Part shown: positions 1 to 64,000 of the stretch, piece by piece
Position numbering within the stretch: position 1 is the stretch's first letter
How the letters are laid out: the number at the start of each line of letters is the position of its first letter
DNA from: Candidatus Rifleibacterium amylolyticum
GTDB taxonomy: Bacteria > Muiribacteriota > Ozemobacteria > Ozemobacterales > Ozemobacteraceae
Assembly (NCBI GenBank): GCA_009917695.1
Contig: JAACJG010000005.1
Span: 124,001 to 188,000, forward strand
DNA length: 64,000 bases
Direction of reading: 5' to 3'
The notes under the pieces: model-generated
Told to the model about the DNA's origin: nothing
The model's database searches: none
Seen by the model: only the letters and a program-made list of their open reading frames with translations
Program-made: the position numbers and the translations under genes

Positions 1-87
1 TAGACGACATGACCTGGAGACAAGATCGATGAAAAGCTGTTAAGCTTCGTTTTAGTTACGATAACGAGCACGAAAAGCACATGGCGT

Positions 88-122
88 CATTCTGCGCGGA
101 GCGAAGCGGAGTCGCAGAATCC
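88..122. repeat. REP-like palindrome, copy 1
   Basis: Short imperfect palindrome whose outer arms read CATTCTGCG and CGCAGAATCC, with AGCGAAGCGGAGT in the middle. A nearly identical copy lies at 24565-24599. Both copies sit next to the modular repeat DNA described at 211-505 and 24601-24845. No coding function is seen. Confidence 0.7.
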
Positions 123-210
123 ACGACTTCAACGAATTCTGGATCCTGTGACATCGCGCATGATGACGATTAAGAGAGTGCGGTTAACTCTATAGCCAGT
201 CTCCCGACTT

Positions 211-505
211 AGTGTCTCTGCGTCTTTGTGCGAGGATAAATTAAAACGATTGCGAGAACGATTGCGAGAACGATTGAGAGCACGAGCACGATTGTACGGT
301 TTTGCTATCGCAATCGGCTTCGGGATCGCTATCGAGATTCTCTCCTTCTTCAGAACAAATCTGCGGTCATCGGCGCAATCTGCGGATGCTCTCTTTCTTC
401 TTCTTCTTCTTCTTCTTTGTTTTTGTTTTTGTTTTTGTGTCTTTGTGTCTTTGTGCGAGGATAAATAAGTGCGATTACGATTACGATTACGACAACGATT
501 ACGAG
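211..505. repeat. Composite intergenic repeat block (modules A, B and hexamer microsatellites)
   Basis: This fills most of the gene-free stretch 1-551. Module B (GTCTTTGTGCGAGGATAAA type) occurs at 211-240 and 434-469. A module A variant (two TCTGCGG words around GCAATCTGCGGA) occurs at 358-387. Between and after them are period-6 and period-12 tracts: CGATTGCGAGAA units from 244, CTTCTT at about 394-417, TTTTTG at about 418-435, and GATTAC at about 471-500. The same modules recur at 24601-24845 and 54770-55009. The open frames crossing this block are low-complexity artefacts. Bases 1-87 hold nothing I can recognise. Confidence 0.75.
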
Positions 506-517
506 AAAAAGAATTTG

Positions 518-526
518 TGTTATCAT
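518..526 (+). promoter_or_regulatory. Probable extended -10 promoter for the 552 operon
   Basis: The sequence TGTTATCAT (TGN plus TATCAT) lies 26 bases before the ATG at 552, directly after the repeat block. I see no good -35 hexamer, which fits an extended -10 promoter. Inference from consensus only. Confidence 0.4.
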
Positions 527-551
527 GGAACAAACAGACGAGAGGTGAGCT

Positions 552-1448
552 ATGAAATTTTTTGGCGCGTTTTCGCAATACAAGGCGCTGAGCGATGAGC
601 AGAAGTCTTTCATCAGCAATGCACAAAAGAAGTTCGTTAAAACCCCTGACGAACTGGTGAAATTCTTCAAACCCATGGCGGTTTTCGATAAGACTTGTGA
701 CGAAGCCAGAGCACAACTGCTCAATTACGTGATACTTTTCGGAATACTGTCATTTCTAGGCATCTTTGCCACAGCTGCTCTGGCCGAAGATTATTCGATA
801 ATTATCGCCGTCGAACTGCTGATGGTGCTGCTGACTTTCGTTGGCATCATTATTCGCTGGCGACTGGGCAAAATTGATATTCACAATAATCTGCGCGAAT
901 TTGTCGTGCCGGTCGTCAATCTGATCGGCCAGGACATGGAAGCCGGCACAAAAGTCAGCCTCGACCTCGATCTGCGCGGGAAAACGCTCGACAGCAAGCT
1001 CAAAGATACGCGCAAAGACGATCCGGGCTGGTTTTCTTACCCCAAAGTGACGACACGAATCTACGACGACCCCTGGTTCAAACTGACCGGACAACTCGTC
1101 GATGGCTCGAAGCTGATACTCAATGTCGACGACCAGGTTACGCGACTCGACAAAACCTATAAAGGCAGCAGCGGCAAAATCAAGAGCAAGACCAAATACA
1201 AGGTGAAACACGAGATTATGGCCGGCCTCGCATTGAAACACAAAAAATATGCAGTGGCAGGCGAAAATGAGCTCAGCGTGCTTGGTGACGGCCTTAAATA
1301 CAAAGATGGCGATAATCGCCAGCTTATCTGCCTGCGCGACAAAATCAAAACCCAGGATGTCGATGCCCACGTCGATCCGCAACGCTGCCTGGCGTTACTC
1401 GGCAAAATCTTCATGAGCGTGCAGCCTGCCGCAGAGAAAGGAAGCTGA
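552..1448 (+). CDS. Two-helix membrane protein of unknown function
   Basis: 298 residues; I do not recognise a family. An N-terminal cytosolic-looking segment of about 55 residues is followed by two adjacent hydrophobic helices (about 56-78 and 83-101), then a soluble, charged C-terminal half rich in beta-prone Lys/Asp/Gly segments. No signal peptide and no catalytic motif stand out. The start is set by GAGGTGAGCT just before ATG. It is followed after 2 bases by the Cys-rich gene at 1451 and then by a glycosyltransferase, lipoprotein and second glycosyltransferase in the same direction, so it probably heads an operon that acts at the envelope. That role is inferred from context only. Confidence 0.85.
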   Translation: MKFFGAFSQYKALSDEQKSFISNAQKKFVKTPDELVKFFKPMAVFDKTCDEARAQLLNYVILFGILSFLGIFATAALAEDYSIIIAVELLMVLLTFVGIIIRWRLGKIDIHNNLREFVVPVVNLIGQDMEAGTKVSLDLDLRGKTLDSKLKDTRKDDPGWFSYPKVTTRIYDDPWFKLTGQLVDGSKLILNVDDQVTRLDKTYKGSSGKIKSKTKYKVKHEIMAGLALKHKKYAVAGENELSVLGDGLKYKDGDNRQLICLRDKIKTQDVDAHVDPQRCLALLGKIFMSVQPAAEKGS

Positions 1449-1450
1449 AC

Positions 1451-1873
1451 ATGGAAAATTGCAATATGAAAAGAGGATTCTTCTTTCTGCGCGATTGCGA
1501 CCATCCGGCGCATCAGAGCTGCTGTACGTGCGGCAAAGCTTTCTGCAACGACCATCTGCGCATAAAACCAGGCAGCAATGAACCGGTTTGTCTTGACTGC
1601 CTTGGCAAAACCATGCAGCAATCGCCGCAGAACAAGGCGAACACAGCCAGTCGCGACCGCTACAATGACGATTATTATTACGACGATGTCTGGTGCTACG
1701 GCTATCGCCACAACTACTATTCGAGCTACCGGCCCTGGTATGTGGGGCATACATCAGACCTGCAGGGCTCACATTTTGGTGAGAACGACATCAGAGTTTT
1801 CGAGCCTTCAGCCGAAATCGACGACATGGATGCAGAAGCTCCTGATCCTGAAGCCAACGTCTTCGACAGCTGA
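1451..1873 (+). CDS. Small Cys/His-rich, Tyr-rich protein (putative zinc-binding)
   Basis: 140 residues of unknown family. The first 55 residues hold a cluster of Cys and His (CDHPAHQSCCTCGKAFC, then DH, then CLDC), spaced like a B-box or zinc-ribbon site that could bind one or two zinc ions. The middle is strikingly rich in Tyr and Asp (residues about 70-97), and the tail is acidic. AAAGGAAGCTGAAC precedes the start, and the gene begins 2 bases after the stop of the upstream gene, so the two are probably co-translated. A second in-frame Met at residue 6 is possible but has a worse ribosome site. The zinc site is inferred from spacing only. Confidence 0.75.
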   Translation: MENCNMKRGFFFLRDCDHPAHQSCCTCGKAFCNDHLRIKPGSNEPVCLDCLGKTMQQSPQNKANTASRDRYNDDYYYDDVWCYGYRHNYYSSYRPWYVGHTSDLQGSHFGENDIRVFEPSAEIDDMDAEAPDPEANVFDS

Positions 1874-1879
1874 TCAGGC

Positions 1880-3010
1880 ATGCATATTCTCTGGCTGACC
1901 GAAAACTACCCGCCACGCCGGGGCGGCATGGCGCAGGCGTGTGACCGCATTGTCAGCAATCTACGCCAGGCCGGCACCAATATCGATGTCGTTTCCTTAA
2001 ATTCCTGTGGGCAGCATATCAAGTCGGTACAGCAGCAAAATGGTCGACTGATACTTGCTCCAGCCAGTGATAATCCCGGACATGTCCTGAACTGCCTTTT
2101 CAATTATCTGGAAGATCCTGGCGGACGCCGGCAATATGATTGCGTGGTAGCCTTCGGCGGTTATCTGCCGATACTCGCGCTGCCGGTCTTCAAATCCTGG
2201 CTCGGCACCAGAGCGGTCACCATGCTACGCGGTAATGACTTCGATCTCGGCGTTTTCATGCCGCAGCGGCGGGCAATGCTTGCAGATGCGCTGAAAGCCT
2301 CAGATGTGACCTGCGTTCTGAGCGGCGACCTGTATAAAAAAGTGGCGAAGCTCTATCCAGAAGCGAAGCTGCAAGTAATCGCCAATGGCATCGACAATAC
2401 AGGCTGGCGTTGTGACGGCAGCGATTATCAGGCCGCCGCAGAATGGCGTCAGCAGCATGCCGGCGACGACCGCTTGCTTATCGGCATTATTGGCCAGCTC
2501 AAAGAAAAAAAAGGCGTCACCTTTTTTCTCGAAAACGTCGTGCGTGCCGGCCTGCACGACCGCTTCCGATTCCTGTTGATCGGCGATGTCGAGACACAGG
2601 TGCAGGAATGGCTTGACGCCCGCGCTGAAAAGCTCGCCATAATACAGATGCCTTTCCTTGACCGCTTCGAGTTGTTGCGCTGGTACCCTGCCTGCGACTT
2701 TGTCGCCCTGCCCTCGCATTATGACGGTATGCCGAACGTACTGCTCGAAGCCGGTGCATTGGGAATCCCGGTTATTGCCGCCCGCACCGGCGGCATCAAC
2801 GAAGTGCTCAAGCAAAGTCAGCATGCCCTGACCTTCTGGCCGGGCAACTCTGAAAACTGCCGCGAAGCCCTGTGGCACGCTGCCGGACTCAAGCCGGAAG
2901 AACGAACCGAAACCGGTGAAGCGCTGAAAAAACATATTACCGAGAACTTCAACTCTGCCTGCGAGACCAGCAGGTATCTCGAATTGTTCAACAGTTTAAA
3001 TCCTCAATAA
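1880..3010 (+). CDS. GT4-family glycosyltransferase
   Basis: 376 residues, the usual length for a GT-B fold retaining glycosyltransferase. The N-terminus (ILWLTENYPPRRGGMAQ) has the family's YPP..GG donor/acceptor loop. The C-terminal Rossmann half carries GIIGQLKEKKG, then PSHYDGMPNVLLEAGALGIP, which is the E-x7-E-type sugar-nucleotide binding region, and AARTGGINE. It should transfer a sugar from a nucleotide donor to an envelope glycan or lipid at the cytoplasmic face; the substrate cannot be read from sequence. The start lies 6 bases after the previous stop with only a weak CAGG ribosome site, which suggests translational coupling. It may work with the second glycosyltransferase at 3795. 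Confidence 0.9.
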   Translation: MHILWLTENYPPRRGGMAQACDRIVSNLRQAGTNIDVVSLNSCGQHIKSVQQQNGRLILAPASDNPGHVLNCLFNYLEDPGGRRQYDCVVAFGGYLPILALPVFKSWLGTRAVTMLRGNDFDLGVFMPQRRAMLADALKASDVTCVLSGDLYKKVAKLYPEAKLQVIANGIDNTGWRCDGSDYQAAAEWRQQHAGDDRLLIGIIGQLKEKKGVTFFLENVVRAGLHDRFRFLLIGDVETQVQEWLDARAEKLAIIQMPFLDRFELLRWYPACDFVALPSHYDGMPNVLLEAGALGIPVIAARTGGINEVLKQSQHALTFWPGNSENCREALWHAAGLKPEERTETGEALKKHITENFNSACETSRYLELFNSLNPQ

Positions 3011-3063
3011 CCGCAAAAATGCAAACCGGCTGAAGACCGGAGCTATAGAAGGAGAAATGTTCA

Positions 3064-3798
3064 ATGAGCTCTTGTATAACGATGAAAAGACCTGGCGTAA
3101 TGACAATAATACTCTGCCTGCTTGCAGTTGCTTTTATGATCGGCTGTGGCGGCGAACAACCACCGGCACAAATACAGAACCAGAGTTTGAACTCAGGCCA
3201 GGCTGCGGCTGTTTCAGAAAACCAGGCCGAAGCCGGCGACTCTTATACTGCACGCATAAAATTCAAGGCTGAAGATGGTTCAGATGCCATCGTTATCAAA
3301 CGCTACGCTGACCACGACAAGATCGAGATCAAACATGAGGGCATCAGCGCAGTCATCAAGGCCCGTTCGGGCGCCGAAAACCGCTGGAAATACAAAGAAT
3401 CTGCTGCTGGCGCCGAAGAAAAAGTGCAGGTAGCTGAAGTAAAACTTGAGCCAGACAGCTTCAAAATTGTAGACGAAAGCGAAAAGCTGCTGTGGAAAGT
3501 GCGCATAAAAGATGGAAAAATCAAAATCAGCGACAACGAAGACGGCAACAATTCATGGGAAATCAAGAGCAAATCGGCCGACAAATCAGAGATCCGCAAT
3601 GCCTCAGGTGAAGAGATCGGCAACGTCAAGTTTTATGCAGATAACGGCAAACTCAAGGTTAAAGACGCTGCCAACAAAGAAATTCTCGTCAGTAAAGACC
3701 TGAAAGCCTCGGCCGCTCCCGGTGTCATCATGTTCAGCCACATTCCACTCAAACACCGCGTTGTTATCATTTCTGAACTTCTACGCATGGGGCAATGA
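3064..3798 (+). CDS. Lipoprotein of unknown function
   Basis: 244 residues. The N-terminus has a basic start, a hydrophobic stretch and the lipobox MIGC at about residues 26-29, so it should be cleaved and lipid-anchored at that Cys. The mature protein is lysine/glutamate-rich, with alternating beta-strand-like segments and no motif I recognise. The start at 3064 is chosen because AAGGAG lies 7 bases upstream; an ATG at 3057 is in another frame and has no proper spacing. The stop overlaps the ATG of the next gene (ATGA), which indicates translational coupling to the glycosyltransferase at 3795. Confidence 0.85.
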   Translation: MSSCITMKRPGVMTIILCLLAVAFMIGCGGEQPPAQIQNQSLNSGQAAAVSENQAEAGDSYTARIKFKAEDGSDAIVIKRYADHDKIEIKHEGISAVIKARSGAENRWKYKESAAGAEEKVQVAEVKLEPDSFKIVDESEKLLWKVRIKDGKIKISDNEDGNNSWEIKSKSADKSEIRNASGEEIGNVKFYADNGKLKVKDAANKEILVSKDLKASAAPGVIMFSHIPLKHRVVIISELLRMGQ

Positions 3799-4636
3799 CG
3801 ACAGCTTACTACTGCATGGGCGGTGGACTCGGGCACATAACCAGGTTTGCCATTTTCTGCCGCCATTTTACACTCAAACCGGCGCTGCTGACCAACTGCG
3901 GACTTGTACGTTCAGGCATGATCAAGCCAGATGGCGGGCCGATAATGATTCCCGACGAAGCTGACAGCATAGACCTCGACAGTTTCAGAACATGGGTCAG
4001 CAACGCGATAGAATGTTGTCGTCCCGACACGCTGATCATAGATGCTTTTCCCGGCGGGATCCTCGGCGAGCTCTGTGATATGCCAGCGTTGAAAAGCATT
4101 AAGTGCATTTATCTGGCACGTATTCTCGACCTGTCAGCTTATCAGAGCAGACTGAGCGGAGCTTTGCCGGTATTCACAAAAATATACCGCATCGAGCAGC
4201 TCGGTCATGAACAGCAGAAATGGCTGCAAACACTTGAGGCACCGGTCGAAGAACTGACGTTGCCCTACAATTCACGACCGGTAGATGAAAAATCTTGTTT
4301 TAGTGAATTGCCTGATAACTGCTGGCTGATTGTACACTCGGGCAGCGTTGATGAGCTCGAACAGCTCTGGCAGTTTGCCTGTCAGACCGCTGAGGTTGAA
4401 GAATTGTCTCCCAACTTCGCCATGGTAAGCCCTGGCAAAAAACCCGAATTTCTGCCAAAAACCGTTGCACACTATAATTGTTACCCGGCCGACAGCCTTA
4501 TTGAACAGGCAGACCGAATATTTTCTGCTGCCGGATTCAATATCATGCAACAGATGAAGGGGCGCCGGGAAAAGCATCTTGTCATGCCAATGAAAAGGGC
4601 TCTTGACGACCAGTTCCTGCGCTGCCGACTGGCGAA

Positions 4637-4646
<10 letters not shown>
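3795..4646 (+). CDS. MurG/GT28-like glycosyltransferase
   Basis: 283 residues, short for the family. The N-terminal MGGGLGHITR is the glycine loop typical of GT28/MurG-type GT-B enzymes. The C-terminal SAAGFNIMQQM followed by a conserved-looking KHLVMPMKRALDDQFLR matches the donor-site region where such enzymes grip the nucleotide sugar. Likely role: transfer of a sugar to a lipid or surface glycan. It starts inside the stop of the lipoprotein gene (ATGA overlap), so the pair is coupled. Its 3' end overlaps the convergent hybrid kinase by 10 bases. The assignment rests on motif similarity and the acceptor is unknown. Confidence 0.75.
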
Positions 4647-9832
<5,186 letters not shown>

Positions 9833-9889
9833 AAAGCCTTGTCAAAGCAAGACGTAATCAGTTTGTCCGACCCACCAGCTAAGATTCAT
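9833..9889 (-). other. In-frame 5' extension of the hybrid kinase interrupted by UGA
   Basis: Directly upstream and in frame with the kinase is ATG at 9889-9887, preceded by TTGAGGGTTCT, a good ribosome site. It encodes MNLSWWVGQTDYVLL, then TGA (9844-9842), then QGF, then the GTG start. Joined across the stop, the segment completes the first membrane helix, which starts abruptly in the GTG version. The codon would be number 16. The base after UGA is C, a context known to favour readthrough. Possible explanations are readthrough, selenocysteine, a nonsense mutation with restart at GTG, or an assembly error. I see no convincing bacterial SECIS hairpin in the bases just after the UGA. Confidence 0.6.
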
Positions 9890-10051
9890 AGAACCCTCAA
9901 AATATCCGCGTACTGTCTTGTGCTTCGTCTTTGGTCGCTTCTGGCAGTCACTGCCTGTCGATTATACACTTAACGTAACAACAGTTCAACCAGACATCTG
10001 CCTCTCAGGCAAATGCGGTCGAACTGCCGTACAGTTGTTGATGTTACCGGC

Positions 10052-10780
10052 TCAGAGACCAGCGGCACTCATGGCTGACATTGCTTCGAGACCAATCTGC
10101 AGCATGCGCTTTTTGCCGAGAGTAACTTTTTCGCCATGCGGATCGTAGTTGCCTTCGTCCCACTTCAGCGGGTTGCCATCTATGGTGGCGATAGCGCCAG
10201 CACGAATTTTGCGCAGTGAAGCAATAACGAAAAGAGCCGAGCATTCCATTTCGACTCCGGGTACTCCCGCCTTACTGTAAAGTTCGAGTGAAGAAGGCAG
10301 AACTCCGGGATAGAAAAGATCGCTGGTCAGCATGATACCGCGCTGATAAGGTGCCTTCAGGTCTTTGCAGGCCTTTTCGATGGCAAGACAGACTTCAGCA
10401 TCTGAGATTGCCGGGTAACCGACCGGCACCAGCAATGGCGTGACGCCATCTTCACGCACGGCTCCGGTTGCAATGATATGGTCACCCTGACCGAGGTTGT
10501 CCTGCAAGCTGCCGCAGGTGCCAACTCTGACGATGACTTTTGCACCTATCTTGATCAGTTCTTCAAAGCAGATGGAAGCGCCGGCTGAACCTACGCCGTG
10601 CGAGGTGATAGTAATCTTCTGGCCGTTGTAAGTGCCGAGAAATGTGCGATACTCACGGTTATAAGCAAGTTCTTCGTATTTTTCACAGAGCTTTGCGATA
10701 CTTTCGGCACGTGCCGGATCGCCACAGACGAGAACATAAGGTGAAATACTGCCTTCTGCGAGCTTAAGATGAGGAGTCAT
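10052..10780 (-). CDS. Nucleoside phosphorylase (uridine/purine phosphorylase family)
   Basis: 242 residues, standard for the NP-I hexameric family. Seen: VCGDPARAESIA near the N-terminus (phosphate-binding Gly-Asp-Pro), SHGVGSAGASICFEELI, VRVGTCGSLQDNLGQGD (the Thr-Cys-Gly-Ser phosphate loop), and GVEMECSALF (the Glu-Met-Glu ribose-binding motif). It catalyses reversible phosphorolysis of a nucleoside to free base and (deoxy)ribose-1-phosphate in cytosolic salvage. The sequence does not let me decide firmly between uridine phosphorylase and DeoD-type purine specificity. GGAAGG lies 9 bases before the ATG. It is a single gene between the kinase and the sigma-54 unit, with no clear terminator. 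Confidence 0.9.
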   Translation of the reverse strand: MTPHLKLAEGSISPYVLVCGDPARAESIAKLCEKYEELAYNREYRTFLGTYNGQKITITSHGVGSAGASICFEELIKIGAKVIVRVGTCGSLQDNLGQGDHIIATGAVREDGVTPLLVPVGYPAISDAEVCLAIEKACKDLKAPYQRGIMLTSDLFYPGVLPSSLELYSKAGVPGVEMECSALFVIASLRKIRAGAIATIDGNPLKWDEGNYDPHGEKVTLGKKRMLQIGLEAMSAMSAAGL

Positions 10781-10952
10781 TAAAATCTTTCCTTCCCTTT
10801 TTTCAACTTTAATGCCTCAGAATATACCTAACAGGAGAGCGCAGCGTCAATTCAAAAAAGCCTGCGCAAAAATTGCACAGGCTAATTGCCCTGTACACCA
10901 CCGCAAAATTACTTAATCCAGATAAGCCGCGCTGCAAGCCGAGTTTAAAACA

Positions 10953-10968
10953 TGGCACGTTTAATGCA
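10953..10968 (+). promoter_or_regulatory. Sigma-54-type (-24/-12) promoter
   Basis: TGGCACGTTTAATGCA matches the sigma-54 consensus TGGCAC-N5-TTGCA at all but one position, with the invariant GG and GC separated by exactly 10 bases. The predicted transcript would start near 10979, just upstream of the AAAGGAGG ribosome site of the small gene at 11008. No sigma-54 activator gene is visible in the window. Confidence 0.65.
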
Positions 10969-11007
10969 TTATGTTGTCGTTCGAATTTTTATGAAAGGAG
11001 GAGTGTT

Positions 11008-11145
11008 ATGATGGACCTCAGCATACTGGTATTCTTTCAGCGCTGGCTTATCGACAGTGCTAAAGAAAACAACAATCATGGCATGTCTGATCGCAGAAAC
11101 GAGGGCTCCCTGAACGGGCACCCTCCTGATAACCGGGGCCGCTGA
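11008..11145 (+). CDS. 45-residue small protein under a sigma-54-type promoter
   Basis: A short gene with a complete unit around it: a -24/-12 promoter at 10953-10968, an optimal ribosome site AAAGGAGG 7 bases before tandem ATG codons, and a strong terminator at 11186-11230. The product begins MMDLSILVFFQRWLI, a short amphipathic or hydrophobic helix, and continues as a polar tail rich in Asn, Asp, Arg and Gly. It has no Cys and no recognised motif. The first 15 residues could associate with the membrane. It could also be an attenuator-type leader, but no plus-strand gene follows it, so a stand-alone small protein (or small RNA with a reading frame) is more likely. Function unknown. Confidence 0.6.
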   Translation: MMDLSILVFFQRWLIDSAKENNNHGMSDRRNEGSLNGHPPDNRGR

Positions 11146-11185
11146 TACGAGAGTTTCAGCCAAAGCCTGCAGTCCTGCTACAACC

Positions 11186-11230
11186 CGGGAGCCGAAGAGA
11201 AAAAAATCTCATCGGCTCCCGCTTTTATTC
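11186..11230 (+). terminator. Intrinsic terminator of the small gene
   Basis: Perfect 10-base stem CGGGAGCCGA (11186-11195) with TCGGCTCCCG (11212-11221), followed by CTTTTATTC. The loop contains a second small pairing (GAGA/TCTC). The T-run is on the plus-strand side, so it ends the transcript of the 11008 gene. It lies just past the 3' end of the convergent methyltransferase. Confidence 0.85.
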
Positions 11231-11262
11231 TCCGATTTTTCATAGATTTGTGCAGATTGCAC
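11228..11262 (-). repeat. Module A repeat overlapping a gene 3' end
   Basis: Read on the minus strand, GTGCAATCTGCACAAATCT followed by ATGAAAAATC closely matches the intergenic module A seen at 54973-55009 and 24626-24663. It covers the last codons and stop of the methyltransferase gene at 11240. Confidence 0.5.
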
Positions 11263-12007
11263 CTTTTTTGAAGACATAAATCGCCCATCCCATCGTTTCT
11301 CGTCCCCATCGCAGATACGCTGCCTTTTCCGCGCGCACTTTTTTCAATACGGCCTCGATATCAGGGTCATCCTGGTTACCGCTCGCCCAGGTTTCTGCAG
11401 CATACCAGGTCAGTCCTTCGTATCTGTCCCAGTCATCCTGGTTGCTGACGAGCGTGTAGAGAGCCTCCAGTCCAAATTCTCGCCCGGCTTCCATGTTCTG
11501 GTAATGCGTGCTGAAGTCGCTTTGTTTCATTCCAAGTGCATCTAAATATCCCTGTTCCGGCTCTTGCCGCCAGTATGGCTCGCCCACAACGATCCAGCTT
11601 TCCGGAGTTGCCATTTTCTGTAACGCCTTCAACGTCCCGCGATGCCCGCCGTATATCCAGCTCGCTCCGATGCAGGCCACCAGATCAAAACTTTCAGGGG
11701 CCTCTGGAACATATTTTGCACCGTCCATCTCCAGGAATTGGAGCCGGACATCTGGAACACGCTCTTGATGGTTCCTGCGGACATCAGCAATAAAGTAAGG
11801 GGAAAGATCGACTCCTGTGCCGGAAATTTGTCGATAGCGCTCAGCAAGCCTGATGAGAAACTCGCCCTTTCCAGTCGCGATATCGAGCACGCGTGCGCCA
11901 GGTTTGAGAAGCAGAAGAGCGATAAGCTGTTCAAGTTTCTCTGTGCTCATCGGGTTGCAGAGAATGTGTTCCCGATGTGTGATGTTATAAAATTTCCTCA
12001 TATCCAT
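11240..12007 (-). CDS. SAM-dependent class I methyltransferase
   Basis: 255 residues. Motif I VLDIATGKGEFLIRLAE (about 41-57) is the SAM-binding glycine loop; an acidic residue follows in GTGVDLSPYF, and a DLVACIGASW segment forms strand 4. The C-terminal half is Trp/Tyr-rich and probably forms the acceptor pocket, so a small molecule is more likely than nucleic acid; the substrate is unknown. The start at 12007 is chosen over one 27 bases upstream because AAAGGAG sits 8 bases before it. The last residues AICTNL are encoded by sequence matching a dispersed intergenic repeat, so the native C-terminus may have been altered. Confidence 0.85.
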   Translation of the reverse strand: MDMRKFYNITHREHILCNPMSTEKLEQLIALLLLKPGARVLDIATGKGEFLIRLAERYRQISGTGVDLSPYFIADVRRNHQERVPDVRLQFLEMDGAKYVPEAPESFDLVACIGASWIYGGHRGTLKALQKMATPESWIVVGEPYWRQEPEQGYLDALGMKQSDFSTHYQNMEAGREFGLEALYTLVSNQDDWDRYEGLTWYAAETWASGNQDDPDIEAVLKKVRAEKAAYLRWGRETMGWAIYVFKKGAICTNL

Positions 12008-12204
12008 ATGTGTAACTCCTTTGACAATGTGCATTCAACGAACTTCGCTCAATCTGAAATAACAAAAAACCAGGCTATCAATCAGCTGGTGCGAGTAATC
12101 GTCAACCAATGCCGGAGCGGTTTCCTCATGATTTCATCTCCGGAGGGATCAACATAGCTTATGTTACTTGAAGAGTATCCCTGTTTTCAATGCAGATTGG
12201 AACT

Positions 12205-13905
12205 CTACTGCCTCATGCTGCCGCCTGCGAGAACAAATATGACAAGAAGCAGGATAGGCAAAATGACCGCAAACAGAAAGGGCAGAAACACCAGCAGACA
12301 CCCAACTCCCCGTAGAGAATTTTCCTTGTGGTTCCACCCAATGATGGTCGCAATCAGCGAGAAGCCGTAGAGCACGAGGAACCGGTCGAGGCCCATGGAA
12401 ATCCCATAGGGAAATGCATACCTTGAAGTACTGATATATGCCCACCAGGAAAAGCCGGCAAGGCTGACTCCGGCTGCACTCCATGCGTTTCCAGGTTTGC
12501 CCTTGACGGACAGTCCCAGGGCGAATAAGCCGCAGACAGACGCGATAATGAAAACGACGACAGGATAAGTAAGACTCAGACTGCCGACATGAAAAGCGGT
12601 GTGAGCGCCATTCTCTTCAAGGAGTTTTCGAGCTTCTGAACGTGCCGAGTCAATCTGGATTGCAGAAAGGACTTTGTCCATTGGAGTCTCACCAGCCCGG
12701 TTTTTCGCATTTGGCTCTGCTCCAGCCGTGAGAAGAAGTTTGATATGTGCGGTATTGCAATGATCGGCGGCATGATGGAGGGGTGTGTTTCCGTCCTTAT
12801 CGGTTGCCGTGACCGTCGCGCCCCGTTGGATAAGCATCTCCACCAGCGAACTCCCGGCACGCAACTCGGTAAGTTGAAGAAGAAGGGTGGCTTTTTTCGA
12901 ATAGTCGTCTTCGCTGGTAATATCGACAGAAAGGCCTCGTGCGGCGAGGAAATCGAGTAACTTGCTGAATTCAGCAAATCTGATTTTTTCCTCTTGAGCC
13001 TGGCCGGACAAGAAGAAGTCCCTATTCAGGAGAATAGTTTGCGAGGCATCGAGATGCGCTCCCAGAGAAAGAAATAATTCGGCCATCTCAACATCAACAG
13101 AGTTCAGCGATCGAGTGAGATTGTCCTGAAGCTGTTTCTGGCGTTGGTTCGGATCAACCGACTTCATGGTTGATTCATCAAGGAGTTTTGTTAGAATAAG
13201 CGTCCCGGCCAGTCGTCTTTCGATTTCCTGAGTAGTGATCTGTCGATTCCAGAAGGGGGTGGAGTCGTGATGATAGTTTTTGATCAGGGTCTGGCGAATC
13301 TCCAGAATATCGTCGATCTGTCGCCCGAAATCGAATGAGACATGTTCGTTCTTCAGGATCGGGGTCAGAGAAGCACCGTAAGACCGGAGCAGTTCGATCA
13401 TCGGAAATTCGTTTTCGATAAGGGTGACATGATAAGGCGACAGGTGGTGATTGCCTGCGAAGAAGTCAGGGTCAGCCTTTGCCTCAAGTAGGGAAGATAC
13501 CTTACGAACATCTCCGTTTGTCACAGCCCAGGCCAGGAAAGGCCAGCCACCATATTTGCAGGAATTGTTCGTTTTACCGCCGTGTTGCAGTAGAAGCTCA
13601 AGGATTTCCGAATCGGTGGCATTTCTTATTGAGATCAGAATCAGCAAACCATCGCTGTAATTCGGATCGGCTCCCTGGAGCAGAAGTTCTTGTACTCGTG
13701 CTCTATTCTTTCCCCAGACCGCGTTGAAAAGATCAAAATCGAGCCGATGATCCTTGACCTGGGCCTGCCCGATACTCCCGAAAAGCAGACAGGCGATCAG
13801 GAGGGCAGCATAGACCAGACTGCGTGAAAGTATTGTCGGAAGAGCGTTTCCGATGGTTCGCGCTTTCTGACCAACGTCATAAGAAATCAACGGTTTTTCG
13901 GTCAT
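12205..13905 (-). CDS. Ankyrin-repeat membrane protein
   Basis: 566 residues. A hydrophobic segment near residues 29-47 (signal peptide or anchor) precedes ankyrin-like repeats in two blocks: about 58-180 (RVQELLLQGADPN, EILELLLQHGG, MIELLRSYGA) and about 345-425 (LVEMLIQRGATV, then the canonical GNTPLHHAADHCNTAHIK). The C-terminal 120 residues are strongly hydrophobic with about four helices, ending in a short polar tail. It is probably an envelope protein using ankyrin repeats for protein contacts; the partner is unknown. GGAGG lies 7 bases before the ATG. No operon partner: the methyltransferase downstream is 200 bases away. Confidence 0.85.
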   Translation of the reverse strand: MTEKPLISYDVGQKARTIGNALPTILSRSLVYAALLIACLLFGSIGQAQVKDHRLDFDLFNAVWGKNRARVQELLLQGADPNYSDGLLILISIRNATDSEILELLLQHGGKTNNSCKYGGWPFLAWAVTNGDVRKVSSLLEAKADPDFFAGNHHLSPYHVTLIENEFPMIELLRSYGASLTPILKNEHVSFDFGRQIDDILEIRQTLIKNYHHDSTPFWNRQITTQEIERRLAGTLILTKLLDESTMKSVDPNQRQKQLQDNLTRSLNSVDVEMAELFLSLGAHLDASQTILLNRDFFLSGQAQEEKIRFAEFSKLLDFLAARGLSVDITSEDDYSKKATLLLQLTELRAGSSLVEMLIQRGATVTATDKDGNTPLHHAADHCNTAHIKLLLTAGAEPNAKNRAGETPMDKVLSAIQIDSARSEARKLLEENGAHTAFHVGSLSLTYPVVVFIIASVCGLFALGLSVKGKPGNAWSAAGVSLAGFSWWAYISTSRYAFPYGISMGLDRFLVLYGFSLIATIIGWNHKENSLRGVGCLLVFLPFLFAVILPILLLVIFVLAGGSMRQ

Positions 13906-14411
13906 TTTAGCTTCCTCCGTTCATCAGGTCTAACCCTGAAAGATCTTCAATTTGCCTCTGCCTTTCAGGCGCCCTTCTAATGGTTAAGTATCATGAAGAT
14001 ACTGAATTCAGCATTAGCAACTGACCTTATGCGCATTCTGCCTGAGTTCATGAGACCAGATACAGAATATCATTATCAGTGGCAAGATTTATTATGACAC
14101 AAATTGATTGGTAACTGACGATTGCCACGGTAATTTTTTGCGATTTTCAACTTTTGTGGCGGTAGAATTCCTATCTGACCAGCCGGGATTTTTTTCAGGT
14201 TCTGTATAGACGTTGCACTGAGAGGAAATGAGATGACTCAAAGCAGACACAGCTTTTTTCGCCGAAATGAGATACAGATTTGACAACTTCACGTCCAGGG
14301 CACGGAGTTTTTGGATTTTGTTTTTGGCCGAGGATTACTGGCTGGATCGGTTGTTTTTAAAAAGCGTGGTTTTGTGATAAGGTGACAAAAAGGGAAAGAG
14401 GGTGAGAAGAT
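13906..14411. other. 506-base gene-free stretch
   Basis: Between divergent genes at 13905 (minus) and 14412 (plus). I see no convincing coding frame or repeat. A TAGAAT hexamer at 14163-14168 lies about 250 bases before the plus-strand gene but has no good -35 partner. A small inverted repeat, AGTATC-ATGAA-GATACT, lies around 13988. It probably holds the promoters of both genes. Confidence 0.4.
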
Positions 14412-16721
14412 ATGTTTGCAAAAGTTATGCAACTGGCTCTTATTGTTACATTATGCATATTCTCCGCAGTCGCTCTTAAGCTGGCGACACCTAAGCTGGC
14501 GAATGGCGGCATAAACATCTTCTGGGTCGAAATTGCTTTTTTCGTCGTCACTTTTCTGATCTCGCGGCTGGTCAGAATGCTTTCTGGCAAACAGCATGCG
14601 ATGGTTCGCTCGCTCTATTTCGAGTATGTCTTGTCAATCACCTACTTTGTCTTCAGCTTATTTACCTTGTCTGTGTGGGCACATCTGAATTTTGTCATAC
14701 TCTTTGTCATGCTCTTTTTATGGCATTCAAAGGTGCTCAATGGCAACAACATACTGGTTTTCATATTGCTGGCTTCGTTCAACGCGATGGTGCGCTGGGA
14801 AAGACCATTGTATCTGCTTCTGGTAACACCTGCCGCCTATATGCTCTCACTTCTTCTCGGAGTCGCAATGAGTAACGGGCCTGCCAGCGCTCTGGCATTT
14901 CTTTTTCCAGATGACAATAAGGTTATGGATGAAAAAGAGCGCGAAAGCCATCTAAAGTGGTGGTATTTCCTGCTTAATATCAAGTTTTTCGTCGATGCAA
15001 ACTATGATATGAACCTCGAAGACGTTGAAGTCCGCAAGATCGAGAGGGCAGACCGCAACAGCATACATGATACCGCCTTTTTGCAGCTGCAGTCGCCGGC
15101 CATGCTTTCTGAATCGCTGTCGAAGATCAAACGCCGTGACGGCATGTTTTCTTATGACAAATTTCTCAAGCGTGCGAACACTGTATTCAGCAAAATTTAC
15201 AATGCCATGTACACTGGCAATATTGGAGAGATCGAGCATCTCGTCTCGGATGCTCTCTATGCGCAATTCAAATACAGGGTGAGCGAAGCCGGCAAATATA
15301 AGACCAGATTCATTTCGGTTGAGCTGTTGATCAATGATCTGCAGATTGCCCAGGTTAATCTCGACAACAACTTCGATGTTCTGCATCTGTTCGCCAGAGC
15401 CGTTTCACGCGATTACGAAGCCGGCCCGTCTGAAAAAGACCTGATCGCCGAAGATATCAAAGCTGACAAGAAAAAAATACTCAAAGAAAACGTCATCTGC
15501 GAGTATTGGAGCTTCATTCGCAAGCCCTCGGCAAAAACCCGTGACTGCCCTGGCCTGCTGGAAGGCCAGTGTCCGAACTGCGGCACCCCGATCACAATTG
15601 GGCAGGCAACTGTCTGCCCGAACTGCTCTTCATTCATCAGATCTGGCGAATACGACTGGGTTCTGACCAAAATCACTCCGGCCAGCGCCTGGGTCTATTC
15701 TGAACCTGCTTCTTTGCCAGGCTGGCAGGAAATTATTCAGACCGATCCGAACTTTTCGGCACAGCAGATCGAAGATCGCAGCACCAGCATTTTCTGGCTG
15801 CTGCGGAGCGCTGAAACATCGAAAAACATCAATGGCTTACGACGCTTTGCCACCGAAGAATACTGCAAAGCGCTGGCTTACGAAATCGAGAACGACAGTT
15901 TCGGCAGGTTTTCTTCGCTAGAGGCGGCGGCCTTCGATTCTGCTTCGATAAAGGGAATCAGCCTCGGGAAGGATCTCGATTTCTGCTACGTGTTGATCAT
16001 CTGGAACGCGGTGTTTGCCAACAAAAAATCGACTGCAGCCAAACGGCCGCTTCGTGACGTTCTGGTATTGTCAAGACCGCATAAAGCATCGACCAGAATC
16101 AACAACAGCCTCAGCAGCGTTCACTGTGCCAATTGCGGCGGCCCGCTGGCCTCTTCCTTTGAATCTACCTGTTCTTTCTGTGGCTCGCTGGTGAACGACG
16201 GCAGCGAATGGTTGCTGTGCCGTGTCATTAAAGAAAAGGAGCCCGAATACAGTAATCTGATGGAATCTAACGCTGCAAAGACCGCAAAGACTAAAGTTGC
16301 CGATCCCGCCGATATGCAGGTGTCTACCGAAGTTTCTTCAGCCAACGACGTAATCACCACAACGGCGCAGATATTAATGGCCGACGGAAAAGTCGATGAA
16401 AAAGAGATGGCGATGATCAAGACCATCGCAGCCAGATATTCAATGTCTGAAGAGTCTCTGCAAGGCATACTCGACGCCGTGCGCAACGGACAGGTCTTTG
16501 TTCCGGTGCCGGAAGCACAGTCACCGGCCGCGAAAAGACTGATTCGTGACGCTGCCAGAATGGCATTCGCCGATGAAGAACTCAGCGCCGATGAGAAAGA
16601 TGCCATCATGAACCTTGGTATGCAGCTTGGCTACTCGAAGCTTGATGTTCAGCAGGTTATCAATTCTGAACTGACCGCTCTTAAAAATAGATCTTCGCGG
16701 AATGATCAGGTTCGGGGTTGA
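14412..16721 (+). CDS. Membrane protein with Tim44-like, zinc-ribbon and TerB domains
   Basis: 769 residues with an unusual order: about five N-terminal membrane helices (1-165), a Tim44-like domain (about 243-350, FSYDKFLKRANTVFSKIYNA), a zinc ribbon (CPNCGTPI ... CPNCSSFI, about 393-415), a second Tim44-like segment (about 450-560), a second zinc ribbon (CANCGGPL ... CSFCGSLV, about 573-595), and a C-terminal TerB-like helical domain (about 640-765, with acidic DGKVDEKE and DEELSADEKD segments that could bind metal). Tim44-like domains bind lipid or membrane proteins, and TerB links to stress and metal responses. I infer a membrane-tethered scaffold or stress sensor. GGGTGAGAAG precedes the ATG. 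The next gene starts about 60 bases later in the same direction. Confidence 0.8.
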   Translation: MFAKVMQLALIVTLCIFSAVALKLATPKLANGGINIFWVEIAFFVVTFLISRLVRMLSGKQHAMVRSLYFEYVLSITYFVFSLFTLSVWAHLNFVILFVMLFLWHSKVLNGNNILVFILLASFNAMVRWERPLYLLLVTPAAYMLSLLLGVAMSNGPASALAFLFPDDNKVMDEKERESHLKWWYFLLNIKFFVDANYDMNLEDVEVRKIERADRNSIHDTAFLQLQSPAMLSESLSKIKRRDGMFSYDKFLKRANTVFSKIYNAMYTGNIGEIEHLVSDALYAQFKYRVSEAGKYKTRFISVELLINDLQIAQVNLDNNFDVLHLFARAVSRDYEAGPSEKDLIAEDIKADKKKILKENVICEYWSFIRKPSAKTRDCPGLLEGQCPNCGTPITIGQATVCPNCSSFIRSGEYDWVLTKITPASAWVYSEPASLPGWQEIIQTDPNFSAQQIEDRSTSIFWLLRSAETSKNINGLRRFATEEYCKALAYEIENDSFGRFSSLEAAAFDSASIKGISLGKDLDFCYVLIIWNAVFANKKSTAAKRPLRDVLVLSRPHKASTRINNSLSSVHCANCGGPLASSFESTCSFCGSLVNDGSEWLLCRVIKEKEPEYSNLMESNAAKTAKTKVADPADMQVSTEVSSANDVITTTAQILMADGKVDEKEMAMIKTIAARYSMSEESLQGILDAVRNGQVFVPVPEAQSPAAKRLIRDAARMAFADEELSADEKDAIMNLGMQLGYSKLDVQQVINSELTALKNRSSRNDQVRG

Positions 16722-16784
16722 CAGTTTTAATGGGGGTTGCTAGCATGCAGGCAATTGAGATATCACCGCACAAGGAGAAGGAAT

Positions 16785-18023
16785 ATGGCAATAGTTCGAC
16801 CATTCAAGGGGCTCAGGCCACCCAAAGACATCGCAGCAAAAGTTGCATCGTTTCCCTATGACGTGCTCAATTCAGAAGAAGCTCGCGAACTGGCGAAAGA
16901 CAATCCGCAGTCATTTCTTCACATCAACAAGCCTGAAATCGACCTCGACCCCGGCATAAACCTTTACGATCAGCAGGTTTATGACAAAGCCGTCGCCAAT
17001 TTCAAAATGTTTCAGGACAAGGGCTGGCTGGTTCGCGACGCCGGTGACTATTTTTACATCTACAAGCAGGTGATGAATGGTCGTTCGCAGATCGGCCTGA
17101 TGTGCTGCTGCAGCGCCCAAGAATACTGGGATGGCAAAATCAAGCGCCACGAATTCACCCGTAAAGACAAAGAAGAAGACCGACTCAAACACGTCGATCT
17201 GACCAACTGCAACGCCGGCCCGGTTTTTCTGACTTACCCGGCACGCGACAGCATCAACACCCTTATCGATGAAATCGTTAAAACGAAACCCGAAGTCGAT
17301 TTTACCTCTGAAGACGGAATTGGCCACGTTCTCTGGGTAGTCAAAGATGCCGAATGGGCTAAAAAAATCACAGCTGAATTCGCCAGAATCCCGGCACTTT
17401 ATGTTGCCGACGGCCATCATCGCACCCAGGCAGCCGCGCGCATAGCCAAAGTGCGCAGCGAGAAGAATCCGAATCATACCGGAAATGAAGAATACAATTT
17501 CTTCATGTCGGTAGTTTTTCCGCACAATCATCTGATGATAATGGATTACAACCGCGCCGTGCATGATCTGAACGGCCTGAGCGAAGCTGAATTCATCAAG
17601 AAGGTCGAAGAAAAGTTTACCGTCGAAAAACAGGATTACAAAAAGCCGACCGCGGCGAACACTTTCGGCATGTATCTCAAGGGTACCTGGTATAAACTCA
17701 CCGCCAAACCCGGCTCATTTGACAGCAAAGACCCGGTTGCCAGCCTCGACGTTTCGATCATGCAGAATAATCTGCTCGCCCCGATTCTTGGCATCGGTGA
17801 TCCGCGCACCGACAAGCGCATCGACTTCATCGGCGGCATCAGAGGAATCAAGGAACTCGAAAAAATAGTAGATAACGGCAAATTCGTGGTGTCTTTCTCG
17901 ATGTTCCCGACTTCGATCGAGCAGCTCATGAAAATCGCCGACAGCGGCGAGGTAATGCCGCCCAAATCAACCTGGTTCGAGCCCAAGCTGCGCTCGGGCA
18001 TGGTTATTCACACTTTGGACTGA
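16785..18023 (+). CDS. DUF1015 family protein
   Basis: 412 residues, normal for DUF1015. Recognised by the N-terminal RPFKGLRPPKDIAAKVASFPYDV and by ALYVADGHHRTQAAARIA in the middle, the family's most conserved block (Asp-Gly-His-His-Arg), which resembles ParB-type nucleotide sites. The family is widespread and cytosolic with no role I can state firmly; in many genomes it occurs near serine or amino acid metabolism. The start at 16785 is taken because AAGGAGAAGG lies just upstream; an ATG 48 bases earlier has no such site. A hairpin terminator follows at 18041. It is followed, from a separate promoter, by the ferredoxin/pyridoxal kinase cluster. Confidence 0.9.
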   Translation: MAIVRPFKGLRPPKDIAAKVASFPYDVLNSEEARELAKDNPQSFLHINKPEIDLDPGINLYDQQVYDKAVANFKMFQDKGWLVRDAGDYFYIYKQVMNGRSQIGLMCCCSAQEYWDGKIKRHEFTRKDKEEDRLKHVDLTNCNAGPVFLTYPARDSINTLIDEIVKTKPEVDFTSEDGIGHVLWVVKDAEWAKKITAEFARIPALYVADGHHRTQAAARIAKVRSEKNPNHTGNEEYNFFMSVVFPHNHLMIMDYNRAVHDLNGLSEAEFIKKVEEKFTVEKQDYKKPTAANTFGMYLKGTWYKLTAKPGSFDSKDPVASLDVSIMQNNLLAPILGIGDPRTDKRIDFIGGIRGIKELEKIVDNGKFVVSFSMFPTSIEQLMKIADSGEVMPPKSTWFEPKLRSGMVIHTLD

Positions 18024-18040
18024 AAGCGCTTATCGCAATA

Positions 18041-18076
18041 AAAAGCCGTTGCCGTCAGGCAGCGGCTTTTATTTTG
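18041..18076 (+). terminator. Intrinsic terminator after the DUF1015 gene
   Basis: Stem AAAAGCCGTTGCC with GGCAGCGGCTTTT (one G-T pair), 4-base loop, then ATTTTG. The A-run before and T-run after would let it work in both directions. It separates the DUF1015 gene from the ferredoxin gene. Confidence 0.85.
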
Positions 18077-18117
18077 CCGAGCGGAAATTCGTTATTAATT
18101 TTTCTGCGCTTTTGCGG

Positions 18118-18123
18118 TAGAAT
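18118..18123 (+). promoter_or_regulatory. Possible -10 element of the ferredoxin operon
   Basis: TAGAAT in the 85 bases between the terminator and the ferredoxin ATG at 18157; a GATAAT follows at 18135-18140 but is too close to the ribosome site CGGAG to leave a leader. No strong -35 is seen. Low confidence. Confidence 0.3.
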
Positions 18124-18156
18124 AATGAGATAAAGATAATAAACGGAGATACAAAC

Positions 18157-18342
18157 ATGAAAGCATTTGTCGACCATGATATCTGCATCGGCTGCGGCCA
18201 GTGCGAAATGATCTGCCCGGAAGTCTTCAAACTCAACGATGGCAAGGCGACCGTCATTCAAAAGCCGGTTGCCCCGGAAAACGAAGCCAAAGCCGACGAA
18301 GCAGCGAAAAACTGCCCGGTTGCCGCGATCTCGTTGAGCTGA
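18157..18342 (+). CDS. Single-cluster [4Fe-4S] ferredoxin
   Basis: 61 residues. CIGCGQCEMICP provides Cys10, Cys13 and Cys16 as cluster ligands (Cys20 is extra, as in Thermotoga-type ferredoxins), and CPVAAIS near the end provides Cys53. The length and single motif pair fit a monocluster electron carrier in the cytosol. CGGAG lies 9 bases before the start. The stop TGA shares its last base with the ATG of the pyridoxal kinase (TGATG), so the two are translationally coupled. Its redox partner is not evident from the neighbours. Confidence 0.93.
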   Translation: MKAFVDHDICIGCGQCEMICPEVFKLNDGKATVIQKPVAPENEAKADEAAKNCPVAAISLS

Positions 18343-19220
18343 TGTTCACGCCGATCAAACGCATCGCCGCTATTCATGACCTTTCAGGCTACGGCAAGGT
18401 CTCTCTTACGGCTATCATACCGATTCTTTCGGCAATGGGCTTTCAGGTCTGCCCACTGCCAACGGCGGTTCTCTCTTCGAACACCGAATTTTCCGGATTC
18501 AAGCTGGTTGATCTCACCGATCACATGCGCGATTTCATCGAACACTGGAAATCGCTGAATCTCGAGTTCAATGCCATTTACAGTGGTTTTCTCGGCTCGC
18601 ATCGGCAGATCGAAATCGTCGAAAATTTTATCGAACATTTCTGGCGCCCGGAACAACTGGTTATTATCGACCCGGTTCTCGGCGATGACGGTCGCCTTTA
18701 CGACTCAATGACACCCGACATGGTCAGTCAGATGAAGCGGTTGATAGCGCGCGCTGACATCATAACCCCTAACCTGACCGAAGCCTGTGCTCTGCTCGAC
18801 CTTGAATACAATGAAAAGCTGGATGAAGCTGCCCTGAAAAATCTTCTGAAATCACTCAGCGGCGTTGGACCGAAAATAGTCATCATCACCAACGTCCATA
18901 AATCAGACAAAAAGAAGCAGACCTTTGTCTATGCCTACAACCAGCGTGACCGCCGCACCTGGAAGGTCCAGTGCGACTACGTTCCGGCCAACTACCCTGG
19001 CACCGGCGATGCCTTTACCAGTGTTCTCACCGGCTGCCTGATGCAGGGCGACAGTCTGCCGATGGCACTCGACCGCGCTGTGCAATTTATTTCTACTGCG
19101 GTTAGAGCAACTTATGGCCATGCCCACGACCCACGCGGTGGCATCTTTCTCGAAAGAGTGCTGCCAAATCTGAGTGCGCCATTCAGACCAAGCAGTTTCG
19201 AACTGCTCGAACAGGAGTAA
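18342..19220 (+). CDS. pdxY: Pyridoxal/pyridoxine kinase (PfkB-like)
   Basis: 292 residues, normal for PdxK/PdxY. Seen: AIHDLSGYGKVSLTAIIPIL at the N-terminus, PLPTAVLSSNTEF (substrate pocket), DPVLGDDGRLYD (conserved in the family), TPNLTEACALLD, and the anion-hole/catalytic motif NYPGTGDAFTSV with the catalytic Asp. It phosphorylates B6 vitamers with ATP in the salvage route to pyridoxal phosphate. The start overlaps the ferredoxin stop by one base; longer frames upstream would run through the ferredoxin. It is followed after 4 bases by the HAD gene. The symbol is by family resemblance; PdxK is the alternative. Confidence 0.88.
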   Translation: MFTPIKRIAAIHDLSGYGKVSLTAIIPILSAMGFQVCPLPTAVLSSNTEFSGFKLVDLTDHMRDFIEHWKSLNLEFNAIYSGFLGSHRQIEIVENFIEHFWRPEQLVIIDPVLGDDGRLYDSMTPDMVSQMKRLIARADIITPNLTEACALLDLEYNEKLDEAALKNLLKSLSGVGPKIVIITNVHKSDKKKQTFVYAYNQRDRRTWKVQCDYVPANYPGTGDAFTSVLTGCLMQGDSLPMALDRAVQFISTAVRATYGHAHDPRGGIFLERVLPNLSAPFRPSSFELLEQE

Positions 19221-19224
19221 ACTG

Positions 19225-20049
19225 ATGCGTCCCGCCATGGTTCTTACCGACCTCGACGGCACTTTTCTCAGCTCCGATCGCAGCATCGGCGCCGACAACC
19301 TTGCGACTCTGCATGCCCTTGGCGAAATGGGCATAGTCAGAGTAGCAGCCACTGGCCGCAGTCTTCATTCGGCCCGCATGGTAATTGGCAGCAACCTGCC
19401 CTTCGACTATCTGATATTTTCGACCGGGGCCGGCATTTGTCACTATGCCGACAGCCGCATCATTCATAAACGGGCATTGGCAAAAACCGATATACACGCG
19501 GTCGCCAATTTTTTTATCGACTGCCAGCTCGATTTTTCTATTCATCAGCCGATTCCCGAGACGCATCGCTTTCACTGGTATGCCTCGCCCAGACCGACTT
19601 CTGACCTTCAGGCGCGTCTTGAATTCTGGGCTGAGTTTGCCAGCCAGGGCGATTATCTCGAAATCGAAGAAGCATCCCAGCTTCTCGCAATCAGTCTCGA
19701 TGCCCGTGAAATCATCGAGCAGCTGCAGCAGCGTTTCGCACATCTGAGCATTATCAGAACCACTTCACCAATCGATGACCGTCACACATGGATCGAAGTT
19801 TTTCCACCGGGCGCCTCAAAGGGAACCGCGGCAGAGCTGCTCTGCCAAAGTCTGAACATCGAGCGCGAACGGACCATGAGCATTGGCAACGATTTTAACG
19901 ACCTGGCCATGCTTGAATGGACGGGAACTTCTTATGTTGTTGCCAATGCAGCGCCTGACCTGATTAAACAGTTCCTGCCGGCGCCGGCAAACGATGAACA
20001 GGGCTTTGCCGCCGCCACAAAAAAGTGGATCGAGCAGCTGCAACCATGA
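19225..20049 (+). CDS. HAD-superfamily phosphatase (Cof type)
   Basis: 274 residues. Motif I is TDLDGTFLSSD (nucleophile and acid Asp pair), motif II is in the AATGRS segment, and motif IV is GNDFNDLAML, with a cap domain between them, as in Cof-type phosphatases. It probably dephosphorylates a sugar phosphate, a nucleotide or possibly pyridoxal phosphate, given the kinase upstream; that last suggestion is inference. The start follows AGGAG at 19212-19216 and the stop of the kinase by 4 bases. Its own stop overlaps the next start (ATGA). Confidence 0.9.
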   Translation: MRPAMVLTDLDGTFLSSDRSIGADNLATLHALGEMGIVRVAATGRSLHSARMVIGSNLPFDYLIFSTGAGICHYADSRIIHKRALAKTDIHAVANFFIDCQLDFSIHQPIPETHRFHWYASPRPTSDLQARLEFWAEFASQGDYLEIEEASQLLAISLDAREIIEQLQQRFAHLSIIRTTSPIDDRHTWIEVFPPGASKGTAAELLCQSLNIERERTMSIGNDFNDLAMLEWTGTSYVVANAAPDLIKQFLPAPANDEQGFAAATKKWIEQLQP

Positions 20050-20528
20050 TTTATATAGTCCGTGGCGAGATCAATGCCGGCAAAACCAGCTGGATGGCAG
20101 AAGACTTCAAGCGTCACAACGGCGCCGATGGCTTCGTCTGCCGCAAGGTTTTCAGCAAAGGTGAGCATACCGGCTACGATCTCGAACACCTGACAACGGG
20201 CGCGCGCTGCCGATTCATTCGCAAACCAGGGCATTTCCCGCAAGACTGGAACGAAGTCGCCTTTCTCGCAAAAAAATTCAGTTTCTGCGCCGAAGGTTTT
20301 GAGTTTGCAGATGAAATAGCCAGATCTGCCATCAGAAGTGGCTGTCAGCGTTTCTATCTCGACGAAATCGGGCCACTGGAGTTGATGCAGCAGGGTTTTT
20401 ACAACATGCTCTGCCGACTTTTGCAGAATCAACCGGCACAACTGGTCATAGCCATCAGATCGCATCTTGTCGAACCCGTCACCGGGCTGTTTGGCATAAG
20501 CGACTACGAAGAGATAAACATTGTTTAA
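20046..20528 (+). CDS. THEP1-like nucleoside-triphosphatase
   Basis: 160 residues. GEINAGKTSW near the N-terminus is a Walker A P-loop, and YLDEIGPLEL is the Walker B region typical of the NTPase_1/THEP1 family. THEP1 proteins hydrolyse NTPs or act as small kinases, with unknown physiological role. The start is the ATG overlapping the HAD stop. A longer frame beginning 21 bases upstream would lie in the HAD gene and is less likely. It is part of the tight ferredoxin / pyridoxal kinase / HAD / NTPase cluster. Confidence 0.8.
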   Translation: MIYIVRGEINAGKTSWMAEDFKRHNGADGFVCRKVFSKGEHTGYDLEHLTTGARCRFIRKPGHFPQDWNEVAFLAKKFSFCAEGFEFADEIARSAIRSGCQRFYLDEIGPLELMQQGFYNMLCRLLQNQPAQLVIAIRSHLVEPVTGLFGISDYEEINIV

Positions 20529-20560
20529 TCAGCCCTGTTGTCTGTGCCGATAATAATGGC

Positions 20561-21067
20561 ATGGGCTGGCTCTGGAACCAAGTTCACCACATATTCGACG
20601 TCGACGATGGCAGTTTCCCCGAGATCTGCATCTGCGGGCTTTCTGCCAACCAGGTCAGCAATGCTTACCTCTTCATTCGCCAGATTGCCGGCTTCGTCGT
20701 CGGCTCACCGCGCTTTTTCAATCGCGAAACCGGCTGTGAGATGGGCATCGATGAAGTAGAAAACGCAGCAAGACTTGTCTGCGAACAAAAAGCCAGTCCT
20801 TTTCACTTCATGCTACGTAATCTCAAACATGAACCCGGCATAGTTCACGAACTTGGCGTCTTCATCCTCGACAACGCCATTGCGCTCGATTACGAGAAGG
20901 GAGCGCTATGGGGCGAGCGCGAAATCGAGGCACTGCTGCAGATCATACGCAAAATCATGGGCGATGCACCCGGCCCCTTCGTCAGACTCGAAGAAGCGGT
21001 CAGCAACGAAGACCGCCAGCTGCTCAACGACAGTCTCGACCGCCTTGCTTCAGGCACCGATGATTAG
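20561..21067 (+). CDS. Hypothetical protein in the pyridoxal kinase cluster
   Basis: 168 residues of unknown family. Soluble, mixed alpha/beta, with NRETGCEMGIDEVENAARL and a C-terminal acidic helix. No signal peptide or membrane helix. The ATG at 20561 has no good ribosome site, but the frame is open further upstream without another standard start, so the true start is uncertain. It lies 32 bases after the NTPase gene in the same direction and is probably the last gene of that operon. SIS-like or phosphatase-like folds cannot be shown from what I see. Confidence 0.7.
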   Translation: MGWLWNQVHHIFDVDDGSFPEICICGLSANQVSNAYLFIRQIAGFVVGSPRFFNRETGCEMGIDEVENAARLVCEQKASPFHFMLRNLKHEPGIVHELGVFILDNAIALDYEKGALWGEREIEALLQIIRKIMGDAPGPFVRLEEAVSNEDRQLLNDSLDRLASGTDD

Positions 21068-21153
21068 AGGCATTTTGTTCGTTTGAAAAGATAGCTGCAA
21101 TAGTATATTCTGGCATTAGATAACGACAGATTCTGCCGGGATGGTACAACCTA

Positions 21154-23052
21154 ATGCACAAATTCAGCCTGATCAACCGCATCAGATATGCATTCGACAA
21201 TTTTATGGCGCGCGGCTTCATTGCACTGACTTCAGGTCTTGGCATAATTTCGCTCATTGTCATTATTGGAGCGGCGACAGTGGTTATCGCCGGTGGCTGG
21301 GGCCCTCCTGACGACGAACATTTCACTTTTGGTGAAGCTCTCTGGGCCAGTCTGCTGCGAACTCTCGACCCGGGAACCATGGGGGCTGACCAGGGCTGGG
21401 GCTTCCGTATCATCATGCTGCTGGTCACTCTCAGCGGCATATCTATCATCAGCACCCTGATCGGCGTAGTCAACAACGCCATTGAAACCAAGCTCAGCGA
21501 GTTGCGCAAAGGCCGCTCGGTCGTCGTTGAAAGCGGGCATACGCTTATTCTTGGCTGGTCACCACAGATTTTTACCATGGTGAAGGAGCTGATCATCTCG
21601 AACGAGCATCGCAAAGACCCATGTATTGTCATTCTCGCCGATCGCGACAAGGTTGAGATGGAAGACGAACTGCATGAAAAAGTCGGCAGACGGCATAATA
21701 CCAAAATAGTCTGCCGCAGCGGGAACCCTATTGACATCGACGATCTGGCGATTGTCAGCCCGCAGACGAGTCGCTCGATAATCATCCTGCCACCCGAAGG
21801 TGAAAACCCTGACGCAACCACACTGAAAATCATTCTTGCCATTGTTCAGGGCAAGGACCGGCGCCGCGAACCTTACCATATTACTGCGCAGATTCACGAT
21901 CCCCGCAATATGGACGTAACCGCAATGGTTGGCAAAAATGAAGTCGAGCTGGTGCAGATTTCAGATATGATCTCACGTCTTATCGCTCAGACCTGCCGGC
22001 AATCAGGCCTGTCGATAGTCTACTCAGAACTGCTCGGTTACGATGGTGACGAAATATATTTTCAGGCCGAGCCATCACTGGCCGGGCGCACCTATGGCGA
22101 AATTCTAGACCGTTACATTGATTCGGCAGTGATCGGCATCATGCCGGAAAAGGGCGAACCCATGCTTAACCCGCCCATGGATCAGGTTTTTGGCGCCAAC
22201 GACCAGATTATTGCCATTTCGGAAAATTTTGACACAATCAGGCTCAGCCCGCCTGCACGAGATTCGGTCAACCAATCAGCTATTGCCAATATTCCCGAAG
22301 CCGAGCCGACACCCGAGACGACATTGATTCTTGGCTGGAACTGGCGTGCGCCGGCAATCATCAACGAACTCGACAATTACGTAGCTCCCGGTTCAACGGT
22401 TTTGCTGATTTCGAGTGAATCTGATTCCGAGCGACTGATTGCTCAGAACTGCCGCAACCTCAAGCATCAGCGGGTCAGCTGTATGCTGGCCGACACGACA
22501 AGTCGCGAAGTGCTCGATGAAATCGAGGTAACCAACTTCAAACATATCATCATACTCAGTTATTCTGACCGCCTTGAGCCTCAGGAAGCAGATTCAGTCT
22601 CGATGATAACTCTGCTGCATCTGCGCGACATCACGCGCAAGCTTGAATACCCGATGAGCATCGTCAGCGAAATGCTCGATCAACGCAACCGCGCGCTGAT
22701 AGAGGTTTCTCAGGCAGACGATTACATTGTCAGCAATCATTTTATCAGTCTGGTCGTCACCCAGATATCACAGAACAAGCATCTGAACACTATATTCAAG
22801 GATCTCTTCGATGCCGACGGCTCAGAAATCTACCTGAAGCTGGCTTCCAACTACATAAAGCCCGGAACTGAAGTCAACTTTTACACGGTGCTCGCAGCGG
22901 CGCGGGCCAGAGGTGAAACCGCGATCGGCTACCATCTCAAATCAGTCCCGCAAACCCGCGAAAACCTGTTCGGCATAATAATCAACCCGCTGAAATCAGA
23001 GACGATAACCTTTGGAGAATGGGATAGAATAATAGTTCTCGCCGAAGACTAA
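21154..23052 (+). CDS. CASTOR/POLLUX-type ion channel with RCK-like domains
   Basis: 632 residues. Two membrane helices (about 17-48 and 86-110) flank a pore-loop-like region around LRTLDPGTMG, followed by KLSELRKGRSVVVESGHTLI, which is the hallmark junction of plant CASTOR/POLLUX and their bacterial relatives. Two Rossmann-like RCK domains follow, starting at HTLILGWSP (about 129) and TTLILGWNW (about 389). It should sit in the inner membrane as a tetrameric cation channel gated through the cytosolic ring. The gene follows the unknown 20561 gene by 86 bases and its end overlaps the convergent acetyltransferase by 4 bases. Confidence 0.85.
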   Translation: MHKFSLINRIRYAFDNFMARGFIALTSGLGIISLIVIIGAATVVIAGGWGPPDDEHFTFGEALWASLLRTLDPGTMGADQGWGFRIIMLLVTLSGISIISTLIGVVNNAIETKLSELRKGRSVVVESGHTLILGWSPQIFTMVKELIISNEHRKDPCIVILADRDKVEMEDELHEKVGRRHNTKIVCRSGNPIDIDDLAIVSPQTSRSIIILPPEGENPDATTLKIILAIVQGKDRRREPYHITAQIHDPRNMDVTAMVGKNEVELVQISDMISRLIAQTCRQSGLSIVYSELLGYDGDEIYFQAEPSLAGRTYGEILDRYIDSAVIGIMPEKGEPMLNPPMDQVFGANDQIIAISENFDTIRLSPPARDSVNQSAIANIPEAEPTPETTLILGWNWRAPAIINELDNYVAPGSTVLLISSESDSERLIAQNCRNLKHQRVSCMLADTTSREVLDEIEVTNFKHIIILSYSDRLEPQEADSVSMITLLHLRDITRKLEYPMSIVSEMLDQRNRALIEVSQADDYIVSNHFISLVVTQISQNKHLNTIFKDLFDADGSEIYLKLASNYIKPGTEVNFYTVLAAARARGETAIGYHLKSVPQTRENLFGIIINPLKSETITFGEWDRIIVLAED

Positions 23053-23690
23053 CAGTTGTCGAGAGATTTCTGAAAAATATCGAAGTATCTCGCGACCTGC
23101 ATCCCGTCGATCAGAGCATGGTGTACCTGCAGAGCGACCGGCATCATTTTTCTGCCGTCTTTTAATGATGCCTGACCGAAGATAATTTTGGGCACACTTT
23201 CGTTTTTATAATTGCAGGCGAAAGTAAGCGCGGAAAACTTGAGCCATGGCAGGCTCGAATAATAAATCTGGTCGTTGCGAACATCATTTTCGAGGCACAT
23301 GCCAGGGCGTGCCTTGACCAGCTCGATCTGGCGCTGAGCATTGGCGGCAAATTCCCTGAAATCAGGCAGGTATTCGATAAAGCAGCAACCGAAAGTCTCA
23401 TCATCACGCATTATCGTTGCCGACGCATGCAACGGGCCGTAACAGTGAACTTCGTCGCCGATTATGCGCCAGCCAAATTCAGGCACAGCATTAGCAGCAT
23501 TGAGAGATGCATGCAGATAGAGCAGAAAGAAGGAGTTCCCACGACTTTTCGCGGCTGCGGCCGCTGCGGTACAATCGACATCGACAACCAGGCTCCAGAA
23601 CGGGTTGTCAAGGCTGCGAAAGTGCTCAAAATGCTCGCGGCGCTTCCATTCGGCAAGCTCGATTCTACCCTGCAGACCAATATCACTCAT
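23049..23690 (-). CDS. Chloramphenicol acetyltransferase-like protein
   Basis: 213 residues, the usual length for type A CAT trimers. The catalytic motif is HHALIDG (His-x3-Asp-Gly) near the C-terminus; NPFWSLVVDVDCT near the N-terminus and YYSSLPWLKFSAL in the middle fit the fold. CAT family members transfer acetyl from acetyl-CoA to a hydroxyl; chromosomal relatives often use substrates other than chloramphenicol, and specificity cannot be read here. GAAGGAG lies a few bases before the ATG. It is a single gene with no mobile-element signs around it, so I do not treat it as acquired resistance. Confidence 0.88.
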   Translation of the reverse strand: MSDIGLQGRIELAEWKRREHFEHFRSLDNPFWSLVVDVDCTAAAAAAKSRGNSFFLLYLHASLNAANAVPEFGWRIIGDEVHCYGPLHASATIMRDDETFGCCFIEYLPDFREFAANAQRQIELVKARPGMCLENDVRNDQIYYSSLPWLKFSALTFACNYKNESVPKIIFGQASLKDGRKMMPVALQVHHALIDGMQVARYFDIFQKSLDNC

Positions 23691-23879
23691 TTGCCACTCC
23701 TTCTGCTATTGCCGCCAAGATACCAGAAAACCCGTCAGGTAACAAATGCCACATTCTGCCCGCACGATTTTCGTTCAGGCCCGTCATCGCGGAGCGATGA
23801 ACGATAACACAGGCCTGTAATGTCATTATGAGAGCAATTGTCTGCTTACCGCCAATTATTACAGTCTGTTGAGTCTGAC

Positions 23880-23907
23880 TTGAAAAAAGTCTATGTACTG
23901 ATATACT
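23880..23907 (+). promoter_or_regulatory. Sigma-70-type promoter of the 23945 gene
   Basis: TTGAAA (23880-23885), 16-base spacer, TATACT (23902-23907), with the ATG 37 bases after the -10. The rest of 23691-23944 shows nothing recognisable. Confidence 0.6.
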
Positions 23908-23944
23908 TAGCCTGTGGATCAATTTAAAACAGGCAGATAAAAAT

Positions 23945-24550
23945 ATGGAAAACAACGGGAGACGAAACAGTTTTGGTTTTAACGTTAAGCCCGACCTGAG
24001 CGAATACAGGAAGAAGGAACCAGAACCGGTCGAGAACGAAGAAGCCACCGAGGGGAAAGAACCAGTTGCAGAAGGCGAAAAAGTCAGCGAACTGCTGAAA
24101 GACGCAACAGTAGGGCTCGTTCATTCAACCCGCGACCTTATACTGTACATAATTATCTGGTATCTGGCATACCCTTTTCTGTTCTTCACCAGTTTTCACA
24201 TGGCTCAGAAATACCTGCAGATGAAATTCGATTCTCTTTCACCCATCGAATTGCTCAATATGCTGATCACCATCGGCGCCGGCGTATATTATGCCTATTA
24301 CATGCTGGCGACCTTTATAAACGAGCATACCGCGCCCCAGGTATATGAGGACGAAAAGAGATTCTTTTTCCCCCGCCTGGGATTTTATGCACTTTATATG
24401 GGTTTTGTTCTTTACAACTCTAATATGTTGAATGTCGAAACTTTTGAAAATTCCGAAAACATAAGATTATTCGTAGTTTTTTACATTCTCTACATTTCTT
24501 CTGTAACCCTGTTCAGACATTTTAATGCGCGGGTAAGCAAACCACGCTGA
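23945..24550 (+). CDS. AYPF-motif membrane protein, paralogue 1
   Basis: 201 residues of unknown family. A polar, acidic N-terminal 60 residues is followed by four hydrophobic helices (about 65-90, 100-125, 140-160, 170-190). The first helix carries WYLAYPFLFFTSFHMAQ; the second carries AGVYYAYYMLATFINEH. Both segments recur in the paralogue at 24955, which lies 404 bases downstream with a repeat block in between. Extended -10/-35 promoter at 23880. No ribosome site stronger than CAGATAAAAAT is seen. Membrane location is certain from composition; function is unknown. Confidence 0.8.
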   Translation: MENNGRRNSFGFNVKPDLSEYRKKEPEPVENEEATEGKEPVAEGEKVSELLKDATVGLVHSTRDLILYIIIWYLAYPFLFFTSFHMAQKYLQMKFDSLSPIELLNMLITIGAGVYYAYYMLATFINEHTAPQVYEDEKRFFFPRLGFYALYMGFVLYNSNMLNVETFENSENIRLFVVFYILYISSVTLFRHFNARVSKPR

Positions 24551-24564
24551 CCGCTAGATCCTGA

Positions 24565-24599
24565 CATTCTGCGCGTAGCGAAGCGGAGTCGCAGAATCC
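24565..24599. repeat. REP-like palindrome, copy 2
   Basis: CATTCTGCGCG ... CGCAGAATCC, differing from the copy at 88-122 by one base in the shared core. It lies 15 bases after the stop of the 23945 gene. Confidence 0.7.
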
Positions 24600-24600
24600 A

Positions 24601-24845
24601 TCTTCGGCCTGCTCAACTCGCCTCAAAAATCTGTGCAATCTGCGAAATCTGAGGAAAAAATTCTTCTCTTCTGATTATACTTTTCTTCTTATCTTTCTCG
24701 CTCTTCTCCGCGCCTCAGCGTCTCTGCGTGAGCCTCTTCTCCTTTGTGTCTCTGTGTCTTAGTGCGAGAATCGATTACGATTACGCGCACGAGAACGAAA
24801 TAGAGTAAAAAATCTGCGGCATCCGCGAAATCTGCGGATTGTTCG
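24601..24845. repeat. Composite intergenic repeat block
   Basis: This fills the gene-free stretch 24551-24954 together with the palindrome before it. Module A at 24626-24663 (TCTGTGCAATCTGCGAAATC), module B at about 24713-24772 (GTCTCTGCG ... TTTGTGTCTCTGTGTCTTAG), GATTACGATTACG hexamers at about 24773-24786, and a second module A at 24811-24840 (TCTGCGG ... GCGAAATCTGCGGATT). The same module set occurs at 211-505 and 54770-55009. The remaining bases to 24954 show nothing else. Confidence 0.75.
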
Positions 24846-24954
24846 TTCTGACGAGAAGGATCTTCGGAAAAGACACAAAACTGCCGATGTATATAGTAGC
24901 TCAGCATCTTTGCGTTCATTTTTGGCTGAGACACTAATTACAGGTGGTTTTATC

Positions 24955-25584
24955 ATGTCTGCTACACTTGAATCAGCCCTGGATAGCAATGGTAACGAAG
25001 AACAGTTCGGCCTGAATCTCCAGCTCGAGTCCGCTGTGGCAACAAACTCCGGCTACACAACGATTTACGGGCGGCCAGAGAAGCAAACCAGGCAAGCGAA
25101 AAAACAGGAGGGGGTTTCTGACCTTACCCTGATATGGCTTGCAGTTACCGGCTTCTTCGAAGGCCTCTGGAACTTATTTCTCTACCTCAATCTCTGGTAT
25201 GTTGCCTATCCATTTCTGCTCTTCGTGTCATTCTACATGAGCCAGGTATTGCTCAAACCTGATCTGGCAACACTGACGCCGCTGCGCATAATCAATGCCC
25301 TGGTTGCCGGCAGCGCCGGACTGTATTATGCTTATCAGCTGCTGATCACCTTCATCTGCGAACACAGCGACCCGACCATGTATTTTGAACAACGCAAAAG
25401 CTTTCTGCTGCACATCACCGGCTACGGCCTGATTACACTTTTCGTGCTGCAGACTTCTGGTCTGCTCAATGGCAAAGCCTTTCTCGACAGCAACAATCAG
25501 TGGCTGTTCATCAGCTTTTACATGATGTATCTGGTATCGACAACCTACATGAAGTATTTCAACTACCGCATTACCGTGAAATGA
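24955..25584 (+). CDS. AYPF-motif membrane protein, paralogue 2
   Basis: 209 residues. Same architecture as the protein at 23945: polar N-terminus (about 1-58), four helices, and the shared segments WYVAYPFLLFVSFYMSQ and SAGLYYAYQLLITFICEH. The two genes look like a tandem duplication that later diverged, with repeat DNA between. The ATG at 24955 is preferred over a TTG 45 bases upstream because CAGGTGG lies 7 bases before it. A strong bidirectional terminator follows at 25595. Function unknown; the conserved Trp-Tyr/Ala-Tyr-Pro-Phe cluster in the first helix and the Glu-His pair after the second helix are the residues to look at. Confidence 0.8.
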   Translation: MSATLESALDSNGNEEQFGLNLQLESAVATNSGYTTIYGRPEKQTRQAKKQEGVSDLTLIWLAVTGFFEGLWNLFLYLNLWYVAYPFLLFVSFYMSQVLLKPDLATLTPLRIINALVAGSAGLYYAYQLLITFICEHSDPTMYFEQRKSFLLHITGYGLITLFVLQTSGLLNGKAFLDSNNQWLFISFYMMYLVSTTYMKYFNYRITVK

Positions 25585-25594
25585 CACACCGATA

Positions 25595-25637
25595 AAAAGC
25601 CCGGGCCCGCAGTGAATGCAGGCCCGGGTTTATTTTT
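25595..25637. terminator. Bidirectional intrinsic terminator
   Basis: CCCGGGCCCGCA (25600-25611) pairs with TGCAGGCCCGGG (25617-25628), one mismatch, with AAAAA before and TTTATTTTTT after. It serves both the plus-strand gene ending at 25584 and the convergent ettA gene. Confidence 0.9.
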
Positions 25638-25650
25638 TCAGTAATAACTT

Positions 25651-27324
25651 TTACAAAGAGAAGCGGCGGAAGCGGGCACGGCGCCCCTCATTAGCGGCTG
25701 CCCCCAGCTTTTTAAGATACATGCTTTCGTAATCTTCAAAGTTTCCTTCGAACCAGCTTACTTTGGCGTTGCCCTCGAATACCAGCAGATGCGTGCAGAT
25801 GCGGTTGAGGAAGAAGCGGTCGTGGCTGATCACCAGTGCGCAGCCGGCAAAGTCGCTGATGGCGTCTTCAAGCAGGCGCAGGGTGCCGACATCGAGGTCG
25901 TTGGTCGGTTCGTCTAGCATCAGCAGGTTGCCACCTGATTTAACAATCTTGGCCAGGTGCAGACGGTTGCGTTCACCACCCGAAAGCTCGCCAACCTTCT
26001 TCTGCTGATCGGATCCCTTAAAGCCAAAACGGCCGCAGTAAGCCCGCGAAGGTATTTTGCTCTTGCCAAACTGCACTTCGTCACGACCTTCGCTGATTTC
26101 ATCAAACACGGTGTTTTCAGAATTCAGGGTATCGCGGTGCTGATCGACCCAGGCCAGCTTGACCGTCGGGCCAACGACGATTTCTCCGTTGTCAGGCTTC
26201 TCGTTGCCGGCGATCATACGAAACATCGTGGTTTTGCCGGCGCCATTCGGCCCGATTATGCCGACTACCGCGCCGCGCGGCAGCGAGAAACTGGTATCAT
26301 CAAGAAGCTTGCTGCCATCGTAACCTTTGCTGACGCCTTTGAAATCAACGACCAGATCCCCAAGATGCTCTGCCGGTGCGATCTGGATGACGGTTTCGTC
26401 GCCACGTTCGCTGCTGCTCTCGCGCGAAACCAGATTCTCGAAATGCGCGATGCGGTCGCGATGCAGTTCGCGGCGATCGCCTGTATTCATGCGGATCCAC
26501 TTGAGCTCGCGCTCGAGCGAGCGGCGGCGGGCCGACTCTTTCTTTTCAGAGGCGGCCAGAATCTCGAGCTTCTGGGCCAGCCATGAGCTGTAATTACCTT
26601 CGAAGGGTATGCCGTAACCGTCTTCGAGTTCGAGGATCCATTTGGTAATGTTATCGAGGAAATATCGGTCGTGCGTCGATATGATGACGGTGCCGGGGTA
26701 ATCCTTGAGGTAGTTTTCAAGCCAGGCAACGGTCTGAGCGTCGAGATGGTTGGTGGGTTCGTCGAGCAGCAGCAGGTCTGGCTGTTCGAGCAGGGCGCGG
26801 CAGAGCGCGACGCGGCGCTTTTCACCGCCCGAAAGGTTATCGACGATCATATCGTCTGGCGGCAATACCAGCGCGTTGGCTGCCACATTGAGGCGGGTAT
26901 CGAGTTCCCAGCCGCCGCAGGCGTCGATTTTGTCCTGCAGTTCGGCCATTTTTTCCATGGCTTTATCCATGGCATCGGGATCCATATCGCCCATCGCGGC
27001 CGAAATATCTTCGTATTCCTTGATCAGTGCCAGCGTGTCGGCAAAGGCCGCCTCGATATTGGCGCGCACGGTTTTGCCGTTTTCGAGCTGCGGTTCCTGC
27101 GGCACGAAACCGACGCGATAACCGCGGCAGAGTTCGGCCTGGCCACGGAATTCCTTGTCGATGCCGGCCATGATGCGCAGCACCGTGCTCTTACCGGCGC
27201 CATTGGCACCGACGATGCCAATTTTGGCGCCGGGATAGAAGCACAGATTGATGTCTTTGAGAACCTGGCGGGTGCCATAGAACTTGTTGAGCCCGAGCAT
27301 GGTAAAGATATATTTTTCAGCCAT
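25651..27324 (-). CDS. ettA: Energy-dependent translational throttle protein EttA (ABC-F)
   Basis: 557 residues, the standard length for EttA. Two ABC ATPase domains in tandem without membrane helices: Walker A GANGAGKST and GPNGAGKTT, signature LSGGEKRRVALCRALLEQPD and LSGGERNRLHLAK, Walker B LLLLDEPTNHLDA and LLMLDEPTNDLD. The linker between them is Arg/Lys-rich, as in ABC-F factors that bind the ribosomal E site. EttA gates the first translocation step according to the ATP/ADP ratio. The ATG follows GAGGGCTT. It has its own promoter at 27357-27385. Confidence 0.95.
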   Translation of the reverse strand: MAEKYIFTMLGLNKFYGTRQVLKDINLCFYPGAKIGIVGANGAGKSTVLRIMAGIDKEFRGQAELCRGYRVGFVPQEPQLENGKTVRANIEAAFADTLALIKEYEDISAAMGDMDPDAMDKAMEKMAELQDKIDACGGWELDTRLNVAANALVLPPDDMIVDNLSGGEKRRVALCRALLEQPDLLLLDEPTNHLDAQTVAWLENYLKDYPGTVIISTHDRYFLDNITKWILELEDGYGIPFEGNYSSWLAQKLEILAASEKKESARRRSLERELKWIRMNTGDRRELHRDRIAHFENLVSRESSSERGDETVIQIAPAEHLGDLVVDFKGVSKGYDGSKLLDDTSFSLPRGAVVGIIGPNGAGKTTMFRMIAGNEKPDNGEIVVGPTVKLAWVDQHRDTLNSENTVFDEISEGRDEVQFGKSKIPSRAYCGRFGFKGSDQQKKVGELSGGERNRLHLAKIVKSGGNLLMLDEPTNDLDVGTLRLLEDAISDFAGCALVISHDRFFLNRICTHLLVFEGNAKVSWFEGNFEDYESMYLKKLGAAANEGRRARFRRFSL

Positions 27325-27356
27325 AAGCCCTCTTTCGTGAGTTGATTTACCGGCTG

Positions 27357-27385
27357 ATTCTACCTTAAAACCATGACAGCGACAA
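27357..27385 (-). promoter_or_regulatory. Sigma-70-type promoter of ettA
   Basis: On the minus strand, TTGTCG (27385-27380), a 17-base spacer, and TAGAAT (27362-27357), 32 bases before the ettA ATG. It fits between the 3' end of the VIT gene and ettA, so ettA is probably transcribed separately. Confidence 0.55.
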
Positions 27386-27387
27386 GC

Positions 27388-30339
27388 TCAAAACTCGATA
27401 TCAGCAACCGTGAAGGTCTCCTTGTTTTCGGTCAGACGCAAAGTAACCGAACGCCGCTTTTCGTTCTCACGACCGAAGTTGGTAAAGAGATCGACCTGCA
27501 GAGTAACGGCGCCAGCCACCTTCTGCGAGCGGCTGCCATAGAAGTTGGTCTTAACCTCATACATGCCGTGGCGGGCCTTTTTGATCATGTATTCTTCGGG
27601 GCCGTAGCCCTGCGTGAAGTCGCGCGATACGAGACCGCCGATCTGGGTACGCGGATAGCTGTAGAATGCCTTTTCGCCACTCGGCTCCATTACCCAGAGG
27701 TCCATGTCGGTCATATCGGCATCCCAGGTCATGACGATGCGCAGATCGACGTCGATCGGCTTAACCAGACGCTCATCGACCTTGAAGTCCTTAATGCCCC
27801 TGCGTTTGCCCTGAACAATCAGGTTGTTCATTTCTTCGAGCGCGATGACTTCTATTTCAGGGAAACGGCCGTCCCAGCTTTTGAGAACTACTTCGTAGAG
27901 CAGCTCGACTGCACGCACGTATTCGCCCATCCGGCCGAGAACGAGGGCGAGATCGCGATATGACTGCGGCTCTTCGCGCCGCATTTCAAGAACTTCTTCA
28001 AATATCGCGGCACTTATCGCCAGTTCGTCGATCTGCGCCAGACGGTGCGCCAGAATTCGCATCAGCGCCGGGTTTTCCAGTTCGAGTTCGGCGATATTCG
28101 AAAGTACCTGCAGCGCAGTATCGTTCTGCTTGAGTGCGATAAACACATCGGCACAGTCAAGATAATAGGCCGGCGACATGAGATATTCGGCTTTCTCGTC
28201 GAGATAGGCTGAATACGGATCTTTTGCCGCTTTGATCTTCTTTACATAAGGCGTATCGGGTTGCCAGGGCTTGATGGCAACACCGGGATTGACCGGTCGG
28301 GAAGTCGAACTGTCTTCTTTATCCATGGCTTTCGATGACTCTCTCGCAATCGATGGCGCCGGTGCCATGTCCATGGCTGACTGCACACTCATCTCTTCAT
28401 CAGCGCCACCGGCATCGCTTTCAAAACCTTCAACAGATTCCTGCATTGGTGCGGGCGCCTGCCGCATCAAGTCGTCGCTGTCGCCATTGCGTGAGCGCGG
28501 AGCACCCAGACTGGAGCCGGGTGCCATTCTATTTTTCTTTTCCGGGCTAGTGACTTCAGCCTTGCTGAAATCGGTGTTCCACCAGCGCAGACGTTCTTCC
28601 CACATGGCGATGACTGTTATCAGTTTATCGTCGCGGGTCTTTGCCAGAGCGGCATCTTCTTTTTCGAGCACGTCAAAATACTGTTTGCGCCATTCAGGCT
28701 TCGAAGCAGGCGGCACCACACGATGTTCAAGATACTGGTCGATTGTTTCGAGCACCAGCAGTGAAGTAAATTCATTTACTATCGAATGTTTCTTACTCAG
28801 AGAAACAATTTCACTGCGATTTTTATCTTTCTGCGCCATCAGCTCATCAATTTTGCGCCCGGCCCAGAAGCGCCGCAAAAATTCGCCGTTCACGGCATCG
28901 CTCTTTTTGATGGTAAACTTGCGGTCAATCTTGTCGGCATCGTGAGCGCCGAACTGCAACAGCAGTTCAGATTCGTCCTTTTCGAGAGTGCCCGCCAGCA
29001 TGAAATGCGGATGCACCGGCACCACTCCGGCCGGATAAATTTCTTCAAGTCCGGCGCCGGCCTTGCGGTTGACCAGCCCGAAAAACTCAGCACCAACCAG
29101 TTTTACTGCGCGATCGATATCGACATTTTTCAGATTCAGCAGGGCACCGCCGGTTTTGCGGCAGAGGGTTTGAAGAAAACCATAATCAGCGCCATCGCTG
29201 CTGGCGAGCGCATAAACCGGAGCGTTAAGCGCCGGCACCACAGCGCGACCAAAAGTATTTAGACCGTCTGAGATAAGCAGATAAAAGTCAGGCTTTTTTA
29301 CGCTTTCGCCAAGACCGGCAAAAGAGGTGCCGCCATCGAACCTTATTGAATCGATATGAGCAAGCAGGGCCTTTGCATCGCCGCGAGTCAGCGAAAATGG
29401 AACGGGCTTACCGGGTTTGTTGCGAAATTCGATGAATTCTACTTCGACCTTGTCGGCAACACGTTCTGAAGCCAGAAGTGACGACACAAATTTCTTTTCG
29501 CTGGCGAGATCGCGCTTTGCCGCAGAGCCTGAAGCATCATAGAGCACGACGATACGTTCGGCTGGTTTGGCAGGGCTGGCGCCACGGCGGGCTATAACCC
29601 CCTGCACGCTGAAATAATACTGGCCGTCGGCCGACTTCTCGACAAATACCGAACCGGTCTCAGGCAACGGCACATCGACGAGCAGTTCCGATTTTATTTC
29701 CTGACCGTTGGCTGCAACCTCGCTGAACCAGCCTGACTGCATGCGACTGAAATCTGACGGCTGCAAACCTTCGATCTTGATCTTCGGCTGCTGATCCGTG
29801 CTGAGAACTTCAACACGCAGATTGAAGTGTTCAGTAGCCCGGCTCAACTGCAGCGGCACACGATAGCGAGCGCTCGCGTCATCGATAGCCAGTTCAGTAA
29901 GATAAGTGACCTGCACAGTTCGGTAACCTCGCGGGTTAAGCGGGTATACCCTGGTCTTGAAATTGTTACCCTTGACCTTCTCGACCAGCCCGGGGTCAAC
30001 ACCCTTGCGCACTTCGGTCTCGAATATTTCGCGGGCTTTCTGTTTTTCGACGGCGACGCCTTCGACGAGATCGCCGTTAACGTCGAGCGCATAGCCCGAC
30101 ACAACCGCGCCTTCAGGCATCGGAAACTCAAGCTCGCCTTCGAGCACTCGTGAATTCGGGTTATAGAATTTCATGGTCATGGTAGATTCGGCCAGATGCC
30201 CGAAAATGCGCACGCGCATGGCAAGATCTGCCAATCTGACCGGCTCTTCCCCGGCATTTTTGACCTGAATGACCGGAACCTGCGCAGACAAAGACGCAGC
30301 CAGAAAAACAAACAGCATGATGACCAGAATTCTTTTCAT
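27388..30339 (-). CDS. Exported VIT/VWA protein with TPR-like and YfaP/DUF2135-like C-terminus
   Basis: 983 residues. Signal peptide (about 1-20, ending SLSAQ), VIT domain (about 25-145), a VWA domain with a MIDAS-type DASGS in VVLYDASGSA (about 260), a disordered Pro/Ser/Met-rich stretch (about 590-700), TPR-like helices (about 730-840) and a C-terminal YfaP/DUF2135-like beta domain (about 870-983, MTWDADMTDMDLWVMEPSG). VIT/VWA proteins mediate metal-dependent adhesion at the surface or periplasm. The start at 30339 is preferred to one 105 bases upstream because GGGAGGGG sits just before it and the signal peptide then begins the protein. Last gene of the minus-strand set starting at 33783. 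Confidence 0.88.
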   Translation of the reverse strand: MKRILVIMLFVFLAASLSAQVPVIQVKNAGEEPVRLADLAMRVRIFGHLAESTMTMKFYNPNSRVLEGELEFPMPEGAVVSGYALDVNGDLVEGVAVEKQKAREIFETEVRKGVDPGLVEKVKGNNFKTRVYPLNPRGYRTVQVTYLTELAIDDASARYRVPLQLSRATEHFNLRVEVLSTDQQPKIKIEGLQPSDFSRMQSGWFSEVAANGQEIKSELLVDVPLPETGSVFVEKSADGQYYFSVQGVIARRGASPAKPAERIVVLYDASGSAAKRDLASEKKFVSSLLASERVADKVEVEFIEFRNKPGKPVPFSLTRGDAKALLAHIDSIRFDGGTSFAGLGESVKKPDFYLLISDGLNTFGRAVVPALNAPVYALASSDGADYGFLQTLCRKTGGALLNLKNVDIDRAVKLVGAEFFGLVNRKAGAGLEEIYPAGVVPVHPHFMLAGTLEKDESELLLQFGAHDADKIDRKFTIKKSDAVNGEFLRRFWAGRKIDELMAQKDKNRSEIVSLSKKHSIVNEFTSLLVLETIDQYLEHRVVPPASKPEWRKQYFDVLEKEDAALAKTRDDKLITVIAMWEERLRWWNTDFSKAEVTSPEKKNRMAPGSSLGAPRSRNGDSDDLMRQAPAPMQESVEGFESDAGGADEEMSVQSAMDMAPAPSIARESSKAMDKEDSSTSRPVNPGVAIKPWQPDTPYVKKIKAAKDPYSAYLDEKAEYLMSPAYYLDCADVFIALKQNDTALQVLSNIAELELENPALMRILAHRLAQIDELAISAAIFEEVLEMRREEPQSYRDLALVLGRMGEYVRAVELLYEVVLKSWDGRFPEIEVIALEEMNNLIVQGKRRGIKDFKVDERLVKPIDVDLRIVMTWDADMTDMDLWVMEPSGEKAFYSYPRTQIGGLVSRDFTQGYGPEEYMIKKARHGMYEVKTNFYGSRSQKVAGAVTLQVDLFTNFGRENEKRRSVTLRLTENKETFTVADIEF

Positions 30340-30376
30340 AAAACCCCTCCCGCAAACGTAAATGGTTCGTTCAATA

Positions 30377-30385
30377 TTTATAACA
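30377..30385 (-). promoter_or_regulatory. Extended -10 promoter before the VIT gene
   Basis: On the minus strand TGTTATAAA (TGN plus TATAAA), 38 bases before the ATG at 30339 and inside the 82-base gap to the upstream gene. No strong -35. It suggests the VIT gene can be expressed apart from the rest of the operon. Confidence 0.4.
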
Positions 30386-30421
30386 ACGCATATTGCCGGC
30401 AGCAGATTCGAAAATAAACGC

Positions 30422-30985
30422 TCAACGGTCGGCCGCTGATGCAAGAGCGATTACATCATGACTTGCGCCAAGAATCTGCTCAAAAAGCCCGACTCGATAA
30501 AAAGCAGCGAGCGACAATCTTTCTTCAGAAGCTCCCAGCATATATACCTGCTTGTGGCGAAAATGATAAAAGAGAAAAAGCTGGCGAACCCGCTCATCTT
30601 TGAATTTTTCGAGCAGCGGCTGATAGCCGGCCAGCAGTCTGTCGACATTCTCGATTTTCACCAGTGTTTTTTTATCGGCGACAAAACGCTCGACCGACTG
30701 ATTCAGGGTAAAATTGCGCAAAAGCTGCGAGCGAAAAGCATCTCCGTAATGCCTGAACAGAATCAGCGCCGCCAGCCCGCGAAGAGCCGGATTCGAGCTT
30801 TTCATGGCAGTCTCGATTGGCCGCAATGCCGGCCCTTCCGGTTTACGTTCGAGAAATATACTGATGCCGTTCATCAGCCTGACTTCACGCTCGCTCAGCG
30901 TAATGGCAAATGCCGACGAAGCTCCGGCAAGAAGTAGATTAACCAGCAGCACTGCTGCAATCAGAGATTTAATCGAGTTCTTCAT
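30422..30985 (-). CDS. Small exported helical protein
   Basis: 187 residues. Signal peptide (about 1-27, VLLVNLLLAGASSAFA) followed by an all-helical mature part with Leu/Phe/Arg-rich amphipathic helices (for example GLAALILFRHYGDAF and LLEKFKDERVRQLFLFYHF), which could be HEAT-like. No family recognised. The start overlaps the end of the DUF4258 gene by 17 bases, so the two are probably coupled. It lies between the TPR protein and the VIT giant, and may take part in the same envelope function; this is inference. Confidence 0.8.
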   Translation of the reverse strand: MKNSIKSLIAAVLLVNLLLAGASSAFAITLSEREVRLMNGISIFLERKPEGPALRPIETAMKSSNPALRGLAALILFRHYGDAFRSQLLRNFTLNQSVERFVADKKTLVKIENVDRLLAGYQPLLEKFKDERVRQLFLFYHFRHKQVYMLGASEERLSLAAFYRVGLFEQILGASHDVIALASAADR

Positions 30986-31244
30986 AGGGGTAACATACCG
31001 TTATAACCTTGGGGATTTCTGTGTCTTTAACTACAACTTTTATAAAATCACCGTTGAATCGCTCACCGATTATGGCCAGTTTTTCGCCGTCACGCTCAGA
31101 CCAGCGGCGGGCTACCCGCCCGTTCAGAATAGCGTCTTCAACCTGTCTGATAAAGATATCTCGCGCCATCATCTGATCGTAAGCGTGTCTGGTCATCTGA
31201 TATTCGCCCGTCTTGACGAAACGGGCAATTCGTCGCCGTCCCAT
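30969..31244 (-). CDS. DUF4258-type small protein
   Basis: 91 residues. TRHAYDQMMARDIFIRQVEDAI and the C-terminal KVVVKDTEIPKVITVCYP match the DUF4258 pattern (helix with Ser/Thr-x-His, then a small beta sheet), a fold related to RelE/BECR-like toxins. No antitoxin gene is visible beside it. The start at 31244 is chosen because AGGAAAGG lies upstream and it falls 4 bases after the end of the TPR gene; a longer frame would run deep into that gene. Genes of this family occur both in toxin-antitoxin and in housekeeping contexts, so I give no firm function. Confidence 0.75.
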   Translation of the reverse strand: MGRRRIARFVKTGEYQMTRHAYDQMMARDIFIRQVEDAILNGRVARRWSERDGEKLAIIGERFNGDFIKVVVKDTEIPKVITVCYPYEELD

Positions 31245-31248
31245 CGCG

Positions 31249-33783
31249 CTACCTTTCCTGATCGAGATCCTTGAACAACCTGCCACGCTGCGCGTCGCCA
31301 TTACATTGTAACCAGGCTGCAGAAACCGGTGCGGGCGACTCAATAGAATCGAGCTCAGCAAACAACTCCTGCCTTACCAGACTGTCGGGAGGCGCCACAA
31401 CAGAATTACTGACTGGTTCAGCGGGTTTGTCTGTAAGAAAAGCGTTGAACAGATCAACCATGACTTCGGCAACGCCCTCTGTCTTTCGCTTTTGTTCTTC
31501 TTCGTCATCGTACCAGATCATTTCTTTCTCCTTATCTTTGGCGGTTTCAGGCTCAGCCAGAGGTTGTGATGGTTCTGGCGCCGGCATGTTCCCCGGCTGA
31601 ACTGGCTCGTCTTCAGCATACTCAAATAGTTGCGGTGCCGCAGACTCCGCCTGATATTCAGGCTCTAACGGCTGCTCAGGCTCTTCGACAACTTCAGTTT
31701 CTTCAACTGGACCGGGCTCCTCAAAAACTTGAGGTTCAGAAAAAACCTCGGGTTCAGCAAAATCTGCTGCGCACTCTGAGTGCTCGCTGGTGACATCTGA
31801 AAAACTGTCGGGTTCCTGGTAAACACCTTCTGGCTGGGCCTCTGTGTCAGTTTCCTCCTGTGATATCAGGCCAGACTCGATAACGCGGCGCTCTTCTACC
31901 GGCACCTCGTTTTCTGGGGCGGCATCAGGTTTTGTCTCCTTTTCCGGACTGCTCACAGATTTAGCGTTTCGGTTTTTGATCTTGCCCCTCATTTCAAGAG
32001 CGGCAGCGCTGCCGGGAACCAGTTCGATCAGATTTTCCGCATAAAGAGACGCCTTATCGTATTTGCCGACACGATAGCAGCTTTGCATGAGCAGAGTGAA
32101 CAGAGTTATACGTTCACTGCGTTCTTTTACGGTGCCGAAGCAGCTTTCGAGAGAGCCTATGGCCAGCGAAGGAAACACCTTGGCAATCAGCGATATCCGC
32201 CACCAGTAAGTCGATTCGAACCAGGAAAAGAAAGGCACTATCAGTTTAATCAACAGCAGAAAAATAACGATGAGAACTATCACCGCGACCGGGCGACCAT
32301 CACCATGCGCCCATAGCAACAGCCCGGGCCAGCGCAGACTGACGTCGCCAGGCTTGAGTTCTGCGGCAATCTTGTAGTGAACGCGGGCATCGCTGAATTT
32401 GTTGTCGGCGATATCAAGCCTCATCAGCACGTAGCTTGCATAAAAACTGCGGCCGGCCCGGCGGTTGATTTCGAGCGCAGATTCACGCAGACGCGCAGGC
32501 TCAAGTTGACCGGTCGCAAAATTGGCCATCAGTCGCATTTCCCATATCTGCAACATTTTTTCGAGTGAATTCATCAGGCCAGGATTACGATTCAGAAAGA
32601 GCCGGAGTTTTGTGTATTCGCCTTTTCTGAAAAGGATTTCGGCCTCAGCAAAACGCTCTTCTGACTTGAGGCGCGAAAAAGCGATTTCTTCATCGACCTC
32701 TGCCAGTTTGAGTGCGTAGGCAGGATCGTTTTTGAGCATGAGTATTTCGCGCAGACAAGCACTTATTCTCAGCAGATCTTCTTCTTTCTCAGCTGCACGC
32801 AGATCGGCCTCGAGTCGGCGAATTTTCAGCTGAATGCGGTCAGCCTCGGTCATAGCCGCACCAACTGGGCGTTGTCGAGATTCTTCAACCTGCTCTACTA
32901 TGCGGCGGGCAAAGAAATTGTTCGGATCGAGGCTGAAAACTTCATCTGCCCTGCGCTTTGCCTCATCGAAATTCTTGCTGACCAGGGCGTCATTGGCCTG
33001 CACCAGAATCTTGTCGATACGCTCAGCTTTTTCGAGCTGCAGATACATTTCAGCCAGACCAGAATATTTGGGGTCAAAACTGCGCACCTGATCGAGAGAA
33101 GCTCTGGCTGAGGCAAGATTGCCAAGTGCCATTTCGACCTCAGCAAACCGGAGAATCTTTACGGCCTTGGCATCAGCAACCAGCCGGGCATCGGCCAGTT
33201 TCTGCCGTCTGTCTTTTGACTCAGGTTCCAGACCGGCAAATATCCGGGCAATCTGAAGGCGATAGAGAACCTGTTCGTCACGAACCAGTTCAGAATCAAG
33301 CTTTTCAAGAATACTTCGCCAGTCATTGTCTATCGCTACCGGCAACCCGCGCTGTACCGCATCGAGAAACGCCTGGCCCGACACTACCAGATTCTGAGAA
33401 CCGGGAAGCGCCATACTGGCTTGCATAAGCAGCAGCCAGTCGTCGGCAGCGGCAACACCAAGGCCGCATATTTCATTCTGCACTTTGTGAAATTCCAGCA
33501 GCTCCGACTGAGACAACTCACTTATCGGGCGGTCAGAACGAATGGCAGCAGTCTCTGACGCCAGCGTCTGCCGCAGCAAGAGTTCGCTTTCAGGCAAATG
33601 CAACCTGCCGAGAACGCAAAGCCGCAACAAACGTAATGACTCGGCACGGTTGCCCGATTCGACCGCGAACTCGGCTTCGGCCCAGAGGCTGTCGTCAGCT
33701 TCCGGACGGCCTGTTGCTGTAACCACCGTAAGAAGCACCAGAAAAAAAGCCATCAGCAGCAGTCGAAATTTGCGAGCTATCAT
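31249..33783 (-). CDS. Membrane-anchored TPR-like protein with acidic tail
   Basis: 844 residues. A signal peptide or anchor (about 1-25, FRLLLMAFFLVLLTVVTAT) is followed by a long helical region with TPR-like repeats (about 30-500, for example MYLQLEKAERIDKILVQAND), one clear membrane helix (about 505-525, VIVLIVIFLLLIKLIVPFF), further TPR-like helices to about 600, and a low-complexity Glu/Pro-rich tail (about 620-790). The tail probably lies in the cytosol if the N-terminal part is periplasmic. ATG at 33783 fits AGGAAATGTAT upstream; an ATG 27 bases earlier lacks a site. First gene of a four-gene minus-strand operon ending with the VIT/VWA protein. Confidence 0.85.
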   Translation of the reverse strand: MIARKFRLLLMAFFLVLLTVVTATGRPEADDSLWAEAEFAVESGNRAESLRLLRLCVLGRLHLPESELLLRQTLASETAAIRSDRPISELSQSELLEFHKVQNEICGLGVAAADDWLLLMQASMALPGSQNLVVSGQAFLDAVQRGLPVAIDNDWRSILEKLDSELVRDEQVLYRLQIARIFAGLEPESKDRRQKLADARLVADAKAVKILRFAEVEMALGNLASARASLDQVRSFDPKYSGLAEMYLQLEKAERIDKILVQANDALVSKNFDEAKRRADEVFSLDPNNFFARRIVEQVEESRQRPVGAAMTEADRIQLKIRRLEADLRAAEKEEDLLRISACLREILMLKNDPAYALKLAEVDEEIAFSRLKSEERFAEAEILFRKGEYTKLRLFLNRNPGLMNSLEKMLQIWEMRLMANFATGQLEPARLRESALEINRRAGRSFYASYVLMRLDIADNKFSDARVHYKIAAELKPGDVSLRWPGLLLWAHGDGRPVAVIVLIVIFLLLIKLIVPFFSWFESTYWWRISLIAKVFPSLAIGSLESCFGTVKERSERITLFTLLMQSCYRVGKYDKASLYAENLIELVPGSAAALEMRGKIKNRNAKSVSSPEKETKPDAAPENEVPVEERRVIESGLISQEETDTEAQPEGVYQEPDSFSDVTSEHSECAADFAEPEVFSEPQVFEEPGPVEETEVVEEPEQPLEPEYQAESAAPQLFEYAEDEPVQPGNMPAPEPSQPLAEPETAKDKEKEMIWYDDEEEQKRKTEGVAEVMVDLFNAFLTDKPAEPVSNSVVAPPDSLVRQELFAELDSIESPAPVSAAWLQCNGDAQRGRLFKDLDQER

Positions 33784-33839
33784 ATACATTTCCTGCCAGC
33801 CTGAATTCACGGTATTTTTTGCATGCCATGCATAACTGC

Positions 33840-33868
33840 TTGTTAATCCTTAAAAAACATTTTATCAT
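33840..33868 (+). promoter_or_regulatory. Sigma-70-type promoter of the cyclase gene
   Basis: TTGTTA (33840-33845), 17-base spacer, TATCAT (33863-33868), 47 bases before the ATG at 33916. Confidence 0.55.
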
Positions 33869-33915
33869 AAGCAGAAGACAATTCAGCATTTTTTGTCGGT
33901 AAACCGGAGGGGAAG

Positions 33916-36054
33916 ATGGGTGTAAAGTTTTCCGTATTCAACGGAATGACAAGACAGAACAAGATAAACGCTCTGATAAATATAAGAAAGAGCGAAATGA
34001 AAGAGAAATCTGACTATTATCTTGCGCTGCACGCAATGCTCGATGAAGACATGCAGATCGTCATGGCGGCAAAAATGGCAGCCAGCAATTTCAATAAGCA
34101 GAGCTGGTATATCGATTTCGGAAAAATCAGTTCATCAGAGCTGAAAAAAAAGATCGCCGAATATTTCAGCGAAAGCATTGGCTTCGGCCCGGTTCTCAAC
34201 AAAATCCCTGATATGGTGCCCAGTCTGCTCGCCCAGAACCTGCAAAAACGGCAGAAGAGATTCGATATGATGCAGGAATGGGATGGGCCCTTCCCGACAA
34301 CAGCCAGAATACTCAACACTTTGCGTGAAGACACCCAACAACTTGTTCAGTCAGTCATTCGCAAAGATGAAAAAATAGAAAAATGCTGGATATGTCTGTA
34401 TAACGAAGGCCTGCAGCCATTTAGAGATTGTCAGCGTTCGCTCGACAGCAATGCAGCAACCACCCTGGTAAATCTCAGTCGAATTCTCAACCCGGGCCAG
34501 ATTTCTCCGGCGCTTGAGCAGATGTTTTCGAAAACTGACCGACCGATCTACCTGCTGGCGATATTGACCAGCAAACGCTGCCTGCTGTTTTTGCGCGATG
34601 AACTGAGAACCTCGCAGGCAGCGATTCTCGGTTTCTATCTGCAACAGGTTCAAAGCGTACAGACTTTGAATGAGGCCGGCACCGTCAGTGTTGAGATTGA
34701 GACGCCACAGGATATCTTCAGACTCCCGCACATGTTCGCTGAAGACGCTCACGAAGCCAGCAATATGATTCGCGAGAAGACAATCGAGGCAATCGAAGCC
34801 CAGGAAGAATTTATCGACCGCGACTTTGAAAAAGAGCTGAAAAAGCTCGACATGCTGTTCAAAGCCCGGGCGGTCAAGAACAGTGAGTATATTTTTCGCA
34901 AATCGCGCCTGCAGAAAATGGAACTTGAGAAATTTTCCGACGCTAATGTCGAACTGCTTCTGGCCAAGAGGCTCGCCGACGACGGGCAGGCTGACAAGTT
35001 CGATGAGCAGCTGATGAAGAAATTCACATCAGAAAAGACCGTAATGTTTACCGACATTGTCGGCTTTTCATCAAAGGCTTCACAGAAGCAGCTGCTCGAC
35101 ACCATGACCCTGCTTGCCGTGCATGACAAGCTGCTGGTGCCGATTTTCAAGAAATACGATGGAACCCTGATCAAAAAAATTGGCGACGCCCTGATGATTC
35201 GCTTTGATGAAGCGATGAAAGCCTGTAATGCTGCCAGAGAAATGCAGGCCGAGCTTTTCGCTTTCAACAAGCGGAGCAAAGAGAAAATATTCATCAGAAT
35301 CGGCATCAATACAGGCACGGTTTTTGTTAAAAATGAAGACGTGTTTGGCGAAGCGGTTAATATAGCCGCCCGTATGGAAACCCTGGCAAAGCCTGGTCGC
35401 ATATTTATCACCGAAACCACCATGGACAAGCTCTCCGGTCGTATACCCTGCGCTGACATGGGTTTGCATCAGGTCAAAGGCAAAAATGAGCCGTTACACG
35501 TCTACGCCATTAAAGATAGCAGCAACGCTGATGAAATGGCAGAAATGGCGGCACAGTATATGCAGGAAGCCGGCATAAAGGAAGGCGGGCCAACCGAATC
35601 AGCCAATTCGGTCGAACCACAGCTGCCCCCAATGCCAGCACTCGATTCTGTCGGAAAATCAGCTCTGCCGAAAAACGATCGGGCAACAGAAGAATTTGTG
35701 CCAGAACCTGCCAGTCCTCCTGCTGACAACGGTCTCCCCGATCTCACCGGGCTTCTGCCTGCCGACATGCTGCCGGGTGAACAGAAAACGCCGGCTATGC
35801 CGCCAGTACCGCCGGCATGGGTAGAACCTGACCAGAGAGCACAAAGCACTAAGGCTGAGCCTGAGGCAACGCGACCGCCAGACACACCTGCCCGGCAGAC
35901 AAGCCCTGAACAGCAGATGCTGCAGGCAATAGATCAGGCAAGAGCAAGTTACATAACTTCGGTTAAACAGGGCGGCAAGCGCAACCCGGATATCGAAGAC
36001 TGGTTTGCCCGCTTCGAAGAATTTCTGCGACCGCAGTTCGAGAAAAAATCCTGA
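33916..36054 (+). CDS. Soluble class III nucleotide cyclase with PH-like and SHOCT-like domains
   Basis: 712 residues, no membrane helix. A helical N-terminus (about 1-150) leads to a PH-like domain (about 205-295, IYLLAILTSKRCLLFLRDE), a SHOCT-like helical hairpin (about 305-335), and a class III cyclase domain (about 370-540). Catalytic features: metal Asp in MFTDIVGFS and KKIGDALMIRF (with the adenine-selecting Lys), and FGEAVNIAARME preceded by Asp, so adenylate cyclase activity is predicted. The last 170 residues are Pro-rich, with a short helical end. GGAGGGG before ATG sets the start. Likely a cytosolic cAMP source with regulation through the N-terminal modules. Confidence 0.87.
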   Translation: MGVKFSVFNGMTRQNKINALINIRKSEMKEKSDYYLALHAMLDEDMQIVMAAKMAASNFNKQSWYIDFGKISSSELKKKIAEYFSESIGFGPVLNKIPDMVPSLLAQNLQKRQKRFDMMQEWDGPFPTTARILNTLREDTQQLVQSVIRKDEKIEKCWICLYNEGLQPFRDCQRSLDSNAATTLVNLSRILNPGQISPALEQMFSKTDRPIYLLAILTSKRCLLFLRDELRTSQAAILGFYLQQVQSVQTLNEAGTVSVEIETPQDIFRLPHMFAEDAHEASNMIREKTIEAIEAQEEFIDRDFEKELKKLDMLFKARAVKNSEYIFRKSRLQKMELEKFSDANVELLLAKRLADDGQADKFDEQLMKKFTSEKTVMFTDIVGFSSKASQKQLLDTMTLLAVHDKLLVPIFKKYDGTLIKKIGDALMIRFDEAMKACNAAREMQAELFAFNKRSKEKIFIRIGINTGTVFVKNEDVFGEAVNIAARMETLAKPGRIFITETTMDKLSGRIPCADMGLHQVKGKNEPLHVYAIKDSSNADEMAEMAAQYMQEAGIKEGGPTESANSVEPQLPPMPALDSVGKSALPKNDRATEEFVPEPASPPADNGLPDLTGLLPADMLPGEQKTPAMPPVPPAWVEPDQRAQSTKAEPEATRPPDTPARQTSPEQQMLQAIDQARASYITSVKQGGKRNPDIEDWFARFEEFLRPQFEKKS

Positions 36055-36110
36055 CCCTTGTTTTTTTCTGCTGCCGGGGCATATTATCAATATAGCAACG
36101 GAGCGAAAAA

Positions 36111-36335
36111 ATGGTCGAAAATCGCAAAAACGAAAAGCGTGAAGATCCTGTAGAAGGCGAAGAAGATGTATACAAGCGCCTGAATGCTTTCAGGCCGCCA
36201 GAATGTGCGCTGAAGAAGCACCCATGCAAAGATTGCTTCAACTGTCTCTTCTGTAGCGACGCCCGTTGCGAAATCTGCCTCAAAAATAAATCATGCCATG
36301 ATCAAACCCCAGAAGATGAAAAAAAATCAGAATGA
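36111..36335 (+). CDS. Cys-rich microprotein
   Basis: 74 residues. A charged N-terminus is followed by a dense Cys block, CKDCFNCLFCSDARCEIC and one more Cys seven residues on, seven or eight Cys in about 35 residues. The spacing (several C-x2-C pairs) fits a zinc or iron-sulfur site. Near-perfect SD is absent (CGGAG lies about 8 bases before ATG). Its 3' end overlaps the start of the Ogt-AlkA gene in another frame, which suggests coupled translation with DNA repair. Function unknown; a zinc knuckle is inferred. Confidence 0.7.
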   Translation: MVENRKNEKREDPVEGEEDVYKRLNAFRPPECALKKHPCKDCFNCLFCSDARCEICLKNKSCHDQTPEDEKKSE

Positions 36336-37518
36336 ATCTCGATCTTACAGCATCTTTGCGACCGCCTTCGGCCCCGCCGCAATAGCCTGGAAGCCGAGCG
36401 GCATTATCGCGCTGCTGCTACCAGAATCATCACAGACCAGTCTTGAACAGCGAATAGCCGTGAGTTTTGCTGACTGCTGCGAGACAGAACCATCTTTGCC
36501 CGTCAACAAGGCCATAAAACAGATCCAGCAATATTTTGCCGGCCATCCGTACAGTTTTAAAGGCACCAGTATCGACCTGACCGAATGCACGCCTTTTTGT
36601 CAGACAGTATATGAACAACTGTGTCAAGTACCAGCCGGCACAACCGTCTCATATCAGGAACTGGCCAGAGCCTGCGGTAAGGCTGCAGCGGCACGTGCCA
36701 TCGGTCTGGCCGCCGGCAAAAATCCGGTTCCACTGTTGATACCCTGTCATCGTATCGTCAATGCCGACGGTCGCCTCGGCGGCTTTTCGGCCGGTGGCGG
36801 CGTTCGCCTCAAGGCACAGATGCTTGCACTCGAAGGCCATGTTATTGAAGAAAAGCCGGTATGGCGGCTCAGACCGCCGCTGCTGATAAGCGACTGCAAC
36901 CTGGATGACGTTCTGAACCATCTCAGCCGGGGCGATGCCGATCTCGCAGAGTTGATAAAAGTGGCCCCTCGTTTTAATCTTGAATTCAATCCCGACACCT
37001 CGATTTTTCAGGCGCTGCTCGAAGCAATAGTTTACCAGCAGCTCACCGGCAAGGCAGCGGCAACGATCTACCGCCGCGTTCTCGCCCTGTTTTCAGGCAA
37101 AAGTGAAGTCAGTGCTCTTGACATCATCAGAGCCGGCGAAAACGAACTGCGTTCGGCCGGGCTGTCACAGAATAAGGTGCTGGCCATCAAGGATCTCGCG
37201 AATTTTGCCGTTTCCGGTGGTTTGCCAGACCACGATCAGATGCGCATGATGTCGAATACCGAAATTATCAACCGCCTGACCCATATTCGTGGCATCGGGC
37301 GCTGGACCGTAGAAATGCTTTTAATCTTCAAACTCGGCCGTGCCGACGTCATGGCTGCCGATGACTACGGTCTACGCAAAGGCCTGGCAGCGATCAGGCG
37401 CAGCCGGGATTTGCCAACTCCGGCAGAACTGCTGCGCCAGGCCGAAGTATGGAAACCTTATCGATCGATAGCCAGCTGGTATCTCTGGCGTGCCGCCGAA
37501 AACTACCAGGTTGGCTGA
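36298..37518 (+). CDS. Ogt-AlkA fusion: O6-alkylguanine transferase plus DNA glycosylase
   Basis: 406 residues. The first half is a complete O6-alkylguanine-DNA alkyltransferase: YEQLCQVPAGTTVSYQELA, AARAIGLAAGKNPVPLLIPCHR with the acceptor Cys in PCHRIV (about 145) and GGFSAGGGVRLKAQML. The second half is an AlkA-type HhH-GPD glycosylase: ALLEAIVYQQLTGKAAATIY, the hairpin LTHIRGIGRWTVEMLL, and the catalytic Asp in VMAADDYGLRKG. One chain would thus both reverse O6-alkylguanine directly and excise N-alkylated bases. The start is uncertain: ATG 36298 or 36316, both with weak ribosome sites; the ATG at 36332 is out of frame. The end overlaps the convergent hydrolase by 16 bases. Confidence 0.9.
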   Translation: MIKPQKMKKNQNESRSYSIFATAFGPAAIAWKPSGIIALLLPESSQTSLEQRIAVSFADCCETEPSLPVNKAIKQIQQYFAGHPYSFKGTSIDLTECTPFCQTVYEQLCQVPAGTTVSYQELARACGKAAAARAIGLAAGKNPVPLLIPCHRIVNADGRLGGFSAGGGVRLKAQMLALEGHVIEEKPVWRLRPPLLISDCNLDDVLNHLSRGDADLAELIKVAPRFNLEFNPDTSIFQALLEAIVYQQLTGKAAATIYRRVLALFSGKSEVSALDIIRAGENELRSAGLSQNKVLAIKDLANFAVSGGLPDHDQMRMMSNTEIINRLTHIRGIGRWTVEMLLIFKLGRADVMAADDYGLRKGLAAIRRSRDLPTPAELLRQAEVWKPYRSIASWYLWRAAENYQVG

Positions 37519-38204
37519 TTAAACCTGCCATTGCCGGCAACAAATTTCTTAAGCAGAACCGGTCGTCCGTGGCCAGGATAGAGCATTCTTACACCGGTTG
37601 CCGCAATACGCTGCCAGCTGGCAACGATAAGATCAGGCTGATCGGCAAAAGGCGGAAAAAAGCAGCCGGGCAAAACATGAAACACGCTGTCGCCGACAAA
37701 AACCGCCTCCCGGCCGACACGCACGCACAGCGACCCTGAGGTGTGTCCGGGGGTATGAAAAAATTCAAGTTCACTGCCTCCCAGTCTGCATTCAAGCCTG
37801 TCGCCAATCTCAAGATCGACTGCGATGCCGGCGAATCTTATGCAGTTGTGAAACAGCCAGCAGCCAAGCCATGAAACTGGTCGGGAAAACCACATTGTAC
37901 CGCGCGGCACCGGACTGGCACCTTCCCTCAAATTGTCGGCTTCGATCTGATGAGCAACTATGGCTGCGTCAGGAAACTTCTGTTTGAGAGCTCGAATACT
38001 GCCGACATGATCATAATGCGCGTGCGTAACCGCGATGTAGCGGACTCTAATTTCACCTTCGCCAGCAGACAAGGCATCGACAAATCTCTGTGGCCGAGAG
38101 CCGAGACCGCCATCGATTATTGCAGCCTCGTTGCCTGATATGACGACATAAGCATTGGCATTGCCAAGAAACAGCCGTCTGATTGTAATTTGATCTGTCT
38201 TCAT
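37503..38204 (-). CDS. Metallo-beta-lactamase-fold hydrolase
   Basis: 233 residues, glyoxalase II-like size. Zinc ligands: THAHYDHVG (His-x-His-x-Asp-His), then HTPGHTSGSL, then FVGDSVF, and a late His in LYPGHGRP. Likely a cytosolic thioester or lactone hydrolase of the MBL family; substrate unknown. The start at 38204 is preferred to one 45 bases upstream because that region forms the hairpin at 38214-38246. The gene follows glgE by 70 bases on the same strand, so it may be part of the glucan operon, although its function need not be related. Confidence 0.9.
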   Translation of the reverse strand: MKTDQITIRRLFLGNANAYVVISGNEAAIIDGGLGSRPQRFVDALSAGEGEIRVRYIAVTHAHYDHVGSIRALKQKFPDAAIVAHQIEADNLREGASPVPRGTMWFSRPVSWLGCWLFHNCIRFAGIAVDLEIGDRLECRLGGSELEFFHTPGHTSGSLCVRVGREAVFVGDSVFHVLPGCFFPPFADQPDLIVASWQRIAATGVRMLYPGHGRPVLLKKFVAGNGRFNQPTW

Positions 38205-38213
38205 TTTATAAAA

Positions 38214-38246
38214 CCTGCCAGACCGGTAATTTATCGGCCTGGCAGG
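38214..38246 (-). terminator. Hairpin between glgE and the hydrolase gene (terminator or attenuator)
   Basis: CCTGCCAGACCG (38214-38225) pairs with CGGCCTGGCAGG (38235-38246), one mismatch. On the minus strand it is followed by TTTTATAAA and then the hydrolase ATG. The 3' arm contains GCAGG, the likely ribosome site of the hydrolase, so folding would both end glgE transcription weakly (four T) and hide that site. Confidence 0.6.
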
Positions 38247-38274
38247 CAACTTACCAGAGATGCGTTGCTAACAG

Positions 38275-40215
38275 TTATTTTCTCAGAACGAATACGTGCG
38301 CGGGCTCGTTATTCGGGTCGAGCTCAACATAGTTCTTTGAACCATACCAGAGGAAACGCCGGTCGGTCAGCAGATCATGCATCTGGTATCCCTGTTCAGG
38401 AGTCAGTCCATAGTGGTCAAGCGGAATATGGACGAAAGACGAATGTCTTATGAAAGGATCGAGATTGACCACTACCAGAATATGGTCGTCTCCGCAGGAT
38501 TTGCCGTAGAAAAGGATGCGATCGTTGTCGGCTTCGAAGAACTTGAGGTTATCGTATTCCTGCAATGCCGGATGCTCGCGGCGGATCTGATTGAGCCTGG
38601 TAATAAGATCGCAGATGTTGCCGGCAGCTTTCCAGTCACGGGTTCTGATCTCATATTTGTCGCTATGCATGTATTCTTCTTTGCCGGGCACGGGAATGCC
38701 CTCACAAAGTTCAAATCCTTGAAAGATGCCATACACAGTCGATAAAGTAGCGGCAAGCACGGCTCTGATCTTGTAGGCCGGTCGCCCACCGCCCTGAAGA
38801 AAAGTCGGGAAAATATCGGGCGTATTGGTGAACAGATTGGCGCGATAAAAATCCGATTCAGGTGGTGTGGTCAGCTCAGAGAAGTATTCAATCAGCTCTG
38901 CGCGGGTGTTGCGCCAGGTGAAATAACTGTAAGACTGGGTAAATCCGAGCTTAGCCAGGGCTTTCATGACTTTCGGCCGGGTGAAGGCTTCTGAGAGAAA
39001 GATTACATCTGGATATTTTTTCTGCACTTCAGCAATAACCCAATGCCAGAAGGCAAAGGGTTTGGTATGCGGATTGTCTACCCTGAAAATCTTGACGCCG
39101 CGGCGGGCCCAGAAAAGAAAGATGCGCAGCATCTCCTTCCAGATGTTTTTGTAATCGGCTGATTCAAAGTTGATCGGGTAGATATCTTCGTATTTTTTGG
39201 GCGGGTTCTCGGCAAACTTGATGGTGCCGTCAGGTCGCTTGCTGAACCAGTCTGGATGCTGTTTGAGATAAGGATGATCGGGCGAGCAGTTGATGGCAAA
39301 ATCAAGCGCGATTTCGATACCATATCTCGCTGCCGCTTCGACCAGCTCGGCAAAGTCATCGAAGTTGCCGAGTGCTGGTTCTATTGCATCATGGCCACCC
39401 AGATGATTGCCGATAGAGTATGGACAACCGGGATCACCGGGTGCACAGGTCAGGCTGTTGTTCGGGCCTTTGCGTTTGCTGAATCCGACCGGGTGAATCG
39501 GTGGAAAGTAGAGAACATCGAAGCCCATCGCGGCAATATGTGGCAGTCGTTTAATAACATCTTTAAAAGTGCCATGTTTGCCGGGCTCAAAGCCACATGA
39601 CCGCGGAAAGCACTCATACCAGGCGGCAAAACGCGCCCGTACGCGATCGACCTGCAGGCAAAAGGTCTGACTTTCGACACGACTGGCAGGGTCAGGATGC
39701 TGGGCCAGCAGTTCGACAAGTCGATCCTGGCTGAGAATATGCCATTTTTGCAGATCATCACTCTCTTTATCAGCTTTTGCCAATGCCTTCCTGAGCAGGT
39801 CGCGACCGGCCGGCGTCAGCCATGAGCCGTAAGTTCTGGCCTTGGCGATACCTTCGAGAAGGTCAGAAGAAAAGTCTGTCGCCGCCTCAACTTTTTTGCG
39901 CGTATCAGAGATCCAGCTGCCATAGTCTTCGCAATAAGCGACTATCTTGTATTCATAAATTCCGATCTGATCGACTTTGAAGCTGGTTTCCCAAAGATCG
40001 AGGCCGGGATTGCTACAATGCATTTCGACCTTGTTCCAGTTTTTCTTCTTCTGGTGGCGGTATTCAACCCAGACGGCGATTTTGTCATGGCCATCACGGA
40101 AAATATCGGCGACTACCGGGACATCATCGCCAGCCTCGCGTTTTAGTGGGTAGAGACCGGCATCGACCGTTGGCCTGACGTTTTCGATCAGTATGCGTTT
40201 GCGGTTTCTCGTCAT
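38275..40215 (-). CDS. glgE: Alpha-1,4-glucan:maltose-1-phosphate maltosyltransferase (GlgE)
   Basis: 646 residues, typical for GlgE (GH13_3). The N-terminal beta-sandwich domain (about 1-110, KRILIENVRPTVDAGLYPLK) is the GlgE-specific module. In the barrel, GVKIFRVDNPHTKPFAFW carries the nucleophile Asp and DVIFLSEAFTRP the acid/base Glu. It transfers maltosyl units from maltose-1-phosphate to the non-reducing end of alpha-1,4-glucan in the cytosol. AGGGGAAATAAC precedes ATG. It directly follows glgM (1 base between stop and start), the enzyme that makes maltose-1-phosphate, so the two form a complete short pathway. Confidence 0.95.
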   Translation of the reverse strand: MTRNRKRILIENVRPTVDAGLYPLKREAGDDVPVVADIFRDGHDKIAVWVEYRHQKKKNWNKVEMHCSNPGLDLWETSFKVDQIGIYEYKIVAYCEDYGSWISDTRKKVEAATDFSSDLLEGIAKARTYGSWLTPAGRDLLRKALAKADKESDDLQKWHILSQDRLVELLAQHPDPASRVESQTFCLQVDRVRARFAAWYECFPRSCGFEPGKHGTFKDVIKRLPHIAAMGFDVLYFPPIHPVGFSKRKGPNNSLTCAPGDPGCPYSIGNHLGGHDAIEPALGNFDDFAELVEAAARYGIEIALDFAINCSPDHPYLKQHPDWFSKRPDGTIKFAENPPKKYEDIYPINFESADYKNIWKEMLRIFLFWARRGVKIFRVDNPHTKPFAFWHWVIAEVQKKYPDVIFLSEAFTRPKVMKALAKLGFTQSYSYFTWRNTRAELIEYFSELTTPPESDFYRANLFTNTPDIFPTFLQGGGRPAYKIRAVLAATLSTVYGIFQGFELCEGIPVPGKEEYMHSDKYEIRTRDWKAAGNICDLITRLNQIRREHPALQEYDNLKFFEADNDRILFYGKSCGDDHILVVVNLDPFIRHSSFVHIPLDHYGLTPEQGYQMHDLLTDRRFLWYGSKNYVELDPNNEPAHVFVLRK

Positions 40216-40216
40216 G

Positions 40217-41428
40217 TTATTTCCCCTTGATCAGTGACTTGTAAAGATCGACGGTCTGTGCGGCGATTGATTTCCAGCTGAAGGTTTCTTCGACGCGGCG
40301 GCGGCCGGCTTCAGCCATGCTTTTGCGTTTCTGCGGGTCGGCCATGAGTTTGTTGATTTCATTGGCGAGGTCACGCGCAAAGACATCTGGTTTTAGCGCT
40401 TCGAATGGCGATTCATTCATCTGTTCGAGTGAAACAAGTTTGCCGGTTACATTATCGACCACTACTTCTGGAATTCCGCCCACCGCACTTGCCACTACCG
40501 GAGTACCGCAGGCCATCGCTTCGAGATTGATTATACCGAAAGGCTCATATATTGAGGGACAGCAGAAAACGCCGGCATGCGAATAAAGTTCGATCAGGGT
40601 TTTTCGATCGACCATTTCGCGGATCCAGTGAATGTTGCTGCGATTCTGCGAGGCTGCTTTAACGCCTTCGGTCATTTCTTTTTCGATCTCAGGCGTATCT
40701 GCAGCACCGGCGGCCAGCACGACCGGAATATCGGGATTCAGATATTTGATGGCATTAACCAGATGGATAATGCCTTTCTGGCGGGTTATGCGGCCGACAA
40801 ACAGCAGATAGGGAATCGCCGGTTCAAAGCCAAAGCGCTTGAGATGCTCGGTTGACTCGGTTTTTTTGAATTCGTCAGTGTCGATACCGTTGTAGATGAC
40901 CTTGAGGCGATCGTCGGCAACGTTGAACAGGCCTTTGATATCGGCGCGGGTGCCTTGACTGACTGCGATTACCGCATCAGCCATTTCGATCGCCATTTTT
41001 TCGACCCAGAGAGAAAAATCATAACCGCCGTGCAGCTGCTCACGCTTCCAGGGGCGCAGCGGCTCCAGCGAATGGGTCGTTATAACCAGCGGAACACCGA
41101 AATTCAATTTGGCCCAGATGCCGGCCATGTGCGTATACCAGGTATGGCAGTGCACCACATCTGCATCGACGCCTTCCCCCACCATCTTGAGGTCGCGGTC
41201 GATCGTCTTAAAAACTGACTGCAGGCCGCGATTAAGGTTCGGGTAAGACGCCGAAGGCTCAAAACCGGTCGCTTTGAGAGAACCGCGGCTCAGCTTCTGA
41301 TCGCCGTAACAGCGCACTTCTACTTCGGCCAGGCGCGCAACCTCTTGTGAAAGGTATTCGATGTGAACACCGGCGCCACCGTAAACAAGCGGGGGATACT
41401 CGTTAGTAAAATAAAGAACCTTCATCAT
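40217..41428 (-). CDS. glgM: Maltose-1-phosphate synthase-type glycosyltransferase (GlgM)
   Basis: 403 residues, GT4 family. N-terminus KVLYFTNEYPPLVYGGAGVH, central YLLFVGRITRQKGI, and YEPFGIINLEAMACGTP (donor-binding Glu pair), as in the actinobacterial GlgM/GlgA group. Expected reaction: ADP-glucose plus glucose-1-phosphate to maltose-1-phosphate. The neighbouring glgE makes this assignment much more likely than a bacterial glycogen synthase of the same family. The start at 41428 has AGGAG 5 bases upstream; an ATG 21 bases earlier has none. No glgC, glgB or treS gene is in the window. Confidence 0.88.
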   Translation of the reverse strand: MMKVLYFTNEYPPLVYGGAGVHIEYLSQEVARLAEVEVRCYGDQKLSRGSLKATGFEPSASYPNLNRGLQSVFKTIDRDLKMVGEGVDADVVHCHTWYTHMAGIWAKLNFGVPLVITTHSLEPLRPWKREQLHGGYDFSLWVEKMAIEMADAVIAVSQGTRADIKGLFNVADDRLKVIYNGIDTDEFKKTESTEHLKRFGFEPAIPYLLFVGRITRQKGIIHLVNAIKYLNPDIPVVLAAGAADTPEIEKEMTEGVKAASQNRSNIHWIREMVDRKTLIELYSHAGVFCCPSIYEPFGIINLEAMACGTPVVASAVGGIPEVVVDNVTGKLVSLEQMNESPFEALKPDVFARDLANEINKLMADPQKRKSMAEAGRRRVEETFSWKSIAAQTVDLYKSLIKGK

Positions 41429-41518
41429 TTTCTCTCCTTGCTCTGTCATCTGGGCTGATTATAACATGAGAGACCCCGGTTCCAGCAAGAGAAAGAAACT
41501 GTTGGTTTACCCGATTCG

Positions 41519-43057
41519 TTATCTGTCGTGCACAGTGCATCTGATCTCGTAGTCGATACCGTTGCGCCTGAGTTCGTATCGGCCGCCGGCAGGGCAATCT
41601 GGAATTTCTTTAATCAGACCTTTCTCTTTTAAATAATCGAGTCCGAAAGATTCGGGAAGCTTATCTTCTTCGACCAGCAGACTTTCGAGCACTCGATAAA
41701 GAGACTTGCGCACGGCTTCGCATTCGGTTGCCGTTCTTTTGACCTCGACAGCGGCGGCATTGCCGGGCTGACCGCGGACGTTGCGTCTGATCATATCGCG
41801 AAGTTTTTCAAGATGCGGCGCGGCAATAGCGGCAGCAGCACCGGTTATACCGGTAATTCCGGAAATCACGGTTTTTTCTTCGAGCCCTTCGATATTGACC
41901 TTCAGCCAGTCACCGTCGGCCGAAACCTTGATCGAATCGAGCAATTTCAACCCCTGCTGCTTTGCTTCTTCTGGCATCTGCCCCATCTGGTTGGCCGCCA
42001 TGTGACGAACTGCCTGCATCTGCTGTTTGCCGATCGCCACCCATTGTTCGAGCAGATTCTTGTCGTTGATCCTGGTTTTGAATTCGGCACTGTCTGAATC
42101 AACAAGTATTCGCAGGCTGTCGAATGGTTTCAGATAGTTAGCGGCATCGACGCGCGGTATATTTTTCGACCAGACCGGCTGGCTGAGGCTGCCATGAATC
42201 GAACAGCTGAGTTCTTTGTCGGCGTTAAGGCTGTAAATACCACTCTGCGGACAACGCAGATCTTCGGCAAGATAGCCACCAGCCCTGAGTGCGGCGTGGT
42301 CGAATTCTTTCATCTCGACACCCTTGTCAACCTTGTATAACTGCATGGCTGAGCTGAGAACTTTAAAATTCGCGAGACAGGCGTTAGACTCGGCACGCTT
42401 GCCGCTTTGCGCCTTCTCATCGAGCCAGTTCTTAATTCTTTCAATATCGACTTCAGCTGCAATCAGAGTATTTTTGCTGTCAGCGTCATCAGCCAATGAG
42501 CGCCAGCGCTCGCTGATTCCGGCACTCCCCGATGCTACTGCCAGAAGAGTGATGCTATCCTGCGTCATCTTCAGGCTCAGATTGAAAGCTGGTGTTGGAA
42601 CACGATATTCAACCAGCTCAGCCGTTTCGCTTAGCGGATTCAGGCCGGCCTTTGCCAGGCGATCACGTACTTTAGCGAGCAGCTCTCCCGGTTTTATTCT
42701 GGCCGAAATACTCATTGCCGGGAGCAGTTCTTCGTCAATCGACAGCCACAAGGCGCCATCAGGCAAGAAAACAGCGGTATCAGCAAAGTCTACAAGTTTC
42801 TTGAAGAAACTGGCAAAGCTGAATTTGCCAGGAAAATGCTGACGCATCTGCGCTTCGATTTTTTCGAGCTCTTCAGCATTTTCAGGCTTGAGCAGCTCGC
42901 GCGCCTGACCCAGATAGAGGTTGAATATTCTGCCGGCATTTATGTACACCGCACCCAGGGTGTCAGATTTGAGAACCTGCGCCCGGTTTTTCGCCGACGC
43001 GCCGGTCGTAGACAACAGAATCACCAGTATCAGCAGAAGTTTCGTCAGTTTATGCAT
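41519..43057 (-). CDS. Exported protein with two pilin-like C-terminal modules
   Basis: 512 residues with a signal peptide (about 1-22, LLLILVILLSTTGASA). No overall family recognised. Two segments repeat the same pattern: about 226-292 (CLANFKVLSSAMQLYKVDKG, then RAGGYL, CPQSGIYSL and a closing CSIHGS) and about 445-511 (CEAVRKSLYRVLE, then EKGLI, CPAGGRYEL and CTVHD). This resembles the globular end of type IV pilin-like proteins, but without the N-terminal pilin helix or prepilin peptidase site. It is probably periplasmic or outer-membrane associated. No ribosome site beyond GGAGCTGC is seen. It stands alone between glgM and the M48 protease. Confidence 0.8.
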   Translation of the reverse strand: MHKLTKLLLILVILLSTTGASAKNRAQVLKSDTLGAVYINAGRIFNLYLGQARELLKPENAEELEKIEAQMRQHFPGKFSFASFFKKLVDFADTAVFLPDGALWLSIDEELLPAMSISARIKPGELLAKVRDRLAKAGLNPLSETAELVEYRVPTPAFNLSLKMTQDSITLLAVASGSAGISERWRSLADDADSKNTLIAAEVDIERIKNWLDEKAQSGKRAESNACLANFKVLSSAMQLYKVDKGVEMKEFDHAALRAGGYLAEDLRCPQSGIYSLNADKELSCSIHGSLSQPVWSKNIPRVDAANYLKPFDSLRILVDSDSAEFKTRINDKNLLEQWVAIGKQQMQAVRHMAANQMGQMPEEAKQQGLKLLDSIKVSADGDWLKVNIEGLEEKTVISGITGITGAAAAIAAPHLEKLRDMIRRNVRGQPGNAAAVEVKRTATECEAVRKSLYRVLESLLVEEDKLPESFGLDYLKEKGLIKEIPDCPAGGRYELRRNGIDYEIRCTVHDR

Positions 43058-43194
43058 GGCAGCTCCTTATCAAGACCGTTGTTTGATGTTCAATTTGAAT
43101 TTCTCTCATTCTACACCTCTCTGTCAAATCCTGAAAGTACCCCCTGTTTTTTCAGAATCTAGACCTCTGTAAAGCTTGAGCATTGGCTTGATCT

Positions 43195-43302
43195 GTCATT
43201 GCGAGCGCAGCGAAGCAATCTCACAGACAGAAGGATTAGCTCAGAGCTGGCTTATGCCTACGGCATACCGCTTCGTCGGGCTGGTGCCCTCCTCGCAATG
43301 AC
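43195..43302. repeat. GTCATTGCGA-type palindromic element, copy 1
   Basis: Ends in inverted arms GTCATTGCGAG and CTCGCAATGAC. Inside are words shared with the other copies, GAAGCAATC and CAGAAGGATT. It lies in the gene-free stretch 43058-43419 with module B at 43319. Confidence 0.8.
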
Positions 43303-43318
43303 CATTTTTCCCGGCAAT

Positions 43319-43350
43319 TCTCTTTGTGTCTTTGTGGCTTTGTGCGAGCA
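43319..43350. repeat. Module B repeat
   Basis: TCTTTGTGTCTTTGTGGCTT followed by TGTGCGAGCA, the same module as at 211-240, 434-469 and 24713-24772. Apart from this, the palindromic element and the terminator, 43058-43419 shows nothing. Confidence 0.65.
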
Positions 43351-43359
43351 TATTCCGGC

Positions 43360-43391
43360 AAAAAAAACTGCCCCGCATATCGATGCGGGGC
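43360..43391 (-). terminator. Intrinsic terminator of the M48 protease gene
   Basis: Perfect 9-base stem GCCCCGCAT/ATGCGGGGC at 43370-43391, followed on the minus strand by AGTTTTTTTT. It lies 29 bases past the protease stop. Confidence 0.88.
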
Positions 43392-43419
43392 GGGCTTTGC
43401 GAAATTTTGATTATCAGAC

Positions 43420-44619
43420 TTACATGCCGGCGGCCTTGCGCAGAGCCATGTAATGCTCTTTTGCTTTCTGGTAATTGTTGAAGGCAGCCATGATTTCGTT
43501 CATCGGCGCCTGCTGCTGTACTTTATACTGGTAAACCTGCTGGTGATAAAGATAGGCTTCGTAAGCGGCCTGAATCTGCTGAGAAGTCGGTCTGGCAGTT
43601 GATGTCTGACTGGTCGAGCCAGTATTGCTGGTGCCTTGCGAAGAGGTATGCCAGGTGGTTGAACTTGAACCAGAGTTAGAGGTGTTTGTAGCAGCTGGAG
43701 AAGTCGGCGCCAACGGAGCCTGTTCGCGCTGCCCGGATGAAGTAATCTGACCAGGAAGTTTGGCAATCTGCTTTTTTACAGCGTTGATGCGATCGGTTGT
43801 CGGTGGGTGAGTTGAGAAATATTTGGTAACCTTTGAGGCCTTGCTGTCTTTGTTGATCTTTTCGAAGAATGTCAGCAGTCCGTTCGGGTTGTAACCGGAA
43901 GCGTGCATGTATTTTACCGCACAGGCATCAGCTTCGAACTCATCGTCGCGCGAAAACTTGAGATTGGCAAAATAAGCTGCAATCGCAGCAAACGGCGCTG
44001 CCTTCTGCGTTTTCTTGTAGAGGCCCATGCCTATGACCAGAGCAGTCATCAGGCCTGATTTTTCGGCCTGTTTAACACTGTGTTTTTTGTCGATATGCCC
44101 CATTTCATGAGCAACGACACCGGCCAGTTCGTGATCGGACTGACACATTTTCAGCAGTCCCTTAGTTACGTATATGTACCCGCCGGGAGCAGCGAACGCA
44201 TTGACTTCGTCAGTATTGAGCACGGCAAAGCGCCAGGTAAGATCTTTTCTTTCAACCTGCTTGATCAGCTTACGGGCAACCGTACCAAGACGGTTGAGCA
44301 TCGCCTTGTCGCTCGAAAAACCCGGGTCTTTCTTGAGCGATTCATGCGTCTTCTCGCCCATTGAGACTTCCCACGACTCTTCCCATTTGCCGAGGAAGGC
44401 ATTGGTCGCTGGAGCCTGCGCGCGCGACTGTTCGAGCACCGCCTGGTTGTCTTCGTTTACCCCACCAAAAGTGCGGTTAACTGTGGCGCTGACGCGATTA
44501 AGCGCACCACCGACTTCGCCGAGCACTTTCCCGAGATCAAGAGCCTGGGCCTGGCCTGCGAATGAGGCCTGAAACAGCAGACATATCACGAGAACCAGCA
44601 GGTGTTGTTTACATCTCAC
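43420..44619 (-). CDS. Exported M48-family metalloprotease
   Basis: 399 residues. Signal peptide (about 1-26, LLVLVICLLFQASFAGQAQA); zinc motif VVAHEMGHIDKKHS (His-Glu-x2-His) near 165 and the third ligand Glu in FSRDDEFEADACAVKYM; the SIHPPTTDRINAV-like segment after it is typical of BepA/LoiP-type M48 proteases. A Thr/Ser/Gln-rich linker (about 300-345) leads to a C-terminal helical piece (QQIQAAYEAYLYHQQVYQY). It probably acts in periplasmic protein quality control. The start is GTG with GAGGT 6-7 bases upstream. A terminator follows at 43360. Confidence 0.93.
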   Translation of the reverse strand: MRCKQHLLVLVICLLFQASFAGQAQALDLGKVLGEVGGALNRVSATVNRTFGGVNEDNQAVLEQSRAQAPATNAFLGKWEESWEVSMGEKTHESLKKDPGFSSDKAMLNRLGTVARKLIKQVERKDLTWRFAVLNTDEVNAFAAPGGYIYVTKGLLKMCQSDHELAGVVAHEMGHIDKKHSVKQAEKSGLMTALVIGMGLYKKTQKAAPFAAIAAYFANLKFSRDDEFEADACAVKYMHASGYNPNGLLTFFEKINKDSKASKVTKYFSTHPPTTDRINAVKKQIAKLPGQITSSGQREQAPLAPTSPAATNTSNSGSSSTTWHTSSQGTSNTGSTSQTSTARPTSQQIQAAYEAYLYHQQVYQYKVQQQAPMNEIMAAFNNYQKAKEHYMALRKAAGM

Positions 44620-44759
44620 AAGGGTACCTCATATTTTAAACAGTATGATTAATTCTATTTATCAGAAGGCAAAGCGTCAACCCCCGGACTGCATTATTAT
44701 TTGACGCTGTTCGTTTTCTTTGTTCAGGCGCTTCAACCTATAGTTGATGACAGCAGCTG

Positions 44760-44787
44760 TTGACTTGTGAACGGGTGGTGTTATAAA
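44760..44787 (+). promoter_or_regulatory. Sigma-70-type promoter of the FecR/cyclase operon
   Basis: TTGACT (44760-44765), 16-base spacer, TATAAA (44782-44787), 49 bases before the ATG at 44837. Confidence 0.6.
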
Positions 44788-44836
44788 CTGCACAGCAAAC
44801 CTGCGACTGACAGACAGGTATATAGAGGAGCGCAAC

Positions 44837-46324
44837 ATGAAAACCCGCAACAAATCTGTATTTATTTCGATACTTGTAATAGTTACCCTGCTGTTTAGCC
44901 TGCCTGCGCAGGCCGTGGATCTCTCGGCCACTGAAATAACTGACGCCAAAGGGCGGGTCGAGGTAAAAAAAACCGTTGATGCAGTTTTCAAAAAGCTGCA
45001 CAGCAACCTCAAGCTGGCCGGCGCGATGAAACGCCTCGACGGTGGCGACAAGGTTCGCACCTATGAAAAAAGCGCTGCCGAAATGGCTCTCAAAGACACC
45101 TGTATTCTTGGCGTCAAAGAGCAAAGCATATTTGAAGTGCCTCAGGTCCTCGGTCAGGAAGCAGTGAAGCAACTGAGCGCGCAGCAGGGTACAATTCTGT
45201 TCAAGGTCGTTACCGGCAGCAACTTTCAGGTGCAGACCGCCGATGTCATTGCCGGCGTTAAAGGCACCCTGTTCGAACTCGATATAGTCGATAACTTCGT
45301 CAGTATGATCGAAACCCCAGCCCTGCAAATTGGTGTTGTTACTGCAGGAGCGACCAACGTCAACGTTTATAAGGGTGAAGTCGAACTTACCCATCGCGGA
45401 ACCGGCCAGCGTAGAAGTTTAAAGGCTGGCGAAGGTATCGCAGCCCTGAGTTCTCCGCTGATGAAAATCGATCAGATGTTCAGTTCCGGGTTCACGCCCC
45501 TGCGCAAATTCAATCCGGCAAACCTGCTGACCCAGAATTTCGGCAGCAGCGTCGCCAATCTGCTCAATCTCGACGCTACTATTGGCAATCTTTCCGGTTT
45601 CTCTGGCCTGGGGAATTTCAACAGCAGTCTGGGAGCAAACCGTTTAACCAGTATTTTCAGCGGACTCGATGACAGAATACAGAAAGCGGTTGGAGCGTTA
45701 GACAAAGCCGGCAGAGTTGGTGAAATCATCAGAGAAGGCATGGAAGTCAAAGAAGCATTTGGGCCGGGCTACCAGGCGGATTTTTCGAATTTTCACCGTG
45801 AGACCCGTGGATTCACAGTTTCTGAAAACAGATACAAAGAATTGTATCTCGGGGAAAAAGTCTTCGCCTCCTGCAAAGCCAGCACAGGTTCACGCCTGGC
45901 AAAATTTGAGCCAATTGCAGAGGGCCTGCAGCTGACTGAAGGCAACGCAATGATTCGCGTGCACAGGTTCAAAAACGCTGACACCGACATAGAATTTCTT
46001 GCCAGTTATTACGCTTCGGGCAAGGATCTGGTAACAACCATAAAGGTTCTCAAGGGCGAACTTTATGGCCGAATCCCTGGAAATCTGGAACATTTCAGAG
46101 TACCAGACCAGGAAATGGCATTCGTATACAACACAGAAACAGGCCAGGGAAACTGGGCAAAAGCCGCGCCCGGCGCGATCGAAAGTGATCTTTCTTCATA
46201 TCAGTTCAATGTTGCGAAGCGCCTGAGTGAAGAAAAAGCCAGACACGACAAACAGTCGAACGAAAAGAAAAAAGAGCTTGGCAAAAAAGTTCTCAACAAG
46301 ATAAAAATCAAAAAATTCTGGTAA
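44837..46324 (+). CDS. Exported FecR-domain protein
   Basis: 495 residues. Signal peptide (about 1-26, VIVTLLFSLPAQAV), then a FecR domain (about 30-185): VRTYEKSAAEMALKD, FKVVTGSNFQVQTADVIAGV, GTLFELDI, and a GEVELTHRG segment. The rest (about 200-495) is less regular, with a charged Lys-rich C-terminus. FecR domains in the periplasm bind or present signals to partners. The CHASE2-cyclase gene begins 4 bases after its stop; FecR plus CHASE2-cyclase is a recurring gene pair, so this protein probably modulates the cyclase's periplasmic sensor. GAGGAG before ATG sets the start. Confidence 0.9.
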   Translation: MKTRNKSVFISILVIVTLLFSLPAQAVDLSATEITDAKGRVEVKKTVDAVFKKLHSNLKLAGAMKRLDGGDKVRTYEKSAAEMALKDTCILGVKEQSIFEVPQVLGQEAVKQLSAQQGTILFKVVTGSNFQVQTADVIAGVKGTLFELDIVDNFVSMIETPALQIGVVTAGATNVNVYKGEVELTHRGTGQRRSLKAGEGIAALSSPLMKIDQMFSSGFTPLRKFNPANLLTQNFGSSVANLLNLDATIGNLSGFSGLGNFNSSLGANRLTSIFSGLDDRIQKAVGALDKAGRVGEIIREGMEVKEAFGPGYQADFSNFHRETRGFTVSENRYKELYLGEKVFASCKASTGSRLAKFEPIAEGLQLTEGNAMIRVHRFKNADTDIEFLASYYASGKDLVTTIKVLKGELYGRIPGNLEHFRVPDQEMAFVYNTETGQGNWAKAAPGAIESDLSSYQFNVAKRLSEEKARHDKQSNEKKKELGKKVLNKIKIKKFW

Positions 46325-46328
46325 TAAT

Positions 46329-49300
46329 GTGACCCGCAAAGCCGAGCCGGGCAGCAAACAGATTTCGGAACACGGCAGACTCGCTCTGCTGGTGCCACTC
46401 TTTCTCTGTCTGCTGGCCTTTCACCCTGCTGTCAGACAGAGCATGGAATGGCTCGATTTCATGTTTTCAGACTTTCTCTTCAGCGTCTCCCCCACTCTGC
46501 GTGCCGGGCTGGGAAGACCGCAAATTCCCGAGCATCCGGTGCTCATAATCAACAAAGACGAAACTTTTTCGCAGAGATTCGGTCGTGACCCTGATCGCAG
46601 TGATTTTGCCGAGCTGCTCGAACTGCTTAACCGTTCAGGCGTATCGGTTGTTGCAATGGATTTTCTTTACGAAGACCCGGCAACCACCGAAGCAGACGCC
46701 AGGTTCGGTGCGGCGCTCGCATCGCTGCCTTTGCCTGTTCTGGCCCAGCGTTACATCGGTCGCGGCAGACAGACTTTCGAACAGGTCGATATAGCTGACA
46801 GTGGCGCGCTGCGCCCGCCATGGCCCAAACAGTTACATAAACCGATTGCTCGTAATGCCGCTGCTAACGGCCTGATCAATATTGTTTCTGACCTCGACGC
46901 AACGGTAAGATATCTGCCGCTCGCCTATCACCCGGCTGACAGTGAAGAATTCGTGCCAACTCTTGGCTATGCCGCCTGGATAAGCAATCTTGTCGCCGGG
47001 CAACGAATTCAGATAAGCGAAAAGGCCGCAGCAATCGACCATGTTTCTGCCGAAAACCTGCTCACAGAAACCATGCAAAATGCACCGTTCACCTGGAGAA
47101 GCACCGGTCACGCCGGACTTGACCAGGCCACCCGCAGGCTCGAAACTGTTCTGATTGCGAGAATTCTTAAAACTGTCAGACCCGAAATGGCGGATGAGCT
47201 GGAAAAGCTCGCCAGAACCATAGCAGTCGAAAAACCTGGCGAACGTTCCTGGCTGAATATGCCTGATCAGCCACTTCCTCTTTTCGGCTCATACGAGCGC
47301 CCATGCTTGCGCCCTTATTTTTCCAAACAATCGCCGCCTCTAAAAGGGGATGGAATTCCTGCCCGTTCGATGGGAACTCTGCTCGAAACCGATGCCGACC
47401 GCTCTTCGCCGTACCTCACCCACAAGCTTCTGCTCGACATAAGAGAAGACGCCTCTTTCGCGATAAAAGCCCCCACCCTTGCTACCGGCAGTTCGACTCT
47501 GTCAGGGCGCGTCACCTTTGCCGACAACAGACCCGTCGCCAGCGCCAGCGTTCTTGTGCTTTCTCTTGAAACAGGCTCATGGCAGCAAACAGAGACCGGC
47601 AGCGATGGCCGATTCAGCCTTTCCCTTCTGCCAGCGGGTGACTTCATTGTATATTCCAGCAGTGCAACGCAGACAGGCTTTGTGAAAGGCACTTTGCGCA
47701 GCAGTCTCGGCAGGGGTGAGACCCGGGAACTGCCTGATCTCATATTTCCGACAACAGAAAACCGTGTAGAAATCGTCAAAACTCCAGAACTGACCGGGAA
47801 AGCAGTAGTCTTTGGCGAACCGGTAGTTCTGTTAAAATCAGATAAAAACGGTCACATCGCGCTGTCACAGATTCCAGCCGGCTATGAACTGATCGGACTC
47901 GACGAAAATCAGAGCGTGACCTTTATCGACGGCAACATCCTATATGAAGACGGCAAGCCAGCGGCTGAACAGGTGGTTGCTCTGCTGCCGGTAGAGAGTC
48001 AGTGGTTGCAGACTTTTTTTCATGAGCATCGCCTGGAACCAGGCAAAAACCAGCTGATACTCGAAGGATTACCGACATCACTCGATGCACGCCTGGCAAT
48101 TTTCTCACAGACTGGCACAGCAGGTCAAAAAACCTCGGATCTGGCAATCATGCCGGGTGTAACTTCGAATGTTGAGTCGCTGCCAGAATTGTCGCTGGCC
48201 GCCTCAGCTGTTGTCGGCGTTAGTTTTGCATGCAATGATTCAGCCGTTATCAACATAACTCTTCTGGGCGAAACCGGCAAAAATTATCGTCTGGTTGCCG
48301 GCACTCCGGCCACGATTGAACCAGGACGCTATCTGGTTCTGCTTGAGCAGGACGATGCCCGCAGCTTCTGGCTAAGCAACGACATAACTGCCGACACTGT
48401 GTTTATAGGCACATCTCAGGCTGACGACCAGGACTTTGTCGTCACTCCGATCAAATTCATGGATTTAAGTATCGGCAACATACCAGGGGTAAACCTGCAC
48501 GCAACTCTGTTTTCTGCCCTTAAACGCCAGAGTTTCCTGCGGGCGGTATTTTTCCATTCTGACTCTATGCCGGACTTCTGGCCGGTTATTCAGTTTCTTC
48601 TGCTGTTGCCGCTGCTCTGGCTGCTGAATCACATATTCATAAAGTTCGGAGCGATCCGCGGCGGCGGCTGTGTCCTGGGCTCAGCAGGTATCTGGCTTAT
48701 TACCGCCACTCATTTTTTCTTAAATCAGCTGTTGTTGCCGTTCTTTTACCCACTGCTGATCATCGGCAGTTTCGGCGTGGTCAGGGGTTATATCGCCTGG
48801 GCGATCGCGCGCCAGCAGGAGCGCCAGACCCGCCAGACTTTCGGCCGTTTCATCTCAGCTGCAGTCGTTGACGAAATATTGCGTACGCCCGGCGGGCTCA
48901 AGACCGGCAGCGTAAAAAAAGAACTCAGTGTCATCTTCACCGATCTTGCCGGCTTCACCACGATCTCAGAAAAACTCGAACCTGAACAGCTGACCGAGCT
49001 GATGAACGAATATCTTGACGAAATGACGCGCATTCTCTTCAAATTTGGCGGCACTCTCGACAAGTATATTGGTGACGCGATCATGGGCTTCTGGAACCAT
49101 CCCCGCCCACAGCCCGACCATGCACAACGCGCAACCGAATGCGCAATTGCCATGCAGGTCAAGCTGGCTGAACTACGCGAAAAGTGGCTGAAACGCGGTC
49201 TGCCGAAGGTCGAAGTCAGGGCCGGCATCAATGCAGCCGTCTGCATGGTCGGCTTTATCGGCAGCGAAATACAGATGAATTTTACCTGCCTCGGTGACGG

Positions 49301-49703
49301 CGTTAACCTGGCATCACGTCTGGAAGGCGCCAACAAAGCATACGGCACCTATATCATGGTCTCTGATTCGGTGCACAAACAGATTGACCGCAATCTTGTC
49401 AGCACCCGCTTTCTCGATTATCTCGCGGTCAAAGGCAAGCTCAAGCCGATCGAGGTTTTTGAAGTAAGAGGTTACCGCCGCGACGAAAGCGCGGCCTGGC
49501 TTGAAGCAGAGCCCTTTTATAAAAGCGCTCTCGATGAATATCTCGCCCGCAGCTGGGACAAAGCCATCGAGTCGTTCGAAAGTGTTCTGAAACTCTGCCC
49601 CGGCGATGGCCCGGCCGAAATGTATATCGAGCGCTGCCGCCAGTTCAAGCTGACCCCGCCACCAGAGAACTGGGACGGCAGTTACAGCCTCAAAACCAAA
49701 TAG
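46329..49703 (+). CDS. CHASE2-class III adenylate cyclase with carboxypeptidase-regulatory-like insert
   Basis: 1124 residues from a GTG start that lies 4 bases after the FecR stop. One N-terminal helix (about 17-37), CHASE2 (about 45-385), an inserted beta-sandwich resembling carboxypeptidase regulatory domains (about 395-470, SGRVTFADNRPVASASVLVL), a further beta-rich region to about 725, three membrane helices (about 750-825), and a class III cyclase (about 864-1045). Catalytic features: IFTDLAGFT, LDKYIGDAIMGFW with the adenine-selecting Lys, and CLGDGVNLASRLE, preceded by Thr. It probably makes cAMP in response to a periplasmic signal brought by the FecR partner. A C-terminal TPR-like tail (about 1060-1124) ends the protein. 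Confidence 0.92.
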   Translation: MTRKAEPGSKQISEHGRLALLVPLFLCLLAFHPAVRQSMEWLDFMFSDFLFSVSPTLRAGLGRPQIPEHPVLIINKDETFSQRFGRDPDRSDFAELLELLNRSGVSVVAMDFLYEDPATTEADARFGAALASLPLPVLAQRYIGRGRQTFEQVDIADSGALRPPWPKQLHKPIARNAAANGLINIVSDLDATVRYLPLAYHPADSEEFVPTLGYAAWISNLVAGQRIQISEKAAAIDHVSAENLLTETMQNAPFTWRSTGHAGLDQATRRLETVLIARILKTVRPEMADELEKLARTIAVEKPGERSWLNMPDQPLPLFGSYERPCLRPYFSKQSPPLKGDGIPARSMGTLLETDADRSSPYLTHKLLLDIREDASFAIKAPTLATGSSTLSGRVTFADNRPVASASVLVLSLETGSWQQTETGSDGRFSLSLLPAGDFIVYSSSATQTGFVKGTLRSSLGRGETRELPDLIFPTTENRVEIVKTPELTGKAVVFGEPVVLLKSDKNGHIALSQIPAGYELIGLDENQSVTFIDGNILYEDGKPAAEQVVALLPVESQWLQTFFHEHRLEPGKNQLILEGLPTSLDARLAIFSQTGTAGQKTSDLAIMPGVTSNVESLPELSLAASAVVGVSFACNDSAVINITLLGETGKNYRLVAGTPATIEPGRYLVLLEQDDARSFWLSNDITADTVFIGTSQADDQDFVVTPIKFMDLSIGNIPGVNLHATLFSALKRQSFLRAVFFHSDSMPDFWPVIQFLLLLPLLWLLNHIFIKFGAIRGGGCVLGSAGIWLITATHFFLNQLLLPFFYPLLIIGSFGVVRGYIAWAIARQQERQTRQTFGRFISAAVVDEILRTPGGLKTGSVKKELSVIFTDLAGFTTISEKLEPEQLTELMNEYLDEMTRILFKFGGTLDKYIGDAIMGFWNHPRPQPDHAQRATECAIAMQVKLAELREKWLKRGLPKVEVRAGINAAVCMVGFIGSEIQMNFTCLGDGVNLASRLEGANKAYGTYIMVSDSVHKQIDRNLVSTRFLDYLAVKGKLKPIEVFEVRGYRRDESAAWLEAEPFYKSALDEYLARSWDKAIESFESVLKLCPGDGPAEMYIERCRQFKLTPPPENWDGSYSLKTK

Positions 49704-49855
49704 TCCTCCGTCACGATTGAATATGGGCTGTATTTGTCATTGCGACTGCGAGGCATAGCCGAAGCAGGAAGCAATCCTTCTGCCGTGAGATTGCTTCGTC
49801 GCTTCACTCCTCGCAATGACAGTTTTTAAACATGTATTCAACTTTGACAGAGGAG
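49703..49855. repeat. GTCATTGCGA-type palindromic element with outer inverted repeats, copy 2
   Basis: The inner palindrome GTCATTGCGA ... TCGCAATGAC spans 49736-49820. Outside it, TCCTCCGTCACGATTGAAT on the left is inverted-repeated as ATTCAACTTTGACAGAGGA on the right, so the whole fills the gap between the cyclase stop and the flavoprotein gene. Read as RNA it would form a long hairpin and may terminate both genes. Confidence 0.75.
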
Positions 49856-49859
49856 TCGT

Positions 49860-50435
49860 TTATTCTTTAATCTTCTTGAGCAGCCAGGCCATGTTTTTGC
49901 CAAGAATGCGCATGGTGTTGAGGCCTTCTTCGTCTTCACTGACCTGCCCCTCAGTGCGACCGACACCGAGGTTCCAGTAAACTGAACCGGGCACGATCAT
50001 CTGTTGAATGAAAAAGAATTTGTTGATCGCATCGAAAACATTGCAGGAACCGGCACGACGCACGGCGACAACTGCGGCGCCAACTTTTCGCTTGAACATG
50101 TGCCCGTTGGCGATGCCGACATAACCGGCACGATCGATCAAAGCCTTGACTTCGGTCGTGACGTTGGCAAAATAAGTAGGAGAGCCAATGACGATACCAT
50201 CAGCCTCAGCCATCTTCGCGATAACCTTGTTGATCATGTCGGTCTCGATCGTGCACCGGCCGTTTTTATTCTCGAAACACTGCCGACATGCCAGACAACC
50301 GCGAACCGAGTTCCCCCCAAGATTGACCACTTCGGTCTCGATGCCTTCCTCGTGAAGTTCGGCAAACATGGTATCGATGAGCAATGCCGTATTACCATTG
50401 GCTCTTGGGCTCCCATTGACCGCTAATACTTTCAT
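49860..50435 (-). CDS. NADPH-dependent FMN reductase / iron-sulfur flavoprotein-like
   Basis: 191 residues. KVLAVNGSPRANGNTALLID at the N-terminus is the flavin phosphate loop; CLACRQCFENKNGRC (three or four Cys) is the cluster motif of the Isf-type branch, although spacing is looser than in the best-known archaeal proteins; GIVIGSPTYFANVTTEVKAL forms the FMN edge. It likely shuttles electrons from NADPH or ferredoxin to a small substrate. AAGGAG lies 6 bases before ATG. It is a single gene next to the phosphorelay set, with a palindromic element on its 3' side. Confidence 0.88.
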   Translation of the reverse strand: MKVLAVNGSPRANGNTALLIDTMFAELHEEGIETEVVNLGGNSVRGCLACRQCFENKNGRCTIETDMINKVIAKMAEADGIVIGSPTYFANVTTEVKALIDRAGYVGIANGHMFKRKVGAAVVAVRRAGSCNVFDAINKFFFIQQMIVPGSVYWNLGVGRTEGQVSEDEEGLNTMRILGKNMAWLLKKIKE

Positions 50436-50512
50436 TGTATCTCCTTAACGTCCTTGTGCGATGTCATATTCAGAACATTTTATTCGCCCAACTGCCGAAG
50501 CGCAAGCGAGAA

Positions 50513-52585
50513 CTACCTGGCGAGATTGCGACTGCGCTCGGAGCCCTGCAAAGCCTGCCGACATGTGTTTAAAAGCGTCTTAACCGTTACCGGCTTCTGT
50601 AGAAACAGAAAGTTGCCAACCCTCTTGTTCTTACCAGTCAGACCATGCTCCGGGTATCCCGACATATAGATCACTGCTGTTTCGGGGTGCAGATCGCGAA
50701 CCTTGGCACAAACCTCTGGCCCCCGCATTTCAGGCATTACGAGGTCGGAAATGATAAGATGAATGGGATCTTTGAACGCAGCCGCCCGCTCAACCGCTTC
50801 TATCGGATTCGAGCTCTCGATGACAAAATAGCCGGAGCGACTGAGAACTTCGCAGACCAGTCCGAGAACAGCCTTGTCATCTTCAACCACCATTATTGTC
50901 GCGGCAAAAGCGGGTTGTGGTTCTGACGGCGATTCGCTGACAGACAGCGCCTCTTCATTGCTCAAAGGCAGATATATATGAAAAATAGTGCCGCTGCCAG
51001 GCTCGCTATAGGCCCAGATCGAGCCTCCGTGCTGTTTTACTATACCATATGAAGTTGCTAATCCCAGGCCGGTTCCGTGTTCGCGCCCTTTGGTCGTAAA
51101 AAATGGTTCGAAAATATGCGAAAGCGTCTGTTTATCGATGCCCTGACCGCTGTCGCGAAACGATATCAGAACGTATGAGCCTGGAACCAGGTCAGGAACC
51201 TGCCTGGCGCAGGTGTCGTCGAAATCGACCTGTGATATACCGATGCTGATGTTGCCACCACCAGGCATGGCATCGCGCGCATTTACGGCCAGATTCATCA
51301 GCACCTGTTCAATCTGGCCAATATCTGCAATTATGGTAAGAGGTTTCTCTGACAACTGAACCTCAAGTTTGATGTCTTCGCCGATCATGCGCGCCATCAG
51401 ATTTTTGAAGCCCGCTACAACTGTATTCGCGTCGAGATGGTGCATTTCGAGAACCTGCTTGCGACTGAAGGCAAGCAGTTGCCTGGTCAGGCCGCGAGCA
51501 CGCAAACCAGCCTGATAGATTTCGTTGGCAAAATCCTGTTGTTTGCTATCGATATGGTTGTGCGAAACCATGATCTCGGAATAGCCCAGTATGACCGACA
51601 GCAGATTATTGAAATCGTGCGCGATGCCGCCGGCAAGGCGACCGAGAGACTCCATTTTCTGGCTGTGCTGAAGCTGTTCTTCGAGTAATCTGTTATGTTT
51701 TTCAGACTCGAGGCGCTCGGTGATGTCTCTGACCACGCAGATATAGCCAAGCAGCTCATCCTCGTCACTGCGCAGGCAAAATACGCTGGATTCACCAGTG
51801 AACACACTGCCGTCAGCGCGTTTGAAATTCAGCTGCTGCAAAGAACTCTGCGCATCATACAACCCCTCGAGCACCTTTCCCATGTTCTCGTAGTCTTCGT
51901 CTGATTCATAGATCATGCGGGTGCTCTGCCCAAGCATGGCATTGTCAACATGACCGAACATCCTTTCGAAAGCCGGGTTCCAGTCGGTGATATGGCGACT
52001 GGTATCGGTCACCAGAATGGCATCTCGAATACTGTTGTAGAGCTGGCGATAGCGTCGTTCACTGCTGGCCAGAACCTTTTCGGTCTCCTTGCGTGCAGCG
52101 ACTTCTTTTTCGAGTTGCAGCATCTTCTGTTCGAGTTTGCGCACCAGTCTCTCACTATAAAGCTTGAAAACCTCTTCTTCGCTGACCGGCTGAGCAGTTT
52201 TGGCGGTCTGACCGTTATGCGCCTCTGCGAAGACTTCGTTTATGGTCTTGATCATCAGTTCAGGCTCACATGGCTTGACGACAAAGCGGCTGGCACCGAC
52301 TTTCATGGCCAGTTCCTCGTCCTGTTCGCCAGTGTAGGTTGCTGTGTAGAAAATCAAAGGTATGGAAGCGGTCTTCGGATCTGCCTTTATTTTACGACAC
52401 AGCTGAAAACCGTCCATTACCGGCATGAGAATATCGCTTATTATCAGATCAACTTTTTCTTTCTGCAGGTATGTCAGAGCATCTTCACCGTTGGCGCAGG
52501 CATTAACAGTGTGACCGTTACCACCAAGCAGTGCCTTGAGAAAATACAGATTGTCTTCCCGGTCATCTACTATGAGAATGTGCAT
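50513..52585 (-). CDS. Soluble hybrid histidine kinase (REC-PAS-HisKA-HATPase-REC)
   Basis: 690 residues, no membrane helix. Receiver (about 1-125; Asp in LIISDILMPVMDG), coiled-coil linker (about 145-180), PAS (about 180-300, LYNSIRDAILVTD), HisKA with GGIAHDFNNLLSVILGYSE (about 330), HATPase (about 430-545; MNLAVNARDAMPGGG, GTGLGLATSYGIV), and a second receiver (about 570-690; LIISDLVMPEMRG). The GGIAHDFNN type of kinase often works with soluble inputs. It is last in a three-gene set: SBP-kinase, single receiver, this hybrid. It can receive phosphate from the upstream pair and feed a further, unlinked partner. The start is supported by GAGAGG in the leader. Confidence 0.93.
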   Translation of the reverse strand: MHILIVDDREDNLYFLKALLGGNGHTVNACANGEDALTYLQKEKVDLIISDILMPVMDGFQLCRKIKADPKTASIPLIFYTATYTGEQDEELAMKVGASRFVVKPCEPELMIKTINEVFAEAHNGQTAKTAQPVSEEEVFKLYSERLVRKLEQKMLQLEKEVAARKETEKVLASSERRYRQLYNSIRDAILVTDTSRHITDWNPAFERMFGHVDNAMLGQSTRMIYESDEDYENMGKVLEGLYDAQSSLQQLNFKRADGSVFTGESSVFCLRSDEDELLGYICVVRDITERLESEKHNRLLEEQLQHSQKMESLGRLAGGIAHDFNNLLSVILGYSEIMVSHNHIDSKQQDFANEIYQAGLRARGLTRQLLAFSRKQVLEMHHLDANTVVAGFKNLMARMIGEDIKLEVQLSEKPLTIIADIGQIEQVLMNLAVNARDAMPGGGNISIGISQVDFDDTCARQVPDLVPGSYVLISFRDSGQGIDKQTLSHIFEPFFTTKGREHGTGLGLATSYGIVKQHGGSIWAYSEPGSGTIFHIYLPLSNEEALSVSESPSEPQPAFAATIMVVEDDKAVLGLVCEVLSRSGYFVIESSNPIEAVERAAAFKDPIHLIISDLVMPEMRGPEVCAKVRDLHPETAVIYMSGYPEHGLTGKNKRVGNFLFLQKPVTVKTLLNTCRQALQGSERSRNLAR

Positions 52586-52604
52586 TGAATACCTCTCTAA
52601 AGAT

Positions 52605-52973
52605 CTACTGGCCTAAAAACTGCGAGATTTCATCGACAAAGGTGTCAGGATTTATCGGCTTTTCTATGTAACCTGTGGCGCCGGCGGCCAGAATATGTTC
52701 GCGGTCGCCGACCATTGCATAAGAGGTTACCGCAATAATCGGCACCTGGTCAAGCTCAGGATGCTTCTTCAGCTCAGCGGCGACAGCATAACCATCCATT
52801 TCCGGCAGCTGAATATCGAGCAGAATAGCGTCGGGAATATGCTCGATCGCCATCTGTACGCCAAGTCGGCCATTTTCAGCGCCAAGCACCTTGAATCCCT
52901 TCTTTTCGAGCAGGAAACGCATCATATAGAAATTCTGTTCGTTGTCTTCAATTATCAGCAGTGTTTTTGCCAT
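52605..52973 (-). CDS. Single-domain response regulator (CheY-like)
   Basis: 122 residues, one receiver only. TLLIIEDNEQNFYMMRFLLE holds the acidic pair, ILLDIQLPEMDGYAV the phospho-acceptor Asp, and AVTSYAMVGDRE / GYIEKPI the Thr/Ser and Lys. With no output domain it should pass phosphate onward or act by protein contact. The start at 52973 is set by GAGGAG 7 bases upstream. Its 5' end overlaps the SBP-kinase by 26 bases, and it is followed by the hybrid kinase 19 bases later: a phosphorelay operon. Confidence 0.93.
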   Translation of the reverse strand: MAKTLLIIEDNEQNFYMMRFLLEKKGFKVLGAENGRLGVQMAIEHIPDAILLDIQLPEMDGYAVAAELKKHPELDQVPIIAVTSYAMVGDREHILAAGATGYIEKPINPDTFVDEISQFLGQ

Positions 52974-54630
52974 TGTCTGACTCCTCATTTACCGGGAAAG
53001 AAACATAAAAGGTGCTGCCCTGCCCCGGCCGGCTTTTTACGTCAATGCTTCCGCCCATCATTTCAAGCAGTTTTCGACAGATCGACAGACCAAGACCGGT
53101 GCCCTCATGCTTTCGCGCCAGCCCTGAGTCGATCTGGCGAAAAGGCTCGAAAATAGTTTTCAGCGCCGATTCTTCCATACCAATACCAGAATCGGAGACT
53201 TCGATCAGACAATTACCGGCTTCGAGTCGGCATGACAGGCTGACATAGCCCTTTTCCGTAAATTTAACCGAGTTATTCATAAGATTTATAATTATCTGTT
53301 CTAATCTTCTCTGGTCAGTCGTCACCTCGCCGACGTCATCGGCAATCTGCGAGCGCAGTTCGAGTCCTTTGTCCTTTGCCATTGGATTCAGCAACATCAG
53401 TATCTTTTCGAGCGAAGAGCGCAGCTCAAAGGTCGTTTTTGCCAGTTCGAGCTGGCCGGCTTCGATCTTAGAAATATCGAGAACATCATTAATAAGCGAA
53501 AGCAGATGACGGGAGCTCTTCTGTACCATACCCAGCTGTTTGCGCTGCTCATCGTTGAGCGGACCCGCCAGTCCCTGCAGCAGTATGCCGGTAAAGCCGA
53601 TGATTGAATTGAGCGGAGTACGCAATTCATGCGACATGCTTGCGAGAAAGGCAGATTTAATGCGGTCGGCCGCCTCGGCCCGTTCCATAGCCGCCGCCAG
53701 CTCAGCTGTGCGATCAAGCACCCGCTTCTCAAGTTCCGCATGGCTTTGCTGTAGTTCTGCGGTACGCAAATTGACCTGATGTTTCAGCATCAGACTGCCG
53801 AGAATGCTCATAAAAAGCAAGCCCAGCAACACCATGGCGATTATTTTTATCTCCCTGGGAATCTGAAAACTGACAGTGTCAGAGGTCCAGAGCTTGAGCG
53901 ACTGATAATATTCAGACTGGGGGTCCTCTTTGAGAAGCTTCAGATGTTGATCGATTTTTTCAAGAAGATTCAGGTTGCGACGCTTTGCCGTGGCGAAATG
54001 CAGGGCTGACGGACTGAATATAATTGCGGTATCTTCGAGACCGTATTTTCTGGCGTGCATGCTGCCAAAGAACTGATTGGTAACGGCAGCATCGGCCTCG
54101 CGATCTTTTACTTTCTGAAATACCGTCTGATAATCAGGCACGCCGAGCAGATCGATCTTAATATGAAAGCTCCGGGCGAGAGCCTCAAAACTCTTTTGTT
54201 GAACCGAGCTTTCGAGAACGACCACCTTTTTGCCGTCAAGATCGAGCAGTGTCTTGATGCCGCTGCCTGGATGAGCGTAAACCTGAAACCACGAAGAAAG
54301 CACCGGAATTTCATGAAAAGAAAAATGTTTGGCGCGATCAGCCGTATAGGCGACATCGGGCATCAGGTCTATCTCGCCGGCTTCAAGTCGGTCGAGGCCT
54401 TCTTTCCAGTTGCCACTGACAAACTCCAGGTCCCAGTTTTCGGCTCTGGCGATATATTTAATGACATCGACAAAAATGCCGCAGGGTTCGCCATGCTCAT
54501 CGATGCCGACCTTGGGCGTGTTGTGATACACGCCGACTCTGACCTTCTGGCCGGCTGCTGCAGGGTACAGAAGACAGCAGAAAAATACGGAAATGAAAAA
54601 AAGTCGCACCAGCTTGCCAACTCTGTTCAA
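52948..54630 (-). CDS. Sensor histidine kinase with periplasmic solute-binding domain
   Basis: 560 residues. Signal/anchor helix (about 8-26), type-3 solute-binding-protein domain (about 28-255; EPCGIFVDVIKYIA, IDLMPDVAYTADRA), membrane helix (about 275-297), coiled coil (about 300-335), HisKA with MSHELRTPLNSIIGFTG (about 345), and HATPase (about 450-555; NLMNNSVKFTEKG, GTGLGLSICRKL). It probably senses a small periplasmic ligand such as an amino acid and phosphorylates the receiver whose gene overlaps its 3' end. First gene of the phosphorelay operon. Confidence 0.93.
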   Translation of the reverse strand: MNRVGKLVRLFFISVFFCCLLYPAAAGQKVRVGVYHNTPKVGIDEHGEPCGIFVDVIKYIARAENWDLEFVSGNWKEGLDRLEAGEIDLMPDVAYTADRAKHFSFHEIPVLSSWFQVYAHPGSGIKTLLDLDGKKVVVLESSVQQKSFEALARSFHIKIDLLGVPDYQTVFQKVKDREADAAVTNQFFGSMHARKYGLEDTAIIFSPSALHFATAKRRNLNLLEKIDQHLKLLKEDPQSEYYQSLKLWTSDTVSFQIPREIKIIAMVLLGLLFMSILGSLMLKHQVNLRTAELQQSHAELEKRVLDRTAELAAAMERAEAADRIKSAFLASMSHELRTPLNSIIGFTGILLQGLAGPLNDEQRKQLGMVQKSSRHLLSLINDVLDISKIEAGQLELAKTTFELRSSLEKILMLLNPMAKDKGLELRSQIADDVGEVTTDQRRLEQIIINLMNNSVKFTEKGYVSLSCRLEAGNCLIEVSDSGIGMEESALKTIFEPFRQIDSGLARKHEGTGLGLSICRKLLEMMGGSIDVKSRPGQGSTFYVSFPVNEESDNGKNTADN

Positions 54631-54769
54631 CAGGCCTCTCCAGACCGCTGATCCGTCTGCATTATCTCATACCAGATCCGAACCAGCCATTCACTATTTC
54701 TATACTATTCTCATTCTACCGAAAATCAGCTCCGTTATCAAATTCATTTTATTTTCTTATTTCCCAATC

Positions 54770-55009
54770 TGGATCGGAATCGGTTTCGATGTCTCCTTCC
54801 CTGTCTTAATCGCTATCAGGATCGTTATCGGGATCGTTATCGGGATCGATGTCTTCGTCTTCGTCTTCGTCTTCGGGTTTGGTATCGCTATCGATGCCTT
54901 TGTCCTTGTCTTAGTCTTATTTGTCTTAGTCTTATTTGTCTTAGTCTTATTTGTCTTTGTCTTTGTCTTCCTCAATCTGTGCAATCTGCGAGATCTGCGG
55001 AAAAATTCT
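54770..55009. repeat. Composite intergenic repeat block
   Basis: Dominates the gene-free stretch 54631-55083. Hexameric tracts: ATCGTTATCGGG twice (about 54820-54850), GTCTTC four times (about 54850-54874), then a 15-base unit GTCTTAGTCTTATTT three times (about 54907-54953) and GTCTTT units to about 54968. Module A (TCTGTGCAATCTGCGAGATC) closes the block at 54973-55009. The 147-codon frame across it (54593-55036) is low-complexity Val/Phe/Ile repeat and not a gene. No clear glmS promoter is seen in the remaining bases. Confidence 0.75.
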
Positions 55010-55083
55010 GCAAAAGTGTGCTATTATACCTCATAAAAAACAGCGCATTCTGACTTTGGTGCAGCAGCGAAAGGAATAATCTC

Positions 55084-57663
55084 ATGTGTGGTGTAATAGG
55101 GCTCATTCTCGCAAAAGACTCTGAAAAAATGGGGCAGACCGCCTGTAACCTGTTACGGGCGCTCGAATATCGCGGCTACGACTCGACCGGAGCGGTGATT
55201 CAGACTGAGTCTGGCGAAATCACTCTTAAAAAAGATGTCGGCGCCCCCAGCAAGGTCGTCTACGATCTTGGCATCGACAAACTCATCGGCCAGATCTTTT
55301 GCGGACAGGTGCGCTGGGCCACTTTTGGTGCGGTCACCCGCGACAACGCACAGCCACACGAAGTTAAATGCCACACTCACGTTTATGGCGCCCATAACGG
55401 CAATATTACCAACTGCAGCCAGCTCAAGGAATGGCTTGTCTCGCAGGGACACAAGGTCGTCAGCGATAATGACGGCGAAATGGTCGTGCACACGGTCGAG
55501 CATTTTTTCGCCGAAGAACTCAGATTTAAGGACGAAGCCAACCTGGATGATCGCTACGAAGCCCTCAAAAACGCAGTTGTCAAGGCATTTCAAAAGACTA
55601 CCGGTTCGTTTGCAGCGATCATCGTTGATCCGGTAGCGCGCCGCACTGTTGCTATCAAGGCTGGCAGCAGCCTGTATATCGGCAAAGGGCACACTCCTGA
55701 GCTCGAAGATTTTTATCTCGCTTCATCTGATCTGGCCTCGGTTCTGCAGCTGACCAAGGTACTGGTTCCAATCAAGGAAAAGCAGTTCGCGATCTTTGAC
55801 AGCGGAAATTTTGCATTATATGACATCCGAGATGGCAAGCAGCTTGAACACAGCTATCAGCGTAGTCTGCTCAAGGTCGAGGAAACGAAGCTGCAGCATC
55901 CATATCGTTACTTCATGGAACAGGAAATTTACAGCCAGAGCAGAAACACCGCCAAGTTGATCAGCCTGCTTTCAGGCGGGAATGGCGTCATCAAGCTGCT
56001 GCGCGACAATGTCGAAACTCACGCCGAATGCTATGTCGATATCAGCGAAGGCCTGCAGCAGCTGGCACTGGTCACCGAACATGAAGAGTTCGTCAGGCGT
56101 GTCGGTGAACTGTTCGAATCAGCGCCGGTAGCGAAACTGGCTGGCCTGTGCAGTCAATTTGCCGGCTGCGGCGCTTCGCTCGAGCTCGAATCGGGCTTTG
56201 CTTCACTGCTCGAAGATGTGCGCCGTGCACTCGACGAAATCGGCGGCGACCGCTGCGATCAGGTTCTGCTCAGGCTCATCGATGGTATTTTTGAGTTCGA
56301 AAACATCAGACTGCTCGAAGAGCGCATGCGCGAATTCGTCGATATCATTGTCAAGGCTCGTAAAAACGGCGATTCGATTTACATACTTGCCTGCGGCACC
56401 TCTTTTCATGCCGCCAAAACGGCGCCGCTGTTCTTCAACGAAATCGCCGGCATTTCGGTAACGCCGCTGCTGCCCGGCGAATTTCGGGCACAGTGCACAC
56501 GCTCGCTCGGTGCGAATGACGTCGTCATCGGCATCAGCCAGAGTGGCGAGACGAAAGATCTGATCGATGTTTTCAGCTTTCTCGAAGAGATCTACCCGGG
56601 CGTCAGGCGCATCTGTATTCTGAACAACACCAATTCGACACTGGCGCTGGAAAAGTCACATCTCTACGTACCTTTGTTCTGCGGCCCCGAAATCGCAGTG
56701 CCCGCGACCAAGAGCTTTTTGAACCAGCTGCTGGTGCTTTATGGCCTCGCACTCGAAGTCAAATCACGCCTCGAAGAAGCGGGCGACGCCAGAATCGGTG
56801 ATGGGCTTCCCGCCAGCTTTCATCGCGAAGAAATGAAAAAGATCCCTGGCCTCATCGATCTGACCCTCAAAACTACGCAGCAGGAAACCAAAATGGTGGC
56901 GCAGCAGCTCTATCTCAAGCCGAGCATGCACATTCTCGCGACGCGCATTCTGGGTATTGCCAAAGAGGGTGCGCTGAAAATTCGTGAAATAGTGCTTAAC
57001 CACACCGAAGGTTTTGAAGGCTCCGAATTCAAGCACGGGCCCAATACCATTCTTGGCCTGAATTCGATTTTCGGGCTCGATTCGGTGGCCGAGCTGATGA
57101 AGCGCCTCGAAGAAGTGCTTAATTTCGTGCTCGAGAACAAGAAGGGTGAACCGCTCAAGCCGCGCGGCGTGCTGCGCATGTTCAAGGCAATCAGCGAATA
57201 TGCCTTCAAGGATCTGCAGCCGACTTATCTGAGCGTCGAAGAGCGTCAAGTCTTCGACGAGGTGTTCAGACACTTCGATGTTTTCAAAAGCCTGTATGAC
57301 AATTACCCGCTGATTTTCATCACGACGCCGCGCAAACGCGACATCAATCTGACCATTTCGCAGATCAATACGCACAAGATCCGTGGCGCCAATGTCTACC
57401 TGATCGCCGAAGACAACAACGACCTGCGCGAAGCCGTTTCGGTAGCGCCTTCGATGACCTACCCCTACAAACACGGCTACATTACGATTCCGCGCACCGA
57501 CTCGAAAATCCTGCCGATATTCTCGATCACCGTCGTGCTGCAGATGCTCGCCCTCAAAATGAGCCTGAAAAAAATGGAATTCATGAACCGCCTCGAAATC
57601 GCCGACCACGGCGTTCACCCCGACGTCCCCAAAAACGTCAGCAAATCCATCACCGTCGACTGA
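55084..57663 (+). CDS. glmS: Oversized glutamine-fructose-6-phosphate aminotransferase (GlmS-like)
   Basis: 859 residues against about 610 in standard GlmS. N-terminal amidotransferase with nucleophile Cys2 (MCGVIGL), RGYDSTGA, and GAHNGNITN. YRYFMEQEIYSQ near 275 is the linker helix. The first SIS domain begins only at YILACGTSFHAA (about 432), so about 110 extra residues lie between. The second SIS domain carries AKEGALKIREIVLNHTEG and FKHGPNTILG (about 652), then a second extra stretch of about 80 residues. The C-terminal tail DVPKNVSKSITVD matches the GlmS tail that closes the active site. Expected reaction: fructose-6-P plus glutamine to glucosamine-6-P for cell-wall precursors. Confidence 0.88.
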   Translation: MCGVIGLILAKDSEKMGQTACNLLRALEYRGYDSTGAVIQTESGEITLKKDVGAPSKVVYDLGIDKLIGQIFCGQVRWATFGAVTRDNAQPHEVKCHTHVYGAHNGNITNCSQLKEWLVSQGHKVVSDNDGEMVVHTVEHFFAEELRFKDEANLDDRYEALKNAVVKAFQKTTGSFAAIIVDPVARRTVAIKAGSSLYIGKGHTPELEDFYLASSDLASVLQLTKVLVPIKEKQFAIFDSGNFALYDIRDGKQLEHSYQRSLLKVEETKLQHPYRYFMEQEIYSQSRNTAKLISLLSGGNGVIKLLRDNVETHAECYVDISEGLQQLALVTEHEEFVRRVGELFESAPVAKLAGLCSQFAGCGASLELESGFASLLEDVRRALDEIGGDRCDQVLLRLIDGIFEFENIRLLEERMREFVDIIVKARKNGDSIYILACGTSFHAAKTAPLFFNEIAGISVTPLLPGEFRAQCTRSLGANDVVIGISQSGETKDLIDVFSFLEEIYPGVRRICILNNTNSTLALEKSHLYVPLFCGPEIAVPATKSFLNQLLVLYGLALEVKSRLEEAGDARIGDGLPASFHREEMKKIPGLIDLTLKTTQQETKMVAQQLYLKPSMHILATRILGIAKEGALKIREIVLNHTEGFEGSEFKHGPNTILGLNSIFGLDSVAELMKRLEEVLNFVLENKKGEPLKPRGVLRMFKAISEYAFKDLQPTYLSVEERQVFDEVFRHFDVFKSLYDNYPLIFITTPRKRDINLTISQINTHKIRGANVYLIAEDNNDLREAVSVAPSMTYPYKHGYITIPRTDSKILPIFSITVVLQMLALKMSLKKMEFMNRLEIADHGVHPDVPKNVSKSITVD

Positions 57664-57816
57664 GCTAAAGAACCACATTTTGCGATAACCTGCTACTTGC
57701 ATATTCAGCGTCATGCCCCATCACAGGCTGGACTGAAACTGCGACAGCCGGTTAAACATTCGGATTGTTTCAACGAACTTCCTTGCCTGTAATAAAATTG
57801 AACACCGGAGGGGCTT

Positions 57817-58428
57817 ATGGTTAACATGTCAGCCGCAGCCCAGGCATGGCTTGGGCGGATGTCTGCTTCTTTGAGTTTTTCAAGTTCAACTCGTTTTTTT
57901 GACAGAGTTAAGGAATGCTGTGATTATCCTGATTATATAAATGACGAGCTGAGCGAATGGCTGCGAGTTGTCCGCAATGAGAGCAACAGACCGCGGTTGC
58001 CCGATTTTGCCGAACGCCTGAAAAGATTCCAGGATCCGCGGGCGACCTACGAGCTTTATCTGATGGGATTTCCATGGGGTCTGAAATACCCTTCCGAAGA
58101 GGGGCATGTGGAAATGGCGCGCCGGGTCTTTGGCGAACATATCAGCCAACCGCTGAACATTTTACAAAAAGAGCTGCTGGCAGATATGGTTAGAAATTCG
58201 GCACAGGACGGTGACTTTGTCTTTCGGGCGCTTGTGCCGGTTGTCGATAAAAGTTTTGAGAGTTTTCTGGTGCCGCGAATCGATGAGGCGCGCGACAGTC
58301 TGCAAGAATATATCGAGCGCCCCGACTGGGAAGGTGACTATTACGATCAGATCAACGTCATCATGTATCAGGAGCGGATCAAGGAATTGGAAAGCCTATT
58401 GGAAGCAGCGCGCAAAAATCATCGATAA
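57817..58428 (+). CDS. Hypothetical soluble protein
   Basis: 203 residues, no family recognised. Helical composition, no signal peptide or membrane helix, a LYLMGFPWGLKYPSEEGH segment near 85-102 and a C-terminal amphipathic helix (YQERIKELESLLEAARKN). GGAGGGG 6 bases before ATG gives a firm start. It stands alone after glmS (153-base gap) and before a palindromic repeat element. Confidence 0.75.
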   Translation: MVNMSAAAQAWLGRMSASLSFSSSTRFFDRVKECCDYPDYINDELSEWLRVVRNESNRPRLPDFAERLKRFQDPRATYELYLMGFPWGLKYPSEEGHVEMARRVFGEHISQPLNILQKELLADMVRNSAQDGDFVFRALVPVVDKSFESFLVPRIDEARDSLQEYIERPDWEGDYYDQINVIMYQERIKELESLLEAARKNHR

Positions 58429-58501
58429 AGATGAGCTTCATGAAAAAGCTCAGATTATAGTCGAAACTTTGTGCATTAACCATAAAACCTTCGACCATAC
58501 T

Positions 58502-58643
58502 AGTCCTTTGTCAACATTGAATCTGGGTGTTATCGTCATTGCGAGGAGGGCGTCAGCCCGACGCGGCAATCCTATTGTCAGAAGGATTGCTTCGCTTCGC
58601 TCGCAATGACAAATGCAACCAATATTCATTCATGACAGAGTCC
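58502..58643. repeat. GTCATTGCGA-type palindromic element with outer inverted repeats, copy 3
   Basis: Inner palindrome at 58535-58610 (GTCATTGCGAG ... TCGCAATGAC); outer arms AGTCCTTTGTCAACATTGAA and ATTCATTCATGACAGAGTC are inverted repeats of each other and similar to those of copy 2. It fills the gap between the 57817 gene and the convergent methyltransferase. Confidence 0.75.
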
Positions 58644-58689
58644 CAGAAGGCTTTTCCTTGCGCAGAATGAGAGCCGATTAGAAACATTA

Positions 58690-59700
58690 CTACACACACA
58701 GATAAACATGGCGAATTAAGCGGCCACGGGTTACCAGGCAATGGTCTACAATGCGGAATTCAGCTGCCTCGATCACTGCTCTCAGGTCTTCAAAGGCCAG
58801 AAAGACGACCCTGCGCGCTATTTGCCGGGCCCGGCGGATCAGGGCTTCAACCTGCCCCGGCTTAACTGGAGTAAAAAGCCCATAGGGAAGATCGAGAACT
58901 GCGGCATCCCAATGCCCTTCCAGCTGATGCACGTCGCCGATGGAAACCACCGGAGGCCAGCCCATGGCTTTCAGGTTATCCATGGCCTGGCATGCCACCA
59001 GGCGGTTGATGTCAAACCCCTTAACATCCAGTCCAAGGCCGAGTGCGGCGATCACCACAGTTCCAACACCACAACACGGATCGACGAAAGATTTGGTCAG
59101 ATCTGGCCCAACCGCAAGATTCACCATACTGCGAGCTATGGCAGTTTTCAACGAATGACTGTTGTTCATGGGTTTCAGGTTGTGGGTTCTCCATTGAATG
59201 CGGCTTCGCTGATACAGCCCCAGAAACCACTCGCCCTGAAAAGGCAGAAAAGCCAGTTCCCAGCGGGGGCTTTTCATGTCGGGCGTGCCCTGAATGGCTT
59301 CACCCAGGCTTCTGGATATACTGACCCACTCTGAATATTGCAGATCTATTCCCGGATGCTTCAGATAGACGAACTTGAATCCATCAAGATCAGTTTTCTG
59401 CTCAACAAGCCAGGCTGAGAGAGCCTGCGGACTGGCGGCCCGTTTCCAGATATGTATTCTCTGTCTCAGATAGGGACTGCGATCAACAGTGATGTCCCGC
59501 TGACTCAGAAACGCAACCGGAACTTCTACTGTGGCATTTTCAGCCAGGCGACCAAAACCAGCCGCTTCCCATTCCCATTCTTCAGGAAAAAGCGCACGCA
59601 ACTCCATACGGCAGAGTTCCCGCTCCAGATCATAAGCGGTGGGAAGATAGAGCCAGAGATTTTGCAGGGTCTGATCCTGAAAAGCAGCTGCAGCACTCAC
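58690..59700 (-). CDS. RNA-type class I methyltransferase
   Basis: 336 residues from the GTG at 59700. The C-terminal half is a Rossmann methyltransferase with DPCCGVGTVVIAALGLGLD (SAM loop) and the catalytic-type LDLPYGLF, a variant of the Asp-Pro-Pro-Tyr-Gly motif of Trm11/TrmG10-type tRNA guanine-N2 enzymes. The N-terminal half is unassigned and could be a THUMP-like RNA-binding part. The frame continues upstream to 59805 but would then overlap the previous gene by about 90 bases; GTG at 59700 directly follows that gene's stop, so I prefer it. Target RNA is not known. Confidence 0.78.
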   Translation of the reverse strand: MSAAAAFQDQTLQNLWLYLPTAYDLERELCRMELRALFPEEWEWEAAGFGRLAENATVEVPVAFLSQRDITVDRSPYLRQRIHIWKRAASPQALSAWLVEQKTDLDGFKFVYLKHPGIDLQYSEWVSISRSLGEAIQGTPDMKSPRWELAFLPFQGEWFLGLYQRSRIQWRTHNLKPMNNSHSLKTAIARSMVNLAVGPDLTKSFVDPCCGVGTVVIAALGLGLDVKGFDINRLVACQAMDNLKAMGWPPVVSIGDVHQLEGHWDAAVLDLPYGLFTPVKPGQVEALIRRARQIARRVVFLAFEDLRAVIEAAEFRIVDHCLVTRGRLIRHVYLCV

Positions 59701-59711
59701 CTTGTAATTGC

Positions 59712-60467
59712 CTACCAGAAGAGGCGACCGCTGAATTCGACGCCGGAAGGGGTGATATGCAGCTGGTCGAGCGCAGCCTGGTATGGCAGCGCCGCGAAGT
59801 CCCACAGCGGGTTGAGCCAGTCGAGAAACACCCGGTTGAGCTCAGGCGTAAACGGCTGCGAGTTCATCTGACCGGCGATGATGTCTAGCATAATCTGGCC
59901 GCCTTCGGTTCTAACACTGAGAGTGACGTCGAAGGGTGACATTTCCTGGGGCAGGAAGCTGAGCGGGTTTCCGGGCACCTTTTTCATGTCGATCTTACCG
60001 GTAACCCTGACCTGCCCGGCCGCAAACTCGATGGCGACATCAGCAAAAATGCGCCGCTTCGCTGAAATGCGGCTGATTTCGCGGCGCACCAGCTCATTAA
60101 CCGCAGCGGCTTCGATAAAGGCGGCAACTTCAATATTGGTGGCATTTTGCAGGCCGGCGAAATCGAAATCGCCGTTCTTGAACTTTTCGAGATCAGCCTG
60201 TCTGATGCCGGCAAACGAGATTTTAGCGCGCCTGATAATGGTTTCGCGGATCGGCTGATTGTTGAGCTCAACGACATACTCATTGCCGACATACTGCCCG
60301 GGCTGTTTGAAAACCTCGCGGGCACAGCGCAGCGTCTCACGCTCGAACTGCGCGATCTGACGCGGCCCGGTTGGCAAAGCTGCAACCGCCGTTGTCAGCA
60401 GCAAAAGCAGGCCAGCCGCCAGGAACCGACGGAGATTTTTCCCCTTAGCATGCAAATTATCAGACAT
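59712..60467 (-). CDS. Exported DUF2993-like protein
   Basis: 251 residues with an N-terminal signal/anchor (about 14-32, FLAAGLLLLLTTAVAALP). The mature part alternates beta strands with Asn-Ile-Glu-Val-like repeats (FAGLQNATNIEVAAFIEAAA, AAGQVRVTGKI, VTLSVRTEGGQIMLDII), consistent with the DUF2993 fold that carries lipids or cell-envelope material; similarity is weak. It ends 11 bases before the methyltransferase start and so shares its transcript. Alternative: an unrelated periplasmic beta-rich protein. Confidence 0.72.
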   Translation of the reverse strand: MSDNLHAKGKNLRRFLAAGLLLLLTTAVAALPTGPRQIAQFERETLRCAREVFKQPGQYVGNEYVVELNNQPIRETIIRRAKISFAGIRQADLEKFKNGDFDFAGLQNATNIEVAAFIEAAAVNELVRREISRISAKRRIFADVAIEFAAGQVRVTGKIDMKKVPGNPLSFLPQEMSPFDVTLSVRTEGGQIMLDIIAGQMNSQPFTPELNRVFLDWLNPLWDFAALPYQAALDQLHITPSGVEFSGRLFW

Positions 60468-60514
60468 TTTTACACCTCTGTTTCAGTTTACCGAACACAA
60501 ATAACTGCTAAAAG

Positions 60515-62146
60515 TCAGCCGGTGGAAGCTTCGGGGTGACTCTGACGCAGGATGCCGACAGCTTCACAGGCCAGAAAAATGGCGAGCAGCAGCAGAATGC
60601 CGCTGAGGCCGGCCATCATATAGCCCTGCTTGCCAATGTTATCGACAATGACGTTGACCAGCGCGCAACAGGTAACAAGAAACATCGCAACCATGGGAAC
60701 CATTATAAACAGCGGCTTTTTATAAAAAGAATGGAAATACCATACGGTGATGCTGAGCAGCGCAATTGAAGCCAGTAACTGGTTGGCCGAACCGAACAGA
60801 GGCCAGATCGCCTTCCATTGGCCGGTGAACATCAGAATTGCGCCCGGCAGAATTGCCAGCATGGTGGCAACGTGTTTGTTTCGGCAGATTGCGCGCGGCT
60901 TGTCAGGCATAAATTCAGCAAGTTCCTGAAAAGCGAAGCGGCCAAGGCGAGTAGCGGTATCGAGGCTGGTCAAGGCAAAAGCCGAAACGACAAGCGAAAC
61001 GAAGCTTACCAGTACTGCCGGGTCGAATTTGAACCCGGGTATCGCATTGATTGCCTGAGCCATACCGTTCGAAAAAACACCGACCGGGCCTTTTGCTGCG
61101 AGGTCAGCCAGATAGCTTTCGCTACTGAGCATGGCCGCAGTCAAAAGCGCCAGAATGGCAAGAAAAGTTTCGATCAGCATGCCGCCAAAAGCGACCGGGC
61201 GCGCATCGCTTTCGCGGTTGAGCTGCTTCGCGGTTGTACCGGAGGCAACCAACGAATGAAAACCGCTGATCGCGCCACAGGCTACGGTTACAAACAGCAT
61301 AGGAAACAGATAGCCGAGTGACTCCGCCTTGAATGAGGTAAACGCCGGAGCGACGATCTTGGGGTTGTAGAACAGCATCCCGATGAAGCCAGCGAACAGA
61401 AGAATGTAGAGCAGAAAAGAATTGAGATAGTCACGCGGCTGGAGCAGAAGCCAAACCGGCGCCACCGAAGCGACATAAATATAGACAAGCAGAATATAGA
61501 TCCAGATTGATTCAGAAATGTTTACCGGAAAAACCTGTCCCAGCCAGACCATGACCAGCAGCAAAGTTACACCGACAACCGAAGCTGGGGCCAGAGACAT
61601 TTTGAAGCGGTTCAGCGCGATGCCAAATACTATCGCCAGCGCGATGAACATCAGCGAAGAACTCGCCGCCGCCGGCACTGTAGCGAAAGTCTTGGCAACA
61701 ATAATTGCGAAGGCGGCAATGACGAGCGCAAGTGTGAACCAGGTGAACAGCAGAAAAAGAATGCTGCCGCGACTGCCGACATGCTTCTTGATTACTTCGC
61801 CAATCGAGCGCCCATCGTTGCGCACCGACACGAAAAGTGCGGCAAAATCATGCATGGCGCCGAAAAAGATGCCACCAAGCACCAGCCACAACATCACCGG
61901 CACCCAGCCGAATACGGCGGCGCTCACTGGTCCGATAATCGGAGCCGCGCCGGCGATCGATGCAAAATGATGGCCGAGCAGAACCGGCGCGCGCGCCGGC
62001 ACATAATCGACATCATCACGCAGACGATGCGCCGGCGTCAACAGTGTATCGTCTACACCGAACTTTTTTGCCACCCAACGTCCATAAAGCGCATAGGCAA
62101 CGATCAACAGACCAAGCGAAGCCAGCAATAACAATGAACCGCTCAT
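60515..62146 (-). CDS. cstA: CstA-family carbon starvation/peptide transporter
   Basis: 543 residues, the short form of the family. About 14-16 membrane helices. Family features: the N-terminal YALYGRWVAKKFGVDD, PVLLGHHFASIAGAAPIIGP (the CstA hallmark with His-His-Phe-Ala-Ser-Ile), and IFFGAMHDFAALFVSVRNDG. CstA proteins import peptides or pyruvate under carbon limitation. AGGGAA lies very close to ATG. It stands alone; no two-component pair of the BtsSR type lies beside it, although kinases are plentiful nearby. Confidence 0.93.
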   Translation of the reverse strand: MSGSLLLLASLGLLIVAYALYGRWVAKKFGVDDTLLTPAHRLRDDVDYVPARAPVLLGHHFASIAGAAPIIGPVSAAVFGWVPVMLWLVLGGIFFGAMHDFAALFVSVRNDGRSIGEVIKKHVGSRGSILFLLFTWFTLALVIAAFAIIVAKTFATVPAAASSSLMFIALAIVFGIALNRFKMSLAPASVVGVTLLLVMVWLGQVFPVNISESIWIYILLVYIYVASVAPVWLLLQPRDYLNSFLLYILLFAGFIGMLFYNPKIVAPAFTSFKAESLGYLFPMLFVTVACGAISGFHSLVASGTTAKQLNRESDARPVAFGGMLIETFLAILALLTAAMLSSESYLADLAAKGPVGVFSNGMAQAINAIPGFKFDPAVLVSFVSLVVSAFALTSLDTATRLGRFAFQELAEFMPDKPRAICRNKHVATMLAILPGAILMFTGQWKAIWPLFGSANQLLASIALLSITVWYFHSFYKKPLFIMVPMVAMFLVTCCALVNVIVDNIGKQGYMMAGLSGILLLLAIFLACEAVGILRQSHPEASTG

Positions 62147-62249
62147 TTCCCTACCCCAGCAAAGTTTTCAACTATCTTACTCCTGCCCACGCAAAATTTC
62201 AGCAACTTTATCAACAGGTTGCCTTGTTCCAGTTGTTTTCGCGCCGGCC

Positions 62250-62276
62250 GTTCATCTGCGAAAATCTGTGTAATTT
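62250..62276. repeat. Relict module A repeat
   Basis: ATCTGCGAAAATCTGTGTAA followed by TTTGAA, similar to module A of the blocks at 24601 and 54770, but alone. It lies in the 215-base gap before the 62362 gene, which otherwise shows only weak promoter-like words (TTGAAG at 62275, TATATT near 62304). Confidence 0.4.
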
Positions 62277-62361
62277 GAAGATAACTGCATTTCAACTTAT
62301 GAGTATATTGTGATATCTTCTAACAGAACTGAAAATTTTACGGTAAAGAGAGCATTCAGCC

Positions 62362-63180
62362 ATGGAACGCAAGGAATTCGAACAGGTATTAAAAAGAGCC
62401 CTCGAACTTAAAAGCCTTCAGAAAAAGCAGCCTGACGACAATTTTGCGCTCGAAGACCTGCAGTCAGCGGCGACTCGACTCGGTATCGAGCCGGAAATAC
62501 TTGAACAGGCTCTTCGCGACACCAGAAAACAGTTCAAAAAATTTCACCTCTCTGACAGCCCGGAAGAAGTGCGTGAAGCATTCATAAAGCATTTTCTGAT
62601 GACCGAAACCCACACCGGACCAGGCATGGCCATGGTCAAAATCGATCATCCCTCGATCAGCGCTGGCAGCAACAGCCCGGTCACCGTTTTCCACCCGCAG
62701 GCAAAAGCAATAAATGCGCATATAGAGTTCACGCCGGCGCCAGGCGGCGGCACCAACGTGACCTGGTCAGGCAACTCGAAAATGCCAACCAGCACCAAAG
62801 TTCTCGTCGGCGGCTGGCCGCTGCTCATTCTTATTCCGCTGGCAATTTCGGCATTCGCCCAGGGAGCCGCCCTGATGTCCCTGCTGCCGATAGCGCTGAT
62901 ATTCCTGTTTACCTCGCTGATCATGCTGGCAGGTATGAAGCACAACACCGGCCGGCTCGAGGCCTCGCTGGTCAACTATTTCCAGAACTGCCAGACCCTC
63001 GACGAAATCGAAAAGCAGAAGAAGCTCAAAACCGAACTCACGCAGCTCAGGGAAAATGCTGCAACGAAGCCGGTCATGGACGACAGCATTCTGCGCGCGC
63101 CCATACCGGAGTTGCATGAAGATCCCGACGAAGAGCAGTCGGACGCTCAGCGTCCACCCGCAAACAGGCTCAGAGAGTGA
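62362..63180 (+). CDS. Two-helix membrane protein of unknown function
   Basis: 272 residues. A helical N-terminal part (about 1-60, LGIEPEILEQALRDTRKQF), a beta-rich segment (about 90-140), two hydrophobic helices (about 151-172 and 173-193), then a charged coiled-coil-like C-terminus with a disordered acidic end. No family recognised. No strong ribosome site. The stop TGA overlaps the GTG start of the next gene (GTGA), so the two are coupled. Confidence 0.75.
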   Translation: MERKEFEQVLKRALELKSLQKKQPDDNFALEDLQSAATRLGIEPEILEQALRDTRKQFKKFHLSDSPEEVREAFIKHFLMTETHTGPGMAMVKIDHPSISAGSNSPVTVFHPQAKAINAHIEFTPAPGGGTNVTWSGNSKMPTSTKVLVGGWPLLILIPLAISAFAQGAALMSLLPIALIFLFTSLIMLAGMKHNTGRLEASLVNYFQNCQTLDEIEKQKKLKTELTQLRENAATKPVMDDSILRAPIPELHEDPDEEQSDAQRPPANRLRE

Positions 63181-64000
63181 AATCCATCAGCGATTTGCTT
63201 GCGATATGTATCTTTCTGTTTCTGTTCGCGCTGCCGGCGGCAATTGAAGCGACAGAGCAGACTGATTTATCGACCGGAACAACAAATATAAAAGTTGGAG
63301 AGTCTGAGAGCATGACGTGGTTTGAAACCCTTACCGGATTTAAAGAAGAGTCACCTGAACAGGTGCGCAAAAACCTGGTTGTCGAAGGCAATCGTCTCAA
63401 ATCGCTGGTTAACGGCAAGAGCTATGTTTGCGGCACTTTGACGACACCATCGCTGGCTGAACTGAGACAGCAGGTCACTGCCGTCGCCAGTCCGACCGGT
63501 CGGCTGAAAATGCTGCCGATCGTCGGCAATGTACAACACATGCACACAGACCCGGCCAACACCAATGCGCTGTTTCAGGTCGCCTCGCAGTTCAATCTGC
63601 TCGAAATGGTCGGCCCGCAGATCACGCCAGAGCGCGGCGTCGGCATTTACGAACACGACCGCACCCAGGGCCCGGCCTGCGCCATCTCGGCGGGTGCCGG
63701 CACGATTTATCGCAACTATTTTGTGCCAGTCAATGGCCGAACCGGTCAGACCGCCGATAACCAGATCGACTGCCTGACTGATCTCGGCGCCGAACTTGGC
63801 AATGAGAAGAGCTGCCTCTGGAAAATGCAGAACGGCTACGCCCTGCCCACCCAGGCGGCACTCAACGAAATCAACAATCGCCTGCAAACGGCCGGTGAAG
63901 CTGAACGCGATCGCCTGCGCGGATTGCTGCGCATCGGCGTACACGCGCAGGTCGAAGTGACACTCAACAATGCCGGCCATCTGGTTTCGCAGGCTTACTG
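63177..64000 (+). CDS. Conserved unknown protein, 5' part (runs off the window)
   Basis: At least 274 residues, open to the window edge. From the GTG at 63177 it starts with a signal-peptide-like stretch (LLAICIFLFLFALPAAIEA); an ATG at 63312 would remove it and begin MTWFETLTGFKEESPEQVRK. Conserved-looking segments: NLVVEGNRLKSLVNGKSY, DPANTNALFQVASQFNLLE, GIYEHDRTQGPACAISAGAG and YRNYFVPVNGRTGQ, which I recall from a widespread family without assigned function. The extra N-terminal leader is the unusual part. No catalytic assignment made. Confidence 0.7.
   Translation, partial: MKSISDLLAICIFLFLFALPAAIEATEQTDLSTGTTNIKVGESESMTWFETLTGFKEESPEQVRKNLVVEGNRLKSLVNGKSYVCGTLTTPSLAELRQQVTAVASPTGRLKMLPIVGNVQHMHTDPANTNALFQVASQFNLLEMVGPQITPERGVGIYEHDRTQGPACAISAGAGTIYRNYFVPVNGRTGQTADNQIDCLTDLGAELGNEKSCLWKMQNGYALPTQAALNEINNRLQTAGEAERDRLRGLLRIGVHAQVEVTLNNAGHLVSQAY

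Follow-up and report, generated by a model that had tools for sequence, protein, structure and literature searches.

A predicted stand-alone sigma-54-switched microprotein gene in a Candidatus Riflebacteria genome

Main

Why should a 45-codon open reading frame (ORF) carry its own -24/-12 promoter element and its own terminator when no gene follows it? We addressed this question at a locus within a 64-kb window (the whole stretch of DNA analysed, 64,000 nucleotides) of a Candidatus Riflebacteria MAG of 5.4 Mb. Genes transcribed with sigma-54 require an activator and are thereby tightly switched.

A self-contained unit

The original prediction had described a sigma-54-type unit for a 45-residue protein within 280 bases, and we found every part of it in place. 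The unit occupies positions 10953–11221 of the plus strand and comprises a near-consensus -24/-12 element, a ribosome site, a 45-codon ORF and a terminator. These features and a site upstream of them are listed here.

10863–10879, plus strand: activator-type palindrome TGCGCAAAAATTGCACA (motif TGYKCAANNNTTGMRCA) that precedes the -24 element by 90 bp
10953–10967, plus strand: sigma-54 -24/-12 promoter element TGGCACGTTTAATGC, GG/GC spacing 10 nt, predicted transcription start at about 10979
10994–11001, plus strand: Shine–Dalgarno sequence AAAGGAGG, with the ATG at 11008 lying 6 nt downstream
11008–11145, plus strand: 45-codon gene, product MMDLSILVFFQRWLIDSAKENNNHGMSDRRNEGSLNGHPPDNRGR, frame conserved family-wide
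11101–11127, plus strand: GAGGG...CCCTCCT segment in the ORF's 3′ part, with a local hairpin predicted and silent sites invariant
11186–11195 and 11212–11221, plus strand: intrinsic terminator, stem CGGGAGCCGA/TCGGCTCCCG, 10 bp with an inner GAGA/TCTC, then CTTTTATT

The promoter element is near-consensus as claimed, the ribosome site described as optimal is confirmed as AAAGGAGG, the ORF encodes 45 residues and the perfect ten-base terminator has all ten of its pairs. In the ribosome-site region GAAAGGAGGAGTG is invariant across 7 genomes, and in relatives the terminator stem is maintained by compensatory paired changes. The tandem ATG that had been pointed out is present as residues 1 and 2, but its second ATG is no special feature, because relatives have M, F or L at position 2. 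A minus-strand 'terminator' flagged at 10883–10859 was discarded; it overlaps the activator palindrome, which explains the flag better.

A short ORF of this kind might be a leader peptide, or an attenuator, for a gene that lies downstream, and plus-strand genes do occur within a few hundred bases of the unit in G002, G005, G008 and G007. In the window, however, the nearest downstream plus-strand gene starts at 14412, beyond a gap of 3 kb that contains two minus-strand genes; the terminator follows the ORF directly, and the neighbours vary between genera. The claims that no plus-strand gene follows and that the unit is not a normal leader therefore hold, and the layout contradicts a leader or attenuator, which we regard as highly improbable.

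Conservation of the encoded protein

We detected the 45-residue protein by profile search in 19 of the 24 family genomes (E ≤ 8e-7 after rebuilding), a count that depends on MAG completeness. Across the 40 phylum genomes there was no convincing copy outside the family, and among the 382 genomes searched, those outside the phylum (about 342) gave only 5 weak matches (E 0.0008–0.009), about the number expected by chance. Five family genomes have no detectable copy, G020 with its broken remnant among them: here (L173/L021 ~110–200, minus strand) the first tandem copy keeps its promoter, its ribosome site and its opening codons, after which similarity ends. A weak match elsewhere in the own genome (E 0.9) was taken as chance, and none of 75 pattern matches to possible viral relatives was confirmed.

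Six relatives, drawn from two genera, retain an intact frame; in all of them MMDLSILVFFQRWL is identical, and E32-G33 and H38-P39-P40 are fixed. Between genera only the first ~15–20 residues are common, with the N-terminal consensus M-x-D-x-S-I-L-V-F/W-F-Q-x-W-L, and protein length ranges from 24 to 53 residues. Between-genera differences at codon positions 1, 2 and 3 numbered 175, 96 and 319, and amino-acid identity was 0.60 in frame compared with 0.33 and 0.24 when the frame was shifted. The third-position excess and the frame-specific identity thus argue that selection acts on the encoded peptide.

The genomic surroundings are less constant. A divergent nucleoside phosphorylase adjoins the unit in genera g1, g8, g4 and g3 only, and a search for a conserved partner gene gave no neighbour that accompanies the unit in every genome. 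Since neighbours differ between genera, we consider the unit autonomous. Tandem microprotein pairs behind one promoter occur in G008, G014 and G015 (loci L088 4827–5110; L087 8500–8163, minus strand; L096 8694–8431, minus strand).

The peptide had no match in Pfam, NCBIfam, PHROGs or PADLOC, PDB sequences gave noise only (best E 0.35), and no description of the gene was found in the open-access literature. We regard the protein as a new family of predicted sigma-54-switched small unit.

Short ORFs were also seen in related settings. G006 (L130/L187 ~1501) has a sigma-54 unit with a perfect palindrome, TGCTCAATGTTTGAGCA, and a different ORF of 38 residues, which may be distantly related to the microprotein. 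Genus g11 has a 16-codon ORF (MTSDKNYRNYFVPVFA / MTSEKNYRNYFIPVLG), perhaps another microprotein or a leader, behind a -24/-12 element and a ribosome site (L136 from 1501; L164 from 101). The g11 5′ leader also carries an inverted repeat, TTGCATTA...TAATGCAA, immediately before the ribosome site (upstream of L092 8737, L093 3278 (minus) and L090 7870 (plus)).

Specificity of the sigma-54 promoter

By itself the -24/-12 match is weak evidence, because one-mismatch look-alikes are no commoner in the window than in shuffled sequence (21 found, 19.1 expected). The exact pattern TGGCACGN5TGC occurs 25 times genome-wide compared with 7 for the reversed control. The complete layout of -24/-12 element, AAAGGA and ATG has a single occurrence in the own genome, at the 45-codon gene, and 51 against 1 in the control across the 40 phylum genomes (one site counted twice). 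When relatives were searched for the same arrangement of promoter, gene and terminator, a correctly spaced -24/-12 element lay upstream of the microprotein gene in 17 of the 17 with upstream DNA, a count that leaves out G003, whose copy is cut by a contig end; the G020 remnant has one as well.

The own genome has one intact rpoN (PF04552 match, E 2.3e-59; open frame of 485 aa). We found no sigma-54 activator motif within the 64-kb window, consistent with the earlier proposal that the activator is located elsewhere.

Further consensus sigma-54 sites in the own genome (L032–L056; L133, L135, L147) precede Hsp20-like, thioredoxin, DUF2892-like, Spy-like, efflux and deacetylase-like genes, names assigned by eye from the sequences, and sites in relatives also precede PilC-like and prepilin-like genes. 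The genes behind these other sites suggest a putative stress-related sigma-54 regulon.

An upstream palindrome shared with other genes

We assembled the palindromic motif TGYKCAANNNTTGMRCA by eye on the g1 copies, having already seen some g3, g4 and g8 sequences, and tested it afterwards. It occurs once in the window (0.03 expected), at three sites in the 5.4-Mb own genome (0 in the reversed control) and at 35 sites across the phylum (4 in the control). Most other palindromes in relatives have no -24/-12 element downstream, and many are intragenic; these were not counted as regulon members. Relative to the -24 element, the palindrome lies at -89 to -91 in g1, g8 (G012), g3 (G007) and g6 (G010, G017), and elsewhere at -79 (G019), -106 (G011), -114 to -116 (g11) and -157 to -159 (g4). 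The putative activator site at -90 falls inside the 80–200 bp range of sigma-54 upstream activator sites. Shuffling gave p ≤ 0.01 in all genomes with a site except G021 (0.083). No palindrome was found upstream of the G014 microprotein gene, and in G009/G016 the best match abuts the promoter and is not credible. Together with the conserved frame, the promoter and the intact rpoN, the palindrome lends support to the view that the small protein is tightly controlled.

Could promoter, frame and terminator be a chance assembly of motifs without any gene? Single -24/-12 look-alikes are indeed frequent, but the promoter, frame, activator site and terminator are conserved across the family. This conservation refutes a chance origin, to which we assign virtually no probability.

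The three own-genome palindromes belong to the 45-codon gene, a pyruvate kinase gene and a second microprotein gene. The palindrome stands 7 bp before the -24/-12 site of the pyruvate kinase gene (L179 1501–1595; own genome C2:205435), as it likewise does in G005 (L210). In G012 a polysaccharide-deacetylase-like gene has both palindrome and -24/-12 element, and the same holds, more weakly, for the own genome.

The third palindrome, 191 bp before the -24/-12 site of this second short ORF in the own genome, leads to a microprotein of 34 residues, MQTQSQTKYQDYVMVRIDEKSKLQVWVKLPPSGK (L180 1501–1860; own genome C5:76544–76899). Relatives of this protein are present in 18 of the 40 phylum genomes, all 18 within the 24-genome family. 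Among the copies read, 12 have a -24/-12-like site upstream, and 10 of these have the palindrome within 240 bases (shuffle p ≤ 0.015), at variable distances. Because the motif was built on the first gene, the second provides a largely independent test of it.

NtrX recognizes CAAN2-5TTG (PMC9223101). The palindrome is likewise centred on CAAN3TTG, whereas it additionally conserves an outer TGYK/MRCA. We rejected NtrX as the activator, as only the core agrees; the resemblance in sequence may be only a lead.

Constraint on the RNA

We next compared silent changes in the ORF with those in the adjacent phosphorylase gene. Between G000 and G005, 1 of 35 conserved codons in the ORF had changed silently compared with 113 of 209 in the phosphorylase gene (Fisher 1.1e-9); the counts were 3/37 and 101/212 between G000 and G002, and 4/37 and 108/212 between G000 and G001. 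Silent sites of the ORF are thus almost frozen within the genus, indicating that the RNA sequence is constrained too. Codon bias is in our judgement an unlikely cause, because codon choice is mixed (ATA; TTC beside TTT). An overlapping antisense protein was rejected as a cause: G012 has a broken minus-strand frame, although most genomes keep it open.

This constraint bears on a dual-function RNA, a sigma-54 transcript that would base-pair with other mRNAs as well as encode the peptide. The free-standing, terminator-ended unit would suit such an RNA, and candidate pairing segments exist. CACCCTCCT (11119–11127) and AGGAGGAGTG do not vary among 7 genomes and are complementary apart from one bulge. 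CACCCTCCT resembles an anti-Shine–Dalgarno sequence through which other mRNAs might be bound; its complementarity to AGGAGG(A)GTG is a potential alternative pairing with the ribosome site. A predicted GAGGG/CCCTC hairpin near the stop codon is invariant in the seven genomes too, but the invariance of GAGGG/CCCTC and of CACCCTCCT cannot prove pairing. We saw no convincing covariation in the stems of the ORF, this hairpin included; clear covariation was confined to the terminator. Folding z-scores were modest, at about -1.4 to -2 once the terminator was excluded and -3.9 when it was included. The start region folds no more strongly than synonymous recodings in 22 copies, and we rejected sequestration of the Shine–Dalgarno sequence by such a fold. 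Outside g1 and g8 the 3′ part is not conserved, whereas the N terminus of the peptide is, and the window has no match in Rfam. The proposal of a regulatory RNA that encodes a peptide as well gains partial support from silent-site conservation within the genus, while covariation and the recoding test were negative, and we consider a dual-function RNA rather unlikely. Slightly less likely again is the fuller picture of a dual-function RNA in an uncultured phylum that would encode a helical microprotein and base-pair, within a small activator regulon in which pyruvate kinase, and so central carbon metabolism, would be joined to two lineage-specific microproteins.

Structure and probable action of the protein

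AlphaFold predicts, with moderate confidence, a helix at residues 5–23 (pLDDT ~84) and a disordered tail (~57), with a pTM of 0.35. Conserved residues D3, I6, L7, F10, W13 and L14 all lie on one face of the helix. Conservation follows the helical period for residues 3–15 (p 0.010), a relation that is not significant for residues 2–18 (p 0.22), and the tail is fast-changing.

A hydrophobic helix in a tiny protein, with tandem copies in some genomes, is reminiscent of the type I toxins reviewed in PMC8309996. The peptide would then be membrane-active, its mRNA silenced by internal pairing and possibly by an antisense RNA, and the short hydrophobic N terminus, the strong ribosome site, the tandem pairs in G008, G014 and G015 and a possible Shine–Dalgarno-sequestering segment would fit. 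Compared with those toxins, however, the peptide is near-neutral or acidic (in most members the first 20 residues have a net charge that is near zero or negative) and its hydrophobic stretch of ~8–12 residues, broken at positions 11–12, is in our judgement too short to span a membrane. Its hydrophobic moment is low, it matches no known family, and the recoding test gives no support to sequestration. No minus-strand promoter for an antisense RNA stood out above chance, with 4 promoter-like sites on both strands and 2.4 expected. We consider a type I toxin a distinctly poor prospect.

A stand-alone inducible microprotein gene driven by sigma-54 is probably the correct reading. The site, promoter, frame and terminator are evident from sequence and conservation, and we infer that they would be used as follows. 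An enhancer-binding activator encoded elsewhere would bind the palindrome at 10863–10879 and open sigma-54 RNA polymerase at 10953–10967; a transcript of ~245 nt would be made and ended by its own terminator, and the strong ribosome site would direct translation of the 45-residue protein. Shared sites suggest that the same activator probably also turns on the second microprotein, pyruvate kinase and the polysaccharide-deacetylase-like gene. The microprotein would be a small regulator, produced when a particular stress or nutrient state prevails. Its most likely mode of action is to dock on a partner protein or membrane surface through the conserved face of its helix, since the D3/I6/L7/F10/W13/L14 face is what evolution keeps fixed. 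In our judgement the hydrophobic stretch could not reach across a membrane, and we therefore favour a docking regulator.

Discussion

The sigma-54-dependent regulatory RNAs Qrr, GlmY and CrcZ are short and free-standing, with an upstream activator site and their own terminator. The 45-residue unit is likewise a short, free-standing predicted sigma-54 transcript with an activator-type site and its own terminator, whereas the product conserved across genera here is a peptide. Among dual-function RNAs is SR1/SR1P of Bacillus subtilis. Another is VcdRP of Vibrio cholerae, with a 29-aa protein (PMC8672173). Our unit resembles both in combining a small predicted transcript, a conserved short protein and a constrained RNA sequence, and differs in its predicted sigma-54 control; comparison in sequence, made through family libraries, gave no match. 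By analogy, the unit may operate as other small units switched by sigma-54 do, and perhaps as dual-function RNAs do.

Gene callers easily overlook ORFs of ~45 codons. Here the combined signature of promoter and activator site found two lineage-specific microproteins that share one putative switch in nearly a whole uncultured family, and the shared sites provide a short target list for the regulator. The result suggests that -24/-12 sites and short ORFs, taken together, may uncover microprotein regulons that have stayed hidden elsewhere.
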